Part shown: piece after piece, positions 1 through 64,000 of the stretch
How positions within the stretch are numbered: position 1 is the stretch's first letter
How the letters are laid out: every line of letters begins with the position of its first letter
DNA from: Actinomycetota bacterium
Lineage (GTDB): Bacteria; Actinomycetota; Acidimicrobiia; Acidimicrobiales; JAJPHD01
NCBI GenBank assembly: GCA_021325455.1
Contig: JAJPHD010000026.1
Span: 124,001 to 188,000 of the forward strand
Direction: 5' to 3'
Length of the DNA: 64,000 nucleotides
The notes under the pieces: generated by a model
Told to the model about the DNA's origin: nothing
Databases searched by the model: none
What the model saw: only the letters and a program-made list of their open reading frames with translations
Translations under genes and position numbers: made by a program

Positions 1-1
1 C

Positions 2-538
2 CTGGTGGAGGACATGCCCTCCGCCGAGGTGCGCAGGCTGTTCGAGGTGAACGTCCTCGGACTCATCGACCTCACCCAGCGGGTGCTCCCCTGCATGCTG
101 GAGCGCCGCCGGGGCCACATCGTGAACGTGGGCTCGGCCGGGGGCTGGGTGGCCGTGCCCCCGATCACCGTCTACTCGGCGACCAAGTTCGCCGTGGCCG
201 GGTTCACCGAGGGGCTGCGAAGAGAGCTGCAGGGAAGGGGCGTGTCCGTTGGCCTCATCAGCCCCGGCCCGCTGGCCACGGAGTTCCAGGTCCGGGCTGC
301 TCCCTCCCCCGGTCCCCAGGGCATCCTGGCGGGGGGCAGCCCCCTCCCGGGGTCGCTGGCCGGCCGGGCCATCGTCCGCTCCATCCAGCTGGCGGGGGTG
401 CCCGGATGGGACACCATTGCCGTCCCCCGCCTCATGGGCCTCGGCCGGCTGGGGGCTCTGCCCGTGATCGACCGCCTGGTGGACATGGGGGCTCTGGTGT
501 CCCGGGGGCCGGGGCTCCCTCACGGACGGGGCCGGTAG
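2..538 (+). CDS. SDR-family oxidoreductase, C-terminal part
   Basis: The reading frame is open at the left edge, so the N-terminal Rossmann glycine motif lies outside the window. What remains is the second half of a classical short-chain dehydrogenase: an N-V-L-G segment after the cofactor-binding part, a serine-rich strand, then the catalytic Y-S-A-T-K signature (YxxxK) followed by a helix and the S-P-G-P loop that normally follows it. It would be an NAD(P)-dependent oxidoreductase of unknown substrate. Substrate cannot be predicted because the N-terminal half is missing. Ends in TAG 34 bp before the next gene. Confidence 0.85.
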   Translation: MVEDMPSAEVRRLFEVNVLGLIDLTQRVLPCMLERRRGHIVNVGSAGGWVAVPPITVYSATKFAVAGFTEGLRRELQGRGVSVGLISPGPLATEFQVRAAPSPGPQGILAGGSPLPGSLAGRAIVRSIQLAGVPGWDTIAVPRLMGLGRLGALPVIDRLVDMGALVSRGPGLPHGRGR

Positions 539-572
539 CGCCGCTGGCCGGGGGCGCCGGTAGCCTGGCGGG

Positions 573-1436
573 GTGGACCCTCTGCGCTGGCACCGCCGCC
601 CCAGGCTCCGCCGACCGGTCCTGGTGGCGGCTTTCGCCGGCTGGAACGACGCTGCCGATGCCGCCACCTCGGCCGTCGACTACCTGGTGCGGTCGTGGGG
701 GGCCCGGCCCTTCGCGGAGATCGACCCCGAGGAGTTCTTCGACTTCACCGTCTCCCGCCCCCAGGTGAAGGTCGAGGACGGGGACACCCGACGGCTCGAG
801 TGGCCCACCACCGTCCTGTCGGCTGCCCCCGTGCCCGGCAGGCGCCAGGACGTGGTCTTCCTGCGGGGGACGGAGCCCGGGCTGCGGTGGAGGACCTTCT
901 GCCAGACCGTGGTGGGCGTGGCCTCGGAGCTCCAGGTGGAGATGATGGTGGGCCTGGGGGCCCTCTTGGCCGACGTGCCCCACACCCGTCCGGTCAAGGT
1001 CACAGGCACCGCCATGGACCCCGAGCTGGTGAAGCGGCTGGACCTCCGCCGGTCGCGCTACGAGGGGCCGACCGGCATCCTCGGTGTGCTCCACGACGCC
1101 TTCGCCACCGCGGGCATCCCGTCCGCCTCGCTGTGGGCCAGCGTGCCCCACTACGTGGCCCAGAGCCCGTCCCCCAAGGCCACCCTGGCCCTCGTGGAGC
1201 GCACCGCCGGCCTCCTCGGGACCCGGGTCGAGACCATGGACCTCGAGGTGGCCTCCTCGGCCTACGAGAGGCAGGTGAACGAGCTGGTGGCCGCCGACGA
1301 GGACGCCGCCGCCTACGTAGCCCGCCTGGAGGAGGTGGGCGACGACGAGGACGAGGACCTCGGCGAGGGGCTCGTGTCGGGCGCCAAGCTGGCCGACGAG
1401 GCGGCCCGCTTCCTGCGCGAGCAGCGGGGGGAGTGA
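573..1436 (+). CDS. PAC2 family protein
   Basis: A 287-residue protein of the PAC2 (proteasome assembly chaperone 2-like, COG2047) family. The N-terminal V-L-V-A-A-F-A-G-W-N-D-A segment and the central T-G-T-A/P-T-G-I-L-G region are typical of the actinobacterial members. The C-terminus is strongly acidic (a D/E-rich stretch near residues 250-262). In actinobacteria the family is common and its role is not settled; archaeal and eukaryotic relatives assist proteasome assembly. Start is GTG. The stop overlaps the GTG of the next gene (GTGA), so the two are probably translated together. Confidence 0.8.
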   Translation: MDPLRWHRRPRLRRPVLVAAFAGWNDAADAATSAVDYLVRSWGARPFAEIDPEEFFDFTVSRPQVKVEDGDTRRLEWPTTVLSAAPVPGRRQDVVFLRGTEPGLRWRTFCQTVVGVASELQVEMMVGLGALLADVPHTRPVKVTGTAMDPELVKRLDLRRSRYEGPTGILGVLHDAFATAGIPSASLWASVPHYVAQSPSPKATLALVERTAGLLGTRVETMDLEVASSAYERQVNELVAADEDAAAYVARLEEVGDDEDEDLGEGLVSGAKLADEAARFLREQRGE

Positions 1437-2080
1437 CCACGGCGCTCTCGGCACCCGTCCGGGCCGTCGTGCTCGACCTGGGGGGAGTCCTGGTGGACTG
1501 GAACCCGAGGCACCTCTACCGGCGGATCTTCGCCGGCGAGGAGGGCGCCATGGAGCGCTTCCTCTCCACCATCTGCACCCCGGAGTGGAACCTGGAGCTG
1601 GACCGGGGCCGGCCCATGGCCGAGGCGGTGGAGGAGCTGGCCGAGCGCCACCCAGAGCACGCCGCTTCCATCCGGGCCTACCGCGAGCGCTGGGTGGAGA
1701 TGGTGGCCGGGCCCCTGCCCGGGATGCCCGAGCTGGTGGACGACCTCCGCTCCGCCGGGCTCGCCACCTACATCCTCACCAACTCCCCGGGCCAGGCCTT
1801 TCCCAAGGCCTGCCGGGCCCAGCCCTTCCTCCAGTCCTTCGACGGGGCCCTGGTATCGGGCGACCTCGGGATCGTCAAGCCCGACCCGGCCATCTTCCGT
1901 GCCCTGGTGGCCAAGTTCGACCTGGAGCCCGCCGCCACCGTCTTCGTGGACGATGTCGAGGCCAACGTGTCCGGCGCCAGGGCATGCGGGCTCCAGGCCC
2001 TCCTCTTCCCCGGTGCCGGGGCCTTGCGCCAGGCCCTGCGCTCGGCCGGTGTCGCCGTCCCGGCCCGACCTCGGCCCTAG
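1433..2080 (+). CDS. HAD-superfamily hydrolase
   Basis: A 215-residue haloacid dehalogenase-like phosphatase. Motif I is V-L-D-L-G-G-V-L-V-D-W-N near residue 12; the first Asp would be the nucleophile. Motif II is I-L-T-N-S, motif III is the Lys in I-V-K-P-D-P, and motif IV is V-F-V-D-D-V. The cap is the small helical C1 type. Such proteins hydrolyse small phosphomonoesters or haloacids; the substrate is unknown. The GTG start at 1433 overlaps the upstream stop by 4 bp; earlier in-frame sequence is a shadow of the PAC2 gene. Confidence 0.85.
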   Translation: MTTALSAPVRAVVLDLGGVLVDWNPRHLYRRIFAGEEGAMERFLSTICTPEWNLELDRGRPMAEAVEELAERHPEHAASIRAYRERWVEMVAGPLPGMPELVDDLRSAGLATYILTNSPGQAFPKACRAQPFLQSFDGALVSGDLGIVKPDPAIFRALVAKFDLEPAATVFVDDVEANVSGARACGLQALLFPGAGALRQALRSAGVAVPARPRP

Positions 2081-2083
2081 AGC

Positions 2084-3328
2084 CTACGAGACGGCCCGGA
2101 CGGCGTCCCCGGCCACCTCCACGCAGCGGTCCACCTCGGCGTCGGTGATGACCAGCGGCGGGCAGAAGGCGACCGTGGAGGTCCCGATGGGCCTGGCGAT
2201 CACCCCCCGCTCGAGCATGGCGTCCCTCACCGCCGAGGCGTCCACCCCCTCGGCGAGCCCGAGGGCCCAGATGGCCCCGTCCCCCCTGGCCTCGAGGACG
2301 GCCTTGCCGTCCACCAGCCCGGCCAGGCCCTTGCCCAGGCGCTCCCCCACGCTGCGGGCCCGGCGCACCAGGCCCTCCCCCTCGATGATGGCCAGGTTGG
2401 CCAGGGCGGCGGCGCAGGCGGCCGGGTGCCCGCTGTAGGTGTTCCCGTGCCGGAGGACCAGCTCCGGGTCGGCTTCGAGCGGCTGGCGCACGGCCGGGCC
2501 CACCAGGACCCCCCCGAGGGGCTGGTAGCCGGACGTCACGGCCTTGGCGAAGGTGACCAGGTCCGGGCGCACGCCGTAGTGCTGGGCAGCCCACCACGAC
2601 CCCAGGCGACCGAACCCGCATATGACCTCGTCCAGCACCAGGAAGGCCCCATGGCGATCGCAGCGCTGGCGCAGGCCCTCCAGGTAGCCGGGTGAGGGTG
2701 GGTAGACGCCTCCGGCTCCCACCACCGGCTCGGCCATTATGGCCGCCAGCCTCTCTCCCCCGCCCTGGTCCTCCAGCAGGGCGTCCAGCTCGTCCAGGTC
2801 GTCCCGGTCCACCTGGACCACGTCGGGCAGCAGCGGTCCCCAGCCCTGCTGGTTAGGCGGCAGACCGGTGGCGGACACCGCCCCGTAGGTCACCCCGTGG
2901 TAGGAGGGGCGCCGGCTCACTATGAGCGTCCGCTCGGGGTGCCCGGCCTGGGCGTGGGCCAGGCGGGCCAGCTTCATGGCCGTCTCCACGGCTTCAGAGC
3001 CCGACGAGGTGAGGAAGACCCGGGCTCCCTCCATGGGGGCCAGGCCCACCAGCCGGCCGCACACCTCGTCGGCGGGGGGGTTGGCGAAGCGGTCGAAGGT
3101 GTGGAAGCCGGCCAGCTTCCGGGACTGGGCGGCGACGGCATCGGCGATCTCGGCCCTTCCGTGCCCCACGTTGCAGTACCACAGGCTGGCCAGGGCGTCG
3201 ATGTACCTCCTGCCCCGGTCGTCCACCACCGTGGACCCTTCGCCCGACACGATCGTGATGAAGTCCGATGCGCGGGCAGCGGGGCGGGAGAAGGGATGCA
3301 GCTGGGAAGGGACCTGGGAATCGCTCAT
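2084..3328 (-). CDS. class III aminotransferase
   Basis: A 414-residue PLP-dependent class III (omega-) aminotransferase. It shows the N-terminal D-G-x-G-x-x-Y-I-D-A-like entry, S-G-S-E-A-V-E-T-A phosphate-binding segment, S-Y-H-G-V-T-Y aromatic motif, L-D-E-V-I-C-G-F-G with the PLP-ring Asp, and the Schiff-base Lys in F-A-K-A-V-T-S-G-Y. Closest in style to beta-alanine/putrescine:pyruvate transaminases; the amino donor cannot be read from sequence. I chose the ATG at 3328 (M-S-D-S-Q) over an upstream start because the conserved N-terminus begins right after it. It is divergent from padR, with 107 bp between the starts, and converges with the HAD gene 3 bp away. Confidence 0.88.
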   Translation of the reverse strand: MSDSQVPSQLHPFSRPAARASDFITIVSGEGSTVVDDRGRRYIDALASLWYCNVGHGRAEIADAVAAQSRKLAGFHTFDRFANPPADEVCGRLVGLAPMEGARVFLTSSGSEAVETAMKLARLAHAQAGHPERTLIVSRRPSYHGVTYGAVSATGLPPNQQGWGPLLPDVVQVDRDDLDELDALLEDQGGGERLAAIMAEPVVGAGGVYPPSPGYLEGLRQRCDRHGAFLVLDEVICGFGRLGSWWAAQHYGVRPDLVTFAKAVTSGYQPLGGVLVGPAVRQPLEADPELVLRHGNTYSGHPAACAAALANLAIIEGEGLVRRARSVGERLGKGLAGLVDGKAVLEARGDGAIWALGLAEGVDASAVRDAMLERGVIARPIGTSTVAFCPPLVITDAEVDRCVEVAGDAVRAVS

Positions 3329-3435
3329 GCCCCATGCTGGCACGCCCTCGCCGGCCGGGGCCACGGGGAGGGATTGCCCCTGGCGAGCCCGTGCCCCCGG
3401 GAGTACGGTCATTCTCGGAGCTGGGAAGGAGGCGC

Positions 3436-3843
3436 ATGACCGCCACCCGGGAAGCACAGGGCGATGGGGTGATGGAGGTCACCGGCATGGCGCCCCGGAA
3501 CTTCCTGCGGGCCTGCCTGCTCCTCCTCCTCCGGGAGCGCCCTGACCACGGCTACGACCTCCTGGCCCGGCTGGGATCGCTGGGCCTGGACCAGGAGGAC
3601 CCCGGGGCGGTGTACCGGACGCTGCGGGGGATGGAGAGGGAGGGGCTGGTGCGCTCGGGATGGGGCGAGTCCTGCTCGGGGCCGGCCCGACGGACCTATG
3701 TGCTCACGCCGTGTGGGGAGCGGGCCCTCCTCTGCTACGGGCGGGCCCTGGACGACTGCCGGAGGACCATCGAGGGCTTCCTCGACCGGTTCCTCGACGC
3801 CGTGGACCCCCTGGACACTCCGCGGGCCGGAGGCGCCCGGTGA
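3436..3843 (+). CDS. PadR-family transcriptional regulator
   Basis: A 135-residue PadR protein: a winged-helix domain with the signature R-P-D-H-G-Y-D-L-L-A-R-L, then G-A-V-Y-R-T-L-R-G-M-E-R-E-G-L-V, followed by a short C-terminal helix that usually mediates dimerisation. AAGGAGG lies 3 bp before the ATG; a second ATG at 3487 with its own GGAGG is an alternative. Its stop overlaps the ATG of the SIS/HypC fusion (ATGA), so it heads the plus-strand hydrogenase-accessory operon. Control of this operon, and perhaps of the hydrogenase, is inference from position. PadR proteins are usually repressors released by a small ligand. Confidence 0.85.
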   Translation: MTATREAQGDGVMEVTGMAPRNFLRACLLLLLRERPDHGYDLLARLGSLGLDQEDPGAVYRTLRGMEREGLVRSGWGESCSGPARRTYVLTPCGERALLCYGRALDDCRRTIEGFLDRFLDAVDPLDTPRAGGAR

Positions 3844-5327
3844 TGACCCCCGCCGCTGTGACCGGCGACCGGGCCGCGGCTGCCTTCGCCAGGCGGCAGG
3901 CCCCTACCCGGGCGGTCGCCGACCAGGCCGGCGCGGTGGCCCGGGCCTGCCGGGACATGGCCGGGCGCTTCCATGGCGGGGGCAAGCTGCTCGTGTTCGG
4001 GTCGGGCACCAGGGCCACCGACGCCCAGCACGTGAGCGTGGAGTTCGTTCACCCCGTCATCGTGGGCAAGCGGGCCCTGCCCGCCCTCACCCTGGCCACC
4101 GATGCCGCCACGGTGAGCGGCCTGGCCCTGGCGGCGGGCCCCGCCGAGGTCTTCTCCCACCAGCTGCGGGCCCTGGCGGCGCCGGCGGACATCGCCCTCG
4201 GGCTCTATGGGGCCGAGCCCGACCCCGCCGTCACGGCCGGTCTCCGGGAGGCCCGGGGCCGAGGGTTGCTCTCCGTCGCCCTGGCCGCCGGCGGGCCGGG
4301 GGTCGTGGAGACGCCGGTCGACCACCTCCTGTCCGTCCCTTCCGAGGACCCCCGCATCGCCAAGGAGGTCCAGGTCACCCTGTACCACGTCCTGTGGGAG
4401 CTGGTGCACATCTTCTTCGAGAGGCCCGGGGCCCTCCCCACCCCCGGCCCTCCGACCTGCGTTACCTGCTCGGACCAGGCCCAGGCCTTCCCCGTGGTGT
4501 CGCTGCTGGAGGGGTCGCTGGCCATGGTGGACACGGGACAGGGGCTGGAGAAGGTGAGCATCGCCCTGGTCGACGCCTGCGTGGGAGACCGGGTCCTCGT
4601 GCACGCGGGCGAGGCCATCGCCGTGGTCCCCCCGGAGGAGGGCGAGCCGGCCTGCCCCGCCGGCCCGGCGGAGCCGCCCGGTGAGGATCTCTCGTCCCTC
4701 TACCCGTTCCTCTACGAGGAGCGCGATGCCGACCCCGATGCCGTGCTGGGCGACGTGGCCCGGTCTACGGCGGCCAAGGCCGAAGAGATCGCCCTCCTGC
4801 GCCAGCAGGTCGGTGAGGCCAAGGCGCACCGCCTGGCCGCCTGCGCCAGCGCCATGGCCCAGGCCTTCGCCGGAGGGGGCCGCCTGCTGGCCTTCGGCAA
4901 CGGTGGCAGCAGCAGCGACGCCCAGGCGGTGGCCCACGCCTTCCTGGACCCGCCCGCCGGCGAGCGGCCCCTCCCGGCGCTCTCGCTCACCAACGACATA
5001 GCGGTGGTGACGGCCCTGGCCAACGACATCGGCTTCGAGGTCGTCTTCGCCCGGCAGGTGGCCGCTTGGGGCCGCCCGGGCGACATCGCCGTGGCCCTCT
5101 CCACCAGCGGGGGCTCGGCCAACGTGCTGGCCGGGATCGAGGAGGCCAAGCGGGCCGGCATGCTCACCGTGGGGCTGGCGGGTTATGACGGGGGCAAGAT
5201 GGCCGAGGCGGCGCTCGACTTCCTCTTCGTCATCCCCTCCTCCTCGGTCCACCGCATCCAGGAGGCTCAGACCACCGTCTACCACGTGCTGGCCGAGCTG
5301 ACCCAGGCCGCCCTGGCCGCCTCGTAG
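3843..5327 (+). CDS. SIS - HypC-like - SIS three-domain fusion protein
   Basis: A 494-residue protein with two sugar-isomerase (SIS) domains flanking a HypC/HupF-like segment. Residues about 1-195 are a degenerate GmhA-like SIS domain (F-G-S-G-T-R-A-T-D-A-Q-H). Residues about 205-265 run C-V-T-C-S-D, a D-T-G strand, then V-G-D-R-V-L-V-H-A-G-E-A-I, which matches the HypC beta-barrel pattern. Residues about 300-494 are a well-kept GmhA-type SIS domain (G-N-G-G-S-S-S-D-A-Q; S-T-S-G-G-S-A-N). Phosphoheptose-isomerase-like genes are known accessories of actinobacterial-type hydrogenase loci; the role is unknown. Co-translated with padR. The genuine stand-alone HypC is encoded separately at 10911-11183. 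Confidence 0.8.
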   Translation: MTPAAVTGDRAAAAFARRQAPTRAVADQAGAVARACRDMAGRFHGGGKLLVFGSGTRATDAQHVSVEFVHPVIVGKRALPALTLATDAATVSGLALAAGPAEVFSHQLRALAAPADIALGLYGAEPDPAVTAGLREARGRGLLSVALAAGGPGVVETPVDHLLSVPSEDPRIAKEVQVTLYHVLWELVHIFFERPGALPTPGPPTCVTCSDQAQAFPVVSLLEGSLAMVDTGQGLEKVSIALVDACVGDRVLVHAGEAIAVVPPEEGEPACPAGPAEPPGEDLSSLYPFLYEERDADPDAVLGDVARSTAAKAEEIALLRQQVGEAKAHRLAACASAMAQAFAGGGRLLAFGNGGSSSDAQAVAHAFLDPPAGERPLPALSLTNDIAVVTALANDIGFEVVFARQVAAWGRPGDIAVALSTSGGSANVLAGIEEAKRAGMLTVGLAGYDGGKMAEAALDFLFVIPSSSVHRIQEAQTTVYHVLAELTQAALAAS

Positions 5328-5387
5328 GGGCCGAGGACACTTACCGGGGGGAGACGCCCGCCGTACACTCGCGCCGGTGATGGGCAG

Positions 5388-5915
5388 GTGACGGGTTCAG
5401 GCGGCTCGTCCTGGACCGTGGTGCCGGCTCGGTCCAGCGTGCGCATAGAGGCCCGCTCCAGCCTGCACCCCATCCACGGGGAAGGGCGTGACCTCTCGGG
5501 CACGATCGAGGCGTTGGTGGCCGATGGCCAAGTCGACCTCTCGGCTCCCCCCCGGGGGCGCCTCGAGCTGCCCCTGCGCACCCTGGCCTCGGGCAACGCC
5601 CTGTACGACCGCGAGCTGCACCGTCGCATAGAGACCAGGACCTACCCCACAGCGGTCGTGGAGCTCGTGCAAGCCCGGGAGGCAGGTAGCGACCAACGGG
5701 TCCGCCTCGCCCTGGAGCTGACCTTCCACGGCGTCACCCGTCCCTTCGAGGAGGACGTGACGGTCACCCTCCCCGAGGACGGGACCCTCGTGGTGGAGGG
5801 CGAGCACACCTTCGACGTCCGGGACTACGGCATCCAGCCCCCCCGGATCCTCACCTTGCGCGTCTACCCGGAGGTGACCGTCCATGCCCGCATCGTGGCC
5901 GAGCGCCCGGGTTGA
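5388..5915 (+). CDS. YceI family protein
   Basis: A 175-residue protein of the YceI family, an eight-stranded lipocalin-like barrel that binds polyisoprenoid or amphipathic molecules. Recognisable elements are the opening W-T-V-V-P-A-R-S-S-V-R-I, the central T-F-H-G-V-T-R-P strand and the closing strand with D-Y-G-I-Q-P-P. There is no signal peptide, so it would be cytoplasmic. The GTG at 5388 is used because the upstream ATG runs straight into a stop. It sits between the SIS/HypC fusion and hypF, 60 bp after the former; a role in hydrogenase biogenesis or quinone handling is guesswork. Confidence 0.75.
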   Translation: MTGSGGSSWTVVPARSSVRIEARSSLHPIHGEGRDLSGTIEALVADGQVDLSAPPRGRLELPLRTLASGNALYDRELHRRIETRTYPTAVVELVQAREAGSDQRVRLALELTFHGVTRPFEEDVTVTLPEDGTLVVEGEHTFDVRDYGIQPPRILTLRVYPEVTVHARIVAERPG

Positions 5916-5938
5916 GGCCCGGGGAAAGGAGGAGGACC

Positions 5939-6196
5939 ATGGGCACCCTGATCGGCTTCGCCGTGGGATACCTGGTGGGGACCGGCGCCGGCAGGCAGGG
6001 GCGTGACCGGGCCGTGCGGGCCACCCTCGACATCCTGGGCTCGGACGGGGCCCGGGAGCTGAAGGAGACAGCCCGGTCCCTGCTCGCCGAGGTGGCGCGC
6101 CAGCTCGGCGCCGGGGCTGTGGGCGAGATCCGGGGGCTCCTCCGGGACCGGGCCTCCGGCCCCGAGGGCCGGCCTCGCCTCTCCCCTGCCGCCTGA
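5939..6196 (+). CDS. small glycine-rich membrane-associated protein
   Basis: An 85-residue protein I do not recognise by name. It starts with one short glycine-rich hydrophobic segment (residues about 2-18: T-L-I-G-F-A-V-G-Y-L-V-G) followed by charged amphipathic helices, a pattern seen in YtxH-like small proteins. The ATG at 5939 is preceded by AAAGGAGG at a good distance, which decides against an upstream in-frame ATG at 5912. It lies 23 bp after yceI and 10 bp before hypF, so it belongs to the hydrogenase-accessory operon. Confidence 0.6.
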   Translation: MGTLIGFAVGYLVGTGAGRQGRDRAVRATLDILGSDGARELKETARSLLAEVARQLGAGAVGEIRGLLRDRASGPEGRPRLSPAA

Positions 6197-6206
6197 GCTG
6201 GACGGG

Positions 6207-8603
6207 GTGGGCTCACCCGACACATCCACCGCGCCTCCACGCCCGGTCAGGGTCCAGGTCCGGGTGGAGGGCATCGTCCAGGGCGTCGGGTTCCGGCCCT
6301 TCGTCCACACCCTGGCCACCGCCCTGGGCCTGGCCGGGGTGGTGGGCAACGACAGCCGGGGGGTCTTCGTGGAGGCCGAGGGTGAGGAGGCGGCCGTGAG
6401 CCGCTTCGTGCAGGCCCTGGAGCACGAGGCACCTCCGCTGGCCGTGGTGGAGCGGATCAGCACCCAGGTCCTCCCCCCCACCGGGGCGAGAGGGTTCGTC
6501 ATCGCCATGAGCCCCGCCGGCGGGGAGCGCACCGCCCTGGTCTCCCCGGACGTGGCCACCTGCGACGCCTGCCTGGCCGAGCTGGCGGACCCCGGGGACC
6601 GCCGCTACCGGTACGCCTTCATCAACTGCACGAACTGCGGCCCCCGCTTCAGCATCGTGCGCGACATCCCCTACGACCGGGCCGCCACCACCATGAGCGG
6701 CTTTGCCATGTGCCCCGACTGCGCGGCCGAGTACGAGGACCCCACCAACCGGCGCTTCCACGCCCAGCCCGTCTGCTGCCCCGCCTGCGGTCCCACCCTG
6801 GCCCTGGTGGACTCCGGGGGGCGGCTCCTCGCCGGCGACCCTGCCGGGGCCGGCCCCGGGACCGCCACCGCCCCCGGGGCGCCCGGAGCCGGTGGCGACC
6901 CGGTGGCCCTCGCCGCCCAGCTCCTCCTGGACGGCCAGGTGGTGGCCGTCAAGGGCCTGGGTGGCTACCACCTGGCCGCCCTGGCGGCCGACGAGGCCGC
7001 CGTGGCCCGCCTGCGGGCCCGCAAGCACCGCGAGGACCGACCCTTCGCCCTCATGGCCCCGGACCTGGACTGGGCCCGGCGCCTCGGGCAGGTGAGCGAG
7101 GAGGAGGAGAGGCTGCTCGCCGGCTGGCGCCGCCCCATAGTCCTGCTCGAGCGCCGGGCCGGGGGGGATGCCGGCATCGCCCCCTCCGTCGCCCCCCACA
7201 ACCGCTGCCTCGGGGTCATGCTGCCCTACACCCCCCTGCACCACCTGCTGGCCGACCAGGTCGGCCAGCCCTTCGTGCTCACGAGCGGCAACCTCTCCGA
7301 CGAGCCCATCGCCTACCGCGACGACGATGCCAGGCAGAGGCTGGGGTCGGTGGCCGACTACTTCCTGGTCCACAACCGCCCCATACACACCCGGGTGGAC
7401 GACTCGGTGGCGAGGCTGTGGGAGGGAGCCGAGCTGCCCCTGCGCCGGTCCCGGGGCTACGCCCCCATGCCGCTGCACCTGGTGACCGAGGTGCCCCGCC
7501 CCGTCCTGGGGTGCGGGGCCCAGCTCAAGGCCACCTTCTGCCTGGCCAGTGGCCATCGTGCCTTCATGTCCCACCACATCGGGGACCTCGAGAACTGGGA
7601 GACCATGCGCAGCTACCAGGAGGGGATCAGCCACCTGGAGAGCCTGTTCCAGATCGAGCCCGCCGTTCTCGCCCATGACCTGCATCCCGAGTACCTGTCC
7701 ACCAAGTGGGCCGTGGACCGGGCGGCCAGCGATCCCGGGCTGGCGCTGGTAGCGGTCCAGCACCACCACGCCCACCTGGCCTCCTGCCTGGCTGACAACG
7801 GCGAGGAGGGGCCCGTCATCGGGGTCGTCTTCGACGGCCTCGGCTACGGGGTTGACGGGACCTTGTGGGGCGGCGAGGTGCTGGTTGCCGACCTGGTGGG
7901 CTTCGACCGCGAGGCCCATCTGGAACCCGTCCCCATGCCCGGGGGGGCGGCTGCCATCGCCGAGCCTTGGCGCATGGCCCTTTCCTGGCTGGAGGCTACC
8001 TACGGCGACGACCTGCCCCCGGGCCTGGGGGTGAGGGAGAGGTGGTCGGGGCCCTGGGGGGCGGTCCTGGACATGGCCCGGCGGGGCGTCAACAGCCCCC
8101 TCACCTCCAGCGTCGGGAGGCTGTTCGACGCCGTGTCCTGCCTGTGCGGGCTCCGCGACGTGGTCACCTACGAGGGCCAGGCCGCCGTCGAGCTGGAGCA
8201 GGCCGCCGACCCCACCGAAGAGGGGTCGTACCCGACCGGGCTCCGCCTCGGGGTGCCGGTGCGCCTCGTGGGCACGGACCTGGTGCGGGCTGTCGTGTCC
8301 GACCTGGTGCACCGGGTGCCGGTGCCCACGGTGGCGGGACGCTTCCACAACGGCCTCGCCGACGCCGTGGCCGACCTGTGCGCTGCCATCGGGGCGCGCA
8401 CCGGCCTGTCCACCGTGGCCCTGTCAGGGGGCGTGTTCCAGAACGTCCTCCTCCTCGACCGGGTGGTGGGCCGGCTGAGGCGCCGGGGCCTGCGCGTGCT
8501 CACCCACAGCCGGGTCCCCCCCAACGACGGGGGTATCAGCCTGGGGCAGGTGGCGGTGGCCGGGGCCCGCCTCGCCAGCCGTCCCGGGCCCGGGCCCGGG
8601 TGA
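6207..8603 (+). CDS. hypF: HypF carbamoyltransferase
   Basis: A 798-residue HypF of full length. Domains in order: acylphosphatase (V-R-V-E-G-I-V-Q-G-V-G-F-R-P, residues about 14-100), two zinc-finger-like motifs built from C-x2-C pairs (C-D-A-C, C-T-N-C, C-P-D-C, C-P-A-C, residues about 115-200), YrdC-like domain, and a C-terminal Kae1-like domain with H-H-H-A-H and the D-G-x-G-Y motif. It turns carbamoyl phosphate and ATP into carbamoyl-adenylate and carbamoylates the C-terminal Cys of HypE, the first step to the cyanide ligands of the [NiFe] site. It ends the plus-strand operon and converges on hypE, 47 bp away. Start is GTG. Confidence 0.96.
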   Translation: MGSPDTSTAPPRPVRVQVRVEGIVQGVGFRPFVHTLATALGLAGVVGNDSRGVFVEAEGEEAAVSRFVQALEHEAPPLAVVERISTQVLPPTGARGFVIAMSPAGGERTALVSPDVATCDACLAELADPGDRRYRYAFINCTNCGPRFSIVRDIPYDRAATTMSGFAMCPDCAAEYEDPTNRRFHAQPVCCPACGPTLALVDSGGRLLAGDPAGAGPGTATAPGAPGAGGDPVALAAQLLLDGQVVAVKGLGGYHLAALAADEAAVARLRARKHREDRPFALMAPDLDWARRLGQVSEEEERLLAGWRRPIVLLERRAGGDAGIAPSVAPHNRCLGVMLPYTPLHHLLADQVGQPFVLTSGNLSDEPIAYRDDDARQRLGSVADYFLVHNRPIHTRVDDSVARLWEGAELPLRRSRGYAPMPLHLVTEVPRPVLGCGAQLKATFCLASGHRAFMSHHIGDLENWETMRSYQEGISHLESLFQIEPAVLAHDLHPEYLSTKWAVDRAASDPGLALVAVQHHHAHLASCLADNGEEGPVIGVVFDGLGYGVDGTLWGGEVLVADLVGFDREAHLEPVPMPGGAAAIAEPWRMALSWLEATYGDDLPPGLGVRERWSGPWGAVLDMARRGVNSPLTSSVGRLFDAVSCLCGLRDVVTYEGQAAVELEQAADPTEEGSYPTGLRLGVPVRLVGTDLVRAVVSDLVHRVPVPTVAGRFHNGLADAVADLCAAIGARTGLSTVALSGGVFQNVLLLDRVVGRLRRRGLRVLTHSRVPPNDGGISLGQVAVAGARLASRPGPGPG

Positions 8604-8650
8604 CCGGCCCCCCATCTCGGGGACGAGGGCCGCGGCGGGCCTTGGGGTCT

Positions 8651-9775
8651 TCAGCAGATGCGGGGGAGGGGGTCACCCACCAGCATGTCCACGATGCGGG
8701 TGCCCCCGAAGGCCGTCTTCAGCAGGACCAGCCCCGGCGGGTCCTCGGCCACCCTGCCGATGGCCGCCGCCCCCTCGCCCCCCGGATGGCCGTGCAGGGC
8801 GGCAATGGCGGCCTCGGCCTCCCCGGGAGGGACGATGGCGACGAAGCGCCCCTCGCAGGCCACGTACAGGGGGTCGATGCCAAGGATCTCGCAGGCGCCG
8901 GTGACGGCAGGGCGCACCGGCACCGCCCCCTCGTCCAGGACCACGGCCACCTCGGAGGCCGCCGCCACCTCGTTCACGACGGTGGCCACCCCTCCCCTGG
9001 TGGCGTCCCGCAGGCAGCGCGTCCCCGGGGCGGCGTCGAGGAGGGCCCGCACCAGCCCCCCCAAGGGGGCCGTGTCGGAGGCGATGTCGGCGTTGATGCC
9101 CAGCTCCCCCCGGGCCAGCATGATCGTCACGCCGTGGTCCCCCACCGGTCCCGAGACGATGACGGTGTCCCCCGGCCGGGCCTGGCCGGCGCCGAGGGAC
9201 CCGTCGCCCTCCATGACTCCCACCCCGGCCGTGGTGATGTAGCAACCGTCGCCCTTCCCCCGGTTCACCACCTTCGTGTCGCCGGTCACCACGGAGACGC
9301 CCGCCACCTCGGCCGCCTTGGCCATCGAGGCGGCGATACGGGTGAGGTCGGCCACGGGGAACCCCTCTTCCAGGATGAACGACGCCGACAGGTAGAGGGG
9401 ACGGGCGCCCGAGACGGCCAGGTCGTTCACCGTCCCGTTCACCGCCAGGTCGCCGATGTCCCCGCCCGGGAAGAAGAGCGGCGACACCACGAACGAGTCG
9501 GTGGTGAAGGCCAGCCTGGCCCCCCCCACCTCGAACCGGGCCTGGTCCTCCAACGGCTCCAGCAAGGGGTTGCGCAGTGCCTCGAGGAAGACCGCCTCGA
9601 TCAGGTTGTGGGTGGCCTTGCCCCCCGCCCCGTGGGCGAGGGTGATGCGCTCCTCGGTCACCCGGGGCCGGCGCCGGCGGGCCCGCTCGATGCGGGAGAG
9701 GACCTGCTCCTCCCGGGACAGGTGGGGGGACCCCGGTGCAGCCGGCGTCTCCGTGCCCGGACCTGCCTGGCTCAT
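8651..9775 (-). CDS. hypE: HypE, carbamoyl dehydratase of hydrogenase maturation
   Basis: A 374-residue HypE. It carries the PurM/SelD-like ATP fold: L-A-H-G-A-G-G-K near residue 47, F-T-T-D-S-F-V, G-D-I-G-x-L-A-V-N-G-T-V-N-D, and ends in P-R-I-C, the C-terminal cysteine that receives the carbamoyl group from HypF and dehydrates it to thiocyanate for transfer through HypC/HypD. The first 30 residues are an unusual basic, proline-rich leader before the conserved core; a later start is possible. The ATG overlaps the hypD stop (ATGA). It is the last gene of the minus-strand hydrogenase operon. Confidence 0.95.
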   Translation of the reverse strand: MSQAGPGTETPAAPGSPHLSREEQVLSRIERARRRRPRVTEERITLAHGAGGKATHNLIEAVFLEALRNPLLEPLEDQARFEVGGARLAFTTDSFVVSPLFFPGGDIGDLAVNGTVNDLAVSGARPLYLSASFILEEGFPVADLTRIAASMAKAAEVAGVSVVTGDTKVVNRGKGDGCYITTAGVGVMEGDGSLGAGQARPGDTVIVSGPVGDHGVTIMLARGELGINADIASDTAPLGGLVRALLDAAPGTRCLRDATRGGVATVVNEVAAASEVAVVLDEGAVPVRPAVTGACEILGIDPLYVACEGRFVAIVPPGEAEAAIAALHGHPGGEGAAAIGRVAEDPPGLVLLKTAFGGTRIVDMLVGDPLPRIC

Positions 9776-10899
9776 GCCCGTACCGCCTCTCTCACCCTCA
9801 CCCGGGTGAACCGGCCGAAGTTGTAGTAGGCAGCACAGGCTCCTTCCGAGGAGACCATGCAGGTGCCTATGGGGTTCTCCGGCGTGCAGGCCGTCCCGAA
9901 CACCTTGCACTCCCAGGGCTTCAGCACCCCCTTCAGGACCTCGCCGCACTGGCAGGCCTTGGGGTCGGCCACCCTCACCCCGGGGACCGGGAAGCGGACC
10001 TCGGCGTCGAAGGAGGCGTACCGCTCCCTCAGCTTCAGGGCCGAGTGGGATATGAACCCCAGCCCCCTCCATTCGAAGTGGGGGCGCAGCTCCATCACCT
10101 GGTTCACCACCTTCAAGGCCGTGGCGTTGCCGTCCCAGGGCACGACCCGCTTGTACTGGTTCTCCACCTCGCAGCGGCCCTCGGCCAGCTGGGCCAGGAG
10201 CTGGTACACGGCCTGCAGGATGTCCAGGGGCTCGAACCCCGCCACCACCAGGGGCTTGTGGTGCTGGGCCGCTATCCACCGGTAGGGGCGGCAGCCGATG
10301 ACGGTGGACACGTGGCCGGGGCCGAGGAACCCGTCCAGGCGGAGGTCGGGCGAGTCGAGTATGGCCTTTATGGCCGGGATGATCGTCACGTGGTTGCAGA
10401 AGACCGAGAAGTTCTCGATCCCCTCGGCCTCGGCCCGCAGCAGGGTCATGGCCGTGGAGGGGGCCGTGGTCTCGAACCCGATGGCCATGAAGACCACCTG
10501 GCGGTCCGGGTTGCGCCGGGCCGTCTCGAGGGCGTCCAGGGGCGAGTAGACCATGCGGATGTCAGCCCCGGCGGCCTTGGCGTCGAAGAAGGAGCCGTGG
10601 CTGCCCGGGACGCGCATCATGTCCCCGAAGGAGGTCATGGTCACCTCCGGCCGGGTGGCTATGGCGATGGCGTCGTCCACCCGGCCCATGGGGATCACGC
10701 ACACCGGGCAGCCAGGCCCGTGCACCAGGGTGACGGTCTCGGGCAGGTAGTCCTCGAGGCCGTGCTTGTAGATGGTGTGGGTGTGGCCGCCGCAGACCTC
10801 CATGAACTTGTAGCGGCGGCCCGGCTGGCACAGGGCCGCGATCTGAGCGGCCAGGGCCCGGGCCTTGTCGGCATCCCGGTACTCGTCGACGAAGCGCAT
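9772..10899 (-). CDS. hypD: HypD, Fe(CN)2CO assembly scaffold
   Basis: A 375-residue HypD of normal length. It shows F-M-E-V-C-G-G-H-T-H near the N-terminus, G-P-G-C-P-V-C, and the C-terminal [4Fe-4S] domain with cysteines in C-Q-C-G-E, C-K-V-F-G-T-A-C and G-T-C-M-V-S-S-E-G-A-C. With HypC it holds iron while HypE donates cyanide; the cluster and the conserved thiols act in electron transfer. ATGA overlap with hypE downstream and 11 bp from hypC upstream. Confidence 0.97.
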   Translation of the reverse strand: MRFVDEYRDADKARALAAQIAALCQPGRRYKFMEVCGGHTHTIYKHGLEDYLPETVTLVHGPGCPVCVIPMGRVDDAIAIATRPEVTMTSFGDMMRVPGSHGSFFDAKAAGADIRMVYSPLDALETARRNPDRQVVFMAIGFETTAPSTAMTLLRAEAEGIENFSVFCNHVTIIPAIKAILDSPDLRLDGFLGPGHVSTVIGCRPYRWIAAQHHKPLVVAGFEPLDILQAVYQLLAQLAEGRCEVENQYKRVVPWDGNATALKVVNQVMELRPHFEWRGLGFISHSALKLRERYASFDAEVRFPVPGVRVADPKACQCGEVLKGVLKPWECKVFGTACTPENPIGTCMVSSEGACAAYYNFGRFTRVRVREAVRA

Positions 10900-10910
10900 C
10901 GGACCGCTCC

Positions 10911-11183
10911 CTACCCGATCCTGGACCGGGACAGGGCGGCCAGCTCGTCGGCGTAGGCCTGGCCCATCCCCTCCAGGAACTCGAGGGAGGCCCGGGCCTC
11001 GTCCTCGTCGATCTTGGATAGGGCGAACCCGACGTGTATTAGCACCCAGTCACCGACCTCCAGCCCCTCGTCGGTGACGAGGCCCACGTTCACGGTCCTT
11101 TGGACCCCGCACACGTCCACGCTGGCCAGGTCCGGGCGGTCGGAGAACCGCTCCACCACCTGGCCCGGGATGCCGAGGCACAT
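10911..11183 (-). CDS. hypC: HypC, hydrogenase assembly chaperone
   Basis: A 90-residue HypC. The essential N-terminal M-C-L-G-I-P-G-Q-V-V motif is intact (Cys2 binds the iron complex and the large-subunit precursor), and the barrel ends with V-G-D-W-V-L-I-H-V-G-F-A-L. It shuttles the Fe(CN)2CO unit from HypD to the hydrogenase large subunit. A second, diverged HypC-like domain is fused between two SIS domains at 3843-5327. It is 57 bp downstream of hypA. Confidence 0.96.
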   Translation of the reverse strand: MCLGIPGQVVERFSDRPDLASVDVCGVQRTVNVGLVTDEGLEVGDWVLIHVGFALSKIDEDEARASLEFLEGMGQAYADELAALSRSRIG

Positions 11184-11240
11184 GGTCGACTCCTTTGCTG
11201 TCGTTGGGTTCCAAGAGCGCTCCCCCGGCCCGGAGCCTGG

Positions 11241-11594
11241 TCAGGCCGGCGGCGAGGGGACTGGTGCGTAGGTGAGGGACTCCAGGGTCAGCTCGTCTCC
11301 GCCGGCCAGGGCCACCTCGACCGACCCGCAGGACGGGCACACCGCCAGGGGATCGTTGCTGGACGCCTCGGCCCCGCAGGCGGCGCAGCTCATCTGCATG
11401 GGGACGGTGGTGACCAGGAGCGAGGCGCCGTCGGCCTCGGTTCCCGCCGCCACCAGCTCGAAGGCCTGCCGCAGCGACCCCTCGTCCACGGCATGGGCCG
11501 CCCCCACCCGCAGGGCTACCCGGGACACGGTGCGGCCCGCGGCCCGGGCCCGGACGGCCTGCACGACCCCCTCGCAGAGGCCGAGCTCGTGCAC
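11241..11594 (-). CDS. hypA: HypA, nickel-insertion accessory protein
   Basis: A 117-residue HypA. The N-terminal M-H-E-L motif that binds nickel through His2 is present (GTG start), and the zinc domain has two C-x2-C pairs (C-A-A-C and C-P-S-C) near residues 70-90. It delivers nickel to the large subunit, normally together with the GTPase HypB. No hypB lies next to it or anywhere in the window. It starts 3 bp after the stop of the 34-residue DUF6893-like gene. Confidence 0.94.
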   Translation of the reverse strand: MHELGLCEGVVQAVRARAAGRTVSRVALRVGAAHAVDEGSLRQAFELVAAGTEADGASLLVTTVPMQMSCAACGAEASSNDPLAVCPSCGSVEVALAGGDELTLESLTYAPVPSPPA

Positions 11595-11597
11595 GGG

Positions 11598-11702
11598 CTA
11601 CATCTCCCTTATGTGCAGGTAGCGGGCGATGTCGGGTAGCGAGGTCACCACCACGGCAGCCACGCCGGCCAGCAGCGCCCCCTTGATCAGGCGAGAGATC
11701 AT
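11598..11702 (-). CDS. 34-residue DUF6893-type small protein
   Basis: A very short gene supported by a textbook AAGGAGGTGA sequence 5 bp before its ATG and by its position, 25 bp after the protease gene and 3 bp before hypA. The product has one hydrophobic segment (residues about 8-21: G-A-L-L-A-G-V-A-A-V-V-V) and a basic tail ending S-L-P-D-I-A-R-Y-L-H-I-R-E-M. The L-P-D-I-x-R-Y-x-x-I-R ending is what I remember for DUF6893 small proteins of actinobacterial hydrogenase clusters. It would sit in or on the membrane; the function is unknown. Confidence 0.72.
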   Translation of the reverse strand: MISRLIKGALLAGVAAVVVTSLPDIARYLHIREM

Positions 11703-11727
11703 GGACGTCACCTCCTTGCTCTTCGCA

Positions 11728-13824
11728 CTAGGGACCATGGGGCCGGGCGGTCCGGCCCCGATCCTCCCCCTCCAGGGCCTCCCGCGCCAGGCGGCCCACC
11801 AGGGCGACAGCCTCGTCCACGGCGGCGGCCACCGGGGGCGAGAGCCCCATGCCCTCCTCCAGGGAGGCTGGCTCGCAGCCCACCACGACCATGGGAGGAG
11901 GAGTGCCGCCGAGCTGGCCCACCAGGGCCAGGACCGCCTCGGGGTCCATGGCGTGGGCATCGGCGGCGGGGTCGGGCTCCTCGCCGCCGGCCCCCCGGCG
12001 GTGGGCTGCTCGCTGGCCGGGGGGGTCGGGCTCTATCACGTAGAGGGTGCCGGGGGGCCCGCCCCTCTTGGCCGTGTCCACCAGGATCGTCAGGTCGGGA
12101 GGGTCCAGCAGCTCGTAGGCCAGGTGGACCCCGGCGATGCCCACGTCGGCCACCTCCACTCCAGGAGGAAGGACGAGGGCGCCGCCGCTCCCGCTCGCCC
12201 CCTCCAGCCGGCGAGCCACCTCCGGGCCGAACCCGTCATCGGAGAGGAACACGTTGCCCACGCCAGCTACCAGGACCCGCCGCGTGGCGGCCCTCTCCTG
12301 GACCTGTCGGGCGGGGCGGGTGCTGTCCGCTGGCCCCGGGGGCCCGAGCACCTCGATCTCGTCGGGATGGAAGAAGAAGGGCCGCTGATAGGAGCCGCCG
12401 GCAGGGTCAGCGAGGCTGCCGTCCAGCACCACCCCCACCTGGGCCTGGCCCTCCGGGTCCCGGTAGACGCCGGCCACCGTCGCCTCCCGGCCGGCCAGGA
12501 ACAGGTCCATGGCATCGGCCCGCCTCCCCGGCCGCAGCCTCACCCGCCACCCTCTCCCGACCTGGAGGGCACCCACCGGCACGGTCGCCTCGAGCGGGTC
12601 GTCGCCCTCCAGGTCGCCGAGGGGCTCCCATTCCCCCGGCGGGGCCGGGCCCCCTGCCCCTTGCCCGTGCCCTGCCCCCTCGTCCCGGCCCGGGGGCTCC
12701 GAGCCCTCCCCTGCCCCTGGGCCGAGAGGCCGCAGGGAGCGGATGGCCCCGTGCAGGCGGCCCAGCACCTCGGGCGCCACGGTGTCGGCGTGGTCCAGGA
12801 TGCGGCGGGCCGCCTCGTCGGTGGCCCTTGCCTCCTCCTTCTCCTCCTCGGTGAGGGTCATGATGCGCAGGGTCAGGATCTCGTCTATCTCGGTGGCGTC
12901 GCAGAGCTGCTCGCGGCTCTCGGGCGCCACCTCGGGATGGTCCGCCAGGATGATGGGGGACGAGAGGACCACGTCGTCCTCCCCCGGGGGACCTGCCAGC
13001 ACCGGCCAGCAACCCCGGTTCTCACAGGCAGCCGCCGCCGCGGCGGCATCGGGGGGCGGGTCGGTGAGGGACACGAAGCTCCCCTCGTGGGCGCCGAGGA
13101 GGAGGTGCGCTCCCACCAGGGAGTGGCGCAGGGCCTCGTCGCGGTCCCGGGCCGGCCCGGACCACGGGGTGAGGTTGGCCAGGTCCAGGCGCACCCGCAC
13201 CAGGCTCGCTCCGGCCACGGGGGCCGCGCTCAGCGCCAGGGACGCCGTGACGGGGAGGCACCGGCGGACCACCCGGCCCCGGACCCGGCCCCCGGGCCCC
13301 CCCACGGGCTCTTCCTCCACCTCCCCGGCCAGCTCCAGGGGAAGGACCAGCTCGCCCCCGGCCATGAGCTCCCCGAGGTCCACGCCGGCCCAGTCCGCCT
13401 CGACCTCCACCCCCTCGTCCCAGGTGAGGACCCGCCGCCCCTCCGCCCCCAGCTCGGCGACGGGGCGGAAACCCCCGTCGTCGGCCTCCTCGACCTGGCG
13501 GGCCCGGATGCGCAGGGCCCGCACCCTGATGTCCAGCCGGGTCCGGCCCCGGGGGCGCACCAGGACCTCGGTGCGCGAGCTCCAGGCCTCCGGCCCCCCG
13601 GCCTCCACCCAGCAGCGGGGGGCGAGGACCCCGAACTGCCAGCGCACCTGGTTCTTGGCCGCCGAGGCCCGGTAGGGGTAGAGCAGGTAGCCCTCGTACA
13701 GCACGGCGTCGGCCACCCGCCGGGCGGCCTCGAAGCCCGGATGGGGCCCGTGACGGCGGCCGGGCTGGCCCGGAGCCGCCACCCTCTGGCCTTGCCCCGC
13801 CGGCCGGCTCGCCCCCGGGCTCAC
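11728..13824 (-). CDS. hydrogenase-cluster protein fused to a hydrogenase maturation protease
   Basis: A 698-residue fusion. Residues about 35-510 form a large domain I know only from actinobacterial-type hydrogenase loci; it contains an L-Y-P-Y-R-A-S-A-A-K-N segment near residue 48. Residues about 513-690 are a HybD/HyaD-type endopeptidase: V-A-G-V-G-N-V-F-L-S-D-D-G-F-G with the first acidic nickel ligand, I-L-V-D-T with the second, and an H-A-M-D-P-E-A-V histidine near the end. The protease trims the large-subunit tail after nickel insertion. The GTG start at 13824 overlaps the DUF6084 stop; no stop or start separates the two parts, so the fusion looks real. Confidence 0.82.
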   Translation of the reverse strand: MSPGASRPAGQGQRVAAPGQPGRRHGPHPGFEAARRVADAVLYEGYLLYPYRASAAKNQVRWQFGVLAPRCWVEAGGPEAWSSRTEVLVRPRGRTRLDIRVRALRIRARQVEEADDGGFRPVAELGAEGRRVLTWDEGVEVEADWAGVDLGELMAGGELVLPLELAGEVEEEPVGGPGGRVRGRVVRRCLPVTASLALSAAPVAGASLVRVRLDLANLTPWSGPARDRDEALRHSLVGAHLLLGAHEGSFVSLTDPPPDAAAAAAACENRGCWPVLAGPPGEDDVVLSSPIILADHPEVAPESREQLCDATEIDEILTLRIMTLTEEEKEEARATDEAARRILDHADTVAPEVLGRLHGAIRSLRPLGPGAGEGSEPPGRDEGAGHGQGAGGPAPPGEWEPLGDLEGDDPLEATVPVGALQVGRGWRVRLRPGRRADAMDLFLAGREATVAGVYRDPEGQAQVGVVLDGSLADPAGGSYQRPFFFHPDEIEVLGPPGPADSTRPARQVQERAATRRVLVAGVGNVFLSDDGFGPEVARRLEGASGSGGALVLPPGVEVADVGIAGVHLAYELLDPPDLTILVDTAKRGGPPGTLYVIEPDPPGQRAAHRRGAGGEEPDPAADAHAMDPEAVLALVGQLGGTPPPMVVVGCEPASLEEGMGLSPPVAAAVDEAVALVGRLAREALEGEDRGRTARPHGP

Positions 13825-14465
13825 ACCCGCTCCCCCTGAGAAGCCCGGTCGAGGAGGGCGCCCATGACGTGCTCCCAGGTGGGAAGGGCCTGCTCGGCCT
13901 TGAAGCGGGCCAGGGCCCGGTAGGTGTCGTGGGAGAGGCGGAGCCAGGTGCAGCCGGGGAAGCTGCGGTCCATGGCCTCCCTCCAGGCGGCCACGGGCAG
14001 CCGGTAGCGGGCCTCGTGCTCCCAGGGGACAGGCAGGACCTCCAGCCTCCCCTCCGGGCCCCGGCAGAAGGCCGTCCCGCTGAACAGCGCCAGCAAGGGC
14101 ACCTCCCCGCCCTCCAGGGCCCCCAGATAGGTGGCCGAGGAGGCCACCTCCGTGTCGTAGCTGCACGGCAGGGCCAGGTCCACCTCCGTGGAGCCCGAGA
14201 ACCCGGCCACGTTGCGGTCCACCCGGGCCCACAGCAGGCTGCGCTGGGTCTCCGCGAAGCGGTCCGGGGTCCCGAACATCCCTAGCAGGGCCTCGGCCTC
14301 CCGGGAGGAGTAGCCCCTCTGCCTGGGCTCGATGCGGACCTGGGCCGACAGCACCAGGGCCTCCACCCGGCCCGATGCCTCGATGCGCAGCCTCAGCACC
14401 ACGCTCGGGGCCAGCGTGTCCGCCGGGGCCGAGTGCCCCACCAGGGCGAAGCGAAGGGCGCTCAT
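13821..14465 (-). CDS. DUF6084 family protein of the hydrogenase cluster
   Basis: A 214-residue protein that I recognise as the DUF6084 family, found next to actinobacterial-type [NiFe] hydrogenases. Visible features are an N-terminal beta-rich half with S-A-Q-V-R-I-E-P-x-x-R-x-Y-S, a W-A-x-V-x-x-N-V-x-x-F segment, and a C-terminal P-W-E-H-E-A-x-Y-R-L-P with a W-x-R-L-S-H-D-T-Y-R-A-L-A-R-F-K helix. No catalytic motif is apparent. It is translationally coupled on both sides (ATGA with DUF5947, GTGA with the protease fusion), which points to a role in hydrogenase assembly or activity. Confidence 0.75.
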   Translation of the reverse strand: MSALRFALVGHSAPADTLAPSVVLRLRIEASGRVEALVLSAQVRIEPRQRGYSSREAEALLGMFGTPDRFAETQRSLLWARVDRNVAGFSGSTEVDLALPCSYDTEVASSATYLGALEGGEVPLLALFSGTAFCRGPEGRLEVLPVPWEHEARYRLPVAAWREAMDRSFPGCTWLRLSHDTYRALARFKAEQALPTWEHVMGALLDRASQGERV

Positions 14466-15181
14466 CACCCCCGGTCCCCGGAAATGTACGTCGCTGGCGG
14501 CCGGCCCCGCCTCCCCCGGCCCCGGTCGGGAAGGCCGGCGAAGAAGGACTCGATGGCCTGCCTGGCCTCGGGCCCCCCGTCGAATCCCCGCCAGGACCGG
14601 CGCACCAGCGCCACCAGCTCGTAGCAGGCGTCCACGGGCACGATCCAGCAGGAGAAGCTCCCCGGGGCCAGCCGCCTCACGAGGAGGGCCTCCACGTCGG
14701 GCACCATGGCGGCCAGCTCCGGGTGGGCAGCCACCAGCTCCCCCCACCTCTCCAGCCCGAGGAGGGACTCGGTGGCGCCGGCGGGACCGGGGTAGAAGGC
14801 CACCGGCCGCCCCAGGGGGGTGGAATGGAACACGAAGGCCAGGCCCACCGGGATCTCCAGTGCCTCCCAGGCGCCCTCGTCCAGGTGGAGGTCCACCGCC
14901 CGGCAGTCCTCGGGCACCGCCCGCCAGCGGCCCATGGCCGCCGCCTCGTTGGTGAAGAGCAGCCAGCAGGCCCGGCACGAGCACCGCAGGGACCGGTGCT
15001 CGATGTCGGCGACATGGGGGTGGTCCTCCTCCACGGCCACACCGCACAGGTCGCAGGCCGGTCCGGCGGCCTGCCGGGGCCGGTCGAGGAGCCGGCGCAG
15101 TCCCGCCAGCTCGCCCCCGGGAGGGGTGGCCGGGGCCTGCCCGGTCCCCGCCCCGGTCACCAGCCCCCCTCCCGCCGTCAC
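14465..15181 (-). CDS. DUF5947 family protein of the hydrogenase cluster
   Basis: A 238-residue protein matching the DUF5947 family that accompanies group 1h hydrogenases. It has a rubredoxin-like metal site: C-D-L-C near residue 40 and C-S-C-x-x-C near residue 65, so it may bind iron or zinc and could pass electrons. Other conserved blocks are F-Y-P-G-P-A-G-A-T-E-S and the C-terminal S-F-x-x-G. The GTG start at 15181 overlaps the NifU-like stop; the longer reading frame upstream of it is a shadow of that gene. Coupled to DUF6084 downstream. Confidence 0.76.
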   Translation of the reverse strand: MTAGGGLVTGAGTGQAPATPPGGELAGLRRLLDRPRQAAGPACDLCGVAVEEDHPHVADIEHRSLRCSCRACWLLFTNEAAAMGRWRAVPEDCRAVDLHLDEGAWEALEIPVGLAFVFHSTPLGRPVAFYPGPAGATESLLGLERWGELVAAHPELAAMVPDVEALLVRRLAPGSFSCWIVPVDACYELVALVRRSWRGFDGGPEARQAIESFFAGLPDRGRGRRGRPPATYISGDRG

Positions 15182-15738
15182 CCGGCCCTCCGGCGCAGGG
15201 CCACGGGCACCGAGCGGGGTGGGGGGAGCACCGTCTCGGCCTCCACCTCCACCCTGACCTCGGGCACGGCCCGGCGCAGCTCCGCCTCCACCGCCTCCCG
15301 GAGGGCGGCGCCGGGCGACCCGCAACCGTGCCCCGGGGCGGCCAGGCGGAGGTGGACCACAGGCGGCTCCCCCTCCTCGATCCCTACCAGCTCCACCCCG
15401 GCCCCCCTGGCCACCCCGTCCAGGGAGGCCCGGGCCCGCTCCAGCGCCGCTCGCACCCGGGCGGGGAGGTCCAGGGGGTGCAGGTCGTGAAGCACGAGAA
15501 GGCTGGCCACCAGCTGGTCGTCCAGGAAGCGGGCAAAAAGCCCGGTGGCCCCCGGCCCGCTCTCGTCGACGATGGTGAGGATGCGGTGCAGGCCCGCCCC
15601 GTAGAGCTCGACCAGGAGGCGCACCAGCTCGTCCACCTCGGCCCGGGTACGGGGATCGGCGTGCGACCCGAGCTTGGTGACGAGCGCCTCGATGCGGTCG
15701 CCGACCTCCCGCAGGTGGGCGTCCTCCGGAGTCGTCAC
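15178..15738 (-). CDS. NifU-like protein of the hydrogenase cluster
   Basis: A 186-residue protein with a helical N-terminal half (residues 1-90) and a C-terminal NifU/Nfu-like domain (residues about 110-170). The Nfu domain normally carries C-x2-C for a bridging Fe-S cluster; here the corresponding loop reads H-G-C-G-S-P with a single cysteine, so cluster binding by the usual mode is doubtful. NifU-like genes are regular members of actinobacterial-type hydrogenase operons. GTG start overlaps the hhyL stop, and its own stop overlaps DUF5947. Confidence 0.75.
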   Translation of the reverse strand: MTTPEDAHLREVGDRIEALVTKLGSHADPRTRAEVDELVRLLVELYGAGLHRILTIVDESGPGATGLFARFLDDQLVASLLVLHDLHPLDLPARVRAALERARASLDGVARGAGVELVGIEEGEPPVVHLRLAAPGHGCGSPGAALREAVEAELRRAVPEVRVEVEAETVLPPPRSVPVALRRRAG

Positions 15739-17528
15739 CCCTGGTGGACGGAGGTGGGGGAATGGTGCTTCTCGATCACCTTCCCGTTGCCCAGGTACAT
15801 GTGCACGCCGCAGGGCAGGCAGGGGTCGAAGCTGCGCACGGCCCGCATGATGTCGATCCCCTTGAAATTGTCGGGGCCGTTCTCCTCGAAGATGGGGGTG
15901 TTCTGCACGGCGTCCTCATAGGGCCCCGGGGTGCCGTAGACATCCCTGGGGTTGGCGTTCCAGGGCGTGGGTGGGTAGGGGTGGTAGTTGGCGATCTTGC
16001 CGTCCCGGATCACCAGGTGGTGGGACAGCACCCCCCGGACGGCCTCGGTGAACCCGCAGCCGATCCCCTCTTCGGGCACGGTGAAGGGCTCCCAGGTCCT
16101 GGTTCGCCCGGCCCGCAGCTCGGCCAGGGCCTTCTCGATGAAGTAGAGGGCGCAACCGGCGGCGTAGGCCTGGAAGTAGGTCCGGGCCCGGTCCCTCTCT
16201 ATGGCATTGCTCCACTGGGGGATCTTCCACTCCAGGGTGACGGCCGGCTTGAGGGCGGTGCGGGGCAGGTTGATCTGCACGCTGCTCCCCGTGGCCTTCA
16301 CGAACCCGATGTCGACCAGGCCCGCCAGGGCCGTCGACCACAGGCGGGCGATGGGGCCCCCGCCGGTGTCCAGGGCCAGGTAGTCGTTGCCGTCGTACCA
16401 CCTCGGGGACATGACCCAGGAGTAGCTGCCGGAGAAGTCGCGCTTTTGCGGCTTGGGGATGGTGTGCTGGTTCCACGGGTGGCGCTCGTCCACCGGGTTC
16501 CCCAGAGGGTCGGTGGTGACGAACCTTTCCATCCCCTCCCAGTCCTGGTAGTAGGAGCTGCCGAGGAGGATGCGGATCCCGAGGTTGATCTCCACCAGGT
16601 CGTTGGTGTGCAGGCGGCCGTCGATCACGACCCCCGGGGTCACGAACATGCGCCGGCCCCAACTGGTCATGTCCCGGTAGTTGAAGTTGCACACCTCGGG
16701 GTCCTGGAAGCTTCCCCAGCAGCCCAGGAGGACACGGCGCTGTCCCACCTTCTCGTAGCCGGGCAAGGCCTGGTAGAAGAAATCGAAGAGGTCGTCGTGC
16801 AGGGGGACGACCCTCTTCATGAACTCCACGTAGCGCATTAGACGCGTGTAGTAATCGGTGAACACCTGGACGCTGGCCGGTGTGCCGATGCCGCCCGGAT
16901 AGAGGGTGGAGGGGTGGACGTGGCGGCCCTCCATGAGGCAGAACATCTCCCGCGTCATACGGCTCATCTGCAGGGCCTCGCGGTAGAACTCCCCTTCGAA
17001 GGGGTTGAGCGAGCGCATGATGTCGGCGATGGTCCGGTAGCCGTGGTCCCCGGCATGCGGGGCCTCGGTGCGCTCGGCCTGAGCCAGGACACCGGGATTG
17101 GTGGCCGCCACCATCTTCTCGCAGAAGTCCACCCCCACCAGGTTCTCCTGGAAGATGTTGTGGTCGAACATGTACTCGGCGGCCTCACCCAGGTTGAACA
17201 TCCACTCGGCGATGTCGGGCGGCTTCACCCCGTAGGCCATGTTCTGGGCGTAGCAGGAGCAGGTGGCGTGGTTGTCGCCGCAGATGCCGCAGATGCGGCT
17301 GGTGATGAAATGGGCGTCCCGGGGGTCCTTGCCCTTCATGAAGATGCTGTAGCCGCGGAAGATCGACGACGTGCTGTGGCACTCCGCCACGACCTTCTGC
17401 TTGAAGTCGATCTTGGTGTAGATGCCCAGGCTCCCCACGATCCGGGTGATGGGGTCCCAGGCCATCTCCACCAGGCCCTCGGAGGGTTCCCTGCCCGTCC
17501 CCGCTGGCCTGGCCTCAGTCGTCGTCAT
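15735..17528 (-). CDS. hhyL: [NiFe]-hydrogenase large subunit, group 1h type
   Basis: A 597-residue large subunit. The L1 motif R-I-C-G-I-C-G-D-N-H-A-T-C gives the first nickel thiolates (Cys80, Cys83) and the L2 motif D-P-C-L-P-C-G-V-H gives Cys570 and Cys573. After the final His576 there is a 21-residue tail that the maturation protease should remove. The G-D-N-H-A-T-C variant, and N-L-G-E-A-A-E-Y-M-F-D-H, are features of the actinobacterial high-affinity group 1h enzymes that oxidise atmospheric hydrogen. It lies 69 bp after hhyS with AAGGAGGAGG before the ATG. Transcribed with all downstream accessory genes to hypE. Confidence 0.95.
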   Translation of the reverse strand: MTTTEARPAGTGREPSEGLVEMAWDPITRIVGSLGIYTKIDFKQKVVAECHSTSSIFRGYSIFMKGKDPRDAHFITSRICGICGDNHATCSCYAQNMAYGVKPPDIAEWMFNLGEAAEYMFDHNIFQENLVGVDFCEKMVAATNPGVLAQAERTEAPHAGDHGYRTIADIMRSLNPFEGEFYREALQMSRMTREMFCLMEGRHVHPSTLYPGGIGTPASVQVFTDYYTRLMRYVEFMKRVVPLHDDLFDFFYQALPGYEKVGQRRVLLGCWGSFQDPEVCNFNYRDMTSWGRRMFVTPGVVIDGRLHTNDLVEINLGIRILLGSSYYQDWEGMERFVTTDPLGNPVDERHPWNQHTIPKPQKRDFSGSYSWVMSPRWYDGNDYLALDTGGGPIARLWSTALAGLVDIGFVKATGSSVQINLPRTALKPAVTLEWKIPQWSNAIERDRARTYFQAYAAGCALYFIEKALAELRAGRTRTWEPFTVPEEGIGCGFTEAVRGVLSHHLVIRDGKIANYHPYPPTPWNANPRDVYGTPGPYEDAVQNTPIFEENGPDNFKGIDIMRAVRSFDPCLPCGVHMYLGNGKVIEKHHSPTSVHQG

Positions 17529-17597
17529 AGGTGGCCTCCTCCTTGATCGAAAAGGATCGCTTCCCCTCAGGCCCGGCCGCCCCCTCCGGCGCCCTGG

Positions 17598-18641
17598 TCA
17601 CCACCTGGGGTGGTAGCCGGTCGTGAGCTCGGTGCTGCGCCTGCGCCACTTGGGCTCCTTCTCGGCCGTCCTCCAGGTGAAGCTGCGCAGCCCCGTGATG
17701 GCCTTGCCGTAGAGCCCGCTGGCTGCGGCAGACACCTTGGCTCCCGGGGGCTCGTCCATGAACGGCATGAACTTGTCGGGGAACCCCGGCATGGTGCAGC
17801 CGATGCATATGCCCCCCACATTGGGGCAGCCCCCCACCCCGCCGGTCCAGCCCCGCTTGGGCACGTTGCACTTGACCACCGGCCCCCAGCAGCCCAGCTT
17901 GACCAGGCACTCGACCTGCCCGTACGCGCTGGCGAACTGGCCCTGCTCGTAGTACCCGCCCCGGTCGCAGCCCTCGTGGACGGTTCTGCCGAACAGCCAC
18001 TGGGGCCGGAGGGAGTCGTCCAGGGGGATCATGGGGGCGGCCCCCGTGGCCTGGTAGAGGAGGTAGAGCAGGGTCTCCGAGAGGTTGTCGGGTTGGATGG
18101 GGCATCCCGGGACGCACACGATCGGGATCCCCGCCGAGGACCGCCAGCTCCAGCCCAGGTAGTCCGGGACCCCCATGGCCCCGGTGGGGTTGCCCTGCAT
18201 GGCATGGATGCCCCCGTAGGTGGCGCAGGTCCCGACGGCCACCACCGCCCAGGCCCTGGGGGCCAGGACGTCGATCCAGTCCGAGAAGGTCATGGGCTGG
18301 TCCGTCCCCGGCCTGTTGCCGAACCCCGTCCAGTACCCCTCCGGCTTGATCCTCTCGTTGGCCACCGAGCCCTCGAGCACCAGCACGAAGGGGTCCAGCT
18401 CCCCGGCCGCCGCCTTGTGGAAGTACTGGATGAAGTCGTCCCCCACGTCCATGTCGATGAGCGGCCAGTGGATGTCGAGCCTCGGGAGGCCGGGCAGGGC
18501 GCCGAGGGCGATCTCCTCGATGGTCGGCTGGGTGGCGTTGGTGAGGGCCACGGAGTCGCCGTCGCAGCCCAGCCCGGCCGGGATCCAAAGGACGTGGACG
18601 GTGGTGGCCATCTGCTCCTTCTCGACGGTGACGTCCGACAT
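17598..18641 (-). CDS. hhyS: [NiFe]-hydrogenase small subunit, group 1h type
   Basis: A 347-residue small subunit with no Tat signal peptide, as expected for group 1h. It should bind three iron-sulfur clusters and pass electrons from the active site. The proximal-cluster motif reads G-C-D-G-D (Cys26, Asp29) where most enzymes have C-x2-C; an Asp ligand was reported for the Ralstonia actinobacterial-type enzyme. Further ligands are in V-G-T-C-A-T-Y-G-G, V-P-G-C-P, H-x-x-C-D-R-G, and C-P-N-V-G-G-I-C-I-G-C. I chose the ATG at 18641 because GGAAGGAG stands 9 bp before it; longer starts at 18650 and 18674 exist. First gene of the 11-gene operon. Confidence 0.94.
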   Translation of the reverse strand: MSDVTVEKEQMATTVHVLWIPAGLGCDGDSVALTNATQPTIEEIALGALPGLPRLDIHWPLIDMDVGDDFIQYFHKAAAGELDPFVLVLEGSVANERIKPEGYWTGFGNRPGTDQPMTFSDWIDVLAPRAWAVVAVGTCATYGGIHAMQGNPTGAMGVPDYLGWSWRSSAGIPIVCVPGCPIQPDNLSETLLYLLYQATGAAPMIPLDDSLRPQWLFGRTVHEGCDRGGYYEQGQFASAYGQVECLVKLGCWGPVVKCNVPKRGWTGGVGGCPNVGGICIGCTMPGFPDKFMPFMDEPPGAKVSAAASGLYGKAITGLRSFTWRTAEKEPKWRRRSTELTTGYHPRW

Positions 18642-18776
18642 GCGCCCCATCTCCTTCCCGTCGAGGTTCCCCACCCAGGCGGCAGGCGAGGACCAGCTCC
18701 GCTGCCAGGGTACGACGCAGCGGACGGGCCGGTAAGTGACGGGCGCACATAAGATCCGCCGCCCCAGGGAGATCCA

Positions 18777-18800
18777 TAGCCAAGCTAATGAGCTAGGCTA
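18777..18800. promoter_or_regulatory. palindromic operator upstream of marR
   Basis: A 24-bp inverted repeat: left arm TAGCCAAGCT, spacer AATG, right arm AGCTAGGCTA. The arms pair at 9 of 10 positions. It is AT-rich compared with everything around it and ends 7 bp before the GTG of marR. A TANNNT-type -10 (TAGGCT) can be drawn inside the right arm, so a bound regulator would block transcription. MarR proteins typically bind such sites in their own promoters. It is also 136 bp upstream of hhyS on the other strand, so control of the hydrogenase by the same site is possible but unproven. Confidence 0.7.
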
Positions 18801-18807
18801 AATATCT

Positions 18808-19263
18808 GTGACCGCCAGCTCCGGGACCGCCATCGACGAGCCGAGCACCGACACCGCCCTGGCCAGCTCCCTCCGCATCTCCATAGCCAGGCTGGCCCGC
18901 CGGATGCGGGCCCAGCGGGCCGACACCCCCTACACCACCTCGCAGCTGGCCGCCCTGGCCACCCTGGAGGGCCACGGGCCCATGACCCCCACGGGGCTGG
19001 CCGAGCACGAGAAGGTCCAACCACCCTCCATGACAAGGGTGGTGGCCGCCCTGGAGCAGGGCGGCCTGGTGACCCGGACCGCCCATCCCCATGACCGCCG
19101 CCAAGCGGTGGTGGCCATCACCCCGGCGGGAAGGGCCCTGCTCCAGGCGGACAGGCGCCAGCGGGAGGCGTGGCTCTCCCGCCGGCTGGCCGAGCTGAGC
19201 CAGGAGGATCGCCGGCGGCTGCGGGCCGCGGCCGACGTGCTCGACCGCCTCAGCCAGTCATGA
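18808..19263 (+). CDS. MarR-family transcriptional regulator
   Basis: A 151-residue winged-helix regulator. It has the helix-turn-helix core T-T-S-Q-L-A-A-L with G-L-A-E-H-E-K-V-Q-P-P-S-M-T-R-V-V-A-A-L and the wing D-R-R-Q-A-V-V-A-I-T-P-A-G. The GTG start has no Shine-Dalgarno sequence and lies 7 bp from the palindromic operator, so the message may be leaderless and autoregulated. The stop overlaps the ATG of an MFS exporter (ATGA), the usual arrangement of a MarR-controlled efflux pair. Confidence 0.9.
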   Translation: MTASSGTAIDEPSTDTALASSLRISIARLARRMRAQRADTPYTTSQLAALATLEGHGPMTPTGLAEHEKVQPPSMTRVVAALEQGGLVTRTAHPHDRRQAVVAITPAGRALLQADRRQREAWLSRRLAELSQEDRRRLRAAADVLDRLSQS

Positions 19264-20675
19264 TCCGCACCTTCCGCTCACTGCGGTCGCGCAATTACCG
19301 CCTGTTCGCCTCGGGCCAGGTGGTCTCCCTCACCGGGAGCTGGATGCAGAGGCTGGCCCAGGACTGGCTGGTGAGCCAGCTCTCCCACACCAGCGGGAGC
19401 GACCTCGGCATCACCATTGGGCTCCAGTTCCTCCCCATGCTGCTCTTCGGCCTCTACGGAGGGGTGGTGGCCGACCGCTACCCCAAGCGGCGCATCCTCA
19501 TGGTGACCCAGACGTCCATGGCCCTCTTCGCCCTGGGGCTGGGCCTCCTGGTGGTTTCCGGGCAGGTGACCCTGTGGGAGGTCTATGCCCTGGCCTTCCT
19601 CCTCGGGGTGGCCACCGCAGTCGACAACCCCACCCGGCAGGCCTTCGTGGTGGAGATGGTGGGCCCCGACGACGTCGTCAATGCCGTCGGGCTCAACAGC
19701 GCCACCTTCAACACGGCCCGGATCGTGGGGCCGGCCCTGGCCGGCGGCCTCATCGCCGCCCTGGGGGACCGCACCGGGCCGGTGTTCCTCTGCAATGCCG
19801 CCTCGTACCTGGCCGTGCTGGTCAGCCTGTTCCTCATGCGGGACAGGGAGCTCTACGGCGCCCGTCTCCAGGCCCGGGCCAAGGGCCAGCTCCGGGCCGG
19901 CCTGGCCTACGTGCGCCGGCGGCCCATCCTGTACCTGCCCATCATCATGGCCGGCGTCATCGGCACCCTGGGGCTGAACTTCCAGCTCACGCTGGTGCTC
20001 ATGGACCGCTCGGTGTTCCACCTGGGGGCCAGCGCCTACGGCCTGCTCTCCTCCACGCTTGCCATCGGCTCCCTGGCCGGCGCCCTCCTGGCGGCCCGCC
20101 GCCAGCGCCCCCGCCTGCGGATCATGGTCGGGGCGGCGCTGGCCTTCGGGGTGGCGGAGGTGGCCTGCGCCCTGATGCCCAGCTACGGAGCCCTGGCCGG
20201 GGTGCTGGTGCCCACGGGAGCCCTGTCCCTCACCTTCACCACCACGGCCAACTCCTCCTTGCAGCTGGCCTCCGACGAGGGGATGAGGGGCCGGGTCATG
20301 GGCGTCTACATGCTGGTCTTCCTGGGGGGCACGCCGATAGGTGCCCCCCTGGTGGGCTGGCTGGCCCAGGTCCTCGGAGCGAGGTGGAGCTTCCTCATAG
20401 GGGGGGTGGCCACCGTGGCCGTGGCCGTGGCGGTGGGGGGCGTGCTCCTCTGGTGGCAGCGGGACCGCCTGGTGGCTGCCCGCCGGCCGGCCCTGGCCGC
20501 AAGCATGGCCGGCGCCGGCCTGCCCGCTCCCCAGACCGTCGGGGGGGCGGGCTCCTCCCTACCCCTCGCCCCTCCAGGGGGGGCGGCGGGGCCGGTCGAA
20601 GAGGACCTCCACCGGCTCACCCCGGAGGGCCGCAAAAGCATGGCTGGCCCAGCGCTGCGCTCCGATCAGCGGTGA
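19260..20675 (+). CDS. MFS transporter, EntS-like
   Basis: A 471-residue major facilitator protein of the MFS_3/enterobactin-exporter type: the N-terminus R-S-L-R-S-R-N-Y-R-L-F, the loop motif G-G-V-V-A-D-R-Y-P-K-R-R after helix 2, P-T-R-Q-A-F-V-V-E-M-V and about 12 hydrophobic segments between residues 15 and 415. It probably exports a small molecule sensed by the co-transcribed MarR. The last 60 residues are a soluble, low-complexity tail. The final 117 bp overlap the 3' end of the convergent NUDIX gene, an unusually long overlap. Confidence 0.88.
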   Translation: MIRTFRSLRSRNYRLFASGQVVSLTGSWMQRLAQDWLVSQLSHTSGSDLGITIGLQFLPMLLFGLYGGVVADRYPKRRILMVTQTSMALFALGLGLLVVSGQVTLWEVYALAFLLGVATAVDNPTRQAFVVEMVGPDDVVNAVGLNSATFNTARIVGPALAGGLIAALGDRTGPVFLCNAASYLAVLVSLFLMRDRELYGARLQARAKGQLRAGLAYVRRRPILYLPIIMAGVIGTLGLNFQLTLVLMDRSVFHLGASAYGLLSSTLAIGSLAGALLAARRQRPRLRIMVGAALAFGVAEVACALMPSYGALAGVLVPTGALSLTFTTTANSSLQLASDEGMRGRVMGVYMLVFLGGTPIGAPLVGWLAQVLGARWSFLIGGVATVAVAVAVGGVLLWWQRDRLVAARRPALAASMAGAGLPAPQTVGGAGSSLPLAPPGGAAGPVEEDLHRLTPEGRKSMAGPALRSDQR

Positions 20676-21245
20676 GGGCAGCCGGTCCTCGGCGAACCAG
20701 CCCACGTCGGCGCACTCGAGGGGATGGGGCACGAGCTCGCCTCCCGTGGCCCGGCAGTGGAAGACCAGCGAGTAGAAGGGCATACCGCTCGTCCCCAGGC
20801 GGAGCCCATCGAGCACGGCGATGAGCCGGAGCGGCTCCGCCTCGATGCCGGTCTCCTCCTTCACCTCCTTCACCACCACCTCGGAGGCCGAGTACCCGAC
20901 ATCGGCCCAGCCCGTCGGGTACAGCCAGGCGCCTGAGTCGGCCCGCTTCACGAGCAGCAGCTCCCCCCGCTGGTTGCCGACCACCGCCCCCACGGCGACC
21001 TTGGGAGTGACGTAGCCCTCCACCCCCTCTCCCACGCTGGAGAGCCACTCCGCCACCAGGTCGGCAGCGCCGTCCGTCCCCACCTCCGAGGCGGCGGCAA
21101 CCCGGATGTCCGCAGCCACCTTCAGCACCTCCTCGAACCGCTCCCGCTCGTAGAGGTTCTGGGTGAAGCCGAGGCCGGTGCGGGCGATGGCCGCCAGAGC
21201 CTCGCTCCAACGCACCAGGTCCTGGGCTGAGGGCGTGCGGGCCAC
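20559..21245 (-). CDS. NUDIX hydrolase
   Basis: A 228-residue protein with an N-terminal helical domain (residues 1-65) typical of YjhB-like NUDIX proteins and a C-terminal NUDIX fold. The box reads G-W-A-D-V-G-Y then K-E-V-K-E-E-T-G-I: the metal-binding E-x-x-E-E core is intact, but the first glutamate of the consensus is Tyr and the Arg is Lys. It should hydrolyse a nucleoside diphosphate linked to another group; substrate unknown. GTG 21245 and TTG 21248 are adjacent possible starts. It converges on and overlaps the MFS gene. Confidence 0.82.
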   Translation of the reverse strand: MARTPSAQDLVRWSEALAAIARTGLGFTQNLYERERFEEVLKVAADIRVAAASEVGTDGAADLVAEWLSSVGEGVEGYVTPKVAVGAVVGNQRGELLLVKRADSGAWLYPTGWADVGYSASEVVVKEVKEETGIEAEPLRLIAVLDGLRLGTSGMPFYSLVFHCRATGGELVPHPLECADVGWFAEDRLPSPLIGAQRWASHAFAALRGEPVEVLFDRPRRPPWRGEG

Positions 21246-21257
21246 CAAGGCCGCACC

Positions 21258-21701
21258 CTATCCGGCGCCGTGCCGCCGGCGGTGGGCCATGGCTTTGGCT
21301 GCTCCCCAGGCCATCCCCAGCTCGGCCAGCTCCGGGCCCACCTCGGCCCAGGACGCCGGGGTGAGCCCGTAGTCGTCCTCGGGGAAGCGGGCCTCGGCGA
21401 ACTCGTCCCGCTCCACCGGCGGGACGCCGGCCCGTCGCAGGACGGCGGTGGGGTAACGGACCGCCTCCCGCACTATGGCAAGGGGTGTCGTGGTCTGGGC
21501 GTCGATGTCCTGCTCCAGCAGGGAGCGCACCCGCCCCGCCACCTCCCTCCTGGCCTCCTGCCCGGCTCGGGCGGCGTCGCTGGCCACCTCGGGGGGCACC
21601 TCTCCCCGGTAGGCGACGATGATGCGGGTCACCGACCTCTCGACCCACCCGGGCAGGGCGGCGTCCACTCCCCTGGCCAGCGCCTCAGAGTGCTCGTCCA
21701 T
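21258..21701 (-). CDS. hypothetical protein
   Basis: A 147-residue protein I cannot assign. It is mostly helical and charged, with no signal peptide or membrane segment. The N-terminal half (D-A-A-L-P-G-W-V-E-R-S-V) and the C-terminal D-Y-G-L-T-P-A-S-W-A-E-V-G-P-E-L segment look like ordered helices. It is 9-12 bp upstream of the NUDIX gene on the same strand, so the two may be co-transcribed. Its base composition and codon use are like the neighbours and the frame is clean, which supports a real gene. Confidence 0.6.
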   Translation of the reverse strand: MDEHSEALARGVDAALPGWVERSVTRIIVAYRGEVPPEVASDAARAGQEARREVAGRVRSLLEQDIDAQTTTPLAIVREAVRYPTAVLRRAGVPPVERDEFAEARFPEDDYGLTPASWAEVGPELAELGMAWGAAKAMAHRRRHGAG

Positions 21702-21738
21702 GCCCCCATCTTCCCCGCCCTGCCCCGGGGCGCCACCC

Positions 21739-22392
21739 CTACCGGGCCGAGGCCGTGGTCCCCCGGGCCAGGGAGGCGGGGATGCTGTCCAGGGTGCAGG
21801 AGAGCATGAGGGTGCCGGCGCTCACCTTGACACCGGTCACGCAGGGGACCAGCTGCGTCCTCGGGATCGCCACCGGGGCATCGAGACCGGAGGGGGACAC
21901 CAGCTTGAGGACCCCGTTGCCCGCCAGCTCGGGCTTCACGAGGACCGGCTTCCCCGCCACGCTCACCGAGGCGTCACCGTTGGCGAGGAGCTTGATGGGC
22001 CGGCCCAGGGCCTTGGACAGGTCCGAGGCGGTGGTCGTGGCGGTGACCACCCCCAGCTCGATGCTGCCCAGCTGTATCTGGTGGTGCTGGACCAGGGCGT
22101 GGCGTGAGATGCTCACCCCCTGCAGGTCGATGTGCACGGTGCTCAGGCGGAGCCGGCCCACCGGCACGTCCCGCAGGTCCACCCGCACGTCGGGAACCAC
22201 GCCCTGGGCCAGGGCCCGGTAGAGGACCGGGAAGTTGCCGACGTGGGCCGTGGCCGAGGCGGCCCCGCTGGCCTTCTTGGCCCGGGCCGCCAGCTGGGAC
22301 TGGGCCCAGGACTCCATGGCCAGGTCCAGGCCCACGGCCACCACCACGACCAGGACCACCACCACGACCAGGCCCACCAGCAGCTTGCGCAC
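21739..22392 (-). CDS. DUF2993 family (LmeA-like) protein
   Basis: A 217-residue protein with an N-terminal membrane anchor or signal (residues 4-25, nearly all Val/Leu/Ala) followed by a beta-rich domain typical of DUF2993. Mycobacterial LmeA of this family is a periplasmic phospholipid-binding protein involved in lipomannan/mannan maturation. Characteristic pieces are A-R-A-K-K-A-S-G-A, the V-R-V-D-L-R-D-V-P-V-G strand, and I-S-R-H-A-L-V. It would face the cell envelope. 37 bp downstream of the unassigned gene's start side; likely its own unit. Confidence 0.75.
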   Translation of the reverse strand: MRKLLVGLVVVVVLVVVVAVGLDLAMESWAQSQLAARAKKASGAASATAHVGNFPVLYRALAQGVVPDVRVDLRDVPVGRLRLSTVHIDLQGVSISRHALVQHHQIQLGSIELGVVTATTTASDLSKALGRPIKLLANGDASVSVAGKPVLVKPELAGNGVLKLVSPSGLDAPVAIPRTQLVPCVTGVKVSAGTLMLSCTLDSIPASLARGTTASAR

Positions 22393-22444
22393 GCTCGCAG
22401 GGTACCGAGGACGGGCCCCGAAGTACGGGCACCTAGAGGGGCGG

Positions 22445-23269
22445 CTAGGTCGGCCCCGACCCCCGGGCCACCCGCTCCTCCCCCAGCGCCTCGTTCAGGT
22501 TCCCCGACCTCAGCCCCTCGAGGTCGAGGGTGACATAGGAGTACCCCCCCGCCTTCACCGCCCGGACCACGCCCTCCCGCAGCTCGAGGGCCCGGGGCAG
22601 CTCGTCCAGGCCCACCTCCACCCGGGCCAGGGGCCCGTAGTGACGGACCCGCAGGCGGCGGAAGCCCAGCCGGCGCAGCCCCGACTCGGCCCTGGCCACC
22701 GACGCCAGCACCCCCAGGGTCACGGGCGTGCCGTAGGGGACCCTCGAGGCCAGGCAGGCCGCCGCCGGCTTGTCCCAGGTGCGCAACCCCGCGGCCCGGG
22801 AGGCGGCCCGCACGTCGTCCTTGGTGAACCCCGCCGTCACCAGCGGGAAGGCCGCCCCCCTCTCGGCCGCCGCCTGCTGGCCCGGGCGGTGGTCGCCGAG
22901 GTCGTCCAGGTTCACCCCGAGCACCACCGTGGCCCCCTCGCCGGCGGCCACCTCCCCCGCCACGGCCATCAGCTCGGCCTTGCAGTGGTAGCAGCGCTGG
23001 CCGTCGTTGGCGGCGTAGGCGGGGTTGGCCAGCTCGGTGGTCTCCACTGCCTGCCAGCGCAGCCCCCACTCCCGGGCCAGGGAGGCGCACTCCTCCCGCT
23101 CCTCGGGGGCGAGGCTGGGGGAGACGGCCGTGAGGCAAAGGGCCCTCTCGGGGCCCAGCTCGGAGGTGGCCACCCAGGCCAGGTAGGCGGAGTCCGAACC
23201 GCCCGAGAAGGCCACCACGACCCGGCCCAACCGGCGCAGCTCGGCTCGCAGGGCAGCCTCGTCACCCAC
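22445..23269 (-). CDS. larE: LarE, sacrificial sulfur transferase
   Basis: A 274-residue PP-loop protein. The ATP loop is V-A-F-S-G-G-S-D-S near residue 22, R-C-Y-H-C-K lies near residue 90, and P-A-A-A-C-L-A-S-R-V-P-Y-G carries the cysteine that in the Lactobacillus enzyme gives up its sulfur. LarE sulfurates the pyridinium dicarboxylate precursor of the nickel-pincer cofactor of lactate racemase and relatives. No larB, larC or larA is seen in the window. GTG start. It follows alaX by 15 bp, as the last gene of a hemQ-alaX-larE unit. Confidence 0.88.
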   Translation of the reverse strand: MGDEAALRAELRRLGRVVVAFSGGSDSAYLAWVATSELGPERALCLTAVSPSLAPEEREECASLAREWGLRWQAVETTELANPAYAANDGQRCYHCKAELMAVAGEVAAGEGATVVLGVNLDDLGDHRPGQQAAAERGAAFPLVTAGFTKDDVRAASRAAGLRTWDKPAAACLASRVPYGTPVTLGVLASVARAESGLRRLGFRRLRVRHYGPLARVEVGLDELPRALELREGVVRAVKAGGYSYVTLDLEGLRSGNLNEALGEERVARGSGPT

Positions 23270-23284
23270 CGCCAGCCCCTCCCG

Positions 23285-23986
23285 TCACCGGTCCTGGACC
23301 TCGATGCGGATGCGCTTGTTCCCCTTGCCCTTGGACTCGGTCTTTGTCACCCGCACCCTCCCCACCTCAGCCGTGCTGGCCACGTGGGTGCCCCCGTCAG
23401 CCTGTTTGTCCAGGCCCACGATGTCCACCACCCGGATGGGGTCCACCGAGGGGGGGATCAGGTTGACCTTGGTGCGGATCAGGTCGGTGTCGGCCAGGGC
23501 CAGCTCCCGGGGGAGGAACGACACCCTGATAGGCCGGTCGGCGGCCAGCTCGGCGTTGACCCTCTCCTCCACCGCCGCCCCGAACCCCGGAGGCAGGGGG
23601 TCGAACTCGAAGTCCATGCGGGCGGAGAGGGGCTCCATGTTCCCCCCGGTGACCGGCACGCCCCACTCGTTCCAGATCACCCCGCACAGGACGTGCAGGG
23701 CGGTGTGGGTCCGCATGAGCCGGTGCCGGCGCTCCCAGTCGATCGAGCCCGCCACCTCCTCGCCCACGGCGGGCTCACCTCCCTCCAGGCGGTGCCACAC
23801 GACCGGCCCCTCCTTGCGCACCGACACCACCCTCCTCCCCCCCAGCGTGCCGGTGTCGTGAGGTTGGCCCCCGCCGGTGGGGTAGAAGGCCGTCTGGTCC
23901 AGGGCCACCTCTCCGTCGCCCACCGAGACCACCCGGGCCGTGAACTCCCTCAGGTAGGCGTCCTCCAGGAAGAGCAGGCGGCTCAC
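23285..23986 (-). CDS. AlaX-type alanyl-tRNA editing protein
   Basis: A 233-residue free-standing editing domain related to the alanyl-tRNA synthetase C-terminal part. It hydrolyses Ser-tRNA(Ala) or Gly-tRNA(Ala). The N-terminal half has D-Q-T-A-F-Y-P-T-G-G-G-Q, the zinc motif is H-T-A-L-H (HxxxH), and the second metal pair is normally C-x3-H but here reads D-G-G-T-H, so Cys is replaced by Asp. GTG start at 23986 overlaps the hemQ stop; the frame upstream is a shadow. Confidence 0.86.
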   Translation of the reverse strand: MSRLLFLEDAYLREFTARVVSVGDGEVALDQTAFYPTGGGQPHDTGTLGGRRVVSVRKEGPVVWHRLEGGEPAVGEEVAGSIDWERRHRLMRTHTALHVLCGVIWNEWGVPVTGGNMEPLSARMDFEFDPLPPGFGAAVEERVNAELAADRPIRVSFLPRELALADTDLIRTKVNLIPPSVDPIRVVDIVGLDKQADGGTHVASTAEVGRVRVTKTESKGKGNKRIRIEVQDR

Positions 23987-24666
23987 GCCACCCCCGCCCC
24001 GTCCAGCACCTCCTCGACCTCGCCCACCATGCCGGCCACGAAGGGCCCGAACTCGGCGTAGAGGGCGGACGCCTCGTCGAAGCGCATGGTGTACACCACC
24101 TCCTTGAGGTCGGTCGGGCTCTCGGCGAAGAGGGTGACCCCCCACTCCCAGTCGTCGACGCCGGCCGAGCCCGTTATGAGCTGGAGCACCCGCCCCGAGA
24201 AGCCCCGCCCGACCGCCCCGTGCCCGGCCATGAGGGCCTCCCGCTCCTCATAGGGCAGGCGGTACCAGTTGTGAGCCTCGCCCCGTCGCTTGGACATGGG
24301 GTAGAAGCACCAGGCGGGCTTGCCCTCGGGTGGCAGCCGGGGGTAGAGCCGGGGGCGCTTGCGGGCCTCGGAGAGGCCGGCTGCGTACTCCGACACCTCG
24401 GTCAGGGAGACGTAGGACCACACCACCTCCAGCCCGGCCTGCCCCACCTCCGTCTGGAACCGGCGCAGCCGCCACCAGTCGGGACCGAGGGCCATGAGGG
24501 CCACGTCGGCCTTGTGCCCGAGCACCGACACCGGCACCACCTGGTGGCCGTCGGCCCGGGCCCCCTTCACGGCCGACACCAACGCTTGGCGGTCGGTGCG
24601 CTCCCCCGCCCGGCAGAACAGGTGCACGACCCCCCAACCGGTCGCAGGGGAGAGCTGGGGGGCCAC
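23983..24666 (-). CDS. hemQ: HemQ coproheme decarboxylase
   Basis: A 227-residue chlorite-dismutase-fold protein of the actinobacterial HemQ type, which decarboxylates coproheme to haem b in the coproporphyrin pathway. The loop W-C-F-Y-P-M-S-K-R-R carries the redox-active Tyr, the proximal haem His lies in G-H-G-A-V-G-R-G-F-S-G, and the active-site strand reads Q-L-I-T-G-S-A-G-V-D-D-W-E-W-G-V. Start is GTG. Downstream alaX is coupled by a 4-bp overlap. Confidence 0.92.
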   Translation of the reverse strand: MAPQLSPATGWGVVHLFCRAGERTDRQALVSAVKGARADGHQVVPVSVLGHKADVALMALGPDWWRLRRFQTEVGQAGLEVVWSYVSLTEVSEYAAGLSEARKRPRLYPRLPPEGKPAWCFYPMSKRRGEAHNWYRLPYEEREALMAGHGAVGRGFSGRVLQLITGSAGVDDWEWGVTLFAESPTDLKEVVYTMRFDEASALYAEFGPFVAGMVGEVEEVLDGAGVA

Positions 24667-24753
24667 GCCCCAGAGTCTACGAGCGCGAGGAAGGGCGCCC
24701 CACCCGGGCCCGATCGAGGGCCCGGGGGAGCGCCCCTCCTGGTGCGGAATCGG

Positions 24754-26425
<1,672 letters not shown>

Positions 26426-26553
26426 CAGTAAAGCAGGTGCGGCCGCCGTGTGCCACCGCTCAGAGGCAAAATGATCCTCGCCGCCTCGCCCCTCCCCTGC
26501 CCGGCACCGTCGGGAGCGGGTCACCAAGGGCGGGGGCACCGGCGGCCTTTCGC

Positions 26554-26832
26554 CTAGGATCCCCCCGCCACGGCGGGCACGATGGAGACGGTGGCCCCGT
26601 CGGGCAGGGGTGTCTGCAGGCCCGACAGGAAGCGGACGTCCTCCTCGGCGATGAACACGTTAACGAACCGGCGAAGCCGGCCCCCTTCGTCGAGCAGGCG
26701 GGCGGCCAGCCCCGGATAGGCGGCGTCCAGGACCTTCAGCGCCTCGCCCACGGTCGAGGCCTCCACGGGGACCTCCCCGGCCCCGCCGGTGAGCCCCCGC
26801 AGCTGGGTGGGGATGCGGACCGTCACGCTCAT
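26554..26832 (-). CDS. MoaD/ThiS-family sulfur-carrier-like protein
   Basis: A 92-residue ubiquitin-like protein: M-S-V-T-V-R-I-P-T-Q-L-R, V-G-E-A-L-K-V-L, F-V-N-V-F-I-A-E-E-D-V-R, and the end P-A-V-A-G-G-S. Active carriers of this family (MoaD, ThiS, CysO) end in Gly-Gly, which is thiocarboxylated; here one Ser follows the GG, so a trimming step would be needed. The ATG overlaps the threonine synthase stop (ATGA), a pairing often seen in actinobacteria and reminiscent of cysO-cysM. It could supply sulfur to a nearby amino-acid pathway; unproven. Confidence 0.82.
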   Translation of the reverse strand: MSVTVRIPTQLRGLTGGAGEVPVEASTVGEALKVLDAAYPGLAARLLDEGGRLRRFVNVFIAEEDVRFLSGLQTPLPDGATVSIVPAVAGGS

Positions 26833-28058
26833 TGCCAGGCCTCCTCCGCCTGGGCGAAGGCTTGGAGCGAGGGAGCGATGGTGGCGCTGGGCCGGGCACC
26901 CACCGCCTCGGCGGTCTTGAGGCCGTGGCCGCTCACGTAGGCCACGACCGTCTCCCCCGGCCCGATGGCCCCGGCCCGGGCCAGCTTGGCCAGGGTGGCG
27001 ATGGTGACCCCCCCGGCGGTCTCGGCGAAGATGCCCTCGGTCCGGGCCAGGAGGGAGATCCCCTCCAGGACCTCCTCGTCGCTCACCGCCGCCAGGGCCC
27101 CGCCCGTGGAGCGCACCGCCTGGAGGGCGTACCAGCCGTCGGCGGGGTCCCCGATGGCCAGCGACTTGGCGATGGTCCGGGGCTTCACGGGGCGGATGGC
27201 GTCGGCGCCGGCGGCAAAGGCCGAGGCGACGGGGGAGCAGCCGGCCGCCTGGGCCCCCGAGATGCGCACGTGGGGCGCCTCCTCCAGGAGGCCCAGCCGG
27301 CCCAGCTCCTCGAAGCCCTTGTGCACCTTGACCAGCTGGGCCCCCGAGCCGACCGGGACCACCACGTGGTCCGGAGCCCGCCAGCCCAGCTGCTCGGCCA
27401 CCTCGTAGGCCAGGGTCTTGGACCCTTCGGCGTAGTAGGTGCGCAAGTTCACGTTGACAAAAGCCCACTCGGGGCGCTCTCCGGCCAGCTCGGCGCAGAG
27501 CCGGTTCACGTCGTCGTAGCTACCCCGGATGGCCACCACCCGCCCGCCGTACACGGAGCTCGCGGCCACCTTGGCCGCCTCCAGGTCGGAGGGGATGAAG
27601 ACGTAGGAGCCCATGCCGGCCCGGGCGGCGTGGGCGGCGACGGAGTTGGCCAGGTTCCCCGTGGAGGCGCAGGCAGCCACCTTGAACCCCAGCTGGCGGG
27701 CGGCGGTGAGGGCCACCGACACCACCCTGTCCTTGAACGAGCCGGTGGGGTTCAAGGTGTCGTTCTTCACCCACAGCTCCGAGAGCCCCAGGCAGGAAGC
27801 CAGGCGGTCGGCCCGGACCAGAGGGGTGAAGCCCGCCCCCAGGTCGACCGGGGAGGTCGGATCGGCGGGCAGCAGGTCGGCGTAGCGCCAGATCGTGAGG
27901 GGGCCCTGCTCTATGCGCTGGCGGGAGACGGCTCCCGCCATGGCCTCGTAGTCGTAGGACACCTCGAGGGGCCCGAAGCACCACTCGCACGCCTGCAGGG
28001 CGTGGGCCGGGTAGGCGCGCCCGCACTCACGGCATCTCAATCCCTGGACGAAGGTCAC
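26829..28058 (-). CDS. thrC: threonine synthase
   Basis: A 409-residue PLP enzyme. An N-terminal zinc-ribbon (C-R-E-C and C-E-W-C, residues 9-27) precedes the fold-type II catalytic domain; the Schiff-base Lys lies in N-P-T-G-S-F-K-D-R. C-A-S-T-G-N-L-A-N-S is the substrate/phosphate loop and V-P-V-G-S-G is near the PLP phosphate. It converts O-phosphohomoserine to threonine. GTG start with GAGGAGGAC in front. Because it is coupled to a sulfur-carrier-like protein, a side role in sulfur amino acid synthesis is worth considering, but the core motifs are of ordinary threonine synthase. Confidence 0.9.
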   Translation of the reverse strand: MTFVQGLRCRECGRAYPAHALQACEWCFGPLEVSYDYEAMAGAVSRQRIEQGPLTIWRYADLLPADPTSPVDLGAGFTPLVRADRLASCLGLSELWVKNDTLNPTGSFKDRVVSVALTAARQLGFKVAACASTGNLANSVAAHAARAGMGSYVFIPSDLEAAKVAASSVYGGRVVAIRGSYDDVNRLCAELAGERPEWAFVNVNLRTYYAEGSKTLAYEVAEQLGWRAPDHVVVPVGSGAQLVKVHKGFEELGRLGLLEEAPHVRISGAQAAGCSPVASAFAAGADAIRPVKPRTIAKSLAIGDPADGWYALQAVRSTGGALAAVSDEEVLEGISLLARTEGIFAETAGGVTIATLAKLARAGAIGPGETVVAYVSGHGLKTAEAVGARPSATIAPSLQAFAQAEEAWQ

Positions 28059-28215
28059 CGGTCCTCCTCATCGGTCGGGCATTGGCACCTGGCGCGCTGG
28101 CGCTGGTTGCCGCGGCGTCTACGGGCCCGTCCCTCGGCCGCTCTGGATAAGGGCGCCCCTATGGTGGCCGATGAAGGCGCTCCCGGTCAAAGCCGGCTGC
28201 TAGACGTTCCTAGGC

Positions 28216-29085
28216 GTGAGCATCGCCACCTTCCACCACAGCCGCTTCCCGCCCGAGCGCCTGGCCGGGCTGAAGCACGGGCGACGGGTATCGGTGTGCA
28301 TACCGGCCCGGGACGAGGCCGGGACCCTGGGCCCGATCCTCTCCTGCGTGCAGTCCGAGCTGGTGTCGGGCGCCGGGCTGGTGGACGAGGTGGTGGTGGT
28401 GGACGACGGCTCCAGGGACGCCACGGCCCAGGTGGCCGAGGCCGCCGGCGCCCGGGTGGTGACCACGGGCTCCGAGGGCCTCGGCAAGGGACAGGCGCTG
28501 TGGCGGGCGGTGGCGGAGTCCTCGGGCGACCTGGTGGTGTTCTGCGACGCCGACGTGGCCAACTTCGGCCCGCACTTCGTCACCGGGCTGCTCGGGCCCC
28601 TGCTGGAGGCCGGGGAGGTGGCCCTGGTCAAGGGCTTCTACCAGCGCCCTCTGGACGGTGCCGGCAGGGGCGGGGGACGGGTGACCGAGCTGGTGGCCCG
28701 GCCCCTCATAGCCACCCTGTTCCCCCACCTGGGCGGGGTCATCCAACCCCTGGCCGGCGAGACGGCGGCTACCCGCCAGGTGCTGGAGCAGGTCGCCTTC
28801 GCCCACGGGTACGGGGTCGAGCTGGGGCTTCTCATCGACGTCTCGACCCGCTGGGGGACGGGCTCGCTGGCCCAGGTGGACCTCGGGGTCCGGGTCCACC
28901 GCAACCGCCCCCTGGAGGAGTTGTCCGTCCAGGCCCTGGCGGTGATGCAGGTGGCGCTGGCGAAGGCGGGAGCGGCGTCAGGACCGGCGGTGCTCGACCG
29001 GCCCGGGCTGCCCCCGGTGGTGGTCACTCCCGGCGAGTGCCCTCCCCTGGGCGAGGCCCCGGGCTACCGCCAGCCTCCCAGGTGA
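28216..29085 (+). CDS. gpgS: glucosyl-3-phosphoglycerate synthase
   Basis: A 289-residue GT81 enzyme like mycobacterial GpgS. It transfers glucose from a nucleotide sugar to 3-phosphoglycerate, the first step to glucosylglycerate and to methylglucose lipopolysaccharides. Motifs: V-C-I-P-A-R-D-E-A-G-T-L near residue 27, V-V-V-V-D-D-G-S-R-D, the metal D-x-D in C-D-A-D-V, Y-Q-R-P, and L-A-G-E-T-A-A-T. GTG start. Its 3' end overlaps the convergent glycerate kinase by 22 bp; a sugar phosphatase-like gene follows on the other strand. Confidence 0.9.
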   Translation: MSIATFHHSRFPPERLAGLKHGRRVSVCIPARDEAGTLGPILSCVQSELVSGAGLVDEVVVVDDGSRDATAQVAEAAGARVVTTGSEGLGKGQALWRAVAESSGDLVVFCDADVANFGPHFVTGLLGPLLEAGEVALVKGFYQRPLDGAGRGGGRVTELVARPLIATLFPHLGGVIQPLAGETAATRQVLEQVAFAHGYGVELGLLIDVSTRWGTGSLAQVDLGVRVHRNRPLEELSVQALAVMQVALAKAGAASGPAVLDRPGLPPVVVTPGECPPLGEAPGYRQPPR

Positions 29086-30119
29086 CGGGCCACGGCCTGC
29101 TCCACGTGCCGGAGGGGATCAGCCAGCGAGGCGTCGAGGCCCACCGCCTCGGCCAGGCGCACGACCACCACCTCCGGGTCGGAGACCAGCCGGCCCGGAG
29201 GCCCCTGGTCGCTGACCAGCAGGGCAGGGTCGGCATCCCCCACCACCACCAGGGCCGGGCGGCCGGCGGCCCGGGCCCGCTCCAGCACCCCTCCCACGAC
29301 CTTGCCCCGGAACGACTGGGCATCGAGGTAGCCCTCCCCGGTGAGGACCAGGTCGGCGGCGCCCACCTGGCTGGCCAGGCCCTGGGCCTCGGCCACCAGC
29401 TCGAAGCCCGGCACCAACCTGGCCCCCAGTGCGGCCAGCCCCCCGGCCAGCCCCCCCGCTGCACCTGAGCCGGGGAGGTGGCGCACGTCGACGCCATAGC
29501 GCTCCTCGTACAGCTGGGCCAGGCGCTCCAGCCGGCGGGTGAGCAGGGAGACCTGGGCGGGAGTGGCCCCCTTCTGGGGGGCGAAGGTGGCGGCGGCGTC
29601 GGTGAACCGGGTGTCCACGTCGCAGGCCACCACCACCTCCACGCCAGCCAGGCGCGAGCCCCGGGCCAGGACCTCGACCGCCCCCCACCCCCCGTCGGTG
29701 GTGGCCGATCCCCCCACCGCCACCACGACGGTCCTGGCGCCGGCCGCCACCGCTGCCGCCACCAGCTGGCCGGTGCCGGCCGTGGAGGCGGTCATGGGGT
29801 CGTTGCCGGCCGCCCCGCCCACCAGGGCCAGCCCCGAGGCTCGGGCCATCTCCACCACAGCCGTCGGGCCCGTCGAGAGGCCGGGCAGGCCGTCCAGCAT
29901 CCGCCACTCGGCCTCGACGGGCCCCCCGAGGGGGCCCGAGACCCGGGCCCGCCGGCGCCGGCCCCCCAGCACGTCCAGGGTGCCCTCCCCGCCATCGGCC
30001 ATGGGCAGGGTGGTGGCCTCCCAGCCGGCGGCCTGCGCACCCCGGGCGGCGGCGGCAGCCACCTCGGGGGCGCTGGCGGTCCCCCGGAACTTGTCGGGAG
30101 CCGCTAGCAGCCTCGGCAC
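29064..30119 (-). CDS. glycerate kinase
   Basis: A 351-residue type I glycerate kinase (GlxK/GarK family). Seen are the N-terminal A-P-D-K-F-R-G, A-D-G-G-E-G-T-L, V-G-G-S-A-T-T-D-G-G-W-G, G-S-G-A-A-G-G-L-A-G-G-L and T-G-E-G-Y-L-D-A-Q-S. It phosphorylates D-glycerate, making 2- or 3-phosphoglycerate. It may recycle glycerate released from glucosylglycerate, since it sits opposite gpgS; that link is inference. The GTG start at 30119 precedes the conserved A-P-D-K motif by a few residues; the longer frame is not conserved. Confidence 0.88.
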   Translation of the reverse strand: MPRLLAAPDKFRGTASAPEVAAAAARGAQAAGWEATTLPMADGGEGTLDVLGGRRRRARVSGPLGGPVEAEWRMLDGLPGLSTGPTAVVEMARASGLALVGGAAGNDPMTASTAGTGQLVAAAVAAGARTVVVAVGGSATTDGGWGAVEVLARGSRLAGVEVVVACDVDTRFTDAAATFAPQKGATPAQVSLLTRRLERLAQLYEERYGVDVRHLPGSGAAGGLAGGLAALGARLVPGFELVAEAQGLASQVGAADLVLTGEGYLDAQSFRGKVVGGVLERARAAGRPALVVVGDADPALLVSDQGPPGRLVSDPEVVVVRLAEAVGLDASLADPLRHVEQAVARHLGGWR

Positions 30120-30132
30120 GGCCCTCTGCCGG

Positions 30133-30924
30133 TCAACCGAGGGCCTGCACCAGGCCGGAGAGCAGCTCCACGACCCCCCGGGGTCCCTCGACCACCAGGT
30201 CGGCGCCCTCCACCAGCTCGGGTGGCGACTCACTGCTCGCCACCGCCACCTTCACCGCCTCGAGGCCCTGCTCCTCCCGGAGGTGGTCCAGGGCCCTGAA
30301 GGCCGCCAGGTCGCCCTGGTCGTCCCCCAGGAAGCACGCCGCCTTGAGGCCGGCACACCAGTCCGTGACGGCGGTGCCCTTGTCCACCTCCACCGGGGGG
30401 CGCAGCTCGACGCTCATGCGGCCCCCCTGGGCCCAGAGCCCGGTGCGCTCGGCCTGGGCGGCAGCGAACCCGGTGGCCCAGTCCGCCACCTCGGGCGCCC
30501 GGCGCCAGTGAAGCGTGAGGATCAGGCCTTTGTGCTCCACCTCCGCCCCAGAAGGGGCCTGGTCACGGGCCTGGCTGGCCACCTCGTCCACGACCGCCGC
30601 CCAGGGCTCCACGCCCGGCCTCGTAGCGACCGACCCCCCGCCCTCCCCGGCCAGCACCTCCAGCCCGTAGAGGCCGGCCAGGCGCACCCGGCCGGGCTGC
30701 CCCTCGAAGCGCGAGAGGAGGTAGCTCACCGGGCGCCCCGACACTACGCCCACCACGGCCAGCTGCTCGGCCAGGGCACGGAGCAGCCCGAGGGCGCCCG
30801 GCAGGGGAACAGCTCGGGCCGGGTCGTCCACGATGGGCGACAGGGTCCCGTCGAAGTCGCTGAGGAGGGCCGCTTGGTCCCGGCCGGCCACCAGGGGCCA
30901 GAGGGCGCCCGGGACGGCGCTCAA
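30133..30924 (-). CDS. otsB: trehalose-phosphatase-like HAD protein
   Basis: A 263-residue HAD-IIB phosphatase resembling OtsB: motif I is S-D-F-D-G-T-L-S-P-I-V, motif II V-S-G-R-P, a Lys in V-D-K-G-T-A-V, and motif IV L-G-D-D-Q-G-D. It would remove phosphate from trehalose-6-phosphate; no otsA is seen here, and with gpgS next door a sugar-glycerate phosphate could be the true substrate. The likely start is a TTG directly after the stop of the upstream gene (TAGTTG), with a GTG at 30885 as alternative. Confidence 0.85.
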   Translation of the reverse strand: MSAVPGALWPLVAGRDQAALLSDFDGTLSPIVDDPARAVPLPGALGLLRALAEQLAVVGVVSGRPVSYLLSRFEGQPGRVRLAGLYGLEVLAGEGGGSVATRPGVEPWAAVVDEVASQARDQAPSGAEVEHKGLILTLHWRRAPEVADWATGFAAAQAERTGLWAQGGRMSVELRPPVEVDKGTAVTDWCAGLKAACFLGDDQGDLAAFRALDHLREEQGLEAVKVAVASSESPPELVEGADLVVEGPRGVVELLSGLVQALG

Positions 30925-31539
30925 CTAGGCGGCCCCGGGCTGACGGGAGGGCAGGGTCGAGCTGGTCGAGTACTCCCGGGCGAGGGTCGTCCCCTCGATG
31001 ATCACCACGTCGGCGCCCCCGGAGCTTGTCACCGGCACCGAGGCTGGCAGGGGGGCCACCGAGCTGGGGGGCAGGTGGAGCCGCTGGGCCAGGGCCGCCG
31101 CCGCCTGGTCGTAGCCGGAGACGAAGTACACGGCCGGGGAGGACTCGGGCTGGGTCGTGTTCATGGGCCCGAGGGTCCTGTAGCCCGCCGAGCGCAGGGC
31201 CTGGTCGAGGTGAGTGGCGCCGAGCCCCGCCCCGGTCCCGTTGGCCACGAGGACCGTCACCTTGGAGGGAGGCAGGGAGTTGGTGGTGGTCGGCGAGGCC
31301 GACCGATGGGCCCTGGAGCGGCCCTTGGAGCGAGCCTTCCGGGCGACCGTGGGGAGGGTCCTGTGCCGCCCGGCCTTGTGGACTGCCGCCGTCGCCACCC
31401 TTCCCGGGGTGGGGACACTGCTCAGCAGCACGATGCCGATGGCGACCGCCGCCGCCACCAGGCCCAGGCCCCGCAGGGTGGCCATGGCCGTGGAGCGGTG
31501 GAGCGACCCGTCCCGGCTGGCGTGCCTCCCGCGTGCCAT
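30925..31539 (-). CDS. LytR C-terminal domain protein
   Basis: A 204-residue protein with one membrane segment (residues about 24-44), a basic Ser/Ala linker to about residue 92, and a LytR_C domain (V-T-V-L-V-A-N-G-T-G-A-G-L-G-A, ending near residue 185). Such proteins are membrane-anchored and face the outside; the catalytic LCP domain that usually precedes LytR_C is missing, as in many actinobacterial relatives. Its role in cell-wall polymer attachment is uncertain. It is 3 bp after the DUF3263 gene and abuts the phosphatase gene, so it is in the middle of a three-gene unit. Confidence 0.8.
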   Translation of the reverse strand: MARGRHASRDGSLHRSTAMATLRGLGLVAAAVAIGIVLLSSVPTPGRVATAAVHKAGRHRTLPTVARKARSKGRSRAHRSASPTTTNSLPPSKVTVLVANGTGAGLGATHLDQALRSAGYRTLGPMNTTQPESSPAVYFVSGYDQAAAALAQRLHLPPSSVAPLPASVPVTSSGGADVVIIEGTTLAREYSTSSTLPSRQPGAA

Positions 31540-31542
31540 GGC

Positions 31543-31803
31543 CTACGGCTGGTGGTGCTCCCCGGCGCTGGAGCCGTCGAAGCGGGCCCGGCGCCGGCGC
31601 TGGCGCAGCCGGCGCAGCCGGCGGACAAGGAGCGGATCGTGCTCCAGGGCCTCGTCGCGGTCCACGATCTGGCCCAGCAGCTGGTAGTAGCGGGCGGGCG
31701 AGAGGTCGAGGTGCTGGCGGATCCGGGACTCCTTGGTGCCCGGCTCGGTCCACCAGGTGCGCTCGAAGTCGAGGATCGCCTGTTCCCTGGGAGACAGCGC
31801 CAT
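31543..31803 (-). CDS. DUF3263 domain protein
   Basis: An 86-residue protein of the DUF3263 family. The conserved core L-S-P-R-E-Q-A-I-L-D-F-E-R-x-W-W and S-P-A-R-Y-Y-Q-L-L is that of a small helix-turn-helix-like actinobacterial protein, commonly found directly upstream of a LytR_C gene as here. It ends in a very arginine-rich helix (R-R-L-R-R-L-R-Q-R-R-R-R), consistent with nucleic-acid binding. Start at the ATG 31803; the frame before it is a shadow reading through the tRNA. Confidence 0.85.
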   Translation of the reverse strand: MALSPREQAILDFERTWWTEPGTKESRIRQHLDLSPARYYQLLGQIVDRDEALEHDPLLVRRLRRLRQRRRRARFDGSSAGEHHQP

Positions 31804-31887
31804 GCTGGCAGCCTGCCTGCCCCCGGCCCGGGAGTCAAGGACCCTCGCCGGCCCGCTCCTGCCCCCTCCGGTAGGCTCCTGCTGCCT

Positions 31888-31960
31888 GCCGGTGTGGCGC
31901 AGTTGGTAGCGCAGGCGACTTGTAATCGTCAGGTCGGGGGTTCGAGTCCCCCCACCGGCT
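31888..31960 (+). tRNA. tRNA-Thr (anticodon TGT)
   Basis: A complete 73-nt cloverleaf. The acceptor stem is GCCGGTG with CACCGGC, the D arm GCGC/GCGC, the anticodon stem GGCGA/TCGTC with loop CTTGTAA (anticodon TGT, reading ACA), and the T arm GGGGG-TTCGAGT-CCCCC. The discriminator base is T, and the 3' CCA is not encoded. No intron or unusual stem is present. Confidence 0.97.
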
Positions 31961-32063
31961 CTCGGCGACCGCCCGCCGCCCGTCCTCGACGTCCCGCTGG
32001 CTCGTCGTCGCCGTCGCCCTCCACCTCCTGGGCGGGGTGCGCACCCTCGGGCGGCAGTGAGCT

Positions 32064-32567
32064 TCACCTGAGGCTCAACCAGAACGCCAGCAGCTCCACC
32101 CCCTCCGGGTGCCAGTCCCGCTCGGGGAGCCGGACGAACCCCTCGCTCTCATAGAGGCGATGGGCAGCGCGCATCCACGGCGTGGAGTGGAGCAGCATCC
32201 CACGCCGGCCCAGGCCCGCAGCCCGCCCGATGCAGGCGCGCAGGAGGGCCCGGCCCACCCCGTGGCCTTGCGCCCGGGGGTGCACGGCCAGCATGCGCAC
32301 CCCGGCCTCCCCCTCTTCCAGGAGCTCGGCGTAGGGGGAGCCGGGGTCGGTGACCAGGGTGACGCAGCCCTGCAGGCCCGGGGCCCCCTCCTCCCCGGTC
32401 CCCTCCACGGCGACCAGGACCTGCGCACCCCTGACCCGGCGCCCCACATCGGCCAGCTCCTCGGCGTAGCCCTTCGACAGGGGGGGCCCGGGGAGGGCCC
32501 GGTACGCGTCCACGACCAGCCGCCCGGCCACCTCGTGCTCATGGGGCAGGACCTCTCTGATCTCCAC
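32064..32567 (-). CDS. GNAT-family N-acetyltransferase
   Basis: A 167-residue GNAT enzyme. The acetyl-CoA loop is R-A-Q-G-H-G-V-G-R-A-L-L near residue 98, after the M-L-A-V-H-P strand, and the C-terminal Y-E-S-E-G-F-V-R-L-P is the usual ending. Substrate is unknown. It follows the SDR/epimerase gene by 48 bp on the same strand, so it could be the last gene of the ketosynthase/oxoamine synthase cassette; that would allow a role on an amine product, but this is inference only. Confidence 0.85.
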   Translation of the reverse strand: MEIREVLPHEHEVAGRLVVDAYRALPGPPLSKGYAEELADVGRRVRGAQVLVAVEGTGEEGAPGLQGCVTLVTDPGSPYAELLEEGEAGVRMLAVHPRAQGHGVGRALLRACIGRAAGLGRRGMLLHSTPWMRAAHRLYESEGFVRLPERDWHPEGVELLAFWLSLR

Positions 32568-32615
32568 GGCTGCACGCTATGGCGCTGTTCCGCTGGCTTG
32601 GCCGAGCAGGGGCCC

Positions 32616-33500
32616 TCAGCGGTGGAGGAAGCCCGCCAGCACCTCGGCCGACCCCTTCGACGCCCGCCATCCGAGCTCACGCTCGGCCCGGGCCGGGCTC
32701 AAGGCGAGAGGGCCCGACAGCAGCACGGCTCGATCGACACCGAAGGGGGAGAGCCGGAGCCGCCGGGCCCACTCGGCCATGGCGAACAGGACTGGCGCCG
32801 GGAGGGCCACCACCCGGCTCCCGGCCACCTCGGCTATGCCCTCTACCCCCAGCCAGTCGGCGGGCGAGACATTGCACACACCGGTCATCCTCGCCGTGCC
32901 GGCGAGATGGAGAGCAGCGGCAGCATCGTCCTCGTGCAGGAACTGCAGGCGCTGGCTGACGCCCCTGATGGCAGGAACGGCGAGCCGGTAGCCGTCCGCC
33001 ACGCGGGCCACCCGGGGGTCGGCGCCTGGGCCCAGCACGGCGCAGATGCGCAGGGCGACCCCGGGGACGGCGCTCAGCAGCGTCTCCTCGGCCTCCAGCT
33101 TCTGGCCGGCGTAGGGGCACTGGGGGTTGGGCCGGGCCCGGTGCTCCTCGCCCAGGGGGCAGGGGTTGTCGGGCCAGGCCCCGTACACAGCCGCCGAGGA
33201 GGCCAGCACCACCCGCCCGGGCCTTGCGGCCAGGACCGACCTCGTGGCTTGCCGGTTGAGCCCCTCACCTCCCCCGCCCGGCCACAGGGAGAACCCCAGG
33301 TGCCAGAGGACCTCAGAGCCGGCCAGCGCCCGGGACGCCGCGGGGTCGCCCAGGTCGGCCCGGGTGTGGACCAGCTTGGGATGGGGCGGCAGAGGCCGGC
33401 GGGCCACCGAGCGGACGACCGAGACCGAGGGGTCGTCCAGCAGCAGCGCCAGGAGGCGGCGGCCCAGGTGGCCCGTCCCCCCCGTCAGTCCAGCTTCGAT
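32616..33500 (-). CDS. NAD-dependent epimerase/dehydratase (CerR-like reductase?)
   Basis: An extended SDR of about 290 residues with T-G-G-T-G-H-L-G-R-R at its N-terminus, S-S-A-A-V-Y-G and Y-A-G-Q-K as catalytic segments, and C-terminal S-x-x-G-F-L-like ending. The 5' end is uncertain: no ATG, GTG or TTG is available in frame near the first strand, only ATC (33500) or CTG (33488); the former follows a GAGGTGG-like Shine-Dalgarno sequence. It overlaps the oxoamine synthase stop. In Caulobacter an SDR of this kind (CerR) reduces 3-ketosphinganine-type products next to serine palmitoyltransferase, so the same step is plausible here. Confidence 0.75.
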   Translation of the reverse strand: MEAGLTGGTGHLGRRLLALLLDDPSVSVVRSVARRPLPPHPKLVHTRADLGDPAASRALAGSEVLWHLGFSLWPGGGGEGLNRQATRSVLAARPGRVVLASSAAVYGAWPDNPCPLGEEHRARPNPQCPYAGQKLEAEETLLSAVPGVALRICAVLGPGADPRVARVADGYRLAVPAIRGVSQRLQFLHEDDAAAALHLAGTARMTGVCNVSPADWLGVEGIAEVAGSRVVALPAPVLFAMAEWARRLRLSPFGVDRAVLLSGPLALSPARAERELGWRASKGSAEVLAGFLHR

Positions 33501-34645
33501 CGGGCCACCTCGAAGGCCAGGAGGGCACGGTCGATGTCGGCCTCGTCCTGGGTGGCCTCCACCGAGCAACGGAGCAGGGCGCCGCTCTTGGAGACGGCCG
33601 GGGCCACGCAGCAGTTGGTGTAGACCCCCTCCTCGAGCAGGGCCCTCCAGAGGAGGGCCGCCCGCCAGTCGTCGCCGATCACCACCGGGACGATGGCCGC
33701 GGGGGGAGGCTCCCCCACCTGGAACCCGAGGTCGGCCAGGCCTCGGTGGAGCTGGCGGGCCCGGTCGCACACCGCCTCCCGCCGCCATTCCTCGTCCCGG
33801 GCTATCCGGGTGGCGCACAGGGCGGCGGCCACGGCGGCCGGGACCCCGGAGGCGGTGAACAGGAAGGACCGGCAGGCGATGCGCATGTACTCGATGACGT
33901 CGTGGGGACCGGCGAGGAACCCCCCGCAGGAGGCCAGGGACTTGGAGAAGGTGCCCATCACCAGGTCCGGCCGGACGCCGGCCTGGGCTGCCGTGCCGGC
34001 CCCCTTGGGGCCGATCACCCCCAGGGAGTGGGCCTCGTCCACCAGGACCCGCGCCCCCATCTCGCGGCAGGCGCCCACTATCGGCTCCACCGCCCCGAGG
34101 TCCCCCTCCATCGAGTAGACACCCTCGACCACCACCAGGGCGCCGCCCCCTCCCTGGTCGGCCCACGCCCTCAGCCGGCGCCTCAGGCTGGGGACGGAGT
34201 TGTGGCCGAACGACCTCATCCGCCCCGGGCACAGCCGGGCCCCGTCCACCACGCTGGCATGGCTGGCGGCGTCCACGAGGGCCAGGTCCCTCGGCCCGAC
34301 GAGGGTGGAGATGGTGCCCAGGTTGACCGAGTAGCCGGTGGTGAAGACCAGGCAGGACTCCGTGCCCATCCAGTCGGCCAGCTCCTCCTCCAGCTGGCGG
34401 TGGAGCGAGAGGGTCCCGTTCATGAGGCGGCTCCCGGTGCACCCGGTGCCGAAGGTCTCGAGCGCCTCGGCCGCCGCCTTGCGCACCCGGGGGTCGTGGG
34501 CCAGGCCCAGGTAGTTGTTGGACCCCAGCATGACGAGGTCCCCGGGCCAGGCGTCGAGCTCGAAGAAGAAGGGCATGAGGCCCATGCTCTGGGCCGCCCG
34601 GTACTCCTCCAGCCTGGGGTTCTGGCACTTGGCGAACAGGTCCAT
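33485..34645 (-). CDS. alpha-oxoamine synthase, serine palmitoyltransferase-like
   Basis: A 386-residue PLP enzyme of the family that includes AONS (BioF), KBL and serine palmitoyltransferase. It condenses an amino acid with an acyl thioester and releases CO2. Seen: G-S-N-N-Y-L-G-L, F-G-T-G-C-T-G-S-R-L-M-N-G, H-A-S-V-V-D-G near residue 135, V-D-E-A-H-S-L-G, and the Schiff-base Lys235 in F-S-K-S-L-A. The G-T-G-C-T-G-S-R-L-N-G and N-L-G-T-I-S segments read more like bacterial SPT than BioF, and no bio genes are nearby. Start ATG 34645 is 2 bp after the ketosynthase stop. Confidence 0.82.
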   Translation of the reverse strand: MDLFAKCQNPRLEEYRAAQSMGLMPFFFELDAWPGDLVMLGSNNYLGLAHDPRVRKAAAEALETFGTGCTGSRLMNGTLSLHRQLEEELADWMGTESCLVFTTGYSVNLGTISTLVGPRDLALVDAASHASVVDGARLCPGRMRSFGHNSVPSLRRRLRAWADQGGGGALVVVEGVYSMEGDLGAVEPIVGACREMGARVLVDEAHSLGVIGPKGAGTAAQAGVRPDLVMGTFSKSLASCGGFLAGPHDVIEYMRIACRSFLFTASGVPAAVAAALCATRIARDEEWRREAVCDRARQLHRGLADLGFQVGEPPPAAIVPVVIGDDWRAALLWRALLEEGVYTNCCVAPAVSKSGALLRCSVEATQDEADIDRALLAFEVARSKLD

Positions 34646-34647
34646 CT

Positions 34648-35859
34648 CTAGGGCACCGCCGGCAGGAACACGAGGCAGCCGTTGTGGCCACCGAAACCAA
34701 AGGAGTTGGAAAGGGCCGGGGCGGGCTCCCACGGCCGGGGCGAGCCTGCCACCACGTCCAGTGGCACCTCAGGGTCGGGGACCCCGTACCCGGCGGTGGG
34801 GGGGATCAGGCCCTTCTCCAGGGCCAGCACCGTTGCCACCGCCTCGATGGCCCCGGCCGCCCCCAGGGTGTGGCCGATCACCCCCTTGATGGAGGTGACG
34901 GGCGGGCCCGGCGTGCCGAAGACCTTGGCGATGGCCCTGGCCTCGGCAACGTCGTTGAGCTTGGTGGCGGTGCCGTGGGCGTTGATGTGCCCCACGTCAC
35001 CGGGGTCCACCCCGGCGTCGGCCAGGGCCAGCTCCATGCAAACCGCCGCTCCCTCTCCCTCGGGGGAGGGGGCGGTGATGTGGTAGGCGTCGGAGGTGCT
35101 GGCTGCCCCGGCCAGCTCGGCGTGGACCCGGGCGCCCCGCTCCCGGGCGGCCTCCCAGTCCTCGAGCACCATCACCGCCGCCCCCTCGCCGAGGACTATG
35201 CCGTCGCGCCTCGAGTCGAAGGGACGGCACTGCCCCGAGGGCGACAGCACGGTCATGTTGGCGAAGGAGGCCAGGGTGATGGGGCTCAAGATGGCCTCGG
35301 TGCCCCCGGCCAGGACGGCCTGGCACCGTCCGGTGGCCACCAGCTCAGCACCGTAGGCAAGGGCATGGGCACCCGAGGCGCAGGCGGTGGCCATGGTCTG
35401 GGACGGGCCCCTCCACCCGAACCGGGCCGAGATGGTGGCGGCGGGGGCATTGGGCATGATGGTGGGGACCAGCGAGGGCGAGACCCGGTCCAGGCCCTTG
35501 GCCCGGCTCACGTCGAACTGGGCCTCCATCGTTATCATGCCTCCGATCCCGCTGCCCATGACCACCCCTGCCCGCAAGGGGTCAACCTCCACCCCTGAGT
35601 CGGAAAGAGCCATCTGGGCCGCCGCCAGGGCCAGGAGGCTGAAGCGGTCCCTCTGGCGGGCCAGCTTGGGACCACAGGAGGCCACCGGGTCGAAGTCCTC
35701 CACCCGCCGGGCGGGGCCCGGTGGCGGTTGCTGGCAGAGCCCGTCCCAGAAGGCCTCCAGGCCGGTCCCACAGGGAGCGAGGACCCCCATGCCTGTCACC
35801 GCCACCCGCCTTCCCCTCGCACCGTCGCTGGGGCCGGCCGGCCCCCAGGCGATGCGCAT
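34648..35859 (-). CDS. beta-ketoacyl-ACP synthase, FabF-like
   Basis: A 403-residue ketosynthase. The catalytic triad is Cys160 in T-A-C-A-S-G-A, His in I-N-A-H-G-T-A-T, and His in V-I-G-H-T-L-G-A-A-G; the C-terminus S-N-S-F-G-F-G-G-H-N is typical of FabF. It elongates acyl chains on ACP with malonyl units. It begins the cassette that continues with the oxoamine synthase and the SDR, with 2 bp between the first two. No acyl carrier protein is seen beside it. The first 17 residues before R-V-A-V-T-G-M-G are a non-conserved extension. Confidence 0.9.
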   Translation of the reverse strand: MRIAWGPAGPSDGARGRRVAVTGMGVLAPCGTGLEAFWDGLCQQPPPGPARRVEDFDPVASCGPKLARQRDRFSLLALAAAQMALSDSGVEVDPLRAGVVMGSGIGGMITMEAQFDVSRAKGLDRVSPSLVPTIMPNAPAATISARFGWRGPSQTMATACASGAHALAYGAELVATGRCQAVLAGGTEAILSPITLASFANMTVLSPSGQCRPFDSRRDGIVLGEGAAVMVLEDWEAARERGARVHAELAGAASTSDAYHITAPSPEGEGAAVCMELALADAGVDPGDVGHINAHGTATKLNDVAEARAIAKVFGTPGPPVTSIKGVIGHTLGAAGAIEAVATVLALEKGLIPPTAGYGVPDPEVPLDVVAGSPRPWEPAPALSNSFGFGGHNGCLVFLPAVP

Positions 35860-36096
35860 CAGGTCGGCGGGGCCGTTGCCCGGGCGGGGGTCCCTCGCCT
35901 CTGCCGCTGAGCCTCGCCGGGGCTCCGCATCCCGCCCCTTCGCTGAACCATGCCGCTCCTCGTCACCGCCAGGATGGGTGAGACCCTACCGACGTCGGGC
36001 ATCGGTTCGCACGCATTACCCGGGCGCGGTCCGCCCCCGGCGGGGCAGGGTGGGCCATGATGCTCAGGTGGGACGGGGCATCCCCACCTGGCCGGC

Positions 36097-37233
36097 ATGA
36101 GGATCGCCTTCGTGACCGAGACGTGGCGGCCTTCGGTGGATGGGGTGGTGACGCGCCTGGAGGCAACCCTCTCCCAGCTGGCCCGGCTCGGCCACCAGGC
36201 CCTGGTGGTGGCCCCGAGGGGTGGGGAGGCGGAATGGTGCGGGGCCCCTGTGGTGGGGATGCCGGCCGTGGGCCTGCCCTTCCTGGCCGGGGGCAAGCCC
36301 TGGGGGCTGCCCACCCCCGGAGCAGCGAGGGCGGTGGAGCGCTTCCATCCCGACGTGGTCCACGTCCTGCACCCCTTCGTGCTGGGCCTGGCGGGGGTGC
36401 TGGCCGCCAGGCGCGGCCGCCACCCCCTGGTCGCCTCCTTCCACCAGGACATCGCCCTGGTGGCGGCCCGCTACCACCTGGGCTGGCTGGGCCCCGTCAT
36501 CTGGGCCTACACCCGCCGCCTGCAGGGCATGGCGGATGTCAACCTGGTCACCTCGCGGGCCGCTGGCGCCACCCTGGAGCGCCATGGGCTGGGGACGCCG
36601 GTCCTGTGGCCCTATGGGGTGGACCTGGAGCGCTTCCACCCCTCCCGGCGCAGCGAGCGGGTCCGCAAAGCCCTGACCGGAGGCGCTGGTGCCGACGTGG
36701 TCGCTCTCTACGTGGGCCGGCTGGCACCGGAGAAGGACCTGAGCCGCCTCGAGGAGCTGGCCGCCGACCCGGGCATCCATCTGGCCGTGGTGGGGGACGG
36801 CCCCCTCCGCAGCGCCATGGAGCACCGCATGGCCGGTCCTTCTGCCACGTTCCTCGGGTCCCTCTCGGGCGACGAGCTGGCCGAGGCCTACGCCTCAGCC
36901 GACGTCTTCGTGTTCCCGTCGACAACCGAGACCCTGGGACTCGTCCTCCTCGAGGCTCTCGCCTCAGGCCTGCCGGTGGTCGCCCTGGAGACCGAGACCA
37001 GCACCGAGCTCCTCTCGGGAGACTCGGGAAGCCGCCTGTGCCCGGTGGGCAGCGTAGGGTTGTTGCCGGCGATGGTGCGAGAGATGGGCACCCTGGGTCC
37101 GGAGTGGAGGCGTCGTTCCGCCCATGCGAGACGGGCAGCAGAGCGATGGAGCTGGGGACAGGCCACCGAGCGGCTGGTGGCCGTGTACGAGGCGGTGATC
37201 CGCGCTGACCGACACGGAGGAGAAGCAGGGTAG
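36097..37233 (+). CDS. GT4-family glycosyltransferase
   Basis: A 378-residue GT-B fold enzyme. The N-terminal domain begins R-I-A-F-V-T-E-T-W-R-P-S-V-D-G-V, like the mannosyltransferases MgtA/PimB, and the C-terminal nucleotide-sugar site reads F-V-F-P-S-T-T-E-T-L-G-L-V-L-L-E-A near residue 275, with Y-V-G-R-L-A-P-E-K-D. It probably adds mannose or a similar sugar to a lipid or polyprenyl acceptor on the inner face of the membrane. Divergent from the ketosynthase cassette (237 bp between starts) and overlapped at its end by gtrA. Confidence 0.87.
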   Translation: MRIAFVTETWRPSVDGVVTRLEATLSQLARLGHQALVVAPRGGEAEWCGAPVVGMPAVGLPFLAGGKPWGLPTPGAARAVERFHPDVVHVLHPFVLGLAGVLAARRGRHPLVASFHQDIALVAARYHLGWLGPVIWAYTRRLQGMADVNLVTSRAAGATLERHGLGTPVLWPYGVDLERFHPSRRSERVRKALTGGAGADVVALYVGRLAPEKDLSRLEELAADPGIHLAVVGDGPLRSAMEHRMAGPSATFLGSLSGDELAEAYASADVFVFPSTTETLGLVLLEALASGLPVVALETETSTELLSGDSGSRLCPVGSVGLLPAMVREMGTLGPEWRRRSAHARRAAERWSWGQATERLVAVYEAVIRADRHGGEAG

Positions 37234-37708
37234 GAGACCGAGCCGACAGATCGATCCCTACGGGTCGTCCTACGGCGGCATCAGGGGCTGGGTCCGCCAG
37301 TTCCTGAAGTTCGCCACCGTCGGACTCAGCAGCACCGGCATCGAGCTCGCCCTGTACAACCTCCTGCTCTTCATCCACCAGCCGAGCGGGGCGGGCCTGC
37401 TGGTCGTCTACAGCACGGTCGGGGTGGTGGCTGCGGTGGTGAACAGCTACCACTGGAACAGCCGGTGGGCGTTCCGGGCCGGAGCCGCCCGGCGGGGACG
37501 GCGCGCCGCCCGGCAGCGCCTCCTCTTCCTGGTCCAGTCGGGCTGCAACATCGGCATCAACGACGGGGTGGTGGCCGTGACCGCTCCCTTCCTGCTCCAT
37601 TCCCACCTCATGCCCGCCGTGGCGGCCAGCAACCTGGCCAAGGTGGCGGCCATGGCCTCGGCGTCGCTGTTCAGCTTCGTGGTGCTGCGCCTCATCGTGT
37701 TCCGCTGA
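37205..37708 (+). CDS. GtrA-family membrane protein with a non-canonical start
   Basis: A protein of about 167 residues with four membrane segments typical of GtrA, a family that helps flip polyprenyl-linked sugars. It begins its conserved part R-Q-F-L-K-F-A-T-V-G-L, and T-Y-like W-N-S-R-W-A-F is the conserved loop. No ATG, GTG or TTG occurs in frame between the stop at 37196 and the internal GTG at 37424, which would delete the first two helices; CTG 37205 (M-T-D-T-E-E-K) is the best candidate, overlapping the glycosyltransferase by 29 bp. A sequencing error is the alternative. Confidence 0.7.
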   Translation: MTDTEEKQGRRPSRQIDPYGSSYGGIRGWVRQFLKFATVGLSSTGIELALYNLLLFIHQPSGAGLLVVYSTVGVVAAVVNSYHWNSRWAFRAGAARRGRRAARQRLLFLVQSGCNIGINDGVVAVTAPFLLHSHLMPAVAASNLAKVAAMASASLFSFVVLRLIVFR

Positions 37709-37737
37709 GCCGCCGGCCCGGGGACTAGGGTCGCGCC

Positions 37738-38547
37738 GTGGCCAGGACCGCCCCCGCCCGACTGCCCCGCCCCGGTGCCCACCGGCCCGCCACCAGCCTC
37801 AAGGGCCGCCTGGACCGGGCCGTGATCTCACTCGGGTTCCAGGGCATCCTCATGGTGGAGAAGCTGATCCGGCGCTATTCGATCGTCCCCGATCTCCCCT
37901 TCCTCCCCCCTACCACCTTCCCCTGGGTCGCCGAGGTGGAAGCCGGCTGGCAGGCGATGAGGGAGGAGCTGGACGAGGTGCTCTCCTACCGGGAGGCCCT
38001 CCCCAACTTCCAGGACATCTCCGTCGACCAGGCCGAGCTCACCAACGACGATCGCTGGAAGACGTTCTTCTTCTTCGCCTACGGGTTCCGCTCGGAGGAG
38101 AACTGCGCCCGCTGCCCGAGGACTGCCGCCCTCCTCGACCGGATCCCCGGGCTCACCACCGCCTTCTTCTCCATCCTCGGCCCGGGCAAGCACCTGCCCG
38201 AGCACCGTGGCCCCTACAAGGGGGTGCTGCGCTACCACCTGGCCCTCAAGGTGCCCGACCCCCCCGGCGCCTGCCGGATCAAGGTGGGAGGAGAGGAGGC
38301 CGCCTGGCAGGAGGGCCACAGCCTCCTCTTCGACGACACCTATCCCCATGAGGCCTGGAACGACACTGATCAGGACCGGGTGGTCCTCTTCGCCGACGTG
38401 GTGAGGCCGCTGCCTCCCCCCGTGTCCTGGCTCAACCAGCTGGTCATCAAGTCCATTGCCTCCTCGCCCTTCGTGAAGGACGGCAAGTCCCGCCACGAGG
38501 CCTGGGAGAAGGGCTTCGAGGAGCTGTGGCGGAGGGGCCGGGGATAG
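37738..38547 (+). CDS. aspartyl/asparaginyl beta-hydroxylase family (LpxO-like)
   Basis: A 269-residue Fe(II)/2-oxoglutarate-dependent oxygenase of the AspH/LpxO family. The iron and cosubstrate region reads P-E-H-R-G-P-Y-K-G-V-L-R-Y-H-L and the second histidine is in D-D-T-Y-P-H-E-A-W-N; N-F-Q-D-I-S and F-F-F-F-A-Y-G are also family features. Bacterial members hydroxylate lipid acyl chains (LpxO, OlsC). This organism type has no lipid A, so another lipid, perhaps the aminolipid suggested by the nearby genes, could be the substrate. A hydrophobic patch near residues 28-42 may attach it to the membrane. Confidence 0.85.
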   Translation: MARTAPARLPRPGAHRPATSLKGRLDRAVISLGFQGILMVEKLIRRYSIVPDLPFLPPTTFPWVAEVEAGWQAMREELDEVLSYREALPNFQDISVDQAELTNDDRWKTFFFFAYGFRSEENCARCPRTAALLDRIPGLTTAFFSILGPGKHLPEHRGPYKGVLRYHLALKVPDPPGACRIKVGGEEAAWQEGHSLLFDDTYPHEAWNDTDQDRVVLFADVVRPLPPPVSWLNQLVIKSIASSPFVKDGKSRHEAWEKGFEELWRRGRG

Positions 38548-38588
38548 GAACCGGCCCCTCCCCGGCGCCCCGCCCGAGGTCCCTCGGC

Positions 38589-39713
38589 TCAGAGGCGCCG
38601 CTCGTAGAGGCGCCAGGTCTTGTGGTGAACCGCCCCCATGGACTCGACGGCCGAGTTGATCTTGTGGTTGGTGGCCAGGGTCCAGGACGCCTCGGCGCTG
38701 GCAATGCGGGGCTTGGACGCCAGCCGCTCGATCAGGGCCCCGTAGAGCAGGGGCCCGACCCCCCGGCTCTCGTACTCCGGGCGGACCCCCAGCAACAGGA
38801 CGCGTGCCGCCGTGATGCGGCGCTGGGCCAGGAGGAGGCGCAGCCAGCCGGTGGGCAGCAGCCGGCCGTCCCGCAGGCTGGCCACCGCCTGGTTGATGTC
38901 GGGCACGGCCAGGGCGGCCGCCACCGTCTCGCCCGAGGGCCGCTCCACGAAGAGGGCCAGGTCGGGATCGGCTATGAGCTTCAGCTCCTTGGCCAGGTGG
39001 CTCACCTCGGCCTCGGTCATGGGCGCGAACCCCCAGTTGTGCGACCAGGCCGCGTTGTAGATGTCGAAGAAGCGGCGCACCTCGGCATCGAAGTGGCGCA
39101 TGCTGGCGCTCCGAACCTGGTAGGGGCCCCGCTGGCGCAGCCGCTCCAGCACCGCCTGCTGGCGGCTGGAAAGGTGCGGGATCCCGGGCCCGAAGCGCCA
39201 GCCCCACAGGTCCATCACCGCTGACCAGCCCGAGTCCAGCCAGAGCTTCTCGTAGTAGGCCGGATTGTGGGGGGTGAGGAGGGTGGGGGGGTGCTCGCGG
39301 CCCTCGACGAGCAGGCCGATCTCGTCGTTGGTGGTGAAGGAGGCCGGCCCCACGCAGGCCTGCATGCCCTGGGAGCCCGCCCAGTTCCAGGCCCGCTCGA
39401 AGAGGGCCGAGGCCACGGCCGGGTCATCCACGCACTCGAAGAACCCCACCCAGGCCCAGGACAGGCCCTGGAACTCGTTGAACATGGTGTCGACGCAGGC
39501 CCCGATGCGGCCCACCGGGTGGCCGTCCTGGTATGCCATCCACAGCTGCACCCGCTGGTGGGTGTTGGCCGGGTGACGGGGAGAGATGCGGTCCCGCACC
39601 GAACGGCGCAGGGGAGGCACCCAGCCCGGCTCCGAGCCGAACAGCCGGAAGGGAAGGCCGACAAAGCGCGACCGCCCGAGGGGACCCCGCACGGGACGAA
39701 CGTCCAATCCCAC
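38589..39713 (-). CDS. YghO-type GNAT N-acyltransferase (bCerS-like?)
   Basis: A 374-residue two-part GNAT-fold protein. The N-terminus V-R-P-V-R-G, F-V-G-L-P-F-R-L-F, P-G-W-V-P-P-L-R, the middle F-F-E-C-V-D-D, G-L-L-V-E-G and T-P-H-N-P-A-Y-Y match the family I know as YghO. The C-terminal L-L-L-G-V-R-P-E-Y-E-S-R-G-V-G-P-L-L holds the acyl-CoA loop. From memory, the bacterial ceramide synthase bCerS of Caulobacter is a relative, which would fit an N-acylation step on the product of the oxoamine synthase nearby. GTG start. Convergent with the hydroxylase gene. Confidence 0.72.
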   Translation of the reverse strand: MGLDVRPVRGPLGRSRFVGLPFRLFGSEPGWVPPLRRSVRDRISPRHPANTHQRVQLWMAYQDGHPVGRIGACVDTMFNEFQGLSWAWVGFFECVDDPAVASALFERAWNWAGSQGMQACVGPASFTTNDEIGLLVEGREHPPTLLTPHNPAYYEKLWLDSGWSAVMDLWGWRFGPGIPHLSSRQQAVLERLRQRGPYQVRSASMRHFDAEVRRFFDIYNAAWSHNWGFAPMTEAEVSHLAKELKLIADPDLALFVERPSGETVAAALAVPDINQAVASLRDGRLLPTGWLRLLLAQRRITAARVLLLGVRPEYESRGVGPLLYGALIERLASKPRIASAEASWTLATNHKINSAVESMGAVHHKTWRLYERRL

Positions 39714-39927
39714 TTAGCCACCCTCCTCGTGCCGCCGGACGCCCAGACGCTACCCGGGACTGCCCCGGCACCGCCGACACTGCTCCCAGCCCAAGCCCGG
39801 CCGGGGGCCGCGGTACCTGTGGGACGAGGCGTCATTAGGCTCGGCCTCGTGTCTAGGCGGGCGGCACACAAGGTCTGATCACGCGCGTGTCCAGGAACTC
39901 CGGCGGCGGCTCGGGAGCCGAGGCTGC

Positions 39928-42033
39928 ATGAGCAGCGCCCAGCTCTCCCCGCGGGCCTCTCGGGTGCTGCTCTCGGTCACGGAGGTCGCGGCTCCCAAGG
40001 ACCCGAAGGAGGCGCCCGCCCACCCCCGCCCCCCTGCCCGCCGGCGAGCCTCGGGGTACTGGCCCGGCCTGGACGGCATGAGGGCCCTCGCAGTGGCAGC
40101 GGTCGTCGCCTACCACCTGGACCCGGGTTTGCTCCCTGCGGGCTTCTTCGGCGTCGACATCTTCTTCGTCATCTCCGGCTACCTGATCACCAGCCTCCTC
40201 GCCGGCGAATGGGCCAAGCGCGGTGGGGTCGACCTCAAGGCCTTCTGGCTGAGGCGGGTGAAGCGCCTCTATCCGGCAGTGGTGGCCCTTCTCGTGGTCG
40301 TGGTGGTGATCGGGGCCACGCTGGTCCCTGATGCCCTGGCCTCGGCCCGCTGGACCATCGCCGCCGCCCTCGTCTACCTCACCAACTGGTGGTTCATCTT
40401 CCACCACGTGCCCTACTTCCAGGCCGTGGGCCGCCCGCCGATCCTGGTGCACTTCTGGTCTCTCGCCATCGAGGAGCAGTACTACCTCCTCTGGCCGCCG
40501 GTGCTGGCGATCCTGTTGCTGCGCTGGCGCCGCCCCGGCAAGGTGGCCTTGCTCGCCCTGGCCGGCGCCGCTGCCTCCACCTTGGCGATGGCCCTGCTCT
40601 ACCACCCGGGGGCGAGCATCAACCGGGTGTACTACGGCAGCGACACCCACTGCCAGGGGCTCCTGCTCGGGTCGGCGCTGGGCCTCCTGGTCCCCCCGTC
40701 CCGCATGAGGGACGGGTTGAAGGCCGGGGCGCGCTGGGTGCTCGACGGGGTAGGCACGGCTGCCGTGGCCGGCCTAATCGCCCTGATGGTGGTGCTCAAC
40801 CAGGCCACGACCATCACCTGGCGGGGTGGCTTCGGCGTCGTGGTGCTGCTGGCAGGTGCGGCCGTGGTGGTGGCCGCCCACCCGGCCAGCCGGCTGTCCA
40901 AGGCGCTCAGCTGGGCGCCCCTGCGATGGCTGGGCACCCGCTCCTACTCCGTCTACCTGTGGCACTGGCCCATCCTCGACCTCACCCGGCCCCACCAGGA
41001 CCTGCCCTTCGCCGGTGCCCCTCTGGTGGTGCTGCGCCTGGTCCTCATCGCGGTGGCCTCCGAGGCTTCCTACCGCCTGGTGGAGCAGCCCTGGAGGTCG
41101 GGACGGGCCCAGGCCGCCCTGCGCTCCGTGCTGGCCCGCCGGCCGGCGCACCGCCGGCTGGGCGCCCTGTCGGCCTCCGGTGCGCTGGCGACCCTGGTGG
41201 CCCTGGTCGTGACCGCCCCCTCCCCCAGCTCCTCCCTTCCGTTCCACACCACCGCCACCCCCGCTGCGGCCCGGGCGGTGACCCCCCTCCGCCGCTCCAG
41301 GCCGGTCTCCAGCCCTCCCCAGGGGGGCCAACTGGGACGGGGTGGGGTGGCCGGATCAAGCACCTCTAGCAGCGAGCCTTCCCTCCGCGTCCACCAGCAA
41401 GGCCCCGGCTCGCTGGTGGGCGCCGCTGGCCGGCGCCCGGTGTCCGCCGCTGGCCTGGGCGGCCGGCCCCGGCATGCAAAGGCTCCGAGGACCACGCCCG
41501 CCACGGGAGCTTCGCCGCCGACGACGGGACCTCCCGGCCTGCTGCATGCCCCACCCGGCAGGCCCGTCCTCGCCATCGGCGACTCGGTGATGCTGGCCGC
41601 CAGCCAGGACCTGCAGGAGGCGTTCGGCTCCTCCATCACCGTCGATGCCAAGGTGGGCAGGCAGGTGTCCGAGGGCCTGGCCCGCCTGGCCGCCTACCGG
41701 GCCGCCGGGCGGCTGAGGGGCCTGCGGGCCGTGGTGGTGGACCTGGGGAGCAACGGACCCTTCATCCCCCAGCAGCTGCACCAGCTGGAGAGCATCACCA
41801 GGGGCGTCCCCGAGGTGGTGCTGGTGAACGTGCGCGTGCCCCGCGCGTGGCAGTCCATCACCAACCAGACCATCGCCTCGGGGGTGGCCACCGACCCCCG
41901 GCTCAGGCTGGCCGACTGGTACCAGGCCTCGGCCTCCCCGAGCCTCCTCTGGCCCGACCAGATCCACCCCGACCCGGCGGGTCAGGTCGTGTACTCGAAC
42001 CTGGTCGTCCGGGCCGTGGGGCAGGGCCCCTAG
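39928..42033 (+). CDS. acyltransferase-3/SGNH two-domain O-acyltransferase
   Basis: A 701-residue OafA-like protein. Residues about 45-400 form the ten-helix acyltransferase-3 domain (G-L-D-G-M-R-A-L-A-V, F-F-G-V-D-I-F-F-V-I-S-G, F-W-S-L-A-I-E-E-Q). A Pro/Ser/Arg-rich linker of roughly 120 residues follows. Residues about 545-700 are an SGNH hydrolase-like domain with A-I-G-D-S-V-M, D-L-G-S-N-G and W-P-D-Q-I-H-P-D. Such proteins move acyl groups from cytoplasmic acyl-CoA to envelope sugars. The linker is of low complexity. A 214-bp upstream gap separates it from the divergent YghO-like gene. Confidence 0.88.
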   Translation: MSSAQLSPRASRVLLSVTEVAAPKDPKEAPAHPRPPARRRASGYWPGLDGMRALAVAAVVAYHLDPGLLPAGFFGVDIFFVISGYLITSLLAGEWAKRGGVDLKAFWLRRVKRLYPAVVALLVVVVVIGATLVPDALASARWTIAAALVYLTNWWFIFHHVPYFQAVGRPPILVHFWSLAIEEQYYLLWPPVLAILLLRWRRPGKVALLALAGAAASTLAMALLYHPGASINRVYYGSDTHCQGLLLGSALGLLVPPSRMRDGLKAGARWVLDGVGTAAVAGLIALMVVLNQATTITWRGGFGVVVLLAGAAVVVAAHPASRLSKALSWAPLRWLGTRSYSVYLWHWPILDLTRPHQDLPFAGAPLVVLRLVLIAVASEASYRLVEQPWRSGRAQAALRSVLARRPAHRRLGALSASGALATLVALVVTAPSPSSSLPFHTTATPAAARAVTPLRRSRPVSSPPQGGQLGRGGVAGSSTSSSEPSLRVHQQGPGSLVGAAGRRPVSAAGLGGRPRHAKAPRTTPATGASPPTTGPPGLLHAPPGRPVLAIGDSVMLAASQDLQEAFGSSITVDAKVGRQVSEGLARLAAYRAAGRLRGLRAVVVDLGSNGPFIPQQLHQLESITRGVPEVVLVNVRVPRAWQSITNQTIASGVATDPRLRLADWYQASASPSLLWPDQIHPDPAGQVVYSNLVVRAVGQGP

Positions 42034-42066
42034 CGGCCCGGGGCGCACCGCTCCCGGGGAGGCACC

Positions 42067-42576
42067 CTATGCGGACCCGGCCTCCCGGGCCAGCTCCCCC
42101 TGCCGGCCGGCCTCCCGGGCCGGCCAGGGCCCAGGGCCGGCCAGCTCGTCGAAGACCAGCCAGGTGCGGGTGGACCGCACGCCCGGGACGTCCTGGATCT
42201 CCTCCAGCACCACATGGCGCAATGAGGCGTTGTCAGGGGCCCGGACCAGGACCAGCACGTCGAAGTCCCCGCCCACCAGGGCCAGGTGCTCGACAAAAGG
42301 GATCCTGCTCAGCCGCCCGGACACCTGCCGCCATGAGTTCTGCTCTATCTGGACGCTCACGTAGGCCGAGGTGCCCAGGCCGGCGGCATCCGGGTCCAGG
42401 CGCACCCCGTACCCCCTGATCACCCCGGACCGGGTCAGCCTGTCCACCCGGGCATAGGCGCCGGCGCGGGACAGCCCTACCCGCTGGGCCAGGGCCCGGA
42501 TCGACAGCCGCCCGTCCCTGCTGAGCTCGGCCAGGAGTCGCCTATCCACCTCGTCCAGTGCCGATTCACTAGACAT
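42067..42576 (-). CDS. Lrp/AsnC-family transcriptional regulator
   Basis: A 169-residue Lrp-type regulator: N-terminal helix-turn-helix (L-D-E-V-D-R-R-L-L-A-E-L, L-A-Q-R-V-G-L-S-R-A-G-A-Y-A-R-V) and a C-terminal RAM effector domain (V-S-V-Q-I-E, G-G-D-F-D-V-L-V-L-V). It is divergent from the 2-oxoacid dehydrogenase operon, with 81 bp between, as is common for the regulators of branched-chain keto-acid dehydrogenase genes; it probably responds to an amino acid. ATG 42576 is preferred to an upstream ATG at 42609 because the family begins just before L-D-E-V-D. Confidence 0.88.
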   Translation of the reverse strand: MSSESALDEVDRRLLAELSRDGRLSIRALAQRVGLSRAGAYARVDRLTRSGVIRGYGVRLDPDAAGLGTSAYVSVQIEQNSWRQVSGRLSRIPFVEHLALVGGDFDVLVLVRAPDNASLRHVVLEEIQDVPGVRSTRTWLVFDELAGPGPWPAREAGRQGELAREAGSA

Positions 42577-42657
42577 ATGGCCCACTCTAAGCCCCTCAGC
42601 CATCGACATGTCTTAGCGCATGGCCCAGGGTTGCCCAGCCGTCACCGTCGTCCGAGG

Positions 42658-43782
42658 ATGGGCACAGTGATCACACCTGCCCACAGCTCACCCGTGACGG
42701 GCAGCCAGCTCCTGCCGAGCCCCACCCCCATCCGTTTCCTGGACGAGCGGGGGAACCCGGTGGACGAGCACCAGGGCTACCAGGAGCCCGACCTCGGGCT
42801 GGTGGTCGAGGCCTGGAGGCGCATGGTCGTAGGCAGGCGGCTGGACACCCAGTGCTCAGCCCTCACCCGCCAGGGGCGTCTGGCCGTCTACCCCTCGTCC
42901 CGGGGCCAGGAGGCCTGCCAGGTCGGCACCGTGCTAGCCCTCGGCCCCGACGACTGGCTCTTCCCCACGTACCGCGACACCATGGCCATCTTGAGCCGCG
43001 GGGTCGAGGCCCATGAGGCTCTCGGCCTCCTCCAGGGCACGCGCCACTGCGGCTACGACCCGCAGAAGGTGAAGGTGGCCCCCCAGTGCACCCCGCTCGC
43101 CACCCATGCCCTGCATGCGGCGGGCCTGTCCTACGCCTGCGGCCGCCTGGGGGAGCCGACGGTGGCCCTGGCGCTCGTGGGCGACGGGGCTACCAGCGAG
43201 GGCGACTTCCACGAGGCGCTCAACTTCGCCGCGGTCTTCCGGGCTCCCACCGTGTTCCTCGTGCAGAACAACCGCTACGCCATCAGCGTCCCCCTGGCCC
43301 GCCAGACCGCCGCCCCCACGCTGGCCCACAAGGGGATCGGCTACGGGGTGGCCTCCGAGCAGGTGGACGGCAACGACGTCCTCGCCGTCCTGGCCGTCGT
43401 GCAGGCCGGCGTGGCCCGGGCCCGGGCCGGGGAGGGCCCCTCCCTGATCGAGGCTCACACCTACAGGCTGGAGCCCCACACCAACTCCGACGACGCCTCT
43501 CGCTACCGGGACGAGGCGGAGGTGGAGGCCTGGCGCCAGCGCGATCCCATCCTCCGGCTGGAGGCCTGGCTGCGCCGGCAGGGCGCCCTAGACGACACCA
43601 GGGCCAAGGCGGTCGCCGAGGAGGCCGAGGAGGCGGCAGCCTCGCTGCGGGCCGCCCTGTCCGAGCCGGCCGCCCCTGACCCCCTGGCTCTGTTCGACCA
43701 CGTCTACGCCGAGCCCACGGCTCCGCTCCTGCGCCAGCGGGCCTGGCTGGAGGCCAAGATGGCCTCCCTCTCCGAGCCGTAG
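42658..43782 (+). CDS. 2-oxoacid dehydrogenase E1 alpha subunit
   Basis: A 374-residue E1alpha of a pyruvate or, more likely, branched-chain 2-oxoacid dehydrogenase. The thiamine-diphosphate motif G-D-G-A-T-S-E-G-D-F-H-E-A-L-N lies near residue 180, followed by F-L-V-Q-N-N-R-Y-A-I-S. It decarboxylates the 2-oxoacid. GAGG directly abuts the ATG at 42658 but is 9 bp before a GTG at 42667, which may be the true start. The first gene of a three-gene operon; E1beta follows with no gap. Confidence 0.9.
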   Translation: MGTVITPAHSSPVTGSQLLPSPTPIRFLDERGNPVDEHQGYQEPDLGLVVEAWRRMVVGRRLDTQCSALTRQGRLAVYPSSRGQEACQVGTVLALGPDDWLFPTYRDTMAILSRGVEAHEALGLLQGTRHCGYDPQKVKVAPQCTPLATHALHAAGLSYACGRLGEPTVALALVGDGATSEGDFHEALNFAAVFRAPTVFLVQNNRYAISVPLARQTAAPTLAHKGIGYGVASEQVDGNDVLAVLAVVQAGVARARAGEGPSLIEAHTYRLEPHTNSDDASRYRDEAEVEAWRQRDPILRLEAWLRRQGALDDTRAKAVAEEAEEAAASLRAALSEPAAPDPLALFDHVYAEPTAPLLRQRAWLEAKMASLSEP

Positions 43783-44769
43783 ATGCCCACCTACACGATG
43801 GCCCAGGCCCTCAACCGGGCCCTTCGCGACGCCATGGAGGCCGACCAGAAGGTCGTGGTCTTCGGGGAGGACGTGGGGGCCCTCGGAGGGGTGTTCCGGG
43901 TGACAGACGGCCTGGCCGCCTCCCTGGGCGAGGACCGTTGCTTCGACACCCCCCTGGCCGAGGCGGGCATCGTGGGCTTCGCCGTGGGCATGGCCATGCG
44001 GGGCTTCCGCCCCGTGGTGGAGATGCAGTTCGACGCCTTTGCCTACCCGGCCTTCGAGCAGGTCACCTCCCATGTGGCCAAGCTGCGCAACCGCACGGCC
44101 GGGGCCCTTTCCCTCCCCCTCGTCATCCGCATCCCCTACGGAGGGGGCATCGGGGCGGTGGAGCACCATGGCGACTCCTCCGAGGCCTATTACGCCCACA
44201 CCCCCGGACTGCGCGTGGTGACGCCGGGGACGGTGGCCGACGCCTACTCCCTCCTGCGGGCCTCCATCGAATGCCCGGACCCGGTGGTGTTCCTGGAGCC
44301 CAAGCGGCGGTACTGGGCCCGGGCGGAGCTGGAGCTCGGCCCGGGCCAGGGGGAGCCCCTGGGCAGGGCCGCCATCCGGCGGCCCGGCCGGCACGCCACG
44401 GTCATCGCCTACGGCCCCATGGTGGCCACGGCCATGGAGGCGGCCGAGGCCGGCGCCGAGGACGGCTGGGAGCTCGAGGTGGTGGACCTGCGCTCGCTGT
44501 CCCCCTTGGACATCGAGACCGTCTGCGCCAGCGTCAGGCGCACGGGCCGCGCCGTGGTGGTGCAGGAGGCGCCCACCTTCTGCGGCTACGGGGCGGAGGT
44601 GGCCGCCCAGGTGGCCGAGAGCTGCTTCCACTACCTGGAGGCCCCCGTGGCCAGGGTGGGCGGCCTGGACATCCCCTATCCCCCCCCGGCCCTGGAGCAC
44701 CATCACCTGCCCGACGCCGACCGCATCCTGGACGCCGTGGCCGGGCTCCAGTGGGAGGACGCCCGGTGA
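43783..44769 (+). CDS. 2-oxoacid dehydrogenase E1 beta subunit
   Basis: A 328-residue E1beta. It shows the transketolase-like fold with V-F-G-E-D-V-G-A-L-G-G-V-F-R-V-T, F-D-T-P-L-A-E-A-G-I-V-G-F-A-V-G and E-M-Q-F-D-A-F. It pairs with E1alpha to form the thiamine site. The ATG follows the E1alpha stop immediately and its own stop overlaps the E2 start (GTGA), so the three are translated as a set. Confidence 0.92.
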   Translation: MPTYTMAQALNRALRDAMEADQKVVVFGEDVGALGGVFRVTDGLAASLGEDRCFDTPLAEAGIVGFAVGMAMRGFRPVVEMQFDAFAYPAFEQVTSHVAKLRNRTAGALSLPLVIRIPYGGGIGAVEHHGDSSEAYYAHTPGLRVVTPGTVADAYSLLRASIECPDPVVFLEPKRRYWARAELELGPGQGEPLGRAAIRRPGRHATVIAYGPMVATAMEAAEAGAEDGWELEVVDLRSLSPLDIETVCASVRRTGRAVVVQEAPTFCGYGAEVAAQVAESCFHYLEAPVARVGGLDIPYPPPALEHHHLPDADRILDAVAGLQWEDAR

Positions 44770-45974
44770 GCACCCCCGACAGGCGCGACTTCCTGCTCCC
44801 GGACCTGGGGGAGGGGCTCACCGAGGGCCAGGTAGTGGAGTGGCTGGTCCAGGTCGGGGACCGGGTCAGCGTGGACCAGCCGGTGGCCCGCATCGAGACG
44901 GCCAAGGCCGTGGCCGAGGTGCCCGTCCCCTTCGAGGGCGTGGTGGTGGCCCTCCACGCCGGCCCCGGCGACACCGTCGCGGTGGGACAGCCCCTGTTGT
45001 CGGTGGGGCCCGCCCCCCACGAGGGCTCGGGGGCGGTGCTGGTGGGTTCGGGGACGGCCGAGCCGCCCCGCCGCCGGGCGACCCGGCGCCCGGCCCCGCC
45101 CCTCCCGCCCGGCGACCGGCCCCGGGTCGTCTCCCCCGTCGTGCGCCGGCTGGCCGCCGAGCACGGCCTGGACCTGGCCGGCGTGGCCGGCTCCGGGCCC
45201 GCCGGCCTCGTCACCCGCAAGGACGTGGAGTCCGCCATCGCCGGCGCCGGCCCCGGCGACGGCTCCCCGGACGGCGAGCCCCCTGCCCGGCGCCTCCCCC
45301 TGAGCGCCAGCCGCCGGGCCATGGTCGAGCGGCTGTCCCGCTCGCGCCGCGAGATACCGGAGGCCACGGTGTGGGTGGACGCCGACGCCACCGCCCTCCT
45401 GGAGGCCCGGGAGGCCCTGGCCGCCGCCAACCCCGGGGTGAGGGTGAGCGTGCTCTGCCTCCTGGCCCGGTTCTGCGTGGCAGGCCTGGTCCGCCATCCG
45501 GAGCTCAACGCCACCTTCGACCCCGAGGCCGGCGAGGTCGTGCAGTACCCCTGGGTCCACCTGGGCTTCGCCGCCCAGACCCCCCGGGGGCTCATGGTGC
45601 CCGTGGTGCGCCATGCCGAGCGGCGCAACCTGGTGGGCCTGGCCGGCGAGCTGGAGCGCCTGGCGGCCGGAGCCAGGAATGGGTCGCTCTCCCCCTCCGA
45701 TCTGGCCGGGGGGACCTTCACGGTCAACAACTACGGCATATATGGGGTGGACGGGTCGGCCGCCATCATCAACCACCCGGAGGCCGCCATCCTGGGCCTG
45801 GGCCGGATAGAGGAGCGTCCCTGGGTGGTGGGGGGCCAGCTGGCGGTGCGCAAGGTGACCCAGCTCACCCTGGCCTTCGACCACCGGGTCTGTGACGGGG
45901 AGCCGGCGGGCCGCTTCCTGCGCTTCGTGGCCGACTGCGTGGAGAACCCCGTGGTGGCCCTGGGCCACCTGTAG
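44766..45974 (+). CDS. dihydrolipoamide acyltransferase E2
   Basis: A 402-residue E2 with one lipoyl domain (Lys in I-E-T-A-K-A-V-A-E-V near residue 45), a peripheral subunit-binding domain (V-V-S-P-V-V-R-R-L-A-A-E-H-G near residue 120) and the catalytic domain ending with the D-H-R-V-C-D-G active-site His. It takes the acyl group from E1 and passes it to CoA. The lipoyl motif E-T-A-K-A, rather than the E-T-D-K of PDH, is common in branched-chain enzymes. No E3 (lipoamide dehydrogenase) is present; it must be supplied from elsewhere. GTG start. Confidence 0.92.
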   Translation: MSTPDRRDFLLPDLGEGLTEGQVVEWLVQVGDRVSVDQPVARIETAKAVAEVPVPFEGVVVALHAGPGDTVAVGQPLLSVGPAPHEGSGAVLVGSGTAEPPRRRATRRPAPPLPPGDRPRVVSPVVRRLAAEHGLDLAGVAGSGPAGLVTRKDVESAIAGAGPGDGSPDGEPPARRLPLSASRRAMVERLSRSRREIPEATVWVDADATALLEAREALAAANPGVRVSVLCLLARFCVAGLVRHPELNATFDPEAGEVVQYPWVHLGFAAQTPRGLMVPVVRHAERRNLVGLAGELERLAAGARNGSLSPSDLAGGTFTVNNYGIYGVDGSAAIINHPEAAILGLGRIEERPWVVGGQLAVRKVTQLTLAFDHRVCDGEPAGRFLRFVADCVENPVVALGHL

Positions 45975-46823
45975 CTACTCCCAGTCGTAGAAGCCGCGGC
46001 CGGCCTTGCGGCCGAGCTCGCCCCTCTCCACCTTCTCCACCAGGAGCCGGGGGGGTTGGAAGCGCTCCCCCAGGCGCTCGGCCAGGTACCTGGCGATCCC
46101 GAGGCGCACGTCCAGGCCCACCAGGTCCGTCAGGCGGAGTGGTCCCATGGGGTGGCGGTAGCCGAGCTCCATGGCGGTGTCGATGTCCTGGGCCGAGGCC
46201 ACCCCCTCCTCGAGCATCCGCACCGCCTCCAACCCGACCAGGACGCCCAGGCGGCTGGTGGCGAAGCCAGGCCTGTCCCTCACCACCACCGGCGTCTTGC
46301 CCAGCTCCCCCACCCAACCTCTGGCCGCCTCCACCACCTCGGGCCGGGTGGCCTCCCCCTGGACCAGCTCCACCAGGGAGCTGACCGGGACCGGGTTGAA
46401 GAAGTGCATGCCGAGGAAGCGGCCCGGGTCGGACAGGGCCACAGCCAGCTCGTCTATGGAGATGGAGCTGGTGTTGGTGGCGAGGACCGCGTCGGGCCCG
46501 ACCGCGCTCCCGGCCCGGCCGAGCACCGACATCTTGAGCTGGGGGTCCTCGAACACCGCTTCCACGACCAGGCCGCAGCCGGCCAGCAGGGCCGGGTCGG
46601 TGCCCACAGCCAGGTGGGCCATGAACTCCTCGGGGGGCCGGTCCAGGCTGTTCTTCCTGCTCGCCTGCTCCAGCCCCGACCGGACCCTCTCGGCACCCGC
46701 CCGGGCGGCCCCCTCGTCGGCCTCCACCATCACCGCGTCGCTGCCCCTTGCCAGGACCACCTGGACGATGCCGGCGCCCATGCGACCGCCTCCGATGACC
46801 CCTATCCTCTCGGGCAGGCTCAT
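45975..46823 (-). CDS. 3-hydroxyacyl-CoA dehydrogenase
   Basis: A 282-residue single-function dehydrogenase (FadB2/PaaH type). Rossmann motif G-V-I-G-G-G-R-M-G-A-G-I at residue 8, catalytic H in G-M-H-F-F-N-P-V, and the C-terminal K-A-G-R-G-F-Y-D-W dimerisation end. It oxidises 3-hydroxyacyl-CoA, such as 3-hydroxyadipyl-CoA of phenylacetate breakdown, with NAD. ATGA overlap with the enoyl-CoA hydratase upstream; it directly abuts the convergent E2 gene with no gap. PaaH is the best guess. Confidence 0.9.
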   Translation of the reverse strand: MSLPERIGVIGGGRMGAGIVQVVLARGSDAVMVEADEGAARAGAERVRSGLEQASRKNSLDRPPEEFMAHLAVGTDPALLAGCGLVVEAVFEDPQLKMSVLGRAGSAVGPDAVLATNTSSISIDELAVALSDPGRFLGMHFFNPVPVSSLVELVQGEATRPEVVEAARGWVGELGKTPVVVRDRPGFATSRLGVLVGLEAVRMLEEGVASAQDIDTAMELGYRHPMGPLRLTDLVGLDVRLGIARYLAERLGERFQPPRLLVEKVERGELGRKAGRGFYDWE

Positions 46824-47575
46824 GGGCGGGAGCCCTCCTTGGCCTGGCGCCGGGACAGGAAGGCATCCATCCTCCGGGCCTTGTCGGGGGACTCGAAGGC
46901 CACGGCCTGGGCCAGGTGGTCCACCACCGGGTGAGCCCGGGGATCGGCGTCGACGGCCAGCTTGGTGAGCCGCAGGGCCAGGGCGGAGGAGGCAGCCATC
47001 TTGTCCACGAGGCGGTGAGCAGCGTCCAGGAGGGCCTCCGGCTCCACCACCTCGCACACCAGGTGGGCTGCCAGCGCCTCGCTGGCGTCCAGCCACCGCC
47101 CGGCCAGCAGCATCTCCTTGGCCAGGCCCTCGCCCACCAGCTCCCGCAGCCTCCAGCACGAGCCGGCGCCGGCGATGATGCCGAGCCCCGGCTCGGGCTG
47201 GCCGAAGCGGGCCCGGGTGGAGGCCACCCGCAGGTCGCAGGCATAGGCCAGCTCGGCTCCCCCGCCCAGGGCATAGCCGTCCACGGCCGCCACCGTGGGG
47301 AGGGGGAGACGGCGGATGCGCTCGAAGACGGTGGAGTTGATGCCGGCCAGCGCCTCGTCCCTCCCCCGGCGGCGCAGCTCGGCTATGTCGGCCCCGGCGG
47401 CGAAGAACCCGTCGCCCCCGGCCAGTATGAGCAGCTTCGGGTCCCGCTCGAGGGCGTCGCACAGCTCGTGCAGGCGACCCACCATCTGGGCATCGAGGGC
47501 ATTGCGGACCTCGGGGCGGTTGAGGCGGGCCACCACCCGGTCGCCCCGTCCCTCCACGACGAGGATGTCGGCCAT
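46820..47575 (-). CDS. enoyl-CoA hydratase/isomerase
   Basis: A 251-residue crotonase. L-N-R-P-E-V-R-N-A-L-D, A-A-G-A-D-I-A-E-L and the oxyanion-hole G-Y-A-L-G-G-G-A-E-L are all present, with the catalytic Glu in E-P-G-L-G-I. It would hydrate or isomerise unsaturated acyl-CoA intermediates; PaaF is likely from its partners. Start ATG 47575 is chosen over an upstream in-frame ATG because M-A-D-I-L-V is the first ordered strand and overlaps the thiolase stop. It lies in the thiolase-hydratase-dehydrogenase unit. Confidence 0.88.
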   Translation of the reverse strand: MADILVVEGRGDRVVARLNRPEVRNALDAQMVGRLHELCDALERDPKLLILAGGDGFFAAGADIAELRRRGRDEALAGINSTVFERIRRLPLPTVAAVDGYALGGGAELAYACDLRVASTRARFGQPEPGLGIIAGAGSCWRLRELVGEGLAKEMLLAGRWLDASEALAAHLVCEVVEPEALLDAAHRLVDKMAASSALALRLTKLAVDADPRAHPVVDHLAQAVAFESPDKARRMDAFLSRRQAKEGSRP

Positions 47576-48762
47576 CAGACCCGCTCTACCAGGAGGGCCA
47601 CCCCCTGGCCCACCCCCACGCACATGGTGGCGAGCCCCCGCCTCCCGCCCCCCCGTTCCAGGCGGCCGAGGAGGGTTATGGCCAGGCGCACCCCGCTCGC
47701 CCCCAGAGGGTGGCCGATGGCGATGGCCCCGCCCCAGGAGTTGAGGGTGTCGGGGTCGAGCCCGAGGCGGCGCTGGCAGGCCAGCACCTGCACGGCGAAG
47801 GCCTCGTTGAGCTCCACCGCGTCGAGGTCCCCGACCGACCAGCCGGTGCGCCCCATCACCCGCTCGGTGGAGGGGACGGGACCCAGGCCCATGAGGTGCG
47901 GAGGGACCCCTGCGCTGGCCGAGGCCACCACCCGGGCTCGCGCCGTCAGCCCGTGGCGCTCCACCGCCCGCTCGCTCGCCACGACGATGGCCCCGGCTCC
48001 GTCGTTGAGGGGCGACGAGGAGCCCGCCGTCACCACCCCCCCCTCACGGAACACCGGGCGCAGCCGTGAGAGGCGCTCCAGGCTGGTGTCAGGGCGGGGG
48101 CCCTCGTCCACCCCCACGCTCCCCGCTGGCGTGTCCACCGCCACCATGTCGCCGGCGAGCAGGCCGTCCTTGGTGGCCGCCACGGAGCGCTCGTGGCTGC
48201 CCAGCGCATAGGCATCGGACTCCTCCCTGGTGATGCCGTCCAGGGTGGCCACCTCCTCGGCGGTCTCGCCCATGGAGAGGGTGGCCAGGCCGCCGTCCAT
48301 GCTGGCGAAGCGGGGGTTGGTGAACCGCCATCCGAGCGAGGTGTCAAACACCTCCCCGGGCTTGGCCCAGGCCCGGGCCGGCTTGGCCATGACCCAGGGA
48401 GCCCTGGTCATGGACTCCACCCCCCCGGCCACCACCACGTCGGCCTCCCCGGCCCGGATGGCCTGGGCCGCCCCGGCTATGGCGGTGAGGCTCGACCCGC
48501 ACAGGCGGTTCACCGTGTAGCCGGGGACCGAGTCGGGCAGCCCGGCCAGCAAGGCCGCCATGCGGGCCACGTTGCGGTTGTCCTCCCCAGCCTGGTTGGC
48601 AGCCCCGAGGATCACCTCGTCCACCGCCTCTCCCGGGAGCCCCGTGCGGCTGAGGGCCTCGCCCACCACGAGGGCCGCCAGGTCATCGGGCCGCACCGTG
48701 GCCAGGGCCCCTCCGTAGCGGCCGAATGGCGTGCGCACTCCACCAACGAGGAAGGCCTGCAC
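47575..48762 (-). CDS. acetyl-CoA acyltransferase (thiolase)
   Basis: A 395-residue thiolase. The nucleophile Cys is in V-N-R-L-C-G-S-S-L near residue 88, the His in N-S-W-G-G-A-I-A-I-G-H-P-L-G-A-S-G near residue 350, and N-E-A-F-A lies before it. It cleaves 3-oxoadipyl-CoA and similar intermediates to acetyl-CoA and succinyl-CoA (PaaJ type). GTG 48762 (M-Q-A-F-L-V-G-G-V-R-T-P-F-G) has GGAGAG before it; the upstream TTG/GTG at 48780/48777 fall in the operator. First gene of the unit. Confidence 0.9.
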   Translation of the reverse strand: MQAFLVGGVRTPFGRYGGALATVRPDDLAALVVGEALSRTGLPGEAVDEVILGAANQAGEDNRNVARMAALLAGLPDSVPGYTVNRLCGSSLTAIAGAAQAIRAGEADVVVAGGVESMTRAPWVMAKPARAWAKPGEVFDTSLGWRFTNPRFASMDGGLATLSMGETAEEVATLDGITREESDAYALGSHERSVAATKDGLLAGDMVAVDTPAGSVGVDEGPRPDTSLERLSRLRPVFREGGVVTAGSSSPLNDGAGAIVVASERAVERHGLTARARVVASASAGVPPHLMGLGPVPSTERVMGRTGWSVGDLDAVELNEAFAVQVLACQRRLGLDPDTLNSWGGAIAIGHPLGASGVRLAITLLGRLERGGGRRGLATMCVGVGQGVALLVERV

Positions 48763-48776
48763 TTGCTCTCCTTCCA

Positions 48777-48797
48777 CCAAACGAACGGTCAGTCAGG
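48777..48797. promoter_or_regulatory. PaaR-type operator, site A
   Basis: The sequence CCAAACGAACGGTCAGTC plus AGG, between the divergent thiolase and paaZ genes (14 bp from the thiolase start and 17 bp from the paaZ start). It is nearly the same as site B at 58448-58468 read on the minus strand: only the two central bases and one outer base differ. It fits the published Thermus PaaR consensus CNAACGNNCGTTNG at 8 of 10 fixed positions. It would control both transcription units. Confidence 0.7.
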
Positions 48798-48814
48798 TGC
48801 TAGTGTCCCACAGG

Positions 48815-50838
<2,024 letters not shown>

Positions 50839-50842
<4 letters not shown>

Positions 50843-51123
50843 AGCCGGCTGAGCCCCCGCTGGAGGTCGTCGGGGCTCATCACCGGGGCGAACTGCACGT
50901 CGGCTCCGATGCCAAAGAGCGGCTCAGCTATACGGGGCATGTCGGCCGGGTCCTCGAAGTCGAAGACGATCCACGCCGTGCGCCGGCCGTCCAGGGTCCC
51001 GAAATAGGCGGCCTCGGGGTTGAGCGTCTCCAGGGTGTGCTGTATGGCCTTGGGCAACGTGCCGTCCGCCAGCCCCCGGCTCCCGGCCGCGGTGTCCATC
51101 TTGGCCTGCATCAGGCAACGCAT
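50839..51123 (-). CDS. small conserved hypothetical protein in the paa cluster
   Basis: A 94-residue protein with M-R-C-L-M-Q-A-K-M-D-T, D-G-T-L-P-K-A-I-Q-H-T-L, E-A-A-Y-F-G-T-L-D-G-R-R-T-A, and V-F-D-F-E-D-P-A-D-M. The pattern is that of a ferredoxin-like alpha/beta barrel seen in small actinobacterial proteins (DUF3303/ABM-like is my best guess). It lies 60 bp after paaE on the same strand; its job in this cluster is unknown. The longer frame upstream is a shadow of paaE. Confidence 0.65.
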
Positions 51124-51182
51124 CTTGGTACCCCTCCCCCCGACCATGGGCCGGATCGATGTCTGCTGACAGCGTATCCAAC

Positions 51183-52301
51183 TCACTGGTCGAAGTCCAG
51201 GGCCACCCTCTCGCTGGCTGGGTAGGACTGGCAGGCCAGCACAAAGCCTGCCGCCACCTCGGCCTCCTCCAGGGCGTCGGGATGGTCCATCTCCACCCTG
51301 CCCTCCATGAGCTTGGCCCGGCACGTCCCGCACACCCCCTCCTTGCAGGCATAGGGGGCATCGGGGCGGACCCGGAGGGTGGCGTCGAGGATGGTCCCCT
51401 CCCCGGCCCGGAGGTCGAAGGTCGAGGTCCGACCGTCCAGCTTGACTGTCACCTGGTGAGCCCCCTCGCTGCCGGGGGCCCGCTCGGCAACCGGGCGGCG
51501 GCGGTCCGGGGAGGGCTCGGAGTGGAACAGCTCCCGGTGGACCCGGGACGAGGCCACCCCCCGTTCGAAGAGGGTCGCCCGGGCCTCTTCGATCATGGCC
51601 GCCGGCCCGCACAGGAACCAGTCGTCCACGGCCTCGGGGACCACCAGGGTGTCGAGGAGGCGGTTGAGCTTGGGCCCGTCCACCCGGCCGTGCAGCAGCT
51701 CCACCTCTTGGGGCTCGCGGGAGAGGATGTGGATCAGCTCCAGGCGGTCCGGGAAGCGGTTCTTCAGGTCCTCCAGCTCCTCCAGGAACATGATGGAGGC
51801 GGTGGTGCGGTTCTGGTACACGAGGGTGAAGGAGCTGGCCGGCTCCACCTGGAGGACGCTCCCCAGGATGGACAGGACCGGGGTGATGCCGCTACCTGCG
51901 GCGATGGCTGCGTACCGCTTGGAGTGGTGGGGGTCGAGGGGAGGGCAGAACCGCCCCACGGGGGTCATCACCTCCAGGCTGTCTCCCGGGCGCAGCTCGG
52001 TGTGGGCCCAGCTGGAGAACACCCCGCCCGGCAGCCGCTTCACGGCCACCCTCAGGGTGGGCGAGCCGGCCGGCTCGCAGATGGAGTAGTTGCGCCGCAC
52101 CTGGTCACCGGGGACGGGAGCCAGGATGGCCACGTGCTGGCCCGGCCCGAAGCGGTAGTCCTCGGCCAGCTCGGGGGGAACGTCGAAGGTGATGGCGACG
52201 GAGTCCTCGGTGAGCGCCTCCACGCCGGACACCACCAGGCGGTGGAACACGGCATGACGCGGAGGTGCCGGGGCGGTTTCGGTGGTGTCAATGGCGCTCA
52301 C
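51183..52301 (-). CDS. paaE: PaaE, reductase of phenylacetyl-CoA epoxidase
   Basis: A 372-residue flavin/iron-sulfur reductase. FAD domain motif R-N-Y-S-I-C, NAD domain A-A-G-S-G-I-T-P-V near residue 135, C-G-P-A, and a C-terminal plant-type [2Fe-2S] ferredoxin with C-K-E-G-V-C-G-T-C-R-A and a distal C near residue 360. It passes electrons from NADPH to the PaaA di-iron site. Stop at 51183 is 60 bp before the small gene; its start overlaps the PaaD stop. Confidence 0.95.
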   Translation of the reverse strand: MSAIDTTETAPAPPRHAVFHRLVVSGVEALTEDSVAITFDVPPELAEDYRFGPGQHVAILAPVPGDQVRRNYSICEPAGSPTLRVAVKRLPGGVFSSWAHTELRPGDSLEVMTPVGRFCPPLDPHHSKRYAAIAAGSGITPVLSILGSVLQVEPASSFTLVYQNRTTASIMFLEELEDLKNRFPDRLELIHILSREPQEVELLHGRVDGPKLNRLLDTLVVPEAVDDWFLCGPAAMIEEARATLFERGVASSRVHRELFHSEPSPDRRRPVAERAPGSEGAHQVTVKLDGRTSTFDLRAGEGTILDATLRVRPDAPYACKEGVCGTCRAKLMEGRVEMDHPDALEEAEVAAGFVLACQSYPASERVALDFDQ

Positions 52302-52789
52302 AGGGCCTTGAACTCCTCGAAGGGCTCACCGCAGGCCCTACAGGCATGGACGGCCTTGCAGGCGGTGGCCCCGAAGCGGGAGACGATCCTGGTGCTGGTG
52401 GAGCCGCAGCGGGGGCAGCGCAGCCCGAGAGCCACCGGGACCCTGGTACCGGTCCCCGAGCGGCTGGTCCTTGCCGGAGGGGCTATGCCCGCCTCGGCCA
52501 GCTTGCGCCGGCCCGCCTCGGTCAGCCAGTCCGTGGTCCAGGGGGGGGAGAGCACGGTGCGCACCTCGACGGCGGCGAAGCCGGCTGCCCGCACGGCTTC
52601 CTCCACCTGCCGGGCGATGACCTCCATGGCCGGGCACCCGGAATAGGTGGGGGTGATGGTCACTACCACCCGGCCGTCCCCGGCTTCCTCCACGCCCCGG
52701 AGCACACCGAGGTCCTCGATGGTGAGCACGGGGACCTCTGGGTCCGTGACCGCCGCTGCCGCCGCCCGGGCCTCCTCGAGGTCGCTCAC
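52298..52789 (-). CDS. paaD: PaaD, epoxidase assembly/maturation protein
   Basis: A 163-residue protein of the DUF59/SufT-like family. The conserved P-T-Y-S-G-C-P-A-M-E is in the first half, and the C-terminus carries a C-P-R-C and C-R-A-C metal-binding pair. PaaD is needed for epoxidase activity, probably in Fe-S or di-iron assembly. GTG 52789 overlaps the paaC stop; a longer frame upstream is a shadow of paaC. Confidence 0.92.
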   Translation of the reverse strand: MSDLEEARAAAAAVTDPEVPVLTIEDLGVLRGVEEAGDGRVVVTITPTYSGCPAMEVIARQVEEAVRAAGFAAVEVRTVLSPPWTTDWLTEAGRRKLAEAGIAPPARTSRSGTGTRVPVALGLRCPRCGSTSTRIVSRFGATACKAVHACRACGEPFEEFKAL

Positions 52790-53637
52790 CACCTCGCCCC
52801 CGGATGGGAGCGGCGCAGGTGCTGCATCTCGGCCAGGAGGTAGCCGAAGCTCTCGGTGTGCAGGCCCCGGCGCCCGCCCGAGGGCTCCCAGGACGTCTCC
52901 ACCGGCTCCAGGGTGGCCTCGGCCAGGACCTCCCCGATGGAGCTCTCCCAACCGGGGCGCAGGGCGGCCAGGTCCGGGGCCACCTCCGCTCGCTCCAGGC
53001 GCTCCTGGACGGCGTCCACCTCGAACAGCTCCGCCCCGTACGGCCACACCTCGGCCAGGCCGGCCTGCATGCGGGCGTGGCTCTCCTCGGTGCCGTCTCC
53101 GAGGCGCACCACCCAGTGCTCGGCATGGTCCCGGTGGTAGGCGACCTCCTTGGCGGCCTTGGCCGCCACCCCGGCCAGGGTCTCGTCCCTGGAGCCCGTG
53201 AGCGCCCGGTAGAGACCGAGCTGATAGGTGGAGAAGAGCAGCAGGCGGCCCATGGTGACGGCGAAGTCCCGGTCCGGGAGCTCCACCAGCTGAACGTTCA
53301 GGAACTCCCGCTCATCTCGCTCCAGGGCCAGCTCGTCCTCGCCTCGCCCCTTCCCCTCCAGCTGGCCCGCATAGGTAAGAAGGGCCCGGGCCTGCCCAAG
53401 GAGGTCGAGGGCGATGTTGGCCACAGCCAGGTCCTCCTCCAGCTCGGGGAGGTTGGTGACGAGGGACCCGAGGCGCTGGGCCATGATCAGGGCGTCGTCC
53501 CCGAGGCGCAGGGCGTAGGTGACCAGGTCCTCGCTCGTCACCCCGGTCGCCCTGTTGCCCGGCGGGGTGGGGGCCCCGCCAGTGCCGGGCGGCGTGGGCC
53601 GGCCGGCGGGGGTGGGCCGGCTGCCCGCAGTGGTCAC
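52786..53637 (-). CDS. paaC: PaaC, structural subunit of phenylacetyl-CoA epoxidase
   Basis: A 283-residue ferritin-like subunit that pairs with PaaA without a functional di-iron site. Seen are L-R-L-G-D-D-A-L-I-M-A-Q-R-L, D-L-L-G-Q-A-R-A-L and K-E-V-A-Y-H-R-D-H-A. The first 33 residues are a Pro/Gly-rich extension before the conserved start V-T-S-E-D. GTG start overlaps the paaB stop. Confidence 0.94.
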   Translation of the reverse strand: MTTAGSRPTPAGRPTPPGTGGAPTPPGNRATGVTSEDLVTYALRLGDDALIMAQRLGSLVTNLPELEEDLAVANIALDLLGQARALLTYAGQLEGKGRGEDELALERDEREFLNVQLVELPDRDFAVTMGRLLLFSTYQLGLYRALTGSRDETLAGVAAKAAKEVAYHRDHAEHWVVRLGDGTEESHARMQAGLAEVWPYGAELFEVDAVQERLERAEVAPDLAALRPGWESSIGEVLAEATLEPVETSWEPSGGRRGLHTESFGYLLAEMQHLRRSHPGARW

Positions 53638-53987
53638 AGGTGGCGCACCCCCTCGGGCAGCTCGTAGAAGGTGGGGTGGCGGTAGACCTTGTCCCCAGCG
53701 GGGTCGAAGAAGGGGTCCTTCTCGTCGGGGGAGGAGGCCACTATGGCCGCCGCCGGCACCACCCAGATGCTGACCCCCTCCTGGCGGCGGGTGTAGACAT
53801 CCCGGGCATTGCGCAGGGCCATCTCGGCATCAGGGGCGTGCAGGCTGCCGACATGGTGGTGGGAGAGCCCCCGCTTGGCCCGCACGAACACCTCCCACAG
53901 GGGCCACTGGCGGGGGGGCGGGGCAGAGCCGGGGACGGCGGCTTCCGGGCCTGGCGGCGCCGGCCCCTCCGCCCCGCCGGAGCTCAC
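53634..53987 (-). CDS. paaB: PaaB, accessory subunit of phenylacetyl-CoA epoxidase
   Basis: A 117-residue Paa[24 protein letters not shown]-like opening (key residues W-E-V-F and G-L-S-H), then [12 protein letters not shown] and [14 protein letters not shown]. It stabilises the PaaA-PaaC complex and may act as a link between complexes. The first 25 residues are an extension rich in Pro/Ala. Coupled on both sides. Confidence 0.93.
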
Positions 53988-55009
53988 GCCGCCCTCCCGC
54001 TCGCTCGGGCCCCCCGCTTGTACCCGGCCTCCAGCTTGGCCTCATAGGCCAACGCCGCCTCGCGGACCCAACGGCCGTTCTCGTGTGCCGCCACCTTGTG
54101 GGCCATCCGCTGGCGGTTGCAGGGGCCATCCCCACTCACCACCCGGCGCAGCTCGTCCCAGTCGATGGGGCCGAAGTCGTAATGCCCCCGGTCCTCGTTC
54201 CAGCGGATCTCCGGATCGGGCAGCGACAGGCCCAGCACCTCCGCCTGTGGCACCGTCACGTCCACGAAGCGCTGGCGCAGCTCGTCGTTGGAATGGCGCT
54301 TGATCCCCCAGGCCATCGACTGGGCGCTGTGCTGGGAGGCCTCGTCGGGGGGCCCGAACATCATCAGCGAGGGCCACCACCAACGGTTCACGGCATCCTG
54401 GGCCATCTCGCGCTGGCGCGGGGTCCCCCGGGCCAGGGTGTAAAGGATGTCGTAGCCCTGACGCTGGTGGAAGGACTCCTCCTTGCAGATGCGCACCATG
54501 GCCCGGCCGTAGGGACCGTAGGAGCAGCGGCACAGCGGGATCTGGTTGGTGATGGCCGCCCCGTCCACCAGCCAGCCGATGGCACCCACGTCGGCCCAGG
54601 TGAGGGTGGGGTAGTTGAAGATCGAGGAGTACTTCTGCCTGCCGCTGTGCAACAGGTCCACCAGCTCGTCACGGCTCACCCCCAGGGTCTCGGCCGCGCT
54701 GTACAGGTAGATCCCGTGGCCTCCCTCGTCCTGGACCTTGGCCAGCAGGATGGCCTTGCGCTTGAGGGACGGGGCCCTGGTGATCCAGTTCCCCTCGGGC
54801 TGCATGCCGATGATCTCGGAGTGGGCGTGCTGGGCGATCTGGCGGATGAGCGTCCTGCGGTAGCCCTCGGGCATCCAGTCCCGGGGCTCGATGCGCTGGT
54901 CGGCGTCCACCAGCTCCTGGAACCGGCGCTCCAGCTCCTCGACCTCGCCGGCGACCCTGACCTCGCTGGGGGCTTGGTCCCGCCCCTCGATCCCGGTATC
55001 TGCAGGCAC
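53984..55009 (-). CDS. paaA: PaaA, catalytic subunit of phenylacetyl-CoA epoxidase
   Basis: A 341-residue di-iron oxygenase subunit that makes the 1,2-epoxide of phenylacetyl-CoA. The di-iron ligand motifs are intact: K-V-Q-D-E-G-G-H-G and [14 protein letters not shown] 55009 (M-P-A-D-T-G-I-E) follows GAGAGGT; the ORF extends further upstream to the operator, but that part is promoter DNA. First gene of the paaA-B-C-D-E operon. Confidence 0.95.
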
Positions 55010-55079
55010 GGCACCTCTCCCTCTCCTGGCTACCCAGCCGGTCAGGCCCTCCCCTACTCCTCCGGCCGGCTGGGTGCTA

Positions 55080-55123
55080 CCGACTGAACGTTCATTATAA
55101 CGCACCGAGGCCAGGGGTCCAGG
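55080..55123 (-). promoter_or_regulatory. paaA promoter with PaaR-type operator (site C)
   Basis: On the minus strand there is a consensus -10, TATAAT, at 55099-55094 and a plausible -35, CTGGAC, at 55123-55118 with 18 bp between. The perfect palindrome TGAACGTTCA (55085-55094) follows the -10 directly, part of AATGAACGTTCAGTCGG, which resembles sites A and B. A repressor bound here would block the start of transcription. The paaA GTG is 71 bp downstream of the site. Confidence 0.68.
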
Positions 55124-55361
55124 CCCCCGGTGAAGGCGCCGCCCGCAGGGCGGGTGCGGGCCACCCGGCCGTCACCTGAGTGCCTGGCGCGACGGCGCCC
55201 CGTTCCTGCCCGCCGATCGGGTCCTGGCCCGCGCTGCCTTGCGTCATCTCATGGCCGCCTTGGCCGGTCGCTGGTCTTGCCCCTGCATCGCCATTCGGTC
55301 CCTCCTCCACGTTCACCGCAACTTGCCCCGGGCGAAGTCCCCAAACGCAACGGCCACTTCA

Positions 55362-55438
55362 GAGTGCAAGGGGTCATTTTGAGTCATGTTGAGGCCAACC
55401 AGCCATGCCGAACGCAATCAGAATGATCCTTCGCACTC
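55362..55438. repeat. imperfect inverted repeat, hairpin-forming
   Basis: Left arm GAGTGCAAGGGGTCATTTTG (with A following) at 55362-55382 and right arm at 55418-55438, whose reverse complement begins GAGTGCGAAGGATCATTCTG. They match at 17 of 21 positions, around a 35-bp centre. It is AT-richer than its surroundings. It looks like a mobile-element end pair (MITE-like), a REP element, or a structured RNA; no target-site duplication or transposase is visible. Confidence 0.5.
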
Positions 55439-55555
55439 CGAAGTAGCCATAGACAAGGGCCGCCCCCGGGCATAGAGGGGCGGTGCAGGGCCCCCGGACC
55501 GGGGGTGCCCTCGACAAGGCCGCTCGCCGAGCCGGTTGGGCCAAACGGGAGCCCA

Positions 55556-55639
55556 CCCACTCGGACCGTCCACCCACTCGGACCGTCCACCCACTCGGAC
55601 CGTCCGCCCACTCGGACGTCCGCTCACTCGGACCGTCGG
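55556..55639. repeat. 17-bp tandem repeat, about five copies
   Basis: Unit CCCACTCGGACCGTCCA repeated at 55556, 55573 and 55590, then two more diverged copies at 55607 (one base shorter) and 55623. Copies 1 and 2 are identical and copy 3 differs at one base. It lies in non-coding DNA upstream of paaI. It is a simple satellite likely to vary between strains; there are no unique spacers, so it is not a CRISPR. Confidence 0.85.
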
Positions 55640-55801
55640 CTCACCCGGCACCCGGGCCCCTCGCCACCGCCCGCTCACCCGGCGCCCCGGGTCCCTCGCC
55701 ACCCTCGGCCTCACCCACCCCCGGGGTCCCTCTCGGCCGTCCGCTCCCCCCGCGTCCGAGGCGCTAGGTTCGGGCCGCAACCAGCCCCCCGGAGGCGCCC
55801 A

Positions 55802-56308
55802 ATGCAGACGGACCAAGAGCTAGCCGAGGCGTGCGCTGCCACCCTCCTCGAGGCAGACGTCTCCTCCCGCCACCTTGGCATCGAGCTGGTGGAGGTGGGG
55901 CCCGGCCGGGCCGTGACGGCCATGACCGTGGGGCCCACCATGGTCAACGGCCACGGGATAGTCCATGGGGGGTACCTCTTCCTGCTGGCCGACACGGCCT
56001 TCGCCTTCGCCTGCAACTCCCACGGCCTCATGACCGTCGCCCACAGCGCCCAGATCATCTTCCTGGAGCCGGCCAGAGCGGGCGACCGGCTGGTCGCCAG
56101 GGCAGAGGAGCGCCTTCTCTATGGAGCCGAGTCCCGCAACGGCATCTCGGACGTGACCATCAGCCGGGACGGGGACCCGCCGGCCGTGGTCGCTGAGTTC
56201 CGGGGCGCCAGCCGGTCCCTCCGCCGGCCCATCAAGGGGGCCGACCTGGCCATGGGGGACGGTACCGGCCGGGCACCCGCTTCCTCCGGGGGGAACGGCC
56301 GTGCGTGA
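55802..56308 (+). CDS. paaI: PaaI hotdog-fold thioesterase
   Basis: A 168-residue PaaI thioesterase. The catalytic loop N-G-H-G-I-V-H-G-G-Y-L-F-L-L-A-D-T-A-F with Asp at the helix start is typical. It hydrolyses dead-end CoA thioesters formed when the phenylacetate pathway stalls. GGAGG stands 7 bp before the ATG. The last 20 residues are a low-complexity tail. Its 3' end overlaps the PaaK start by 8 bp. Confidence 0.92.
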   Translation: MQTDQELAEACAATLLEADVSSRHLGIELVEVGPGRAVTAMTVGPTMVNGHGIVHGGYLFLLADTAFAFACNSHGLMTVAHSAQIIFLEPARAGDRLVARAEERLLYGAESRNGISDVTISRDGDPPAVVAEFRGASRSLRRPIKGADLAMGDGTGRAPASSGGNGRA

Positions 56309-57605
56309 GCCCTATGTGGCCCCCGAGACCCTCGAGCCCATCGAGCGGGCCTCGCGCGACGAGCTGGCCGCCCTGCAGCTGGAGCGGCTGCGCTGGTCCC
56401 TCCAGCACGCCTACGACCGGGTCCCCTTCTACCGCCGGCGCTTCGACGAGGCCGGTGTCCACCCGTCTGACCTGAAGGGGCTCGGAGACCTGGAGCACTT
56501 CCCGTTCACGACCAAGCAGGACCTGCGGGACAACTATCCGTTCGGCCTGCTCGCCGTGCCCCTCGAGCAGGTGTCGCGCATCCACGCCTCCAGCGGGACC
56601 ACGGGCCAGCCCGTGGTGGTCTGCTACACGCGCCGCGACGTGCAGACCTGGTCCGGGCTGGTGGCCAGGTGCCTGCGGGCGTCCGGGGTGCGGCCGGGTG
56701 AACGGGTCCACGTGGCCTACGGCTATGGCCTCTTCACCGGGGGCCTGGGCGCCCACTACGGAGCCGAGGTCTACGGGTGCACCGTGATCCCGGTGTCGGG
56801 CGGCATGACCGAGCGCCAGGTCCGCCTGATCTGCGACCTGCGACCCCAGGTGATAATGGTCACCCCCTCCTACATGCTCGCCATCCTGGACGAGATGGTG
56901 CGCCAGGGGGTCGAGCCCTCGCAGACCTCGCTGGAGGTGGGGGTCTTCGGAGCCGAGCCGTGGACCGAGGCCATGCGCAAGGAGATCGAGGACCGCATCG
57001 GCATGCATGCCCTGGACATCTACGGGCTCTCGGAGATCATGGGCCCAGGTGTGGCCAACGAGTGCGTGGAGACCAAGGACGGGCCCCACCTGTGGGAGGA
57101 CCACTTCTACCCCGAGGTGATCGACCCCCTGGATGGCCGGGTCCTCCCCGAGGGAGAGCCCGGTGAGCTGGTCCTGACCTCGCTCACCAAAGAGGCCATG
57201 CCGGTCATCCGCTACCGCACCCGGGACCTGACCCGGTTGCTCCCCGGGACGGCCCGGCCCATGCGGCGCATGGCCCGCATAACGGGGAGGTCGGACGACA
57301 TGATCATCCTCAGGGGGGTCAACCTGTTCCCGACCCAGGTGGAGGAGCTCATCCTCGAGGTGCCCGAGCTCGCACCCCACTTCGAGTGCGTCCTCACGAG
57401 GCCCGGGAGGCTGGACGAGATGACGGTGCGGGTGGAGAGGCGCCCCGGAGCCGAGGTGACAGGGGTGGGAGGCAGGCTCGAAGGCAGGATGAAGGAGCGA
57501 ATGGGGGTGTCGGTGACCGTGGAGGTGGTCGAGCCCGACACCCTCGAGCGCTCGCTGGGCAAGGCCAGGCGGATCGTGGACCTGAGGCAGCCGCCGCCCA
57601 CCTAG
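56301..57605 (+). CDS. paaK: PaaK phenylacetate-CoA ligase
   Basis: A 434-residue adenylate-forming ligase. H-A-S-S-G-T-T-G-Q-P is the ATP/AMP loop near residue 96, Y-G-L-S-E-I-M-G-P-G and T-G-R-S-D-D-M-I-I-L-R-G-V-N-L-F-P are further motifs. It activates phenylacetate as the CoA thioester, the entry reaction of the pathway. GTG start overlapping paaI. The start Met is followed by R-E-P-Y-V-A-P-E. Confidence 0.95.
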   Translation: MREPYVAPETLEPIERASRDELAALQLERLRWSLQHAYDRVPFYRRRFDEAGVHPSDLKGLGDLEHFPFTTKQDLRDNYPFGLLAVPLEQVSRIHASSGTTGQPVVVCYTRRDVQTWSGLVARCLRASGVRPGERVHVAYGYGLFTGGLGAHYGAEVYGCTVIPVSGGMTERQVRLICDLRPQVIMVTPSYMLAILDEMVRQGVEPSQTSLEVGVFGAEPWTEAMRKEIEDRIGMHALDIYGLSEIMGPGVANECVETKDGPHLWEDHFYPEVIDPLDGRVLPEGEPGELVLTSLTKEAMPVIRYRTRDLTRLLPGTARPMRRMARITGRSDDMIILRGVNLFPTQVEELILEVPELAPHFECVLTRPGRLDEMTVRVERRPGAEVTGVGGRLEGRMKERMGVSVTVEVVEPDTLERSLGKARRIVDLRQPPPT

Positions 57606-57661
57606 CCGGTGGCGCCGCCGCCCCTCCCGGCCGCCCCTCCCCCCGGGAGCGGCTCCTGCCC

Positions 57662-58435
57662 CTAGCGGCCGACGAAGTGGGGCTGGCGCCTCTCCTGGAA
57701 GGCGCCTATGCCCTCGGCATAGTCGGCGGTGCGGCAGGCCTCGCCCTGGGCCCTGGCCTCGGCCGCCAGCACTGCCTCCAGCCCCCAGCCCTTCGTGTCG
57801 ATGTCCTGCACCAAGGACTTCGACAGGCGGAAGGCCCGGGTCGGCCCGCTCGCCACAGTGGCCGCCATGGCCCTCACGTGCTCGAGCAGTTGGCCGGCGG
57901 GGAGGCAGGCGTTGACCAGCCCCCAGGCGGCAGCCTCCTCTCCCGTGAGCAGGCGGCCGGTGTAGATGAGCTCCAGAGCCCGGTGCGGGCCGAGGCGATG
58001 GACGAAGTGGCTGTGGCCCCCCGAGTCGAGCACCGCCCCGATCCGGGCGAAGGGCGACCCGATCTGGGCATCCTCGGCCACGCACACCACGTCGCAGGCC
58101 AGAGCCAGCCCGAGCCCCACCCCCAGGGCCGCCCCGTGGACGGCTGCGAAGGTGGGCACGGGGAAGCGGGCCAGGCGCAGGATCAAGGGGTTGAACGTCT
58201 TGACCAGGATGGCCTCCGCATCCTCTTCGGCCGGGTTGGCACCGGCCAGGTCCCGCCCGGCGCAGAATCCCTTGCCCGCTCCCCTGAGGACCAAGGCCCT
58301 CACTCCGGCCCCTTCGGCCTCGTCCAGGGCGCCCCGCAGGGCGGCCGCCATGGCGTCGTCCAGGGCATTGCGCTTGTCGGGGCGGTCGAGGAGCACCTCG
58401 GCCACCTGCCCCTCAACGCTCAATCGGACGGTCAT
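57662..58435 (-). CDS. enoyl-CoA hydratase/isomerase (PaaG-like)
   Basis: A 257-residue crotonase. D-R-P-D-K-R-N-A-L-D, G-A-G-K-G-F-C-A-G-R-D-L and G-A-A-L-G-V-G-L-G-L-A are the oxyanion-hole elements. It probably isomerises ring-1,2-epoxyphenylacetyl-CoA to oxepin-CoA (PaaG), since this step is otherwise unassigned in the cluster. PaaG/PaaF roles cannot be separated with certainty. ATG 58435 lies 12 bp from operator site B; the longer frame passes through it. Convergent with paaK. Confidence 0.85.
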   Translation of the reverse strand: MTVRLSVEGQVAEVLLDRPDKRNALDDAMAAALRGALDEAEGAGVRALVLRGAGKGFCAGRDLAGANPAEEDAEAILVKTFNPLILRLARFPVPTFAAVHGAALGVGLGLALACDVVCVAEDAQIGSPFARIGAVLDSGGHSHFVHRLGPHRALELIYTGRLLTGEEAAAWGLVNACLPAGQLLEHVRAMAATVASGPTRAFRLSKSLVQDIDTKGWGLEAVLAAEARAQGEACRTADYAEGIGAFQERRQPHFVGR

Positions 58436-58447
58436 GGGGCCTATGAT

Positions 58448-58468
58448 CCCGACTGACCGAACGTTTGG
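58448..58468. promoter_or_regulatory. PaaR-type operator, site B
   Basis: On the minus strand it reads CCAAACGTTCGGTCAGTC plus GGG. It lies between the divergent paaG-like gene (12 bp from its ATG) and the TetR gene (75 bp from its start), a site suited to control both. It is almost identical to site A and shares the core AACGTTC-R-GTC type sequence with site C. Confidence 0.72.
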
Positions 58469-58543
58469 CAAGCTATCCCGTGCCCGGGGACGGTCAGGCT
58501 CTTGGCCTGATGCGAGCGCGGGCCCGGGAGAGGAGACTTGAGG

Positions 58544-59185
58544 GTGGCTGACAGGGAGGCGGGAGTCCAGGCCATGGTGCCCGGCGCACGCCGTCGGCCA
58601 CAGGCGGCCCGGCGCGAGCCCTACGACCTCGAGTCGGTGGTGGACGTGGCCCTCGAGGTCTTCCTGGAACGGGGCTACGACGCCACTTCCATGGAGGATT
58701 TGGCCAACGCCGCCGGGGTGACCAAGTCTGCCTTCTACTACCACGTCTCGGGAAAGGAAGAGCTGCTCCGGCGGGGCCTGGAGCGCGCCCTCAGCGCCCT
58801 CTTCGCCATCCTGGAGGAGCCGGGCTCGCAGGAGGGACCCGCCATGGAGCGCCTGGCTCATGTGCTAAGGCGGACCACGGAGGTGGAGGTGGAGCTCCTC
58901 CCCGCCGTGTCGGTTCTGCTCCACACGAGGGGCAACAGCGAGACGCAGCGGGAGGCGCTGGCCCGCCGGCGGGACTTCGACCATGCCGTGGCGGGCCTGC
59001 TGGGGGAGGCCATGGCCGAGGGTACGGTCCGGGCCGACCTCGATCCCGAGCTGGCCGCCCGCCTGGTGATCGGCATGGTCACCTGGGTCGTGGAGTGGTA
59101 CCGGCCCGGAGGGAGCCTGTCGGGGACCGCCCTCGCCGATGCCATCCTGGCCATCGTGATGAACGGGCTCCGTGCCCGGGGCTGA
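58544..59185 (+). CDS. TetR-family regulator (PaaR candidate)
   Basis: A 213-residue TetR protein. The helix-turn-helix reads V-F-L-E-R-G-Y-D-A-T-S-M-E-D-L-A-N-A-A-G-like (key residues G-Y-D-A-T-S and G-V-T-K-S-A-F-Y-Y-H-V), followed by a ligand domain that should bind an acyl-CoA such as phenylacetyl-CoA. GTG 58544 has AGGAG at an 8-bp distance; a TTG at 58538 is closer than usual. It is divergent from a paaG-like gene and beside operator B, so it is the likely regulator of the whole paa set. Confidence 0.85.
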   Translation: MADREAGVQAMVPGARRRPQAARREPYDLESVVDVALEVFLERGYDATSMEDLANAAGVTKSAFYYHVSGKEELLRRGLERALSALFAILEEPGSQEGPAMERLAHVLRRTTEVEVELLPAVSVLLHTRGNSETQREALARRRDFDHAVAGLLGEAMAEGTVRADLDPELAARLVIGMVTWVVEWYRPGGSLSGTALADAILAIVMNGLRARG

Positions 59186-59239
59186 CCCGGGCTCGCCGCC
59201 ACCTTGAGGAGGCTGGCCGCCGCGCCGAGAAGGCTGGCC

Positions 59240-59266
59240 GCGGGGGCCGGCCGGCCCGGCCCCCGC
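59240..59266. terminator. GC-rich hairpin between convergent genes
   Basis: An 11-bp perfect inverted repeat, GCGGGGGCCGG (59240-59250) and CCGGCCCCCGC (59256-59266), with a 5-bp loop. It lies between tetR and the convergent gene at 59275, so it may stop transcription from both sides. It lacks a T-run, which is usual for actinobacterial terminators. Confidence 0.6.
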
Positions 59267-59274
59267 AGGCCGCT

Positions 59275-60645
59275 CTAGACCAGCTCCGCCAGCGGGAACG
59301 ACCGGTGCGCCCTCGGAGGGAGCAGGTAGTTCTGGCGGTGGGTGGTGTGCAGGAACTTGGTGAAGCCCACGTTCTCGTCGGCCAGCCCGTAGCGCTGCTG
59401 GAGATCGACGCTGTCCATCTCGCGCCGCATCAGCTCGAAGTGCTGGGAGGACGGTCCGAAGCCGATGAAGTGCACGCCGGCCCGCGGCTGGGGGCTCACC
59501 GGGCCCTCGGAGGAGAACTCAAAGGGGTTCTCCACGGTGTCGAAGTCCTGGCGCAGGAAGAACACCGTGCCCTTCTCCAGCCTCTGGCCGTAAGCGGTGA
59601 CGGTCTCCTCCTCCACCCGTGACAGGAACTGCATCTGCTCGTTGTGGCCCACCAGCTTGTAGGTCTCGGTGTCCTTGTCCCGCTCGGCCTTGAAGGTGGA
59701 GGTGGCGGGCGCCTGGTCCGGCGAGAGGACCTCGGGAGCCTCCGTCCGCCGGGGGTTGAACATCCGGTGCAGGCGGTCCTGGTGGGAGAGGTCGTACCAA
59801 AGGTCGAGGTCGATGGCGATGTGGGAGAGGTGCATGGCCGTCCCCCCGGCGAAATAGCTGTCCGGGGTCTGGTCCGTCCACCCGGGAATGGTCTCGAAGC
59901 TGGGCAGGTTGCCGGCGGCCAGCCCATGGACATGGCTGGAGGTGAAGCCCATGAACAGCATGGCCCCGGGCGGGATCTTCTCCGCCCCGGGGATGCCGAG
60001 GCGGGTCCCGATGGTGCGGGGCATGTCGTGGCCGGCAAACCCCCGCCGGATGGTGGTGATCTTGAACAGGTCGCCCACGTAGGTCGACTCCACCGGGATG
60101 CCGTTCAGGCTCCGCCCCTCCGGGAAGAACAGGGCCTTCAGCACCTCGTCGATGTGCTCGCGGTAGTCGCTCTTGAAGTGGAAGTTGATGTCGAACTGCT
60201 CCAGGACCAGGTCCTCGGGGTCCTTCGGGAAGCGGATGGCGTCGATGAGGGCCCACTGCCCCTCGGAGCCGGCCCGGGTCGACTTGGGCATGTGCTCCTC
60301 GGCCAGGCTCTCGGGGATGTACGTCTTGAAGTAGTTGAGCCCGTAGGCCACCTGCGAGAGGATGCCCCCGGGGCCAAGGGGGTAGATGGACTCCACCTCG
60401 GCCAGGGCGGCCTCGAGGCGTCGCTGGGCCTGGCGCAGGAGGTCCGGCTCGGGCGGGAAGGCCAGCCTGGCCGTCACCACGGCGTGCCATAGCGGGACCA
60501 CGGCCACGGGCACTCCGTGATGGGTCTCCTCGGTCACCCCGGGAAGCTCGTACTGGGTCTTGGGCGGCTCCACCTGGACCCGCTTGGCGTAGTCCAGGAC
60601 CCTGGCCCAGTCGAAGTCCGCCAACGCCTGCTCAGTGCTCGCCAT
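59275..60645 (-). CDS. conserved hypothetical protein, DyP-peroxidase-like fold suspected
   Basis: A 456-residue soluble protein with no signal peptide or membrane segment. I do not recognise it with certainty. The segments I-N-F-H-F-K-S-D-Y-R-E-H-I-D-E-V, T-T-I-R-R-G-F-A-G-H-D-M-P, H-V-H-G-L-A-A-G-N-L-P, D-R-L-H-R-M-F-N-P-R-R and N-P-F-E-F remind me of DyP-type haem peroxidase relatives (DUF7405-like). The many conserved His and the H-x-H pair suggest a metal or haem site, but the classical DyP G-x-x-D-G motif is not seen. The ATG has AGGAG upstream. Monocistronic. Confidence 0.5.
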   Translation of the reverse strand: MASTEQALADFDWARVLDYAKRVQVEPPKTQYELPGVTEETHHGVPVAVVPLWHAVVTARLAFPPEPDLLRQAQRRLEAALAEVESIYPLGPGGILSQVAYGLNYFKTYIPESLAEEHMPKSTRAGSEGQWALIDAIRFPKDPEDLVLEQFDINFHFKSDYREHIDEVLKALFFPEGRSLNGIPVESTYVGDLFKITTIRRGFAGHDMPRTIGTRLGIPGAEKIPPGAMLFMGFTSSHVHGLAAGNLPSFETIPGWTDQTPDSYFAGGTAMHLSHIAIDLDLWYDLSHQDRLHRMFNPRRTEAPEVLSPDQAPATSTFKAERDKDTETYKLVGHNEQMQFLSRVEEETVTAYGQRLEKGTVFFLRQDFDTVENPFEFSSEGPVSPQPRAGVHFIGFGPSSQHFELMRREMDSVDLQQRYGLADENVGFTKFLHTTHRQNYLLPPRAHRSFPLAELV

Positions 60646-60825
60646 CGCATCTCCTCCGACGATGTGGGTGGTCAGCTCGTCGCCTGCCGGCGCCGCCGGC
60701 GGCGGCCCGGGCCGGCCCTCCGGTGGCCGGCACCTCCATCATGGCCTCCGCCGGCCCCCATGGCCCAACTGGATCGCGGCGGAAGCGCGTCGGGCTTGGG
60801 GCCGGTGTCCTTCCCGCCGGCCGGC

Positions 60826-62229
60826 TCAGGGACCTGAGCCCTCGATCTCGAGGCCGGGGCCGAGGCGCTTCGGCCGGGCCGCCTCCCCCGCTCCGGGTTC
60901 GGGGCCCATCCCGAGCACGATGGCCGCCGCGATCACGAACGAGCCCGCCATGGCCACGAAGGCCCACGTGAACCCGGCACGGGCGATGATGGCACCCATG
61001 ATGGCGAGCCACAGGGAGCCCACCCCGTAGGAGATAGCGAAGTAGAGGCCGAAGGCCCCCCTGGCGTCGGCTCCCTCCAGCGCATCGGAGAACAGCGACT
61101 GCAGCAGGGGGGACTCCGCGTAGGCGAGCATGCCCACGAGAAGGCCGCTCACCACCAGCGCCACCAGGCTGGGCCCCGAGAAGCCGAAGGCGACCAGGGC
61201 CACCGCCCCCCCGAGGTAGGACAGGAGGAGCATGGGCCGCCGGCCCACGCGATCGGAGAGATGGCCAGCCACGACGGGGCCGATGACGCTGCCCACCACG
61301 ACCACCGTGAAGACCGCCCCGACCAGGAGAGCCCCCAGGTGCACCCCACTGCGCAGGTAGGCGGGGATGTAGGCGGTGAGGACACCCAGACCCCTCCCGG
61401 CGGCGGCCATTGTGCCGGCGGCGAGGATGGCGACCACCCTGCGCCGGCGCATCATCGGCCACAGGGGCGCCGCCGACCTAGAAACGCGAGAAGCGGCCTC
61501 CTCCGGGCTGCCGCCTGCCCCGAGGGCCTCGCCGTCGCCGGCCCCGGGGGCCTGGCCGTGGCGGGTCCCCCCCGGACGGCCCTGACGGTTGCGCCCCTCA
61601 CCGCCTCGCCGGTGCGGCTCGACCGGCAGCCGGGTGCCGACCAGGATCCCGCCCAGCGCCATGGGGACCGCCAGGACCACCAAGGCCCAGCGCCATCCCC
61701 ACGCGGCGATGAGCGCCGAGGCCAGGATGGGCACCACGACGGTCCCGATGCTTCCCCCTGTGGTGTGCCAGCTGAGCACGATGCCCCGCCTCTCGGGGAA
61801 GCGCTCGCTCAGATAGGCGCTCCCCACCGGGTGCTGGGGCCACATGGCCAGCGCGGCGGAGCAGCGGGCGGCCCCGAAGGCGGCGAACCCGGGGGCGGCG
61901 GCGCCCGCCAGGCTGAGCAGGCCGAGGACCAGGTTCTGGCCGCCGAGGAGGAGGCGAGCCGAGGCCCTCCGCACCAGGCCGGCCGTGCCCTGCAACACGC
62001 CGCTCAGGACCCCGGCCACGGTGAGGACCACCCCCAAGGTGGCATAGGAGACGTGGAAGTGAGCCACCACGAAGGGGTAGGTGACGGCCAGCCCGGCGGA
62101 ATAGAAGTGCTGGACGGCATGGGAGCCGGTGAGGAGGCCGACCGTGGCCCGGTCCCCCCTCCCCCACGCCGGGGGTGCGGGCGCGGCGGGCCCAGCGCCC
62201 TCCGCCGGGGAGCTCGAGCGAGAGGCCAC
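60826..62229 (-). CDS. MFS transporter
   Basis: A 467-residue major facilitator protein. About 12 membrane segments, a middle loop near residues 205-260 that is Gly/Arg-rich and very polar, and motif A-like G-H-L-S-D-R-V-G-R-R-P after helix 8. The arrangement resembles the fosmidomycin-resistance/FSR or sugar-phosphate antiporter branch; the substrate is unknown. GTG start. It stands alone, with 180 bp to the hypothetical gene upstream of its end and a duplicated promoter segment in front. Confidence 0.85.
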   Translation of the reverse strand: MASRSSSPAEGAGPAAPAPPAWGRGDRATVGLLTGSHAVQHFYSAGLAVTYPFVVAHFHVSYATLGVVLTVAGVLSGVLQGTAGLVRRASARLLLGGQNLVLGLLSLAGAAAPGFAAFGAARCSAALAMWPQHPVGSAYLSERFPERRGIVLSWHTTGGSIGTVVVPILASALIAAWGWRWALVVLAVPMALGGILVGTRLPVEPHRRGGEGRNRQGRPGGTRHGQAPGAGDGEALGAGGSPEEAASRVSRSAAPLWPMMRRRRVVAILAAGTMAAAGRGLGVLTAYIPAYLRSGVHLGALLVGAVFTVVVVGSVIGPVVAGHLSDRVGRRPMLLLSYLGGAVALVAFGFSGPSLVALVVSGLLVGMLAYAESPLLQSLFSDALEGADARGAFGLYFAISYGVGSLWLAIMGAIIARAGFTWAFVAMAGSFVIAAAIVLGMGPEPGAGEAARPKRLGPGLEIEGSGP

Positions 62230-62300
62230 CTCCTTCGCTCAGCCTCCCCTGCCCACTTGCGCCGGGCCAGGTGACCCGCCGGCCCGGCCCGGGTACAGGT

Positions 62301-62376
62301 CCCCCGTGGCACGGGCCGAGGACCCGGAACGGGCCGGAGCCCCCGTGGCACGGGCCGAGGACCCGGAACGGGCCGG
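62301..62376. repeat. 39-bp direct duplication
   Basis: Two perfect copies of a 37-bp sequence beginning CCCCCGTGGCACGGGCCGAG at 62301-62337 and 62340-62376, separated by 2 bp, giving a 39-bp period. They lie 72 bp upstream of the MFS gene on the minus strand, in otherwise empty DNA. They could duplicate an operator for the exporter or be a recent slippage product. Confidence 0.9.
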
Positions 62377-62456
62377 GCAGCAGGCCCCGGGCACGGACTC
62401 AGGCACCGATGGCCACCTCGAGTCGGCGGTGCACCTGAGCGCTGACCGGGGCGGGC

Positions 62457-63209
62457 TCAGCCACGGGAGGCAGGATGAGGGGACCGGAGAGCCAGGATGT
62501 TGAGCCGGACGTAGTCGATGGTGCCGCCGGGGAGCCGGGACGCCACGCGGCGCACGAAGGCCGGCCGGTGAGCGGGCACGAGCTCGGCCAGCTGGTGGCG
62601 GAGGACGACCGCTCCGAGGAAGGTCTCCAGGTCCTCCTCGGAGCCGAAGGTGGTGGGCTCAGGCTGCAACCAGCAGTTGATGTCCTCGAAGCCGGTGCGC
62701 TCCAGCCTTGCTTCGGTGTCCTCGGGGGTGGCGAAATAGGTGTCGTCCACCCTGGCGCCCAGGTCCACCAGAGCCCGCTGCACACAGGCGAGGTTCCCCA
62801 CCCCGCCGCACTGAGCGACCAACTGGCCCCCCGGCACCAGGGCCTGGGCCAGGTTGGCGAAGAGCCGGTCATGGTCGTGGATCCAGTGGAACGTGGCCGT
62901 GGAGAGGACGGCCTCGACCGGCCCCGGGGCCCCGACCAGGAGGTCGCCCTGGACGAAGGAGACCCGCTCCCCCCAGGGCGCCAGCCGCCGCTTCGCCACC
63001 TCGATCATGTCGGGGGAGGTGTCGAGGGCCACCACCCGGATACCCGGCATCCGGGCCAGGAGCACCTCCGTAACCCTCCCCGTCCCGCAACCAGCGTCGA
63101 GCACCCTCTCGTTCCCCACCAGGCGCAGGCGGCTCACCACCACCTGCCCCCACCTCGCCTGGGGAGCGGCCACCCGGTCGTAGGTGGCCGCGTCCCAGGT
63201 CCCGCTCAC
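62457..63209 (-). CDS. class I SAM-dependent methyltransferase
   Basis: A 250-residue methyltransferase similar to trans-aconitate 2-methyltransferase (Tam). Motif I V-L-D-A-G-C-G-T-G-R-V near residue 35, V-A-L-D-T-S-P-D-M with the ribose-binding Asp, and F-H-W-I-H-D-H as typical motif around the substrate pocket. The GTG 63209 (M-S-G-T-W-D-A-A-T-Y-D) is the best start; the frame upstream is not conserved. Substrate not known. Confidence 0.85.
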   Translation of the reverse strand: MSGTWDAATYDRVAAPQARWGQVVVSRLRLVGNERVLDAGCGTGRVTEVLLARMPGIRVVALDTSPDMIEVAKRRLAPWGERVSFVQGDLLVGAPGPVEAVLSTATFHWIHDHDRLFANLAQALVPGGQLVAQCGGVGNLACVQRALVDLGARVDDTYFATPEDTEARLERTGFEDINCWLQPEPTTFGSEEDLETFLGAVVLRHQLAELVPAHRPAFVRRVASRLPGGTIDYVRLNILALRSPHPASRG

Positions 63210-63289
63210 GGGCGGGACCCTAGCGGGGCCGCCCGGATGGCTGCTTCCCAGCCGGTCGGCCTGGTGGTGCGTAGACTCTGGCCTCACCC

Positions 63290-64000
63290 GTGATCCACCC
63301 CCCCAACGAGACCGGTCCGGGGGCCGCGTCCCCCGCCGTGGCCGCCCCTGTCCCCCCCGCCGGCGAGCGGGCCCGCCGGCCAGCGGCCCGCATCGTTCCC
63401 GGCCTGCTCCGGTCCGCCCGGCCCAAGCAATGGGTGAAGAACGTCCTGGTGCTGGCGGCCCCGGGGGCGGCCGGCGTGCTCACCGAGGTGCACCCGCTCC
63501 TGGTGACGGTGGGCACGTTCGGGGTCTTCTGCCTCGTCTCCAGCGGCGCCTACCTGATCAACGACGCCAGGGACGCCGAGGCCGACCGCCTGCACCCCCA
63601 GAAGAGCAGGCGTCCCGTCGCGGCCGGGACGGTCCCGGTGGGGGCCGCCTGGGGCGTGGGGATCGGTCTCCTGGGAGCCGGCATCGGGGCCTCCTTCGCC
63701 CTGGCGGGCCCTGGCCTCACCATCGTGGTGGCGGCCTACGTGGCCATCACCTTGGCCTACAGCCTCTGGCTCAAGCACGAGGCCGTCCTGGACCTGGCCG
63801 CGGTGGCGGCCGGCTTCCTGCTGCGGGCGGTGGCGGGCGGGGTGGCCGTAGGGGTTCCCCTGTCGCACTGGTTCCTCATCGTCGCCTCGTTCGGCTCGCT
63901 CTTCATGGTGGCCGGCAAGAGGTCTGCCGAGCACCAGGAGCTGGGCGTCGGCCGGGGGGCGCACCGGACGACCCTCGGGACCTACTCGCTCGGGTTCCTG
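63290..64000 (+). CDS. decaprenyl-phosphate phosphoribosyltransferase (UbiA family), 5' part
   Basis: The first 237 codons of a UbiA-fold prenyl-dependent transferase that runs off the window. Motif R-S-A-R-P-K-Q-W-V-K-N-V-L-V near residue 42, the Mg-binding N-D-A-R-D-A-E-A-D and the R-P-V-A-A-G downstream are the typical features of Rv3806c-like enzymes. It joins PRPP and decaprenyl phosphate to make the precursor of decaprenyl-phosphoryl arabinose for envelope arabinan. GTG start with a Pro/Ala-rich 35-residue leader before the conserved part. Membrane protein with several helices. Confidence 0.85.
   Translation, partial: MIHPPNETGPGAASPAVAAPVPPAGERARRPAARIVPGLLRSARPKQWVKNVLVLAAPGAAGVLTEVHPLLVTVGTFGVFCLVSSGAYLINDARDAEADRLHPQKSRRPVAAGTVPVGAAWGVGIGLLGAGIGASFALAGPGLTIVVAAYVAITLAYSLWLKHEAVLDLAAVAAGFLLRAVAGGVAVGVPLSHWFLIVASFGSLFMVAGKRSAEHQELGVGRGAHRTTLGTYSLGFL

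Follow-up and report, generated by a model that had tools for sequence, protein, structure and literature searches.

Group 1h [NiFe]-hydrogenases are tied to the uptake of atmospheric hydrogen by soil bacteria. In canonical HypC, one of the proteins of hydrogenase maturation, the N-terminal Met-Cys carries the Fe(CN)2CO group. Under oxic conditions formyl-THF is the substrate from which HypX forms the CO ligand (PMC12134894), and the structure of HypX has been described (PMC6802093). Not all high-affinity hydrogen oxidisers have hypX (PMC4767420), which agrees with our own sample of 38 group 1h genomes, most of which lack a detectable hypX. How [NiFe]-hydrogenases obtain their CO ligand when HypX is absent has been named as an open question, for anaerobic organisms (PMC12134894). 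GmhA, whose fold the SIS domains considered here share, binds zinc through H61, E65 and H183 of one monomer and Q175 of its neighbour (PMC5387315; also PMC5705639). gmhA-like genes beside hydrogenase genes have been mentioned or drawn for M. smegmatis, S. erythraea and Acidobacteria, and a 68-gene 'SIS domain' neighbourhood cluster appears in the literature. In the literature we covered, which leaves most subscription journals outside, this gene appears only as an uncharacterised neighbour: we found no study of its role, and no description of a HypC-like partner, a split site or a relation to hypX.

The window, by which we mean the whole 64,000-nucleotide stretch of DNA that was analysed, contains an open reading frame of 494 codons (3843..5327, forward strand) in which three parts follow one another: a GmhA-like domain, SIS1 (residues 1-195; 3843..4427, forward), a HypC-like barrel (residues 206-268; 4458..4646, forward) and a further SIS domain, SIS2 (residues 286-494; 4698..5327, forward). 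Pfam finds SIS_2 twice in the protein (E 2.2e-26), a profile comparison with the PDB matches SIS1 to GmhA (2xbl, E 8e-34), the barrel is delimited by Pfam, its model, PDB matches and a family motif, and SIS2 by residue mapping. A frameshift does not account for the fusion, because GC at codon position 3 stays at 0.89-0.95 in one frame through all domains and both linkers; this evenness, together with the same part order in relatives, also rules out an error of assembly. Neither HypC proper nor GmhA proper, the 494-residue protein naturally joins the three parts of a conserved module, SIS1, a CxTC-type HypC-like barrel and SIS2, in one chain.

Genes for HypC, HypD, HypE, HypA, HypF and a group 1h hydrogenase all lie within 15 kb of the fusion. 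Immediately upstream is a PadR-family regulator (PadR/PhaQ-like; 3475..3843, forward, own start codon uncertain), which is translationally coupled to the fusion, its stop codon overlapping the fusion start in TGATG; similar PadR genes occur near the module at five other loci (L117, L121, L158, L190 and L191). Downstream, a YceI-like gene (5388-5915, forward), also found within the clusters of L118 and L121, stands between the fusion and hypF (6207..8603, forward). The suggestion that the fusion belongs to the operon of hypF holds as far as the shared strand goes; two small genes intervene, and a shared operon is plausible. On the reverse strand follow hypE (8651..9775, Pfam AIRS/AIRS_C, the coding part of an open reading frame listed as 8651-10279), hypD (9772..10899, inside a SIS-associated HypD clade), a canonical HypC (10911..11183, beginning MCLGIPG, 90 bits) and hypA (11241..11594). 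The separate true HypC noted by the sequence-only reading is present, and it and the fusion barrel are the only two HypC matches genome-wide. Further along the reverse strand, hhyL (15735..17528) encodes a group 1h large subunit with the motifs TSRICGICGDNH and SFDPCLPCGVH, as defined for this group in PMC10080006, and is 80% identical to that of C. necator H16. The small-subunit gene, hhyS (17598..18674, reverse), is conserved next to hhyL in relatives; RefSeq gives genes that match HhyS the name 'hydrogenase expression protein HypE' (WP_011153986.1 is an example), an apparent naming error that affects L137 2252-3307, L141 6226-7305 and L177 9796-10857.

The central claim of the sequence-only reading was that a HypC-like barrel sits between two SIS domains. 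In a full-length model, folded with an alignment of fused proteins only, the SIS domains were well determined and the HypC part poorly (pLDDT 38-69). When residues 200-272 were modelled alone by AlphaFold with 27 relatives, five strands resulted with a mean pLDDT of 86.7, and among PDB structures this model best matched HypC chains solved in complex with HypD and HypE (3vyt_A: TMt 0.87, rmsd 1.3 Å, E 6e-4). Furthermore, a profile search of PDB sequences with the barrel recovered the HypC entries 2z1c and 3vyr, and HupF_HypC (PF01455) matches residues 218-267 with 35.8 bits, above the Pfam cut-off of 28.5. Structure prediction, named beforehand as the check that could overturn the claim, thus upheld a HypC-like barrel in residues 200-272, and profile and fold agree on its position between the SIS domains.

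The barrel is a HypC-fold subfamily and not HypC proper, since its motif differs and it forms a clade apart. The CxxC of the fusion (C206-x2-C209) is internal and replaces the canonical N-terminal Met-Cys. The motif C-x-[TV]-C-[SGA]-D occurs in 80 of 82 relatives of the barrel, none of which begins with MCxxxP, whereas 89 of 91 canonical HypCs from the same loci have MC[LHVI][AGT]xP and none of the 91 has CxTC. The two groups separate with a support of 0.995. Likewise, the NCBIfam HypC model (TIGR00074, cut-off 48) gives 18.7 bits for the whole protein and 22.5 bits for the domain.

A comparison of the two SIS domains enables us to propose how they may work together. In the window, SIS1 retains the metal ligands H63, E67 and H182, but has lost the GGS and STSGxS phosphate loops and has K174 in place of GmhA Gln175. 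SIS2 retains GNGGS (352-356), STSGGS (420-425), Q473 and H481, but has lost the metal His and Glu (A362 and A366). This division is general. When the GmhA zinc and phosphate residues were mapped on 84 SIS pairs, SIS1 had the complete His-Glu-His set in 82, STSGxS in none and GNGGS in 2, with mostly Lys (57) and sometimes Gln (15) at the GmhA Gln position. SIS2 had GNGGS in 84/84, STSGxS in 81/84 and Gln in all 82 readable rows, against a metal His in none and a metal Glu in 3 of the 84. The pattern is fully complementary in 80 of the 84 pairs, the remainder being two broken genes (L063 and L071), one partial (L123) and one degenerate (L105). Of the sequence-only claims about these domains, that of a sugar-phosphate motif kept by SIS2 agrees with the GNGGS and STSGxS found there. 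That of a partial loss in SIS1 is right for the phosphate loops, but mere decay of SIS1 is rejected by the strict conservation of its metal residues.

As the GmhA Gln comes from the neighbouring subunit, pairing SIS1 with SIS2 can restore one complete metal site and no more, and the four zinc ligands and two phosphate loops are complete only for the two domains taken as a pair, not in either subunit. From these residue patterns it is likely that SIS1 and SIS2 form one composite functional site, and we infer that this heteromeric active site is maintained by selection. The best Foldseek matches are GmhA chains, including 5lu5 and 2xbl, and the fused model superposes on double-SIS proteins over ~300-360 residues (Z 24-29), an overlay across both SIS domains that would fit an intramolecular SIS1-SIS2 pairing. 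In an unrooted tree SIS1, SIS2, GmhA and the single-copy SIS proteins encoded in hyp operons of Proteobacteria form one clade each. The single-copy forms have a complete metal set in 6 of 6 cases, with a variant loop, STSGNA, in one, and we found no report of their function in the literature. The tree gives no root for the four clades, and we do not claim the single-copy form as the ancestor.

Scanning genomes yielded 52 loci, most of them from Amycolatopsis, Microbispora, other Actinomycetota and Ktedonobacteria, with one from a Thermoleophilaceae. Nearly all of them have the parts as three adjacent, often overlapping genes in unchanged order, and relatives in Actinomycetota, Chloroflexota and Thermus likewise have mostly adjacent genes within clusters of group 1h or similar hydrogenases and hyp genes. 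The parts take several forms: three separate genes; a SIS1-barrel fusion next to a SIS2 gene, as in mycobacteria and in several representatives of the order to which the window belongs; a SIS1-SIS2 fusion whose barrel lies at another place or was not seen; and the triple fusion. The concern that the fusion might be absent from all relatives has not been borne out, given that the parts are conserved as neighbours and are often partly fused. Fusion of all three is itself rare, being found only in the window and at locus L105 of one further genome (G384), and for this reason we regard it as a local event within a general association. The second example (L105 9374-11119, contig C102 of G384) belongs to another family, has a degenerate SIS1, with Arg for the metal His and Ala for the Glu, and adjoins two hydrogenases that are not of group 1h (39-40% identity). 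In RefSeq, the SIS1-barrel fusion of M. intracellulare is named a HypC-family chaperone.

The majority of SIS-pair loci also hold hyp genes, at least 42 have a group 1h hhyL, and a few (L038, L050, L156 and L162) have no hyp genes within reach. SIS genes also occur in a second type of hydrogenase cluster, in Mesorhizobium, Bradyrhizobium, Sphingopyxis and Mycobacterium intracellulare plasmids, which contains NHL and NifU or Rieske genes and which we take, by gene content, to be Huc-like. The proposed link to hydrogenase maturation is thus well founded, the module clustering with hyp genes and group 1h or similar hydrogenases. The idea of a hydrogenase-specific chaperone also fits, in that the module tracks these hydrogenases and a distinct HypD lineage. 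In the Thermus hyp cluster (L139 11061-11321) a Uxx-star glutaredoxin-like protein directly follows the SIS1-SIS2 fusion gene; a glutaredoxin 3 has been drawn in acidobacterial group 1h clusters (PMC5900883).

The distribution of hypX, searched with C. necator HypX as query, bears on the specific role of the module. Among the 38 group 1h genomes, hypX was found in 1 of the 27 with the SIS module and in 8 of the 11 without it (Fisher p 2.8e-5, a value that ignores kinship). The gene is rare overall (11 of 396 genomes), and the group 1h genomes in this phylum that carry it belong mostly to one genus. One genome (G122) has both, while in two group 1h genomes (G217 and G076) neither was found. A further genome, given as 100% complete (G047; contig C11, loci L148 and L182), encodes a group 1h large subunit of 79% identity, and HypD, the SIS module and HypX were all undetected in that genome. 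In Streptomyces-type loci (L150, L153 and L177) hypX lies immediately upstream of hhySL, the position taken in Amycolatopsis and Microbispora (L023) by SIS1, the HypC-like gene and SIS2. In Bradyrhizobium guangxiense and C. necator, SIS and hypX belong to separate hyp clusters, and none of the examined locus stretches holds the two together. The HypD tree is split in the same way, with a SIS clade set against hypX clades, so that the near-exclusion may reflect shared descent; co-descent of the whole hyp operon accounts for the hypX pattern equally well.

The explanation that we favour, with a probability of roughly 0.6, is a composite-site maturation module, with CO supply as the leading candidate for its specific task. 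That it is a hydrogenase-maturation factor of some kind, part enzyme and part chaperone, we consider very probable. In this model, the module would travel with one HypCDE lineage that serves group 1h and Huc-like hydrogenases. The two SIS domains would pair like GmhA subunits with the active site at their interface, SIS1 providing the metal ligands (His63, Glu67 and His182) and SIS2 the fourth ligand, Gln473, along with the phosphate cradle. The composite site may act on a phosphorylated small molecule, with GmhA-type chemistry leading to a metal-bound enediol. Enediols are the kind of intermediate that releases CO in some dioxygenases; GmhA-type chemistry itself is not known to yield CO. The HypC-like barrel, with its CxxC, would dock on HypD, the apo-large subunit or both, and the product of the composite site could then be used on the Fe(CN)2CO scaffold, its most likely purpose being to provide CO as a ligand where oxygen-respiring cells have no HypX. 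Given the cluster place common to the module and hypX, CO supply is the leading specific role, held tentatively. Slightly more speculative is the form this might take, an O2-compatible source of CO from a phosphorylated sugar or related compound whose barrel passes CO to the HypCD scaffold, and with it the thought that, in most bacteria whose hydrogenases are of group 1h or Huc-like, the module could take the place of HypX without being related to it.

Other readings of the module deserve consideration. The SIS pair might bind a sugar phosphate without turnover and gate the barrel, so that maturation follows carbon status in the manner of the regulator GKRP. One of the best overlays of the model (Z 28.8) is with GKRP, a double-SIS regulator whose structure was determined with fructose 1-phosphate, and the PadR gene coupled upstream would suit a regulatory system. 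However, a pure sensor would have no need of the metal triad, which is intact in 82 of 84 SIS1 domains, and the single-copy forms retain the complete catalytic set. The phosphosugar signal of the sequence-only reading is accordingly possible, although rather unlikely, the retained triad giving better support to an enzyme.

It is somewhat less probable that the barrel is a second HypC, a client-specific carrier for the group 1h large subunit comparable to HybG in E. coli, with SIS domains that only oligomerise. A canonical HypC is usually present beside the HypC-like barrel, HypC paralogues with client specificity are known (PMC9002611), and at L107, L111 and L124, all of the SIS-type HypD lineage, a CxTC barrel stands alone beside HypC/HypD with no SIS in reach. 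What such a chaperone leaves unexplained is the strict division of metal and phosphate residues between the SIS domains, as well as the occurrence of SIS without the barrel in Proteobacteria, where the CxTC barrel is absent near single-copy SIS and therefore dispensable there. An ordinary heptose or sugar isomerase that merely lies near hydrogenase genes would match the gmhA or phosphoheptose isomerase annotation given in M. smegmatis, S. erythraea and Acidobacteria, but is very improbable for a protein fused to a HypC-like domain and recurring with hyp genes across phyla. The curated GmhA equivalog model (TIGR00441) gives 201.2 bits for both domains together against a cut-off of 209.45, and 148, 128 and 130 bits for relatives, and a separate GmhA-like gene occurs in the same genome (L021). 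Cut-offs, gene context and this separate gene lead us to reject ordinary GmhA.

A conserved, partitioned enzyme site together with a HypC-like carrier in these clusters offers a concrete gene for the CO-source question. Apart from CO, the module would be a clear case of one active site split between two related domains, of which the undivided, single-copy form is still extant.

Compared with known systems, the module shares parts with several. With HypC/HybG/HupF (PF01455) it has in common the five-stranded barrel, a Pfam score over the cut-off and the hyp gene context; it differs in the missing N-terminal Met-Cys, its own clade and a score under the NCBIfam HypC cut-off. With HypX it shares the cluster position taken by hypX in Streptomyces-type group 1h loci, and in our sample the two are largely exclusive, a split that the HypD tree repeats. 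Their domains are unrelated, the formyltransferase and enoyl-CoA hydratase-like domains of HypX being absent from the fusion, in which Pfam finds SIS and HupF_HypC only, and CO production is shown for HypX and putative for the SIS module. GmhA and DiaA resemble it in fold and in the zinc-site and phosphate-loop residues of SIS1 and SIS2 combined, whereas here the GmhA site is split over two unlike domains that form separate clades in a hydrogenase context. The single-copy SIS (e.g. C. necator H16_RS31885) adjoins hypC and hypD and has an N-terminal LYPFL as in SIS2 along with VEFxHPV and YHxLWxLVH as in SIS1, but has one domain with a complete site and no CxTC HypC-like partner. Finally, the double-SIS proteins (the GlmS isomerase domain, NagB-II and GKRP) likewise carry two SIS domains in one chain as a pseudo-dimer, and are set apart from the fusion by an identity of only ~8-14%, the lack of a HypC insertion and the lack of any hydrogenase link.
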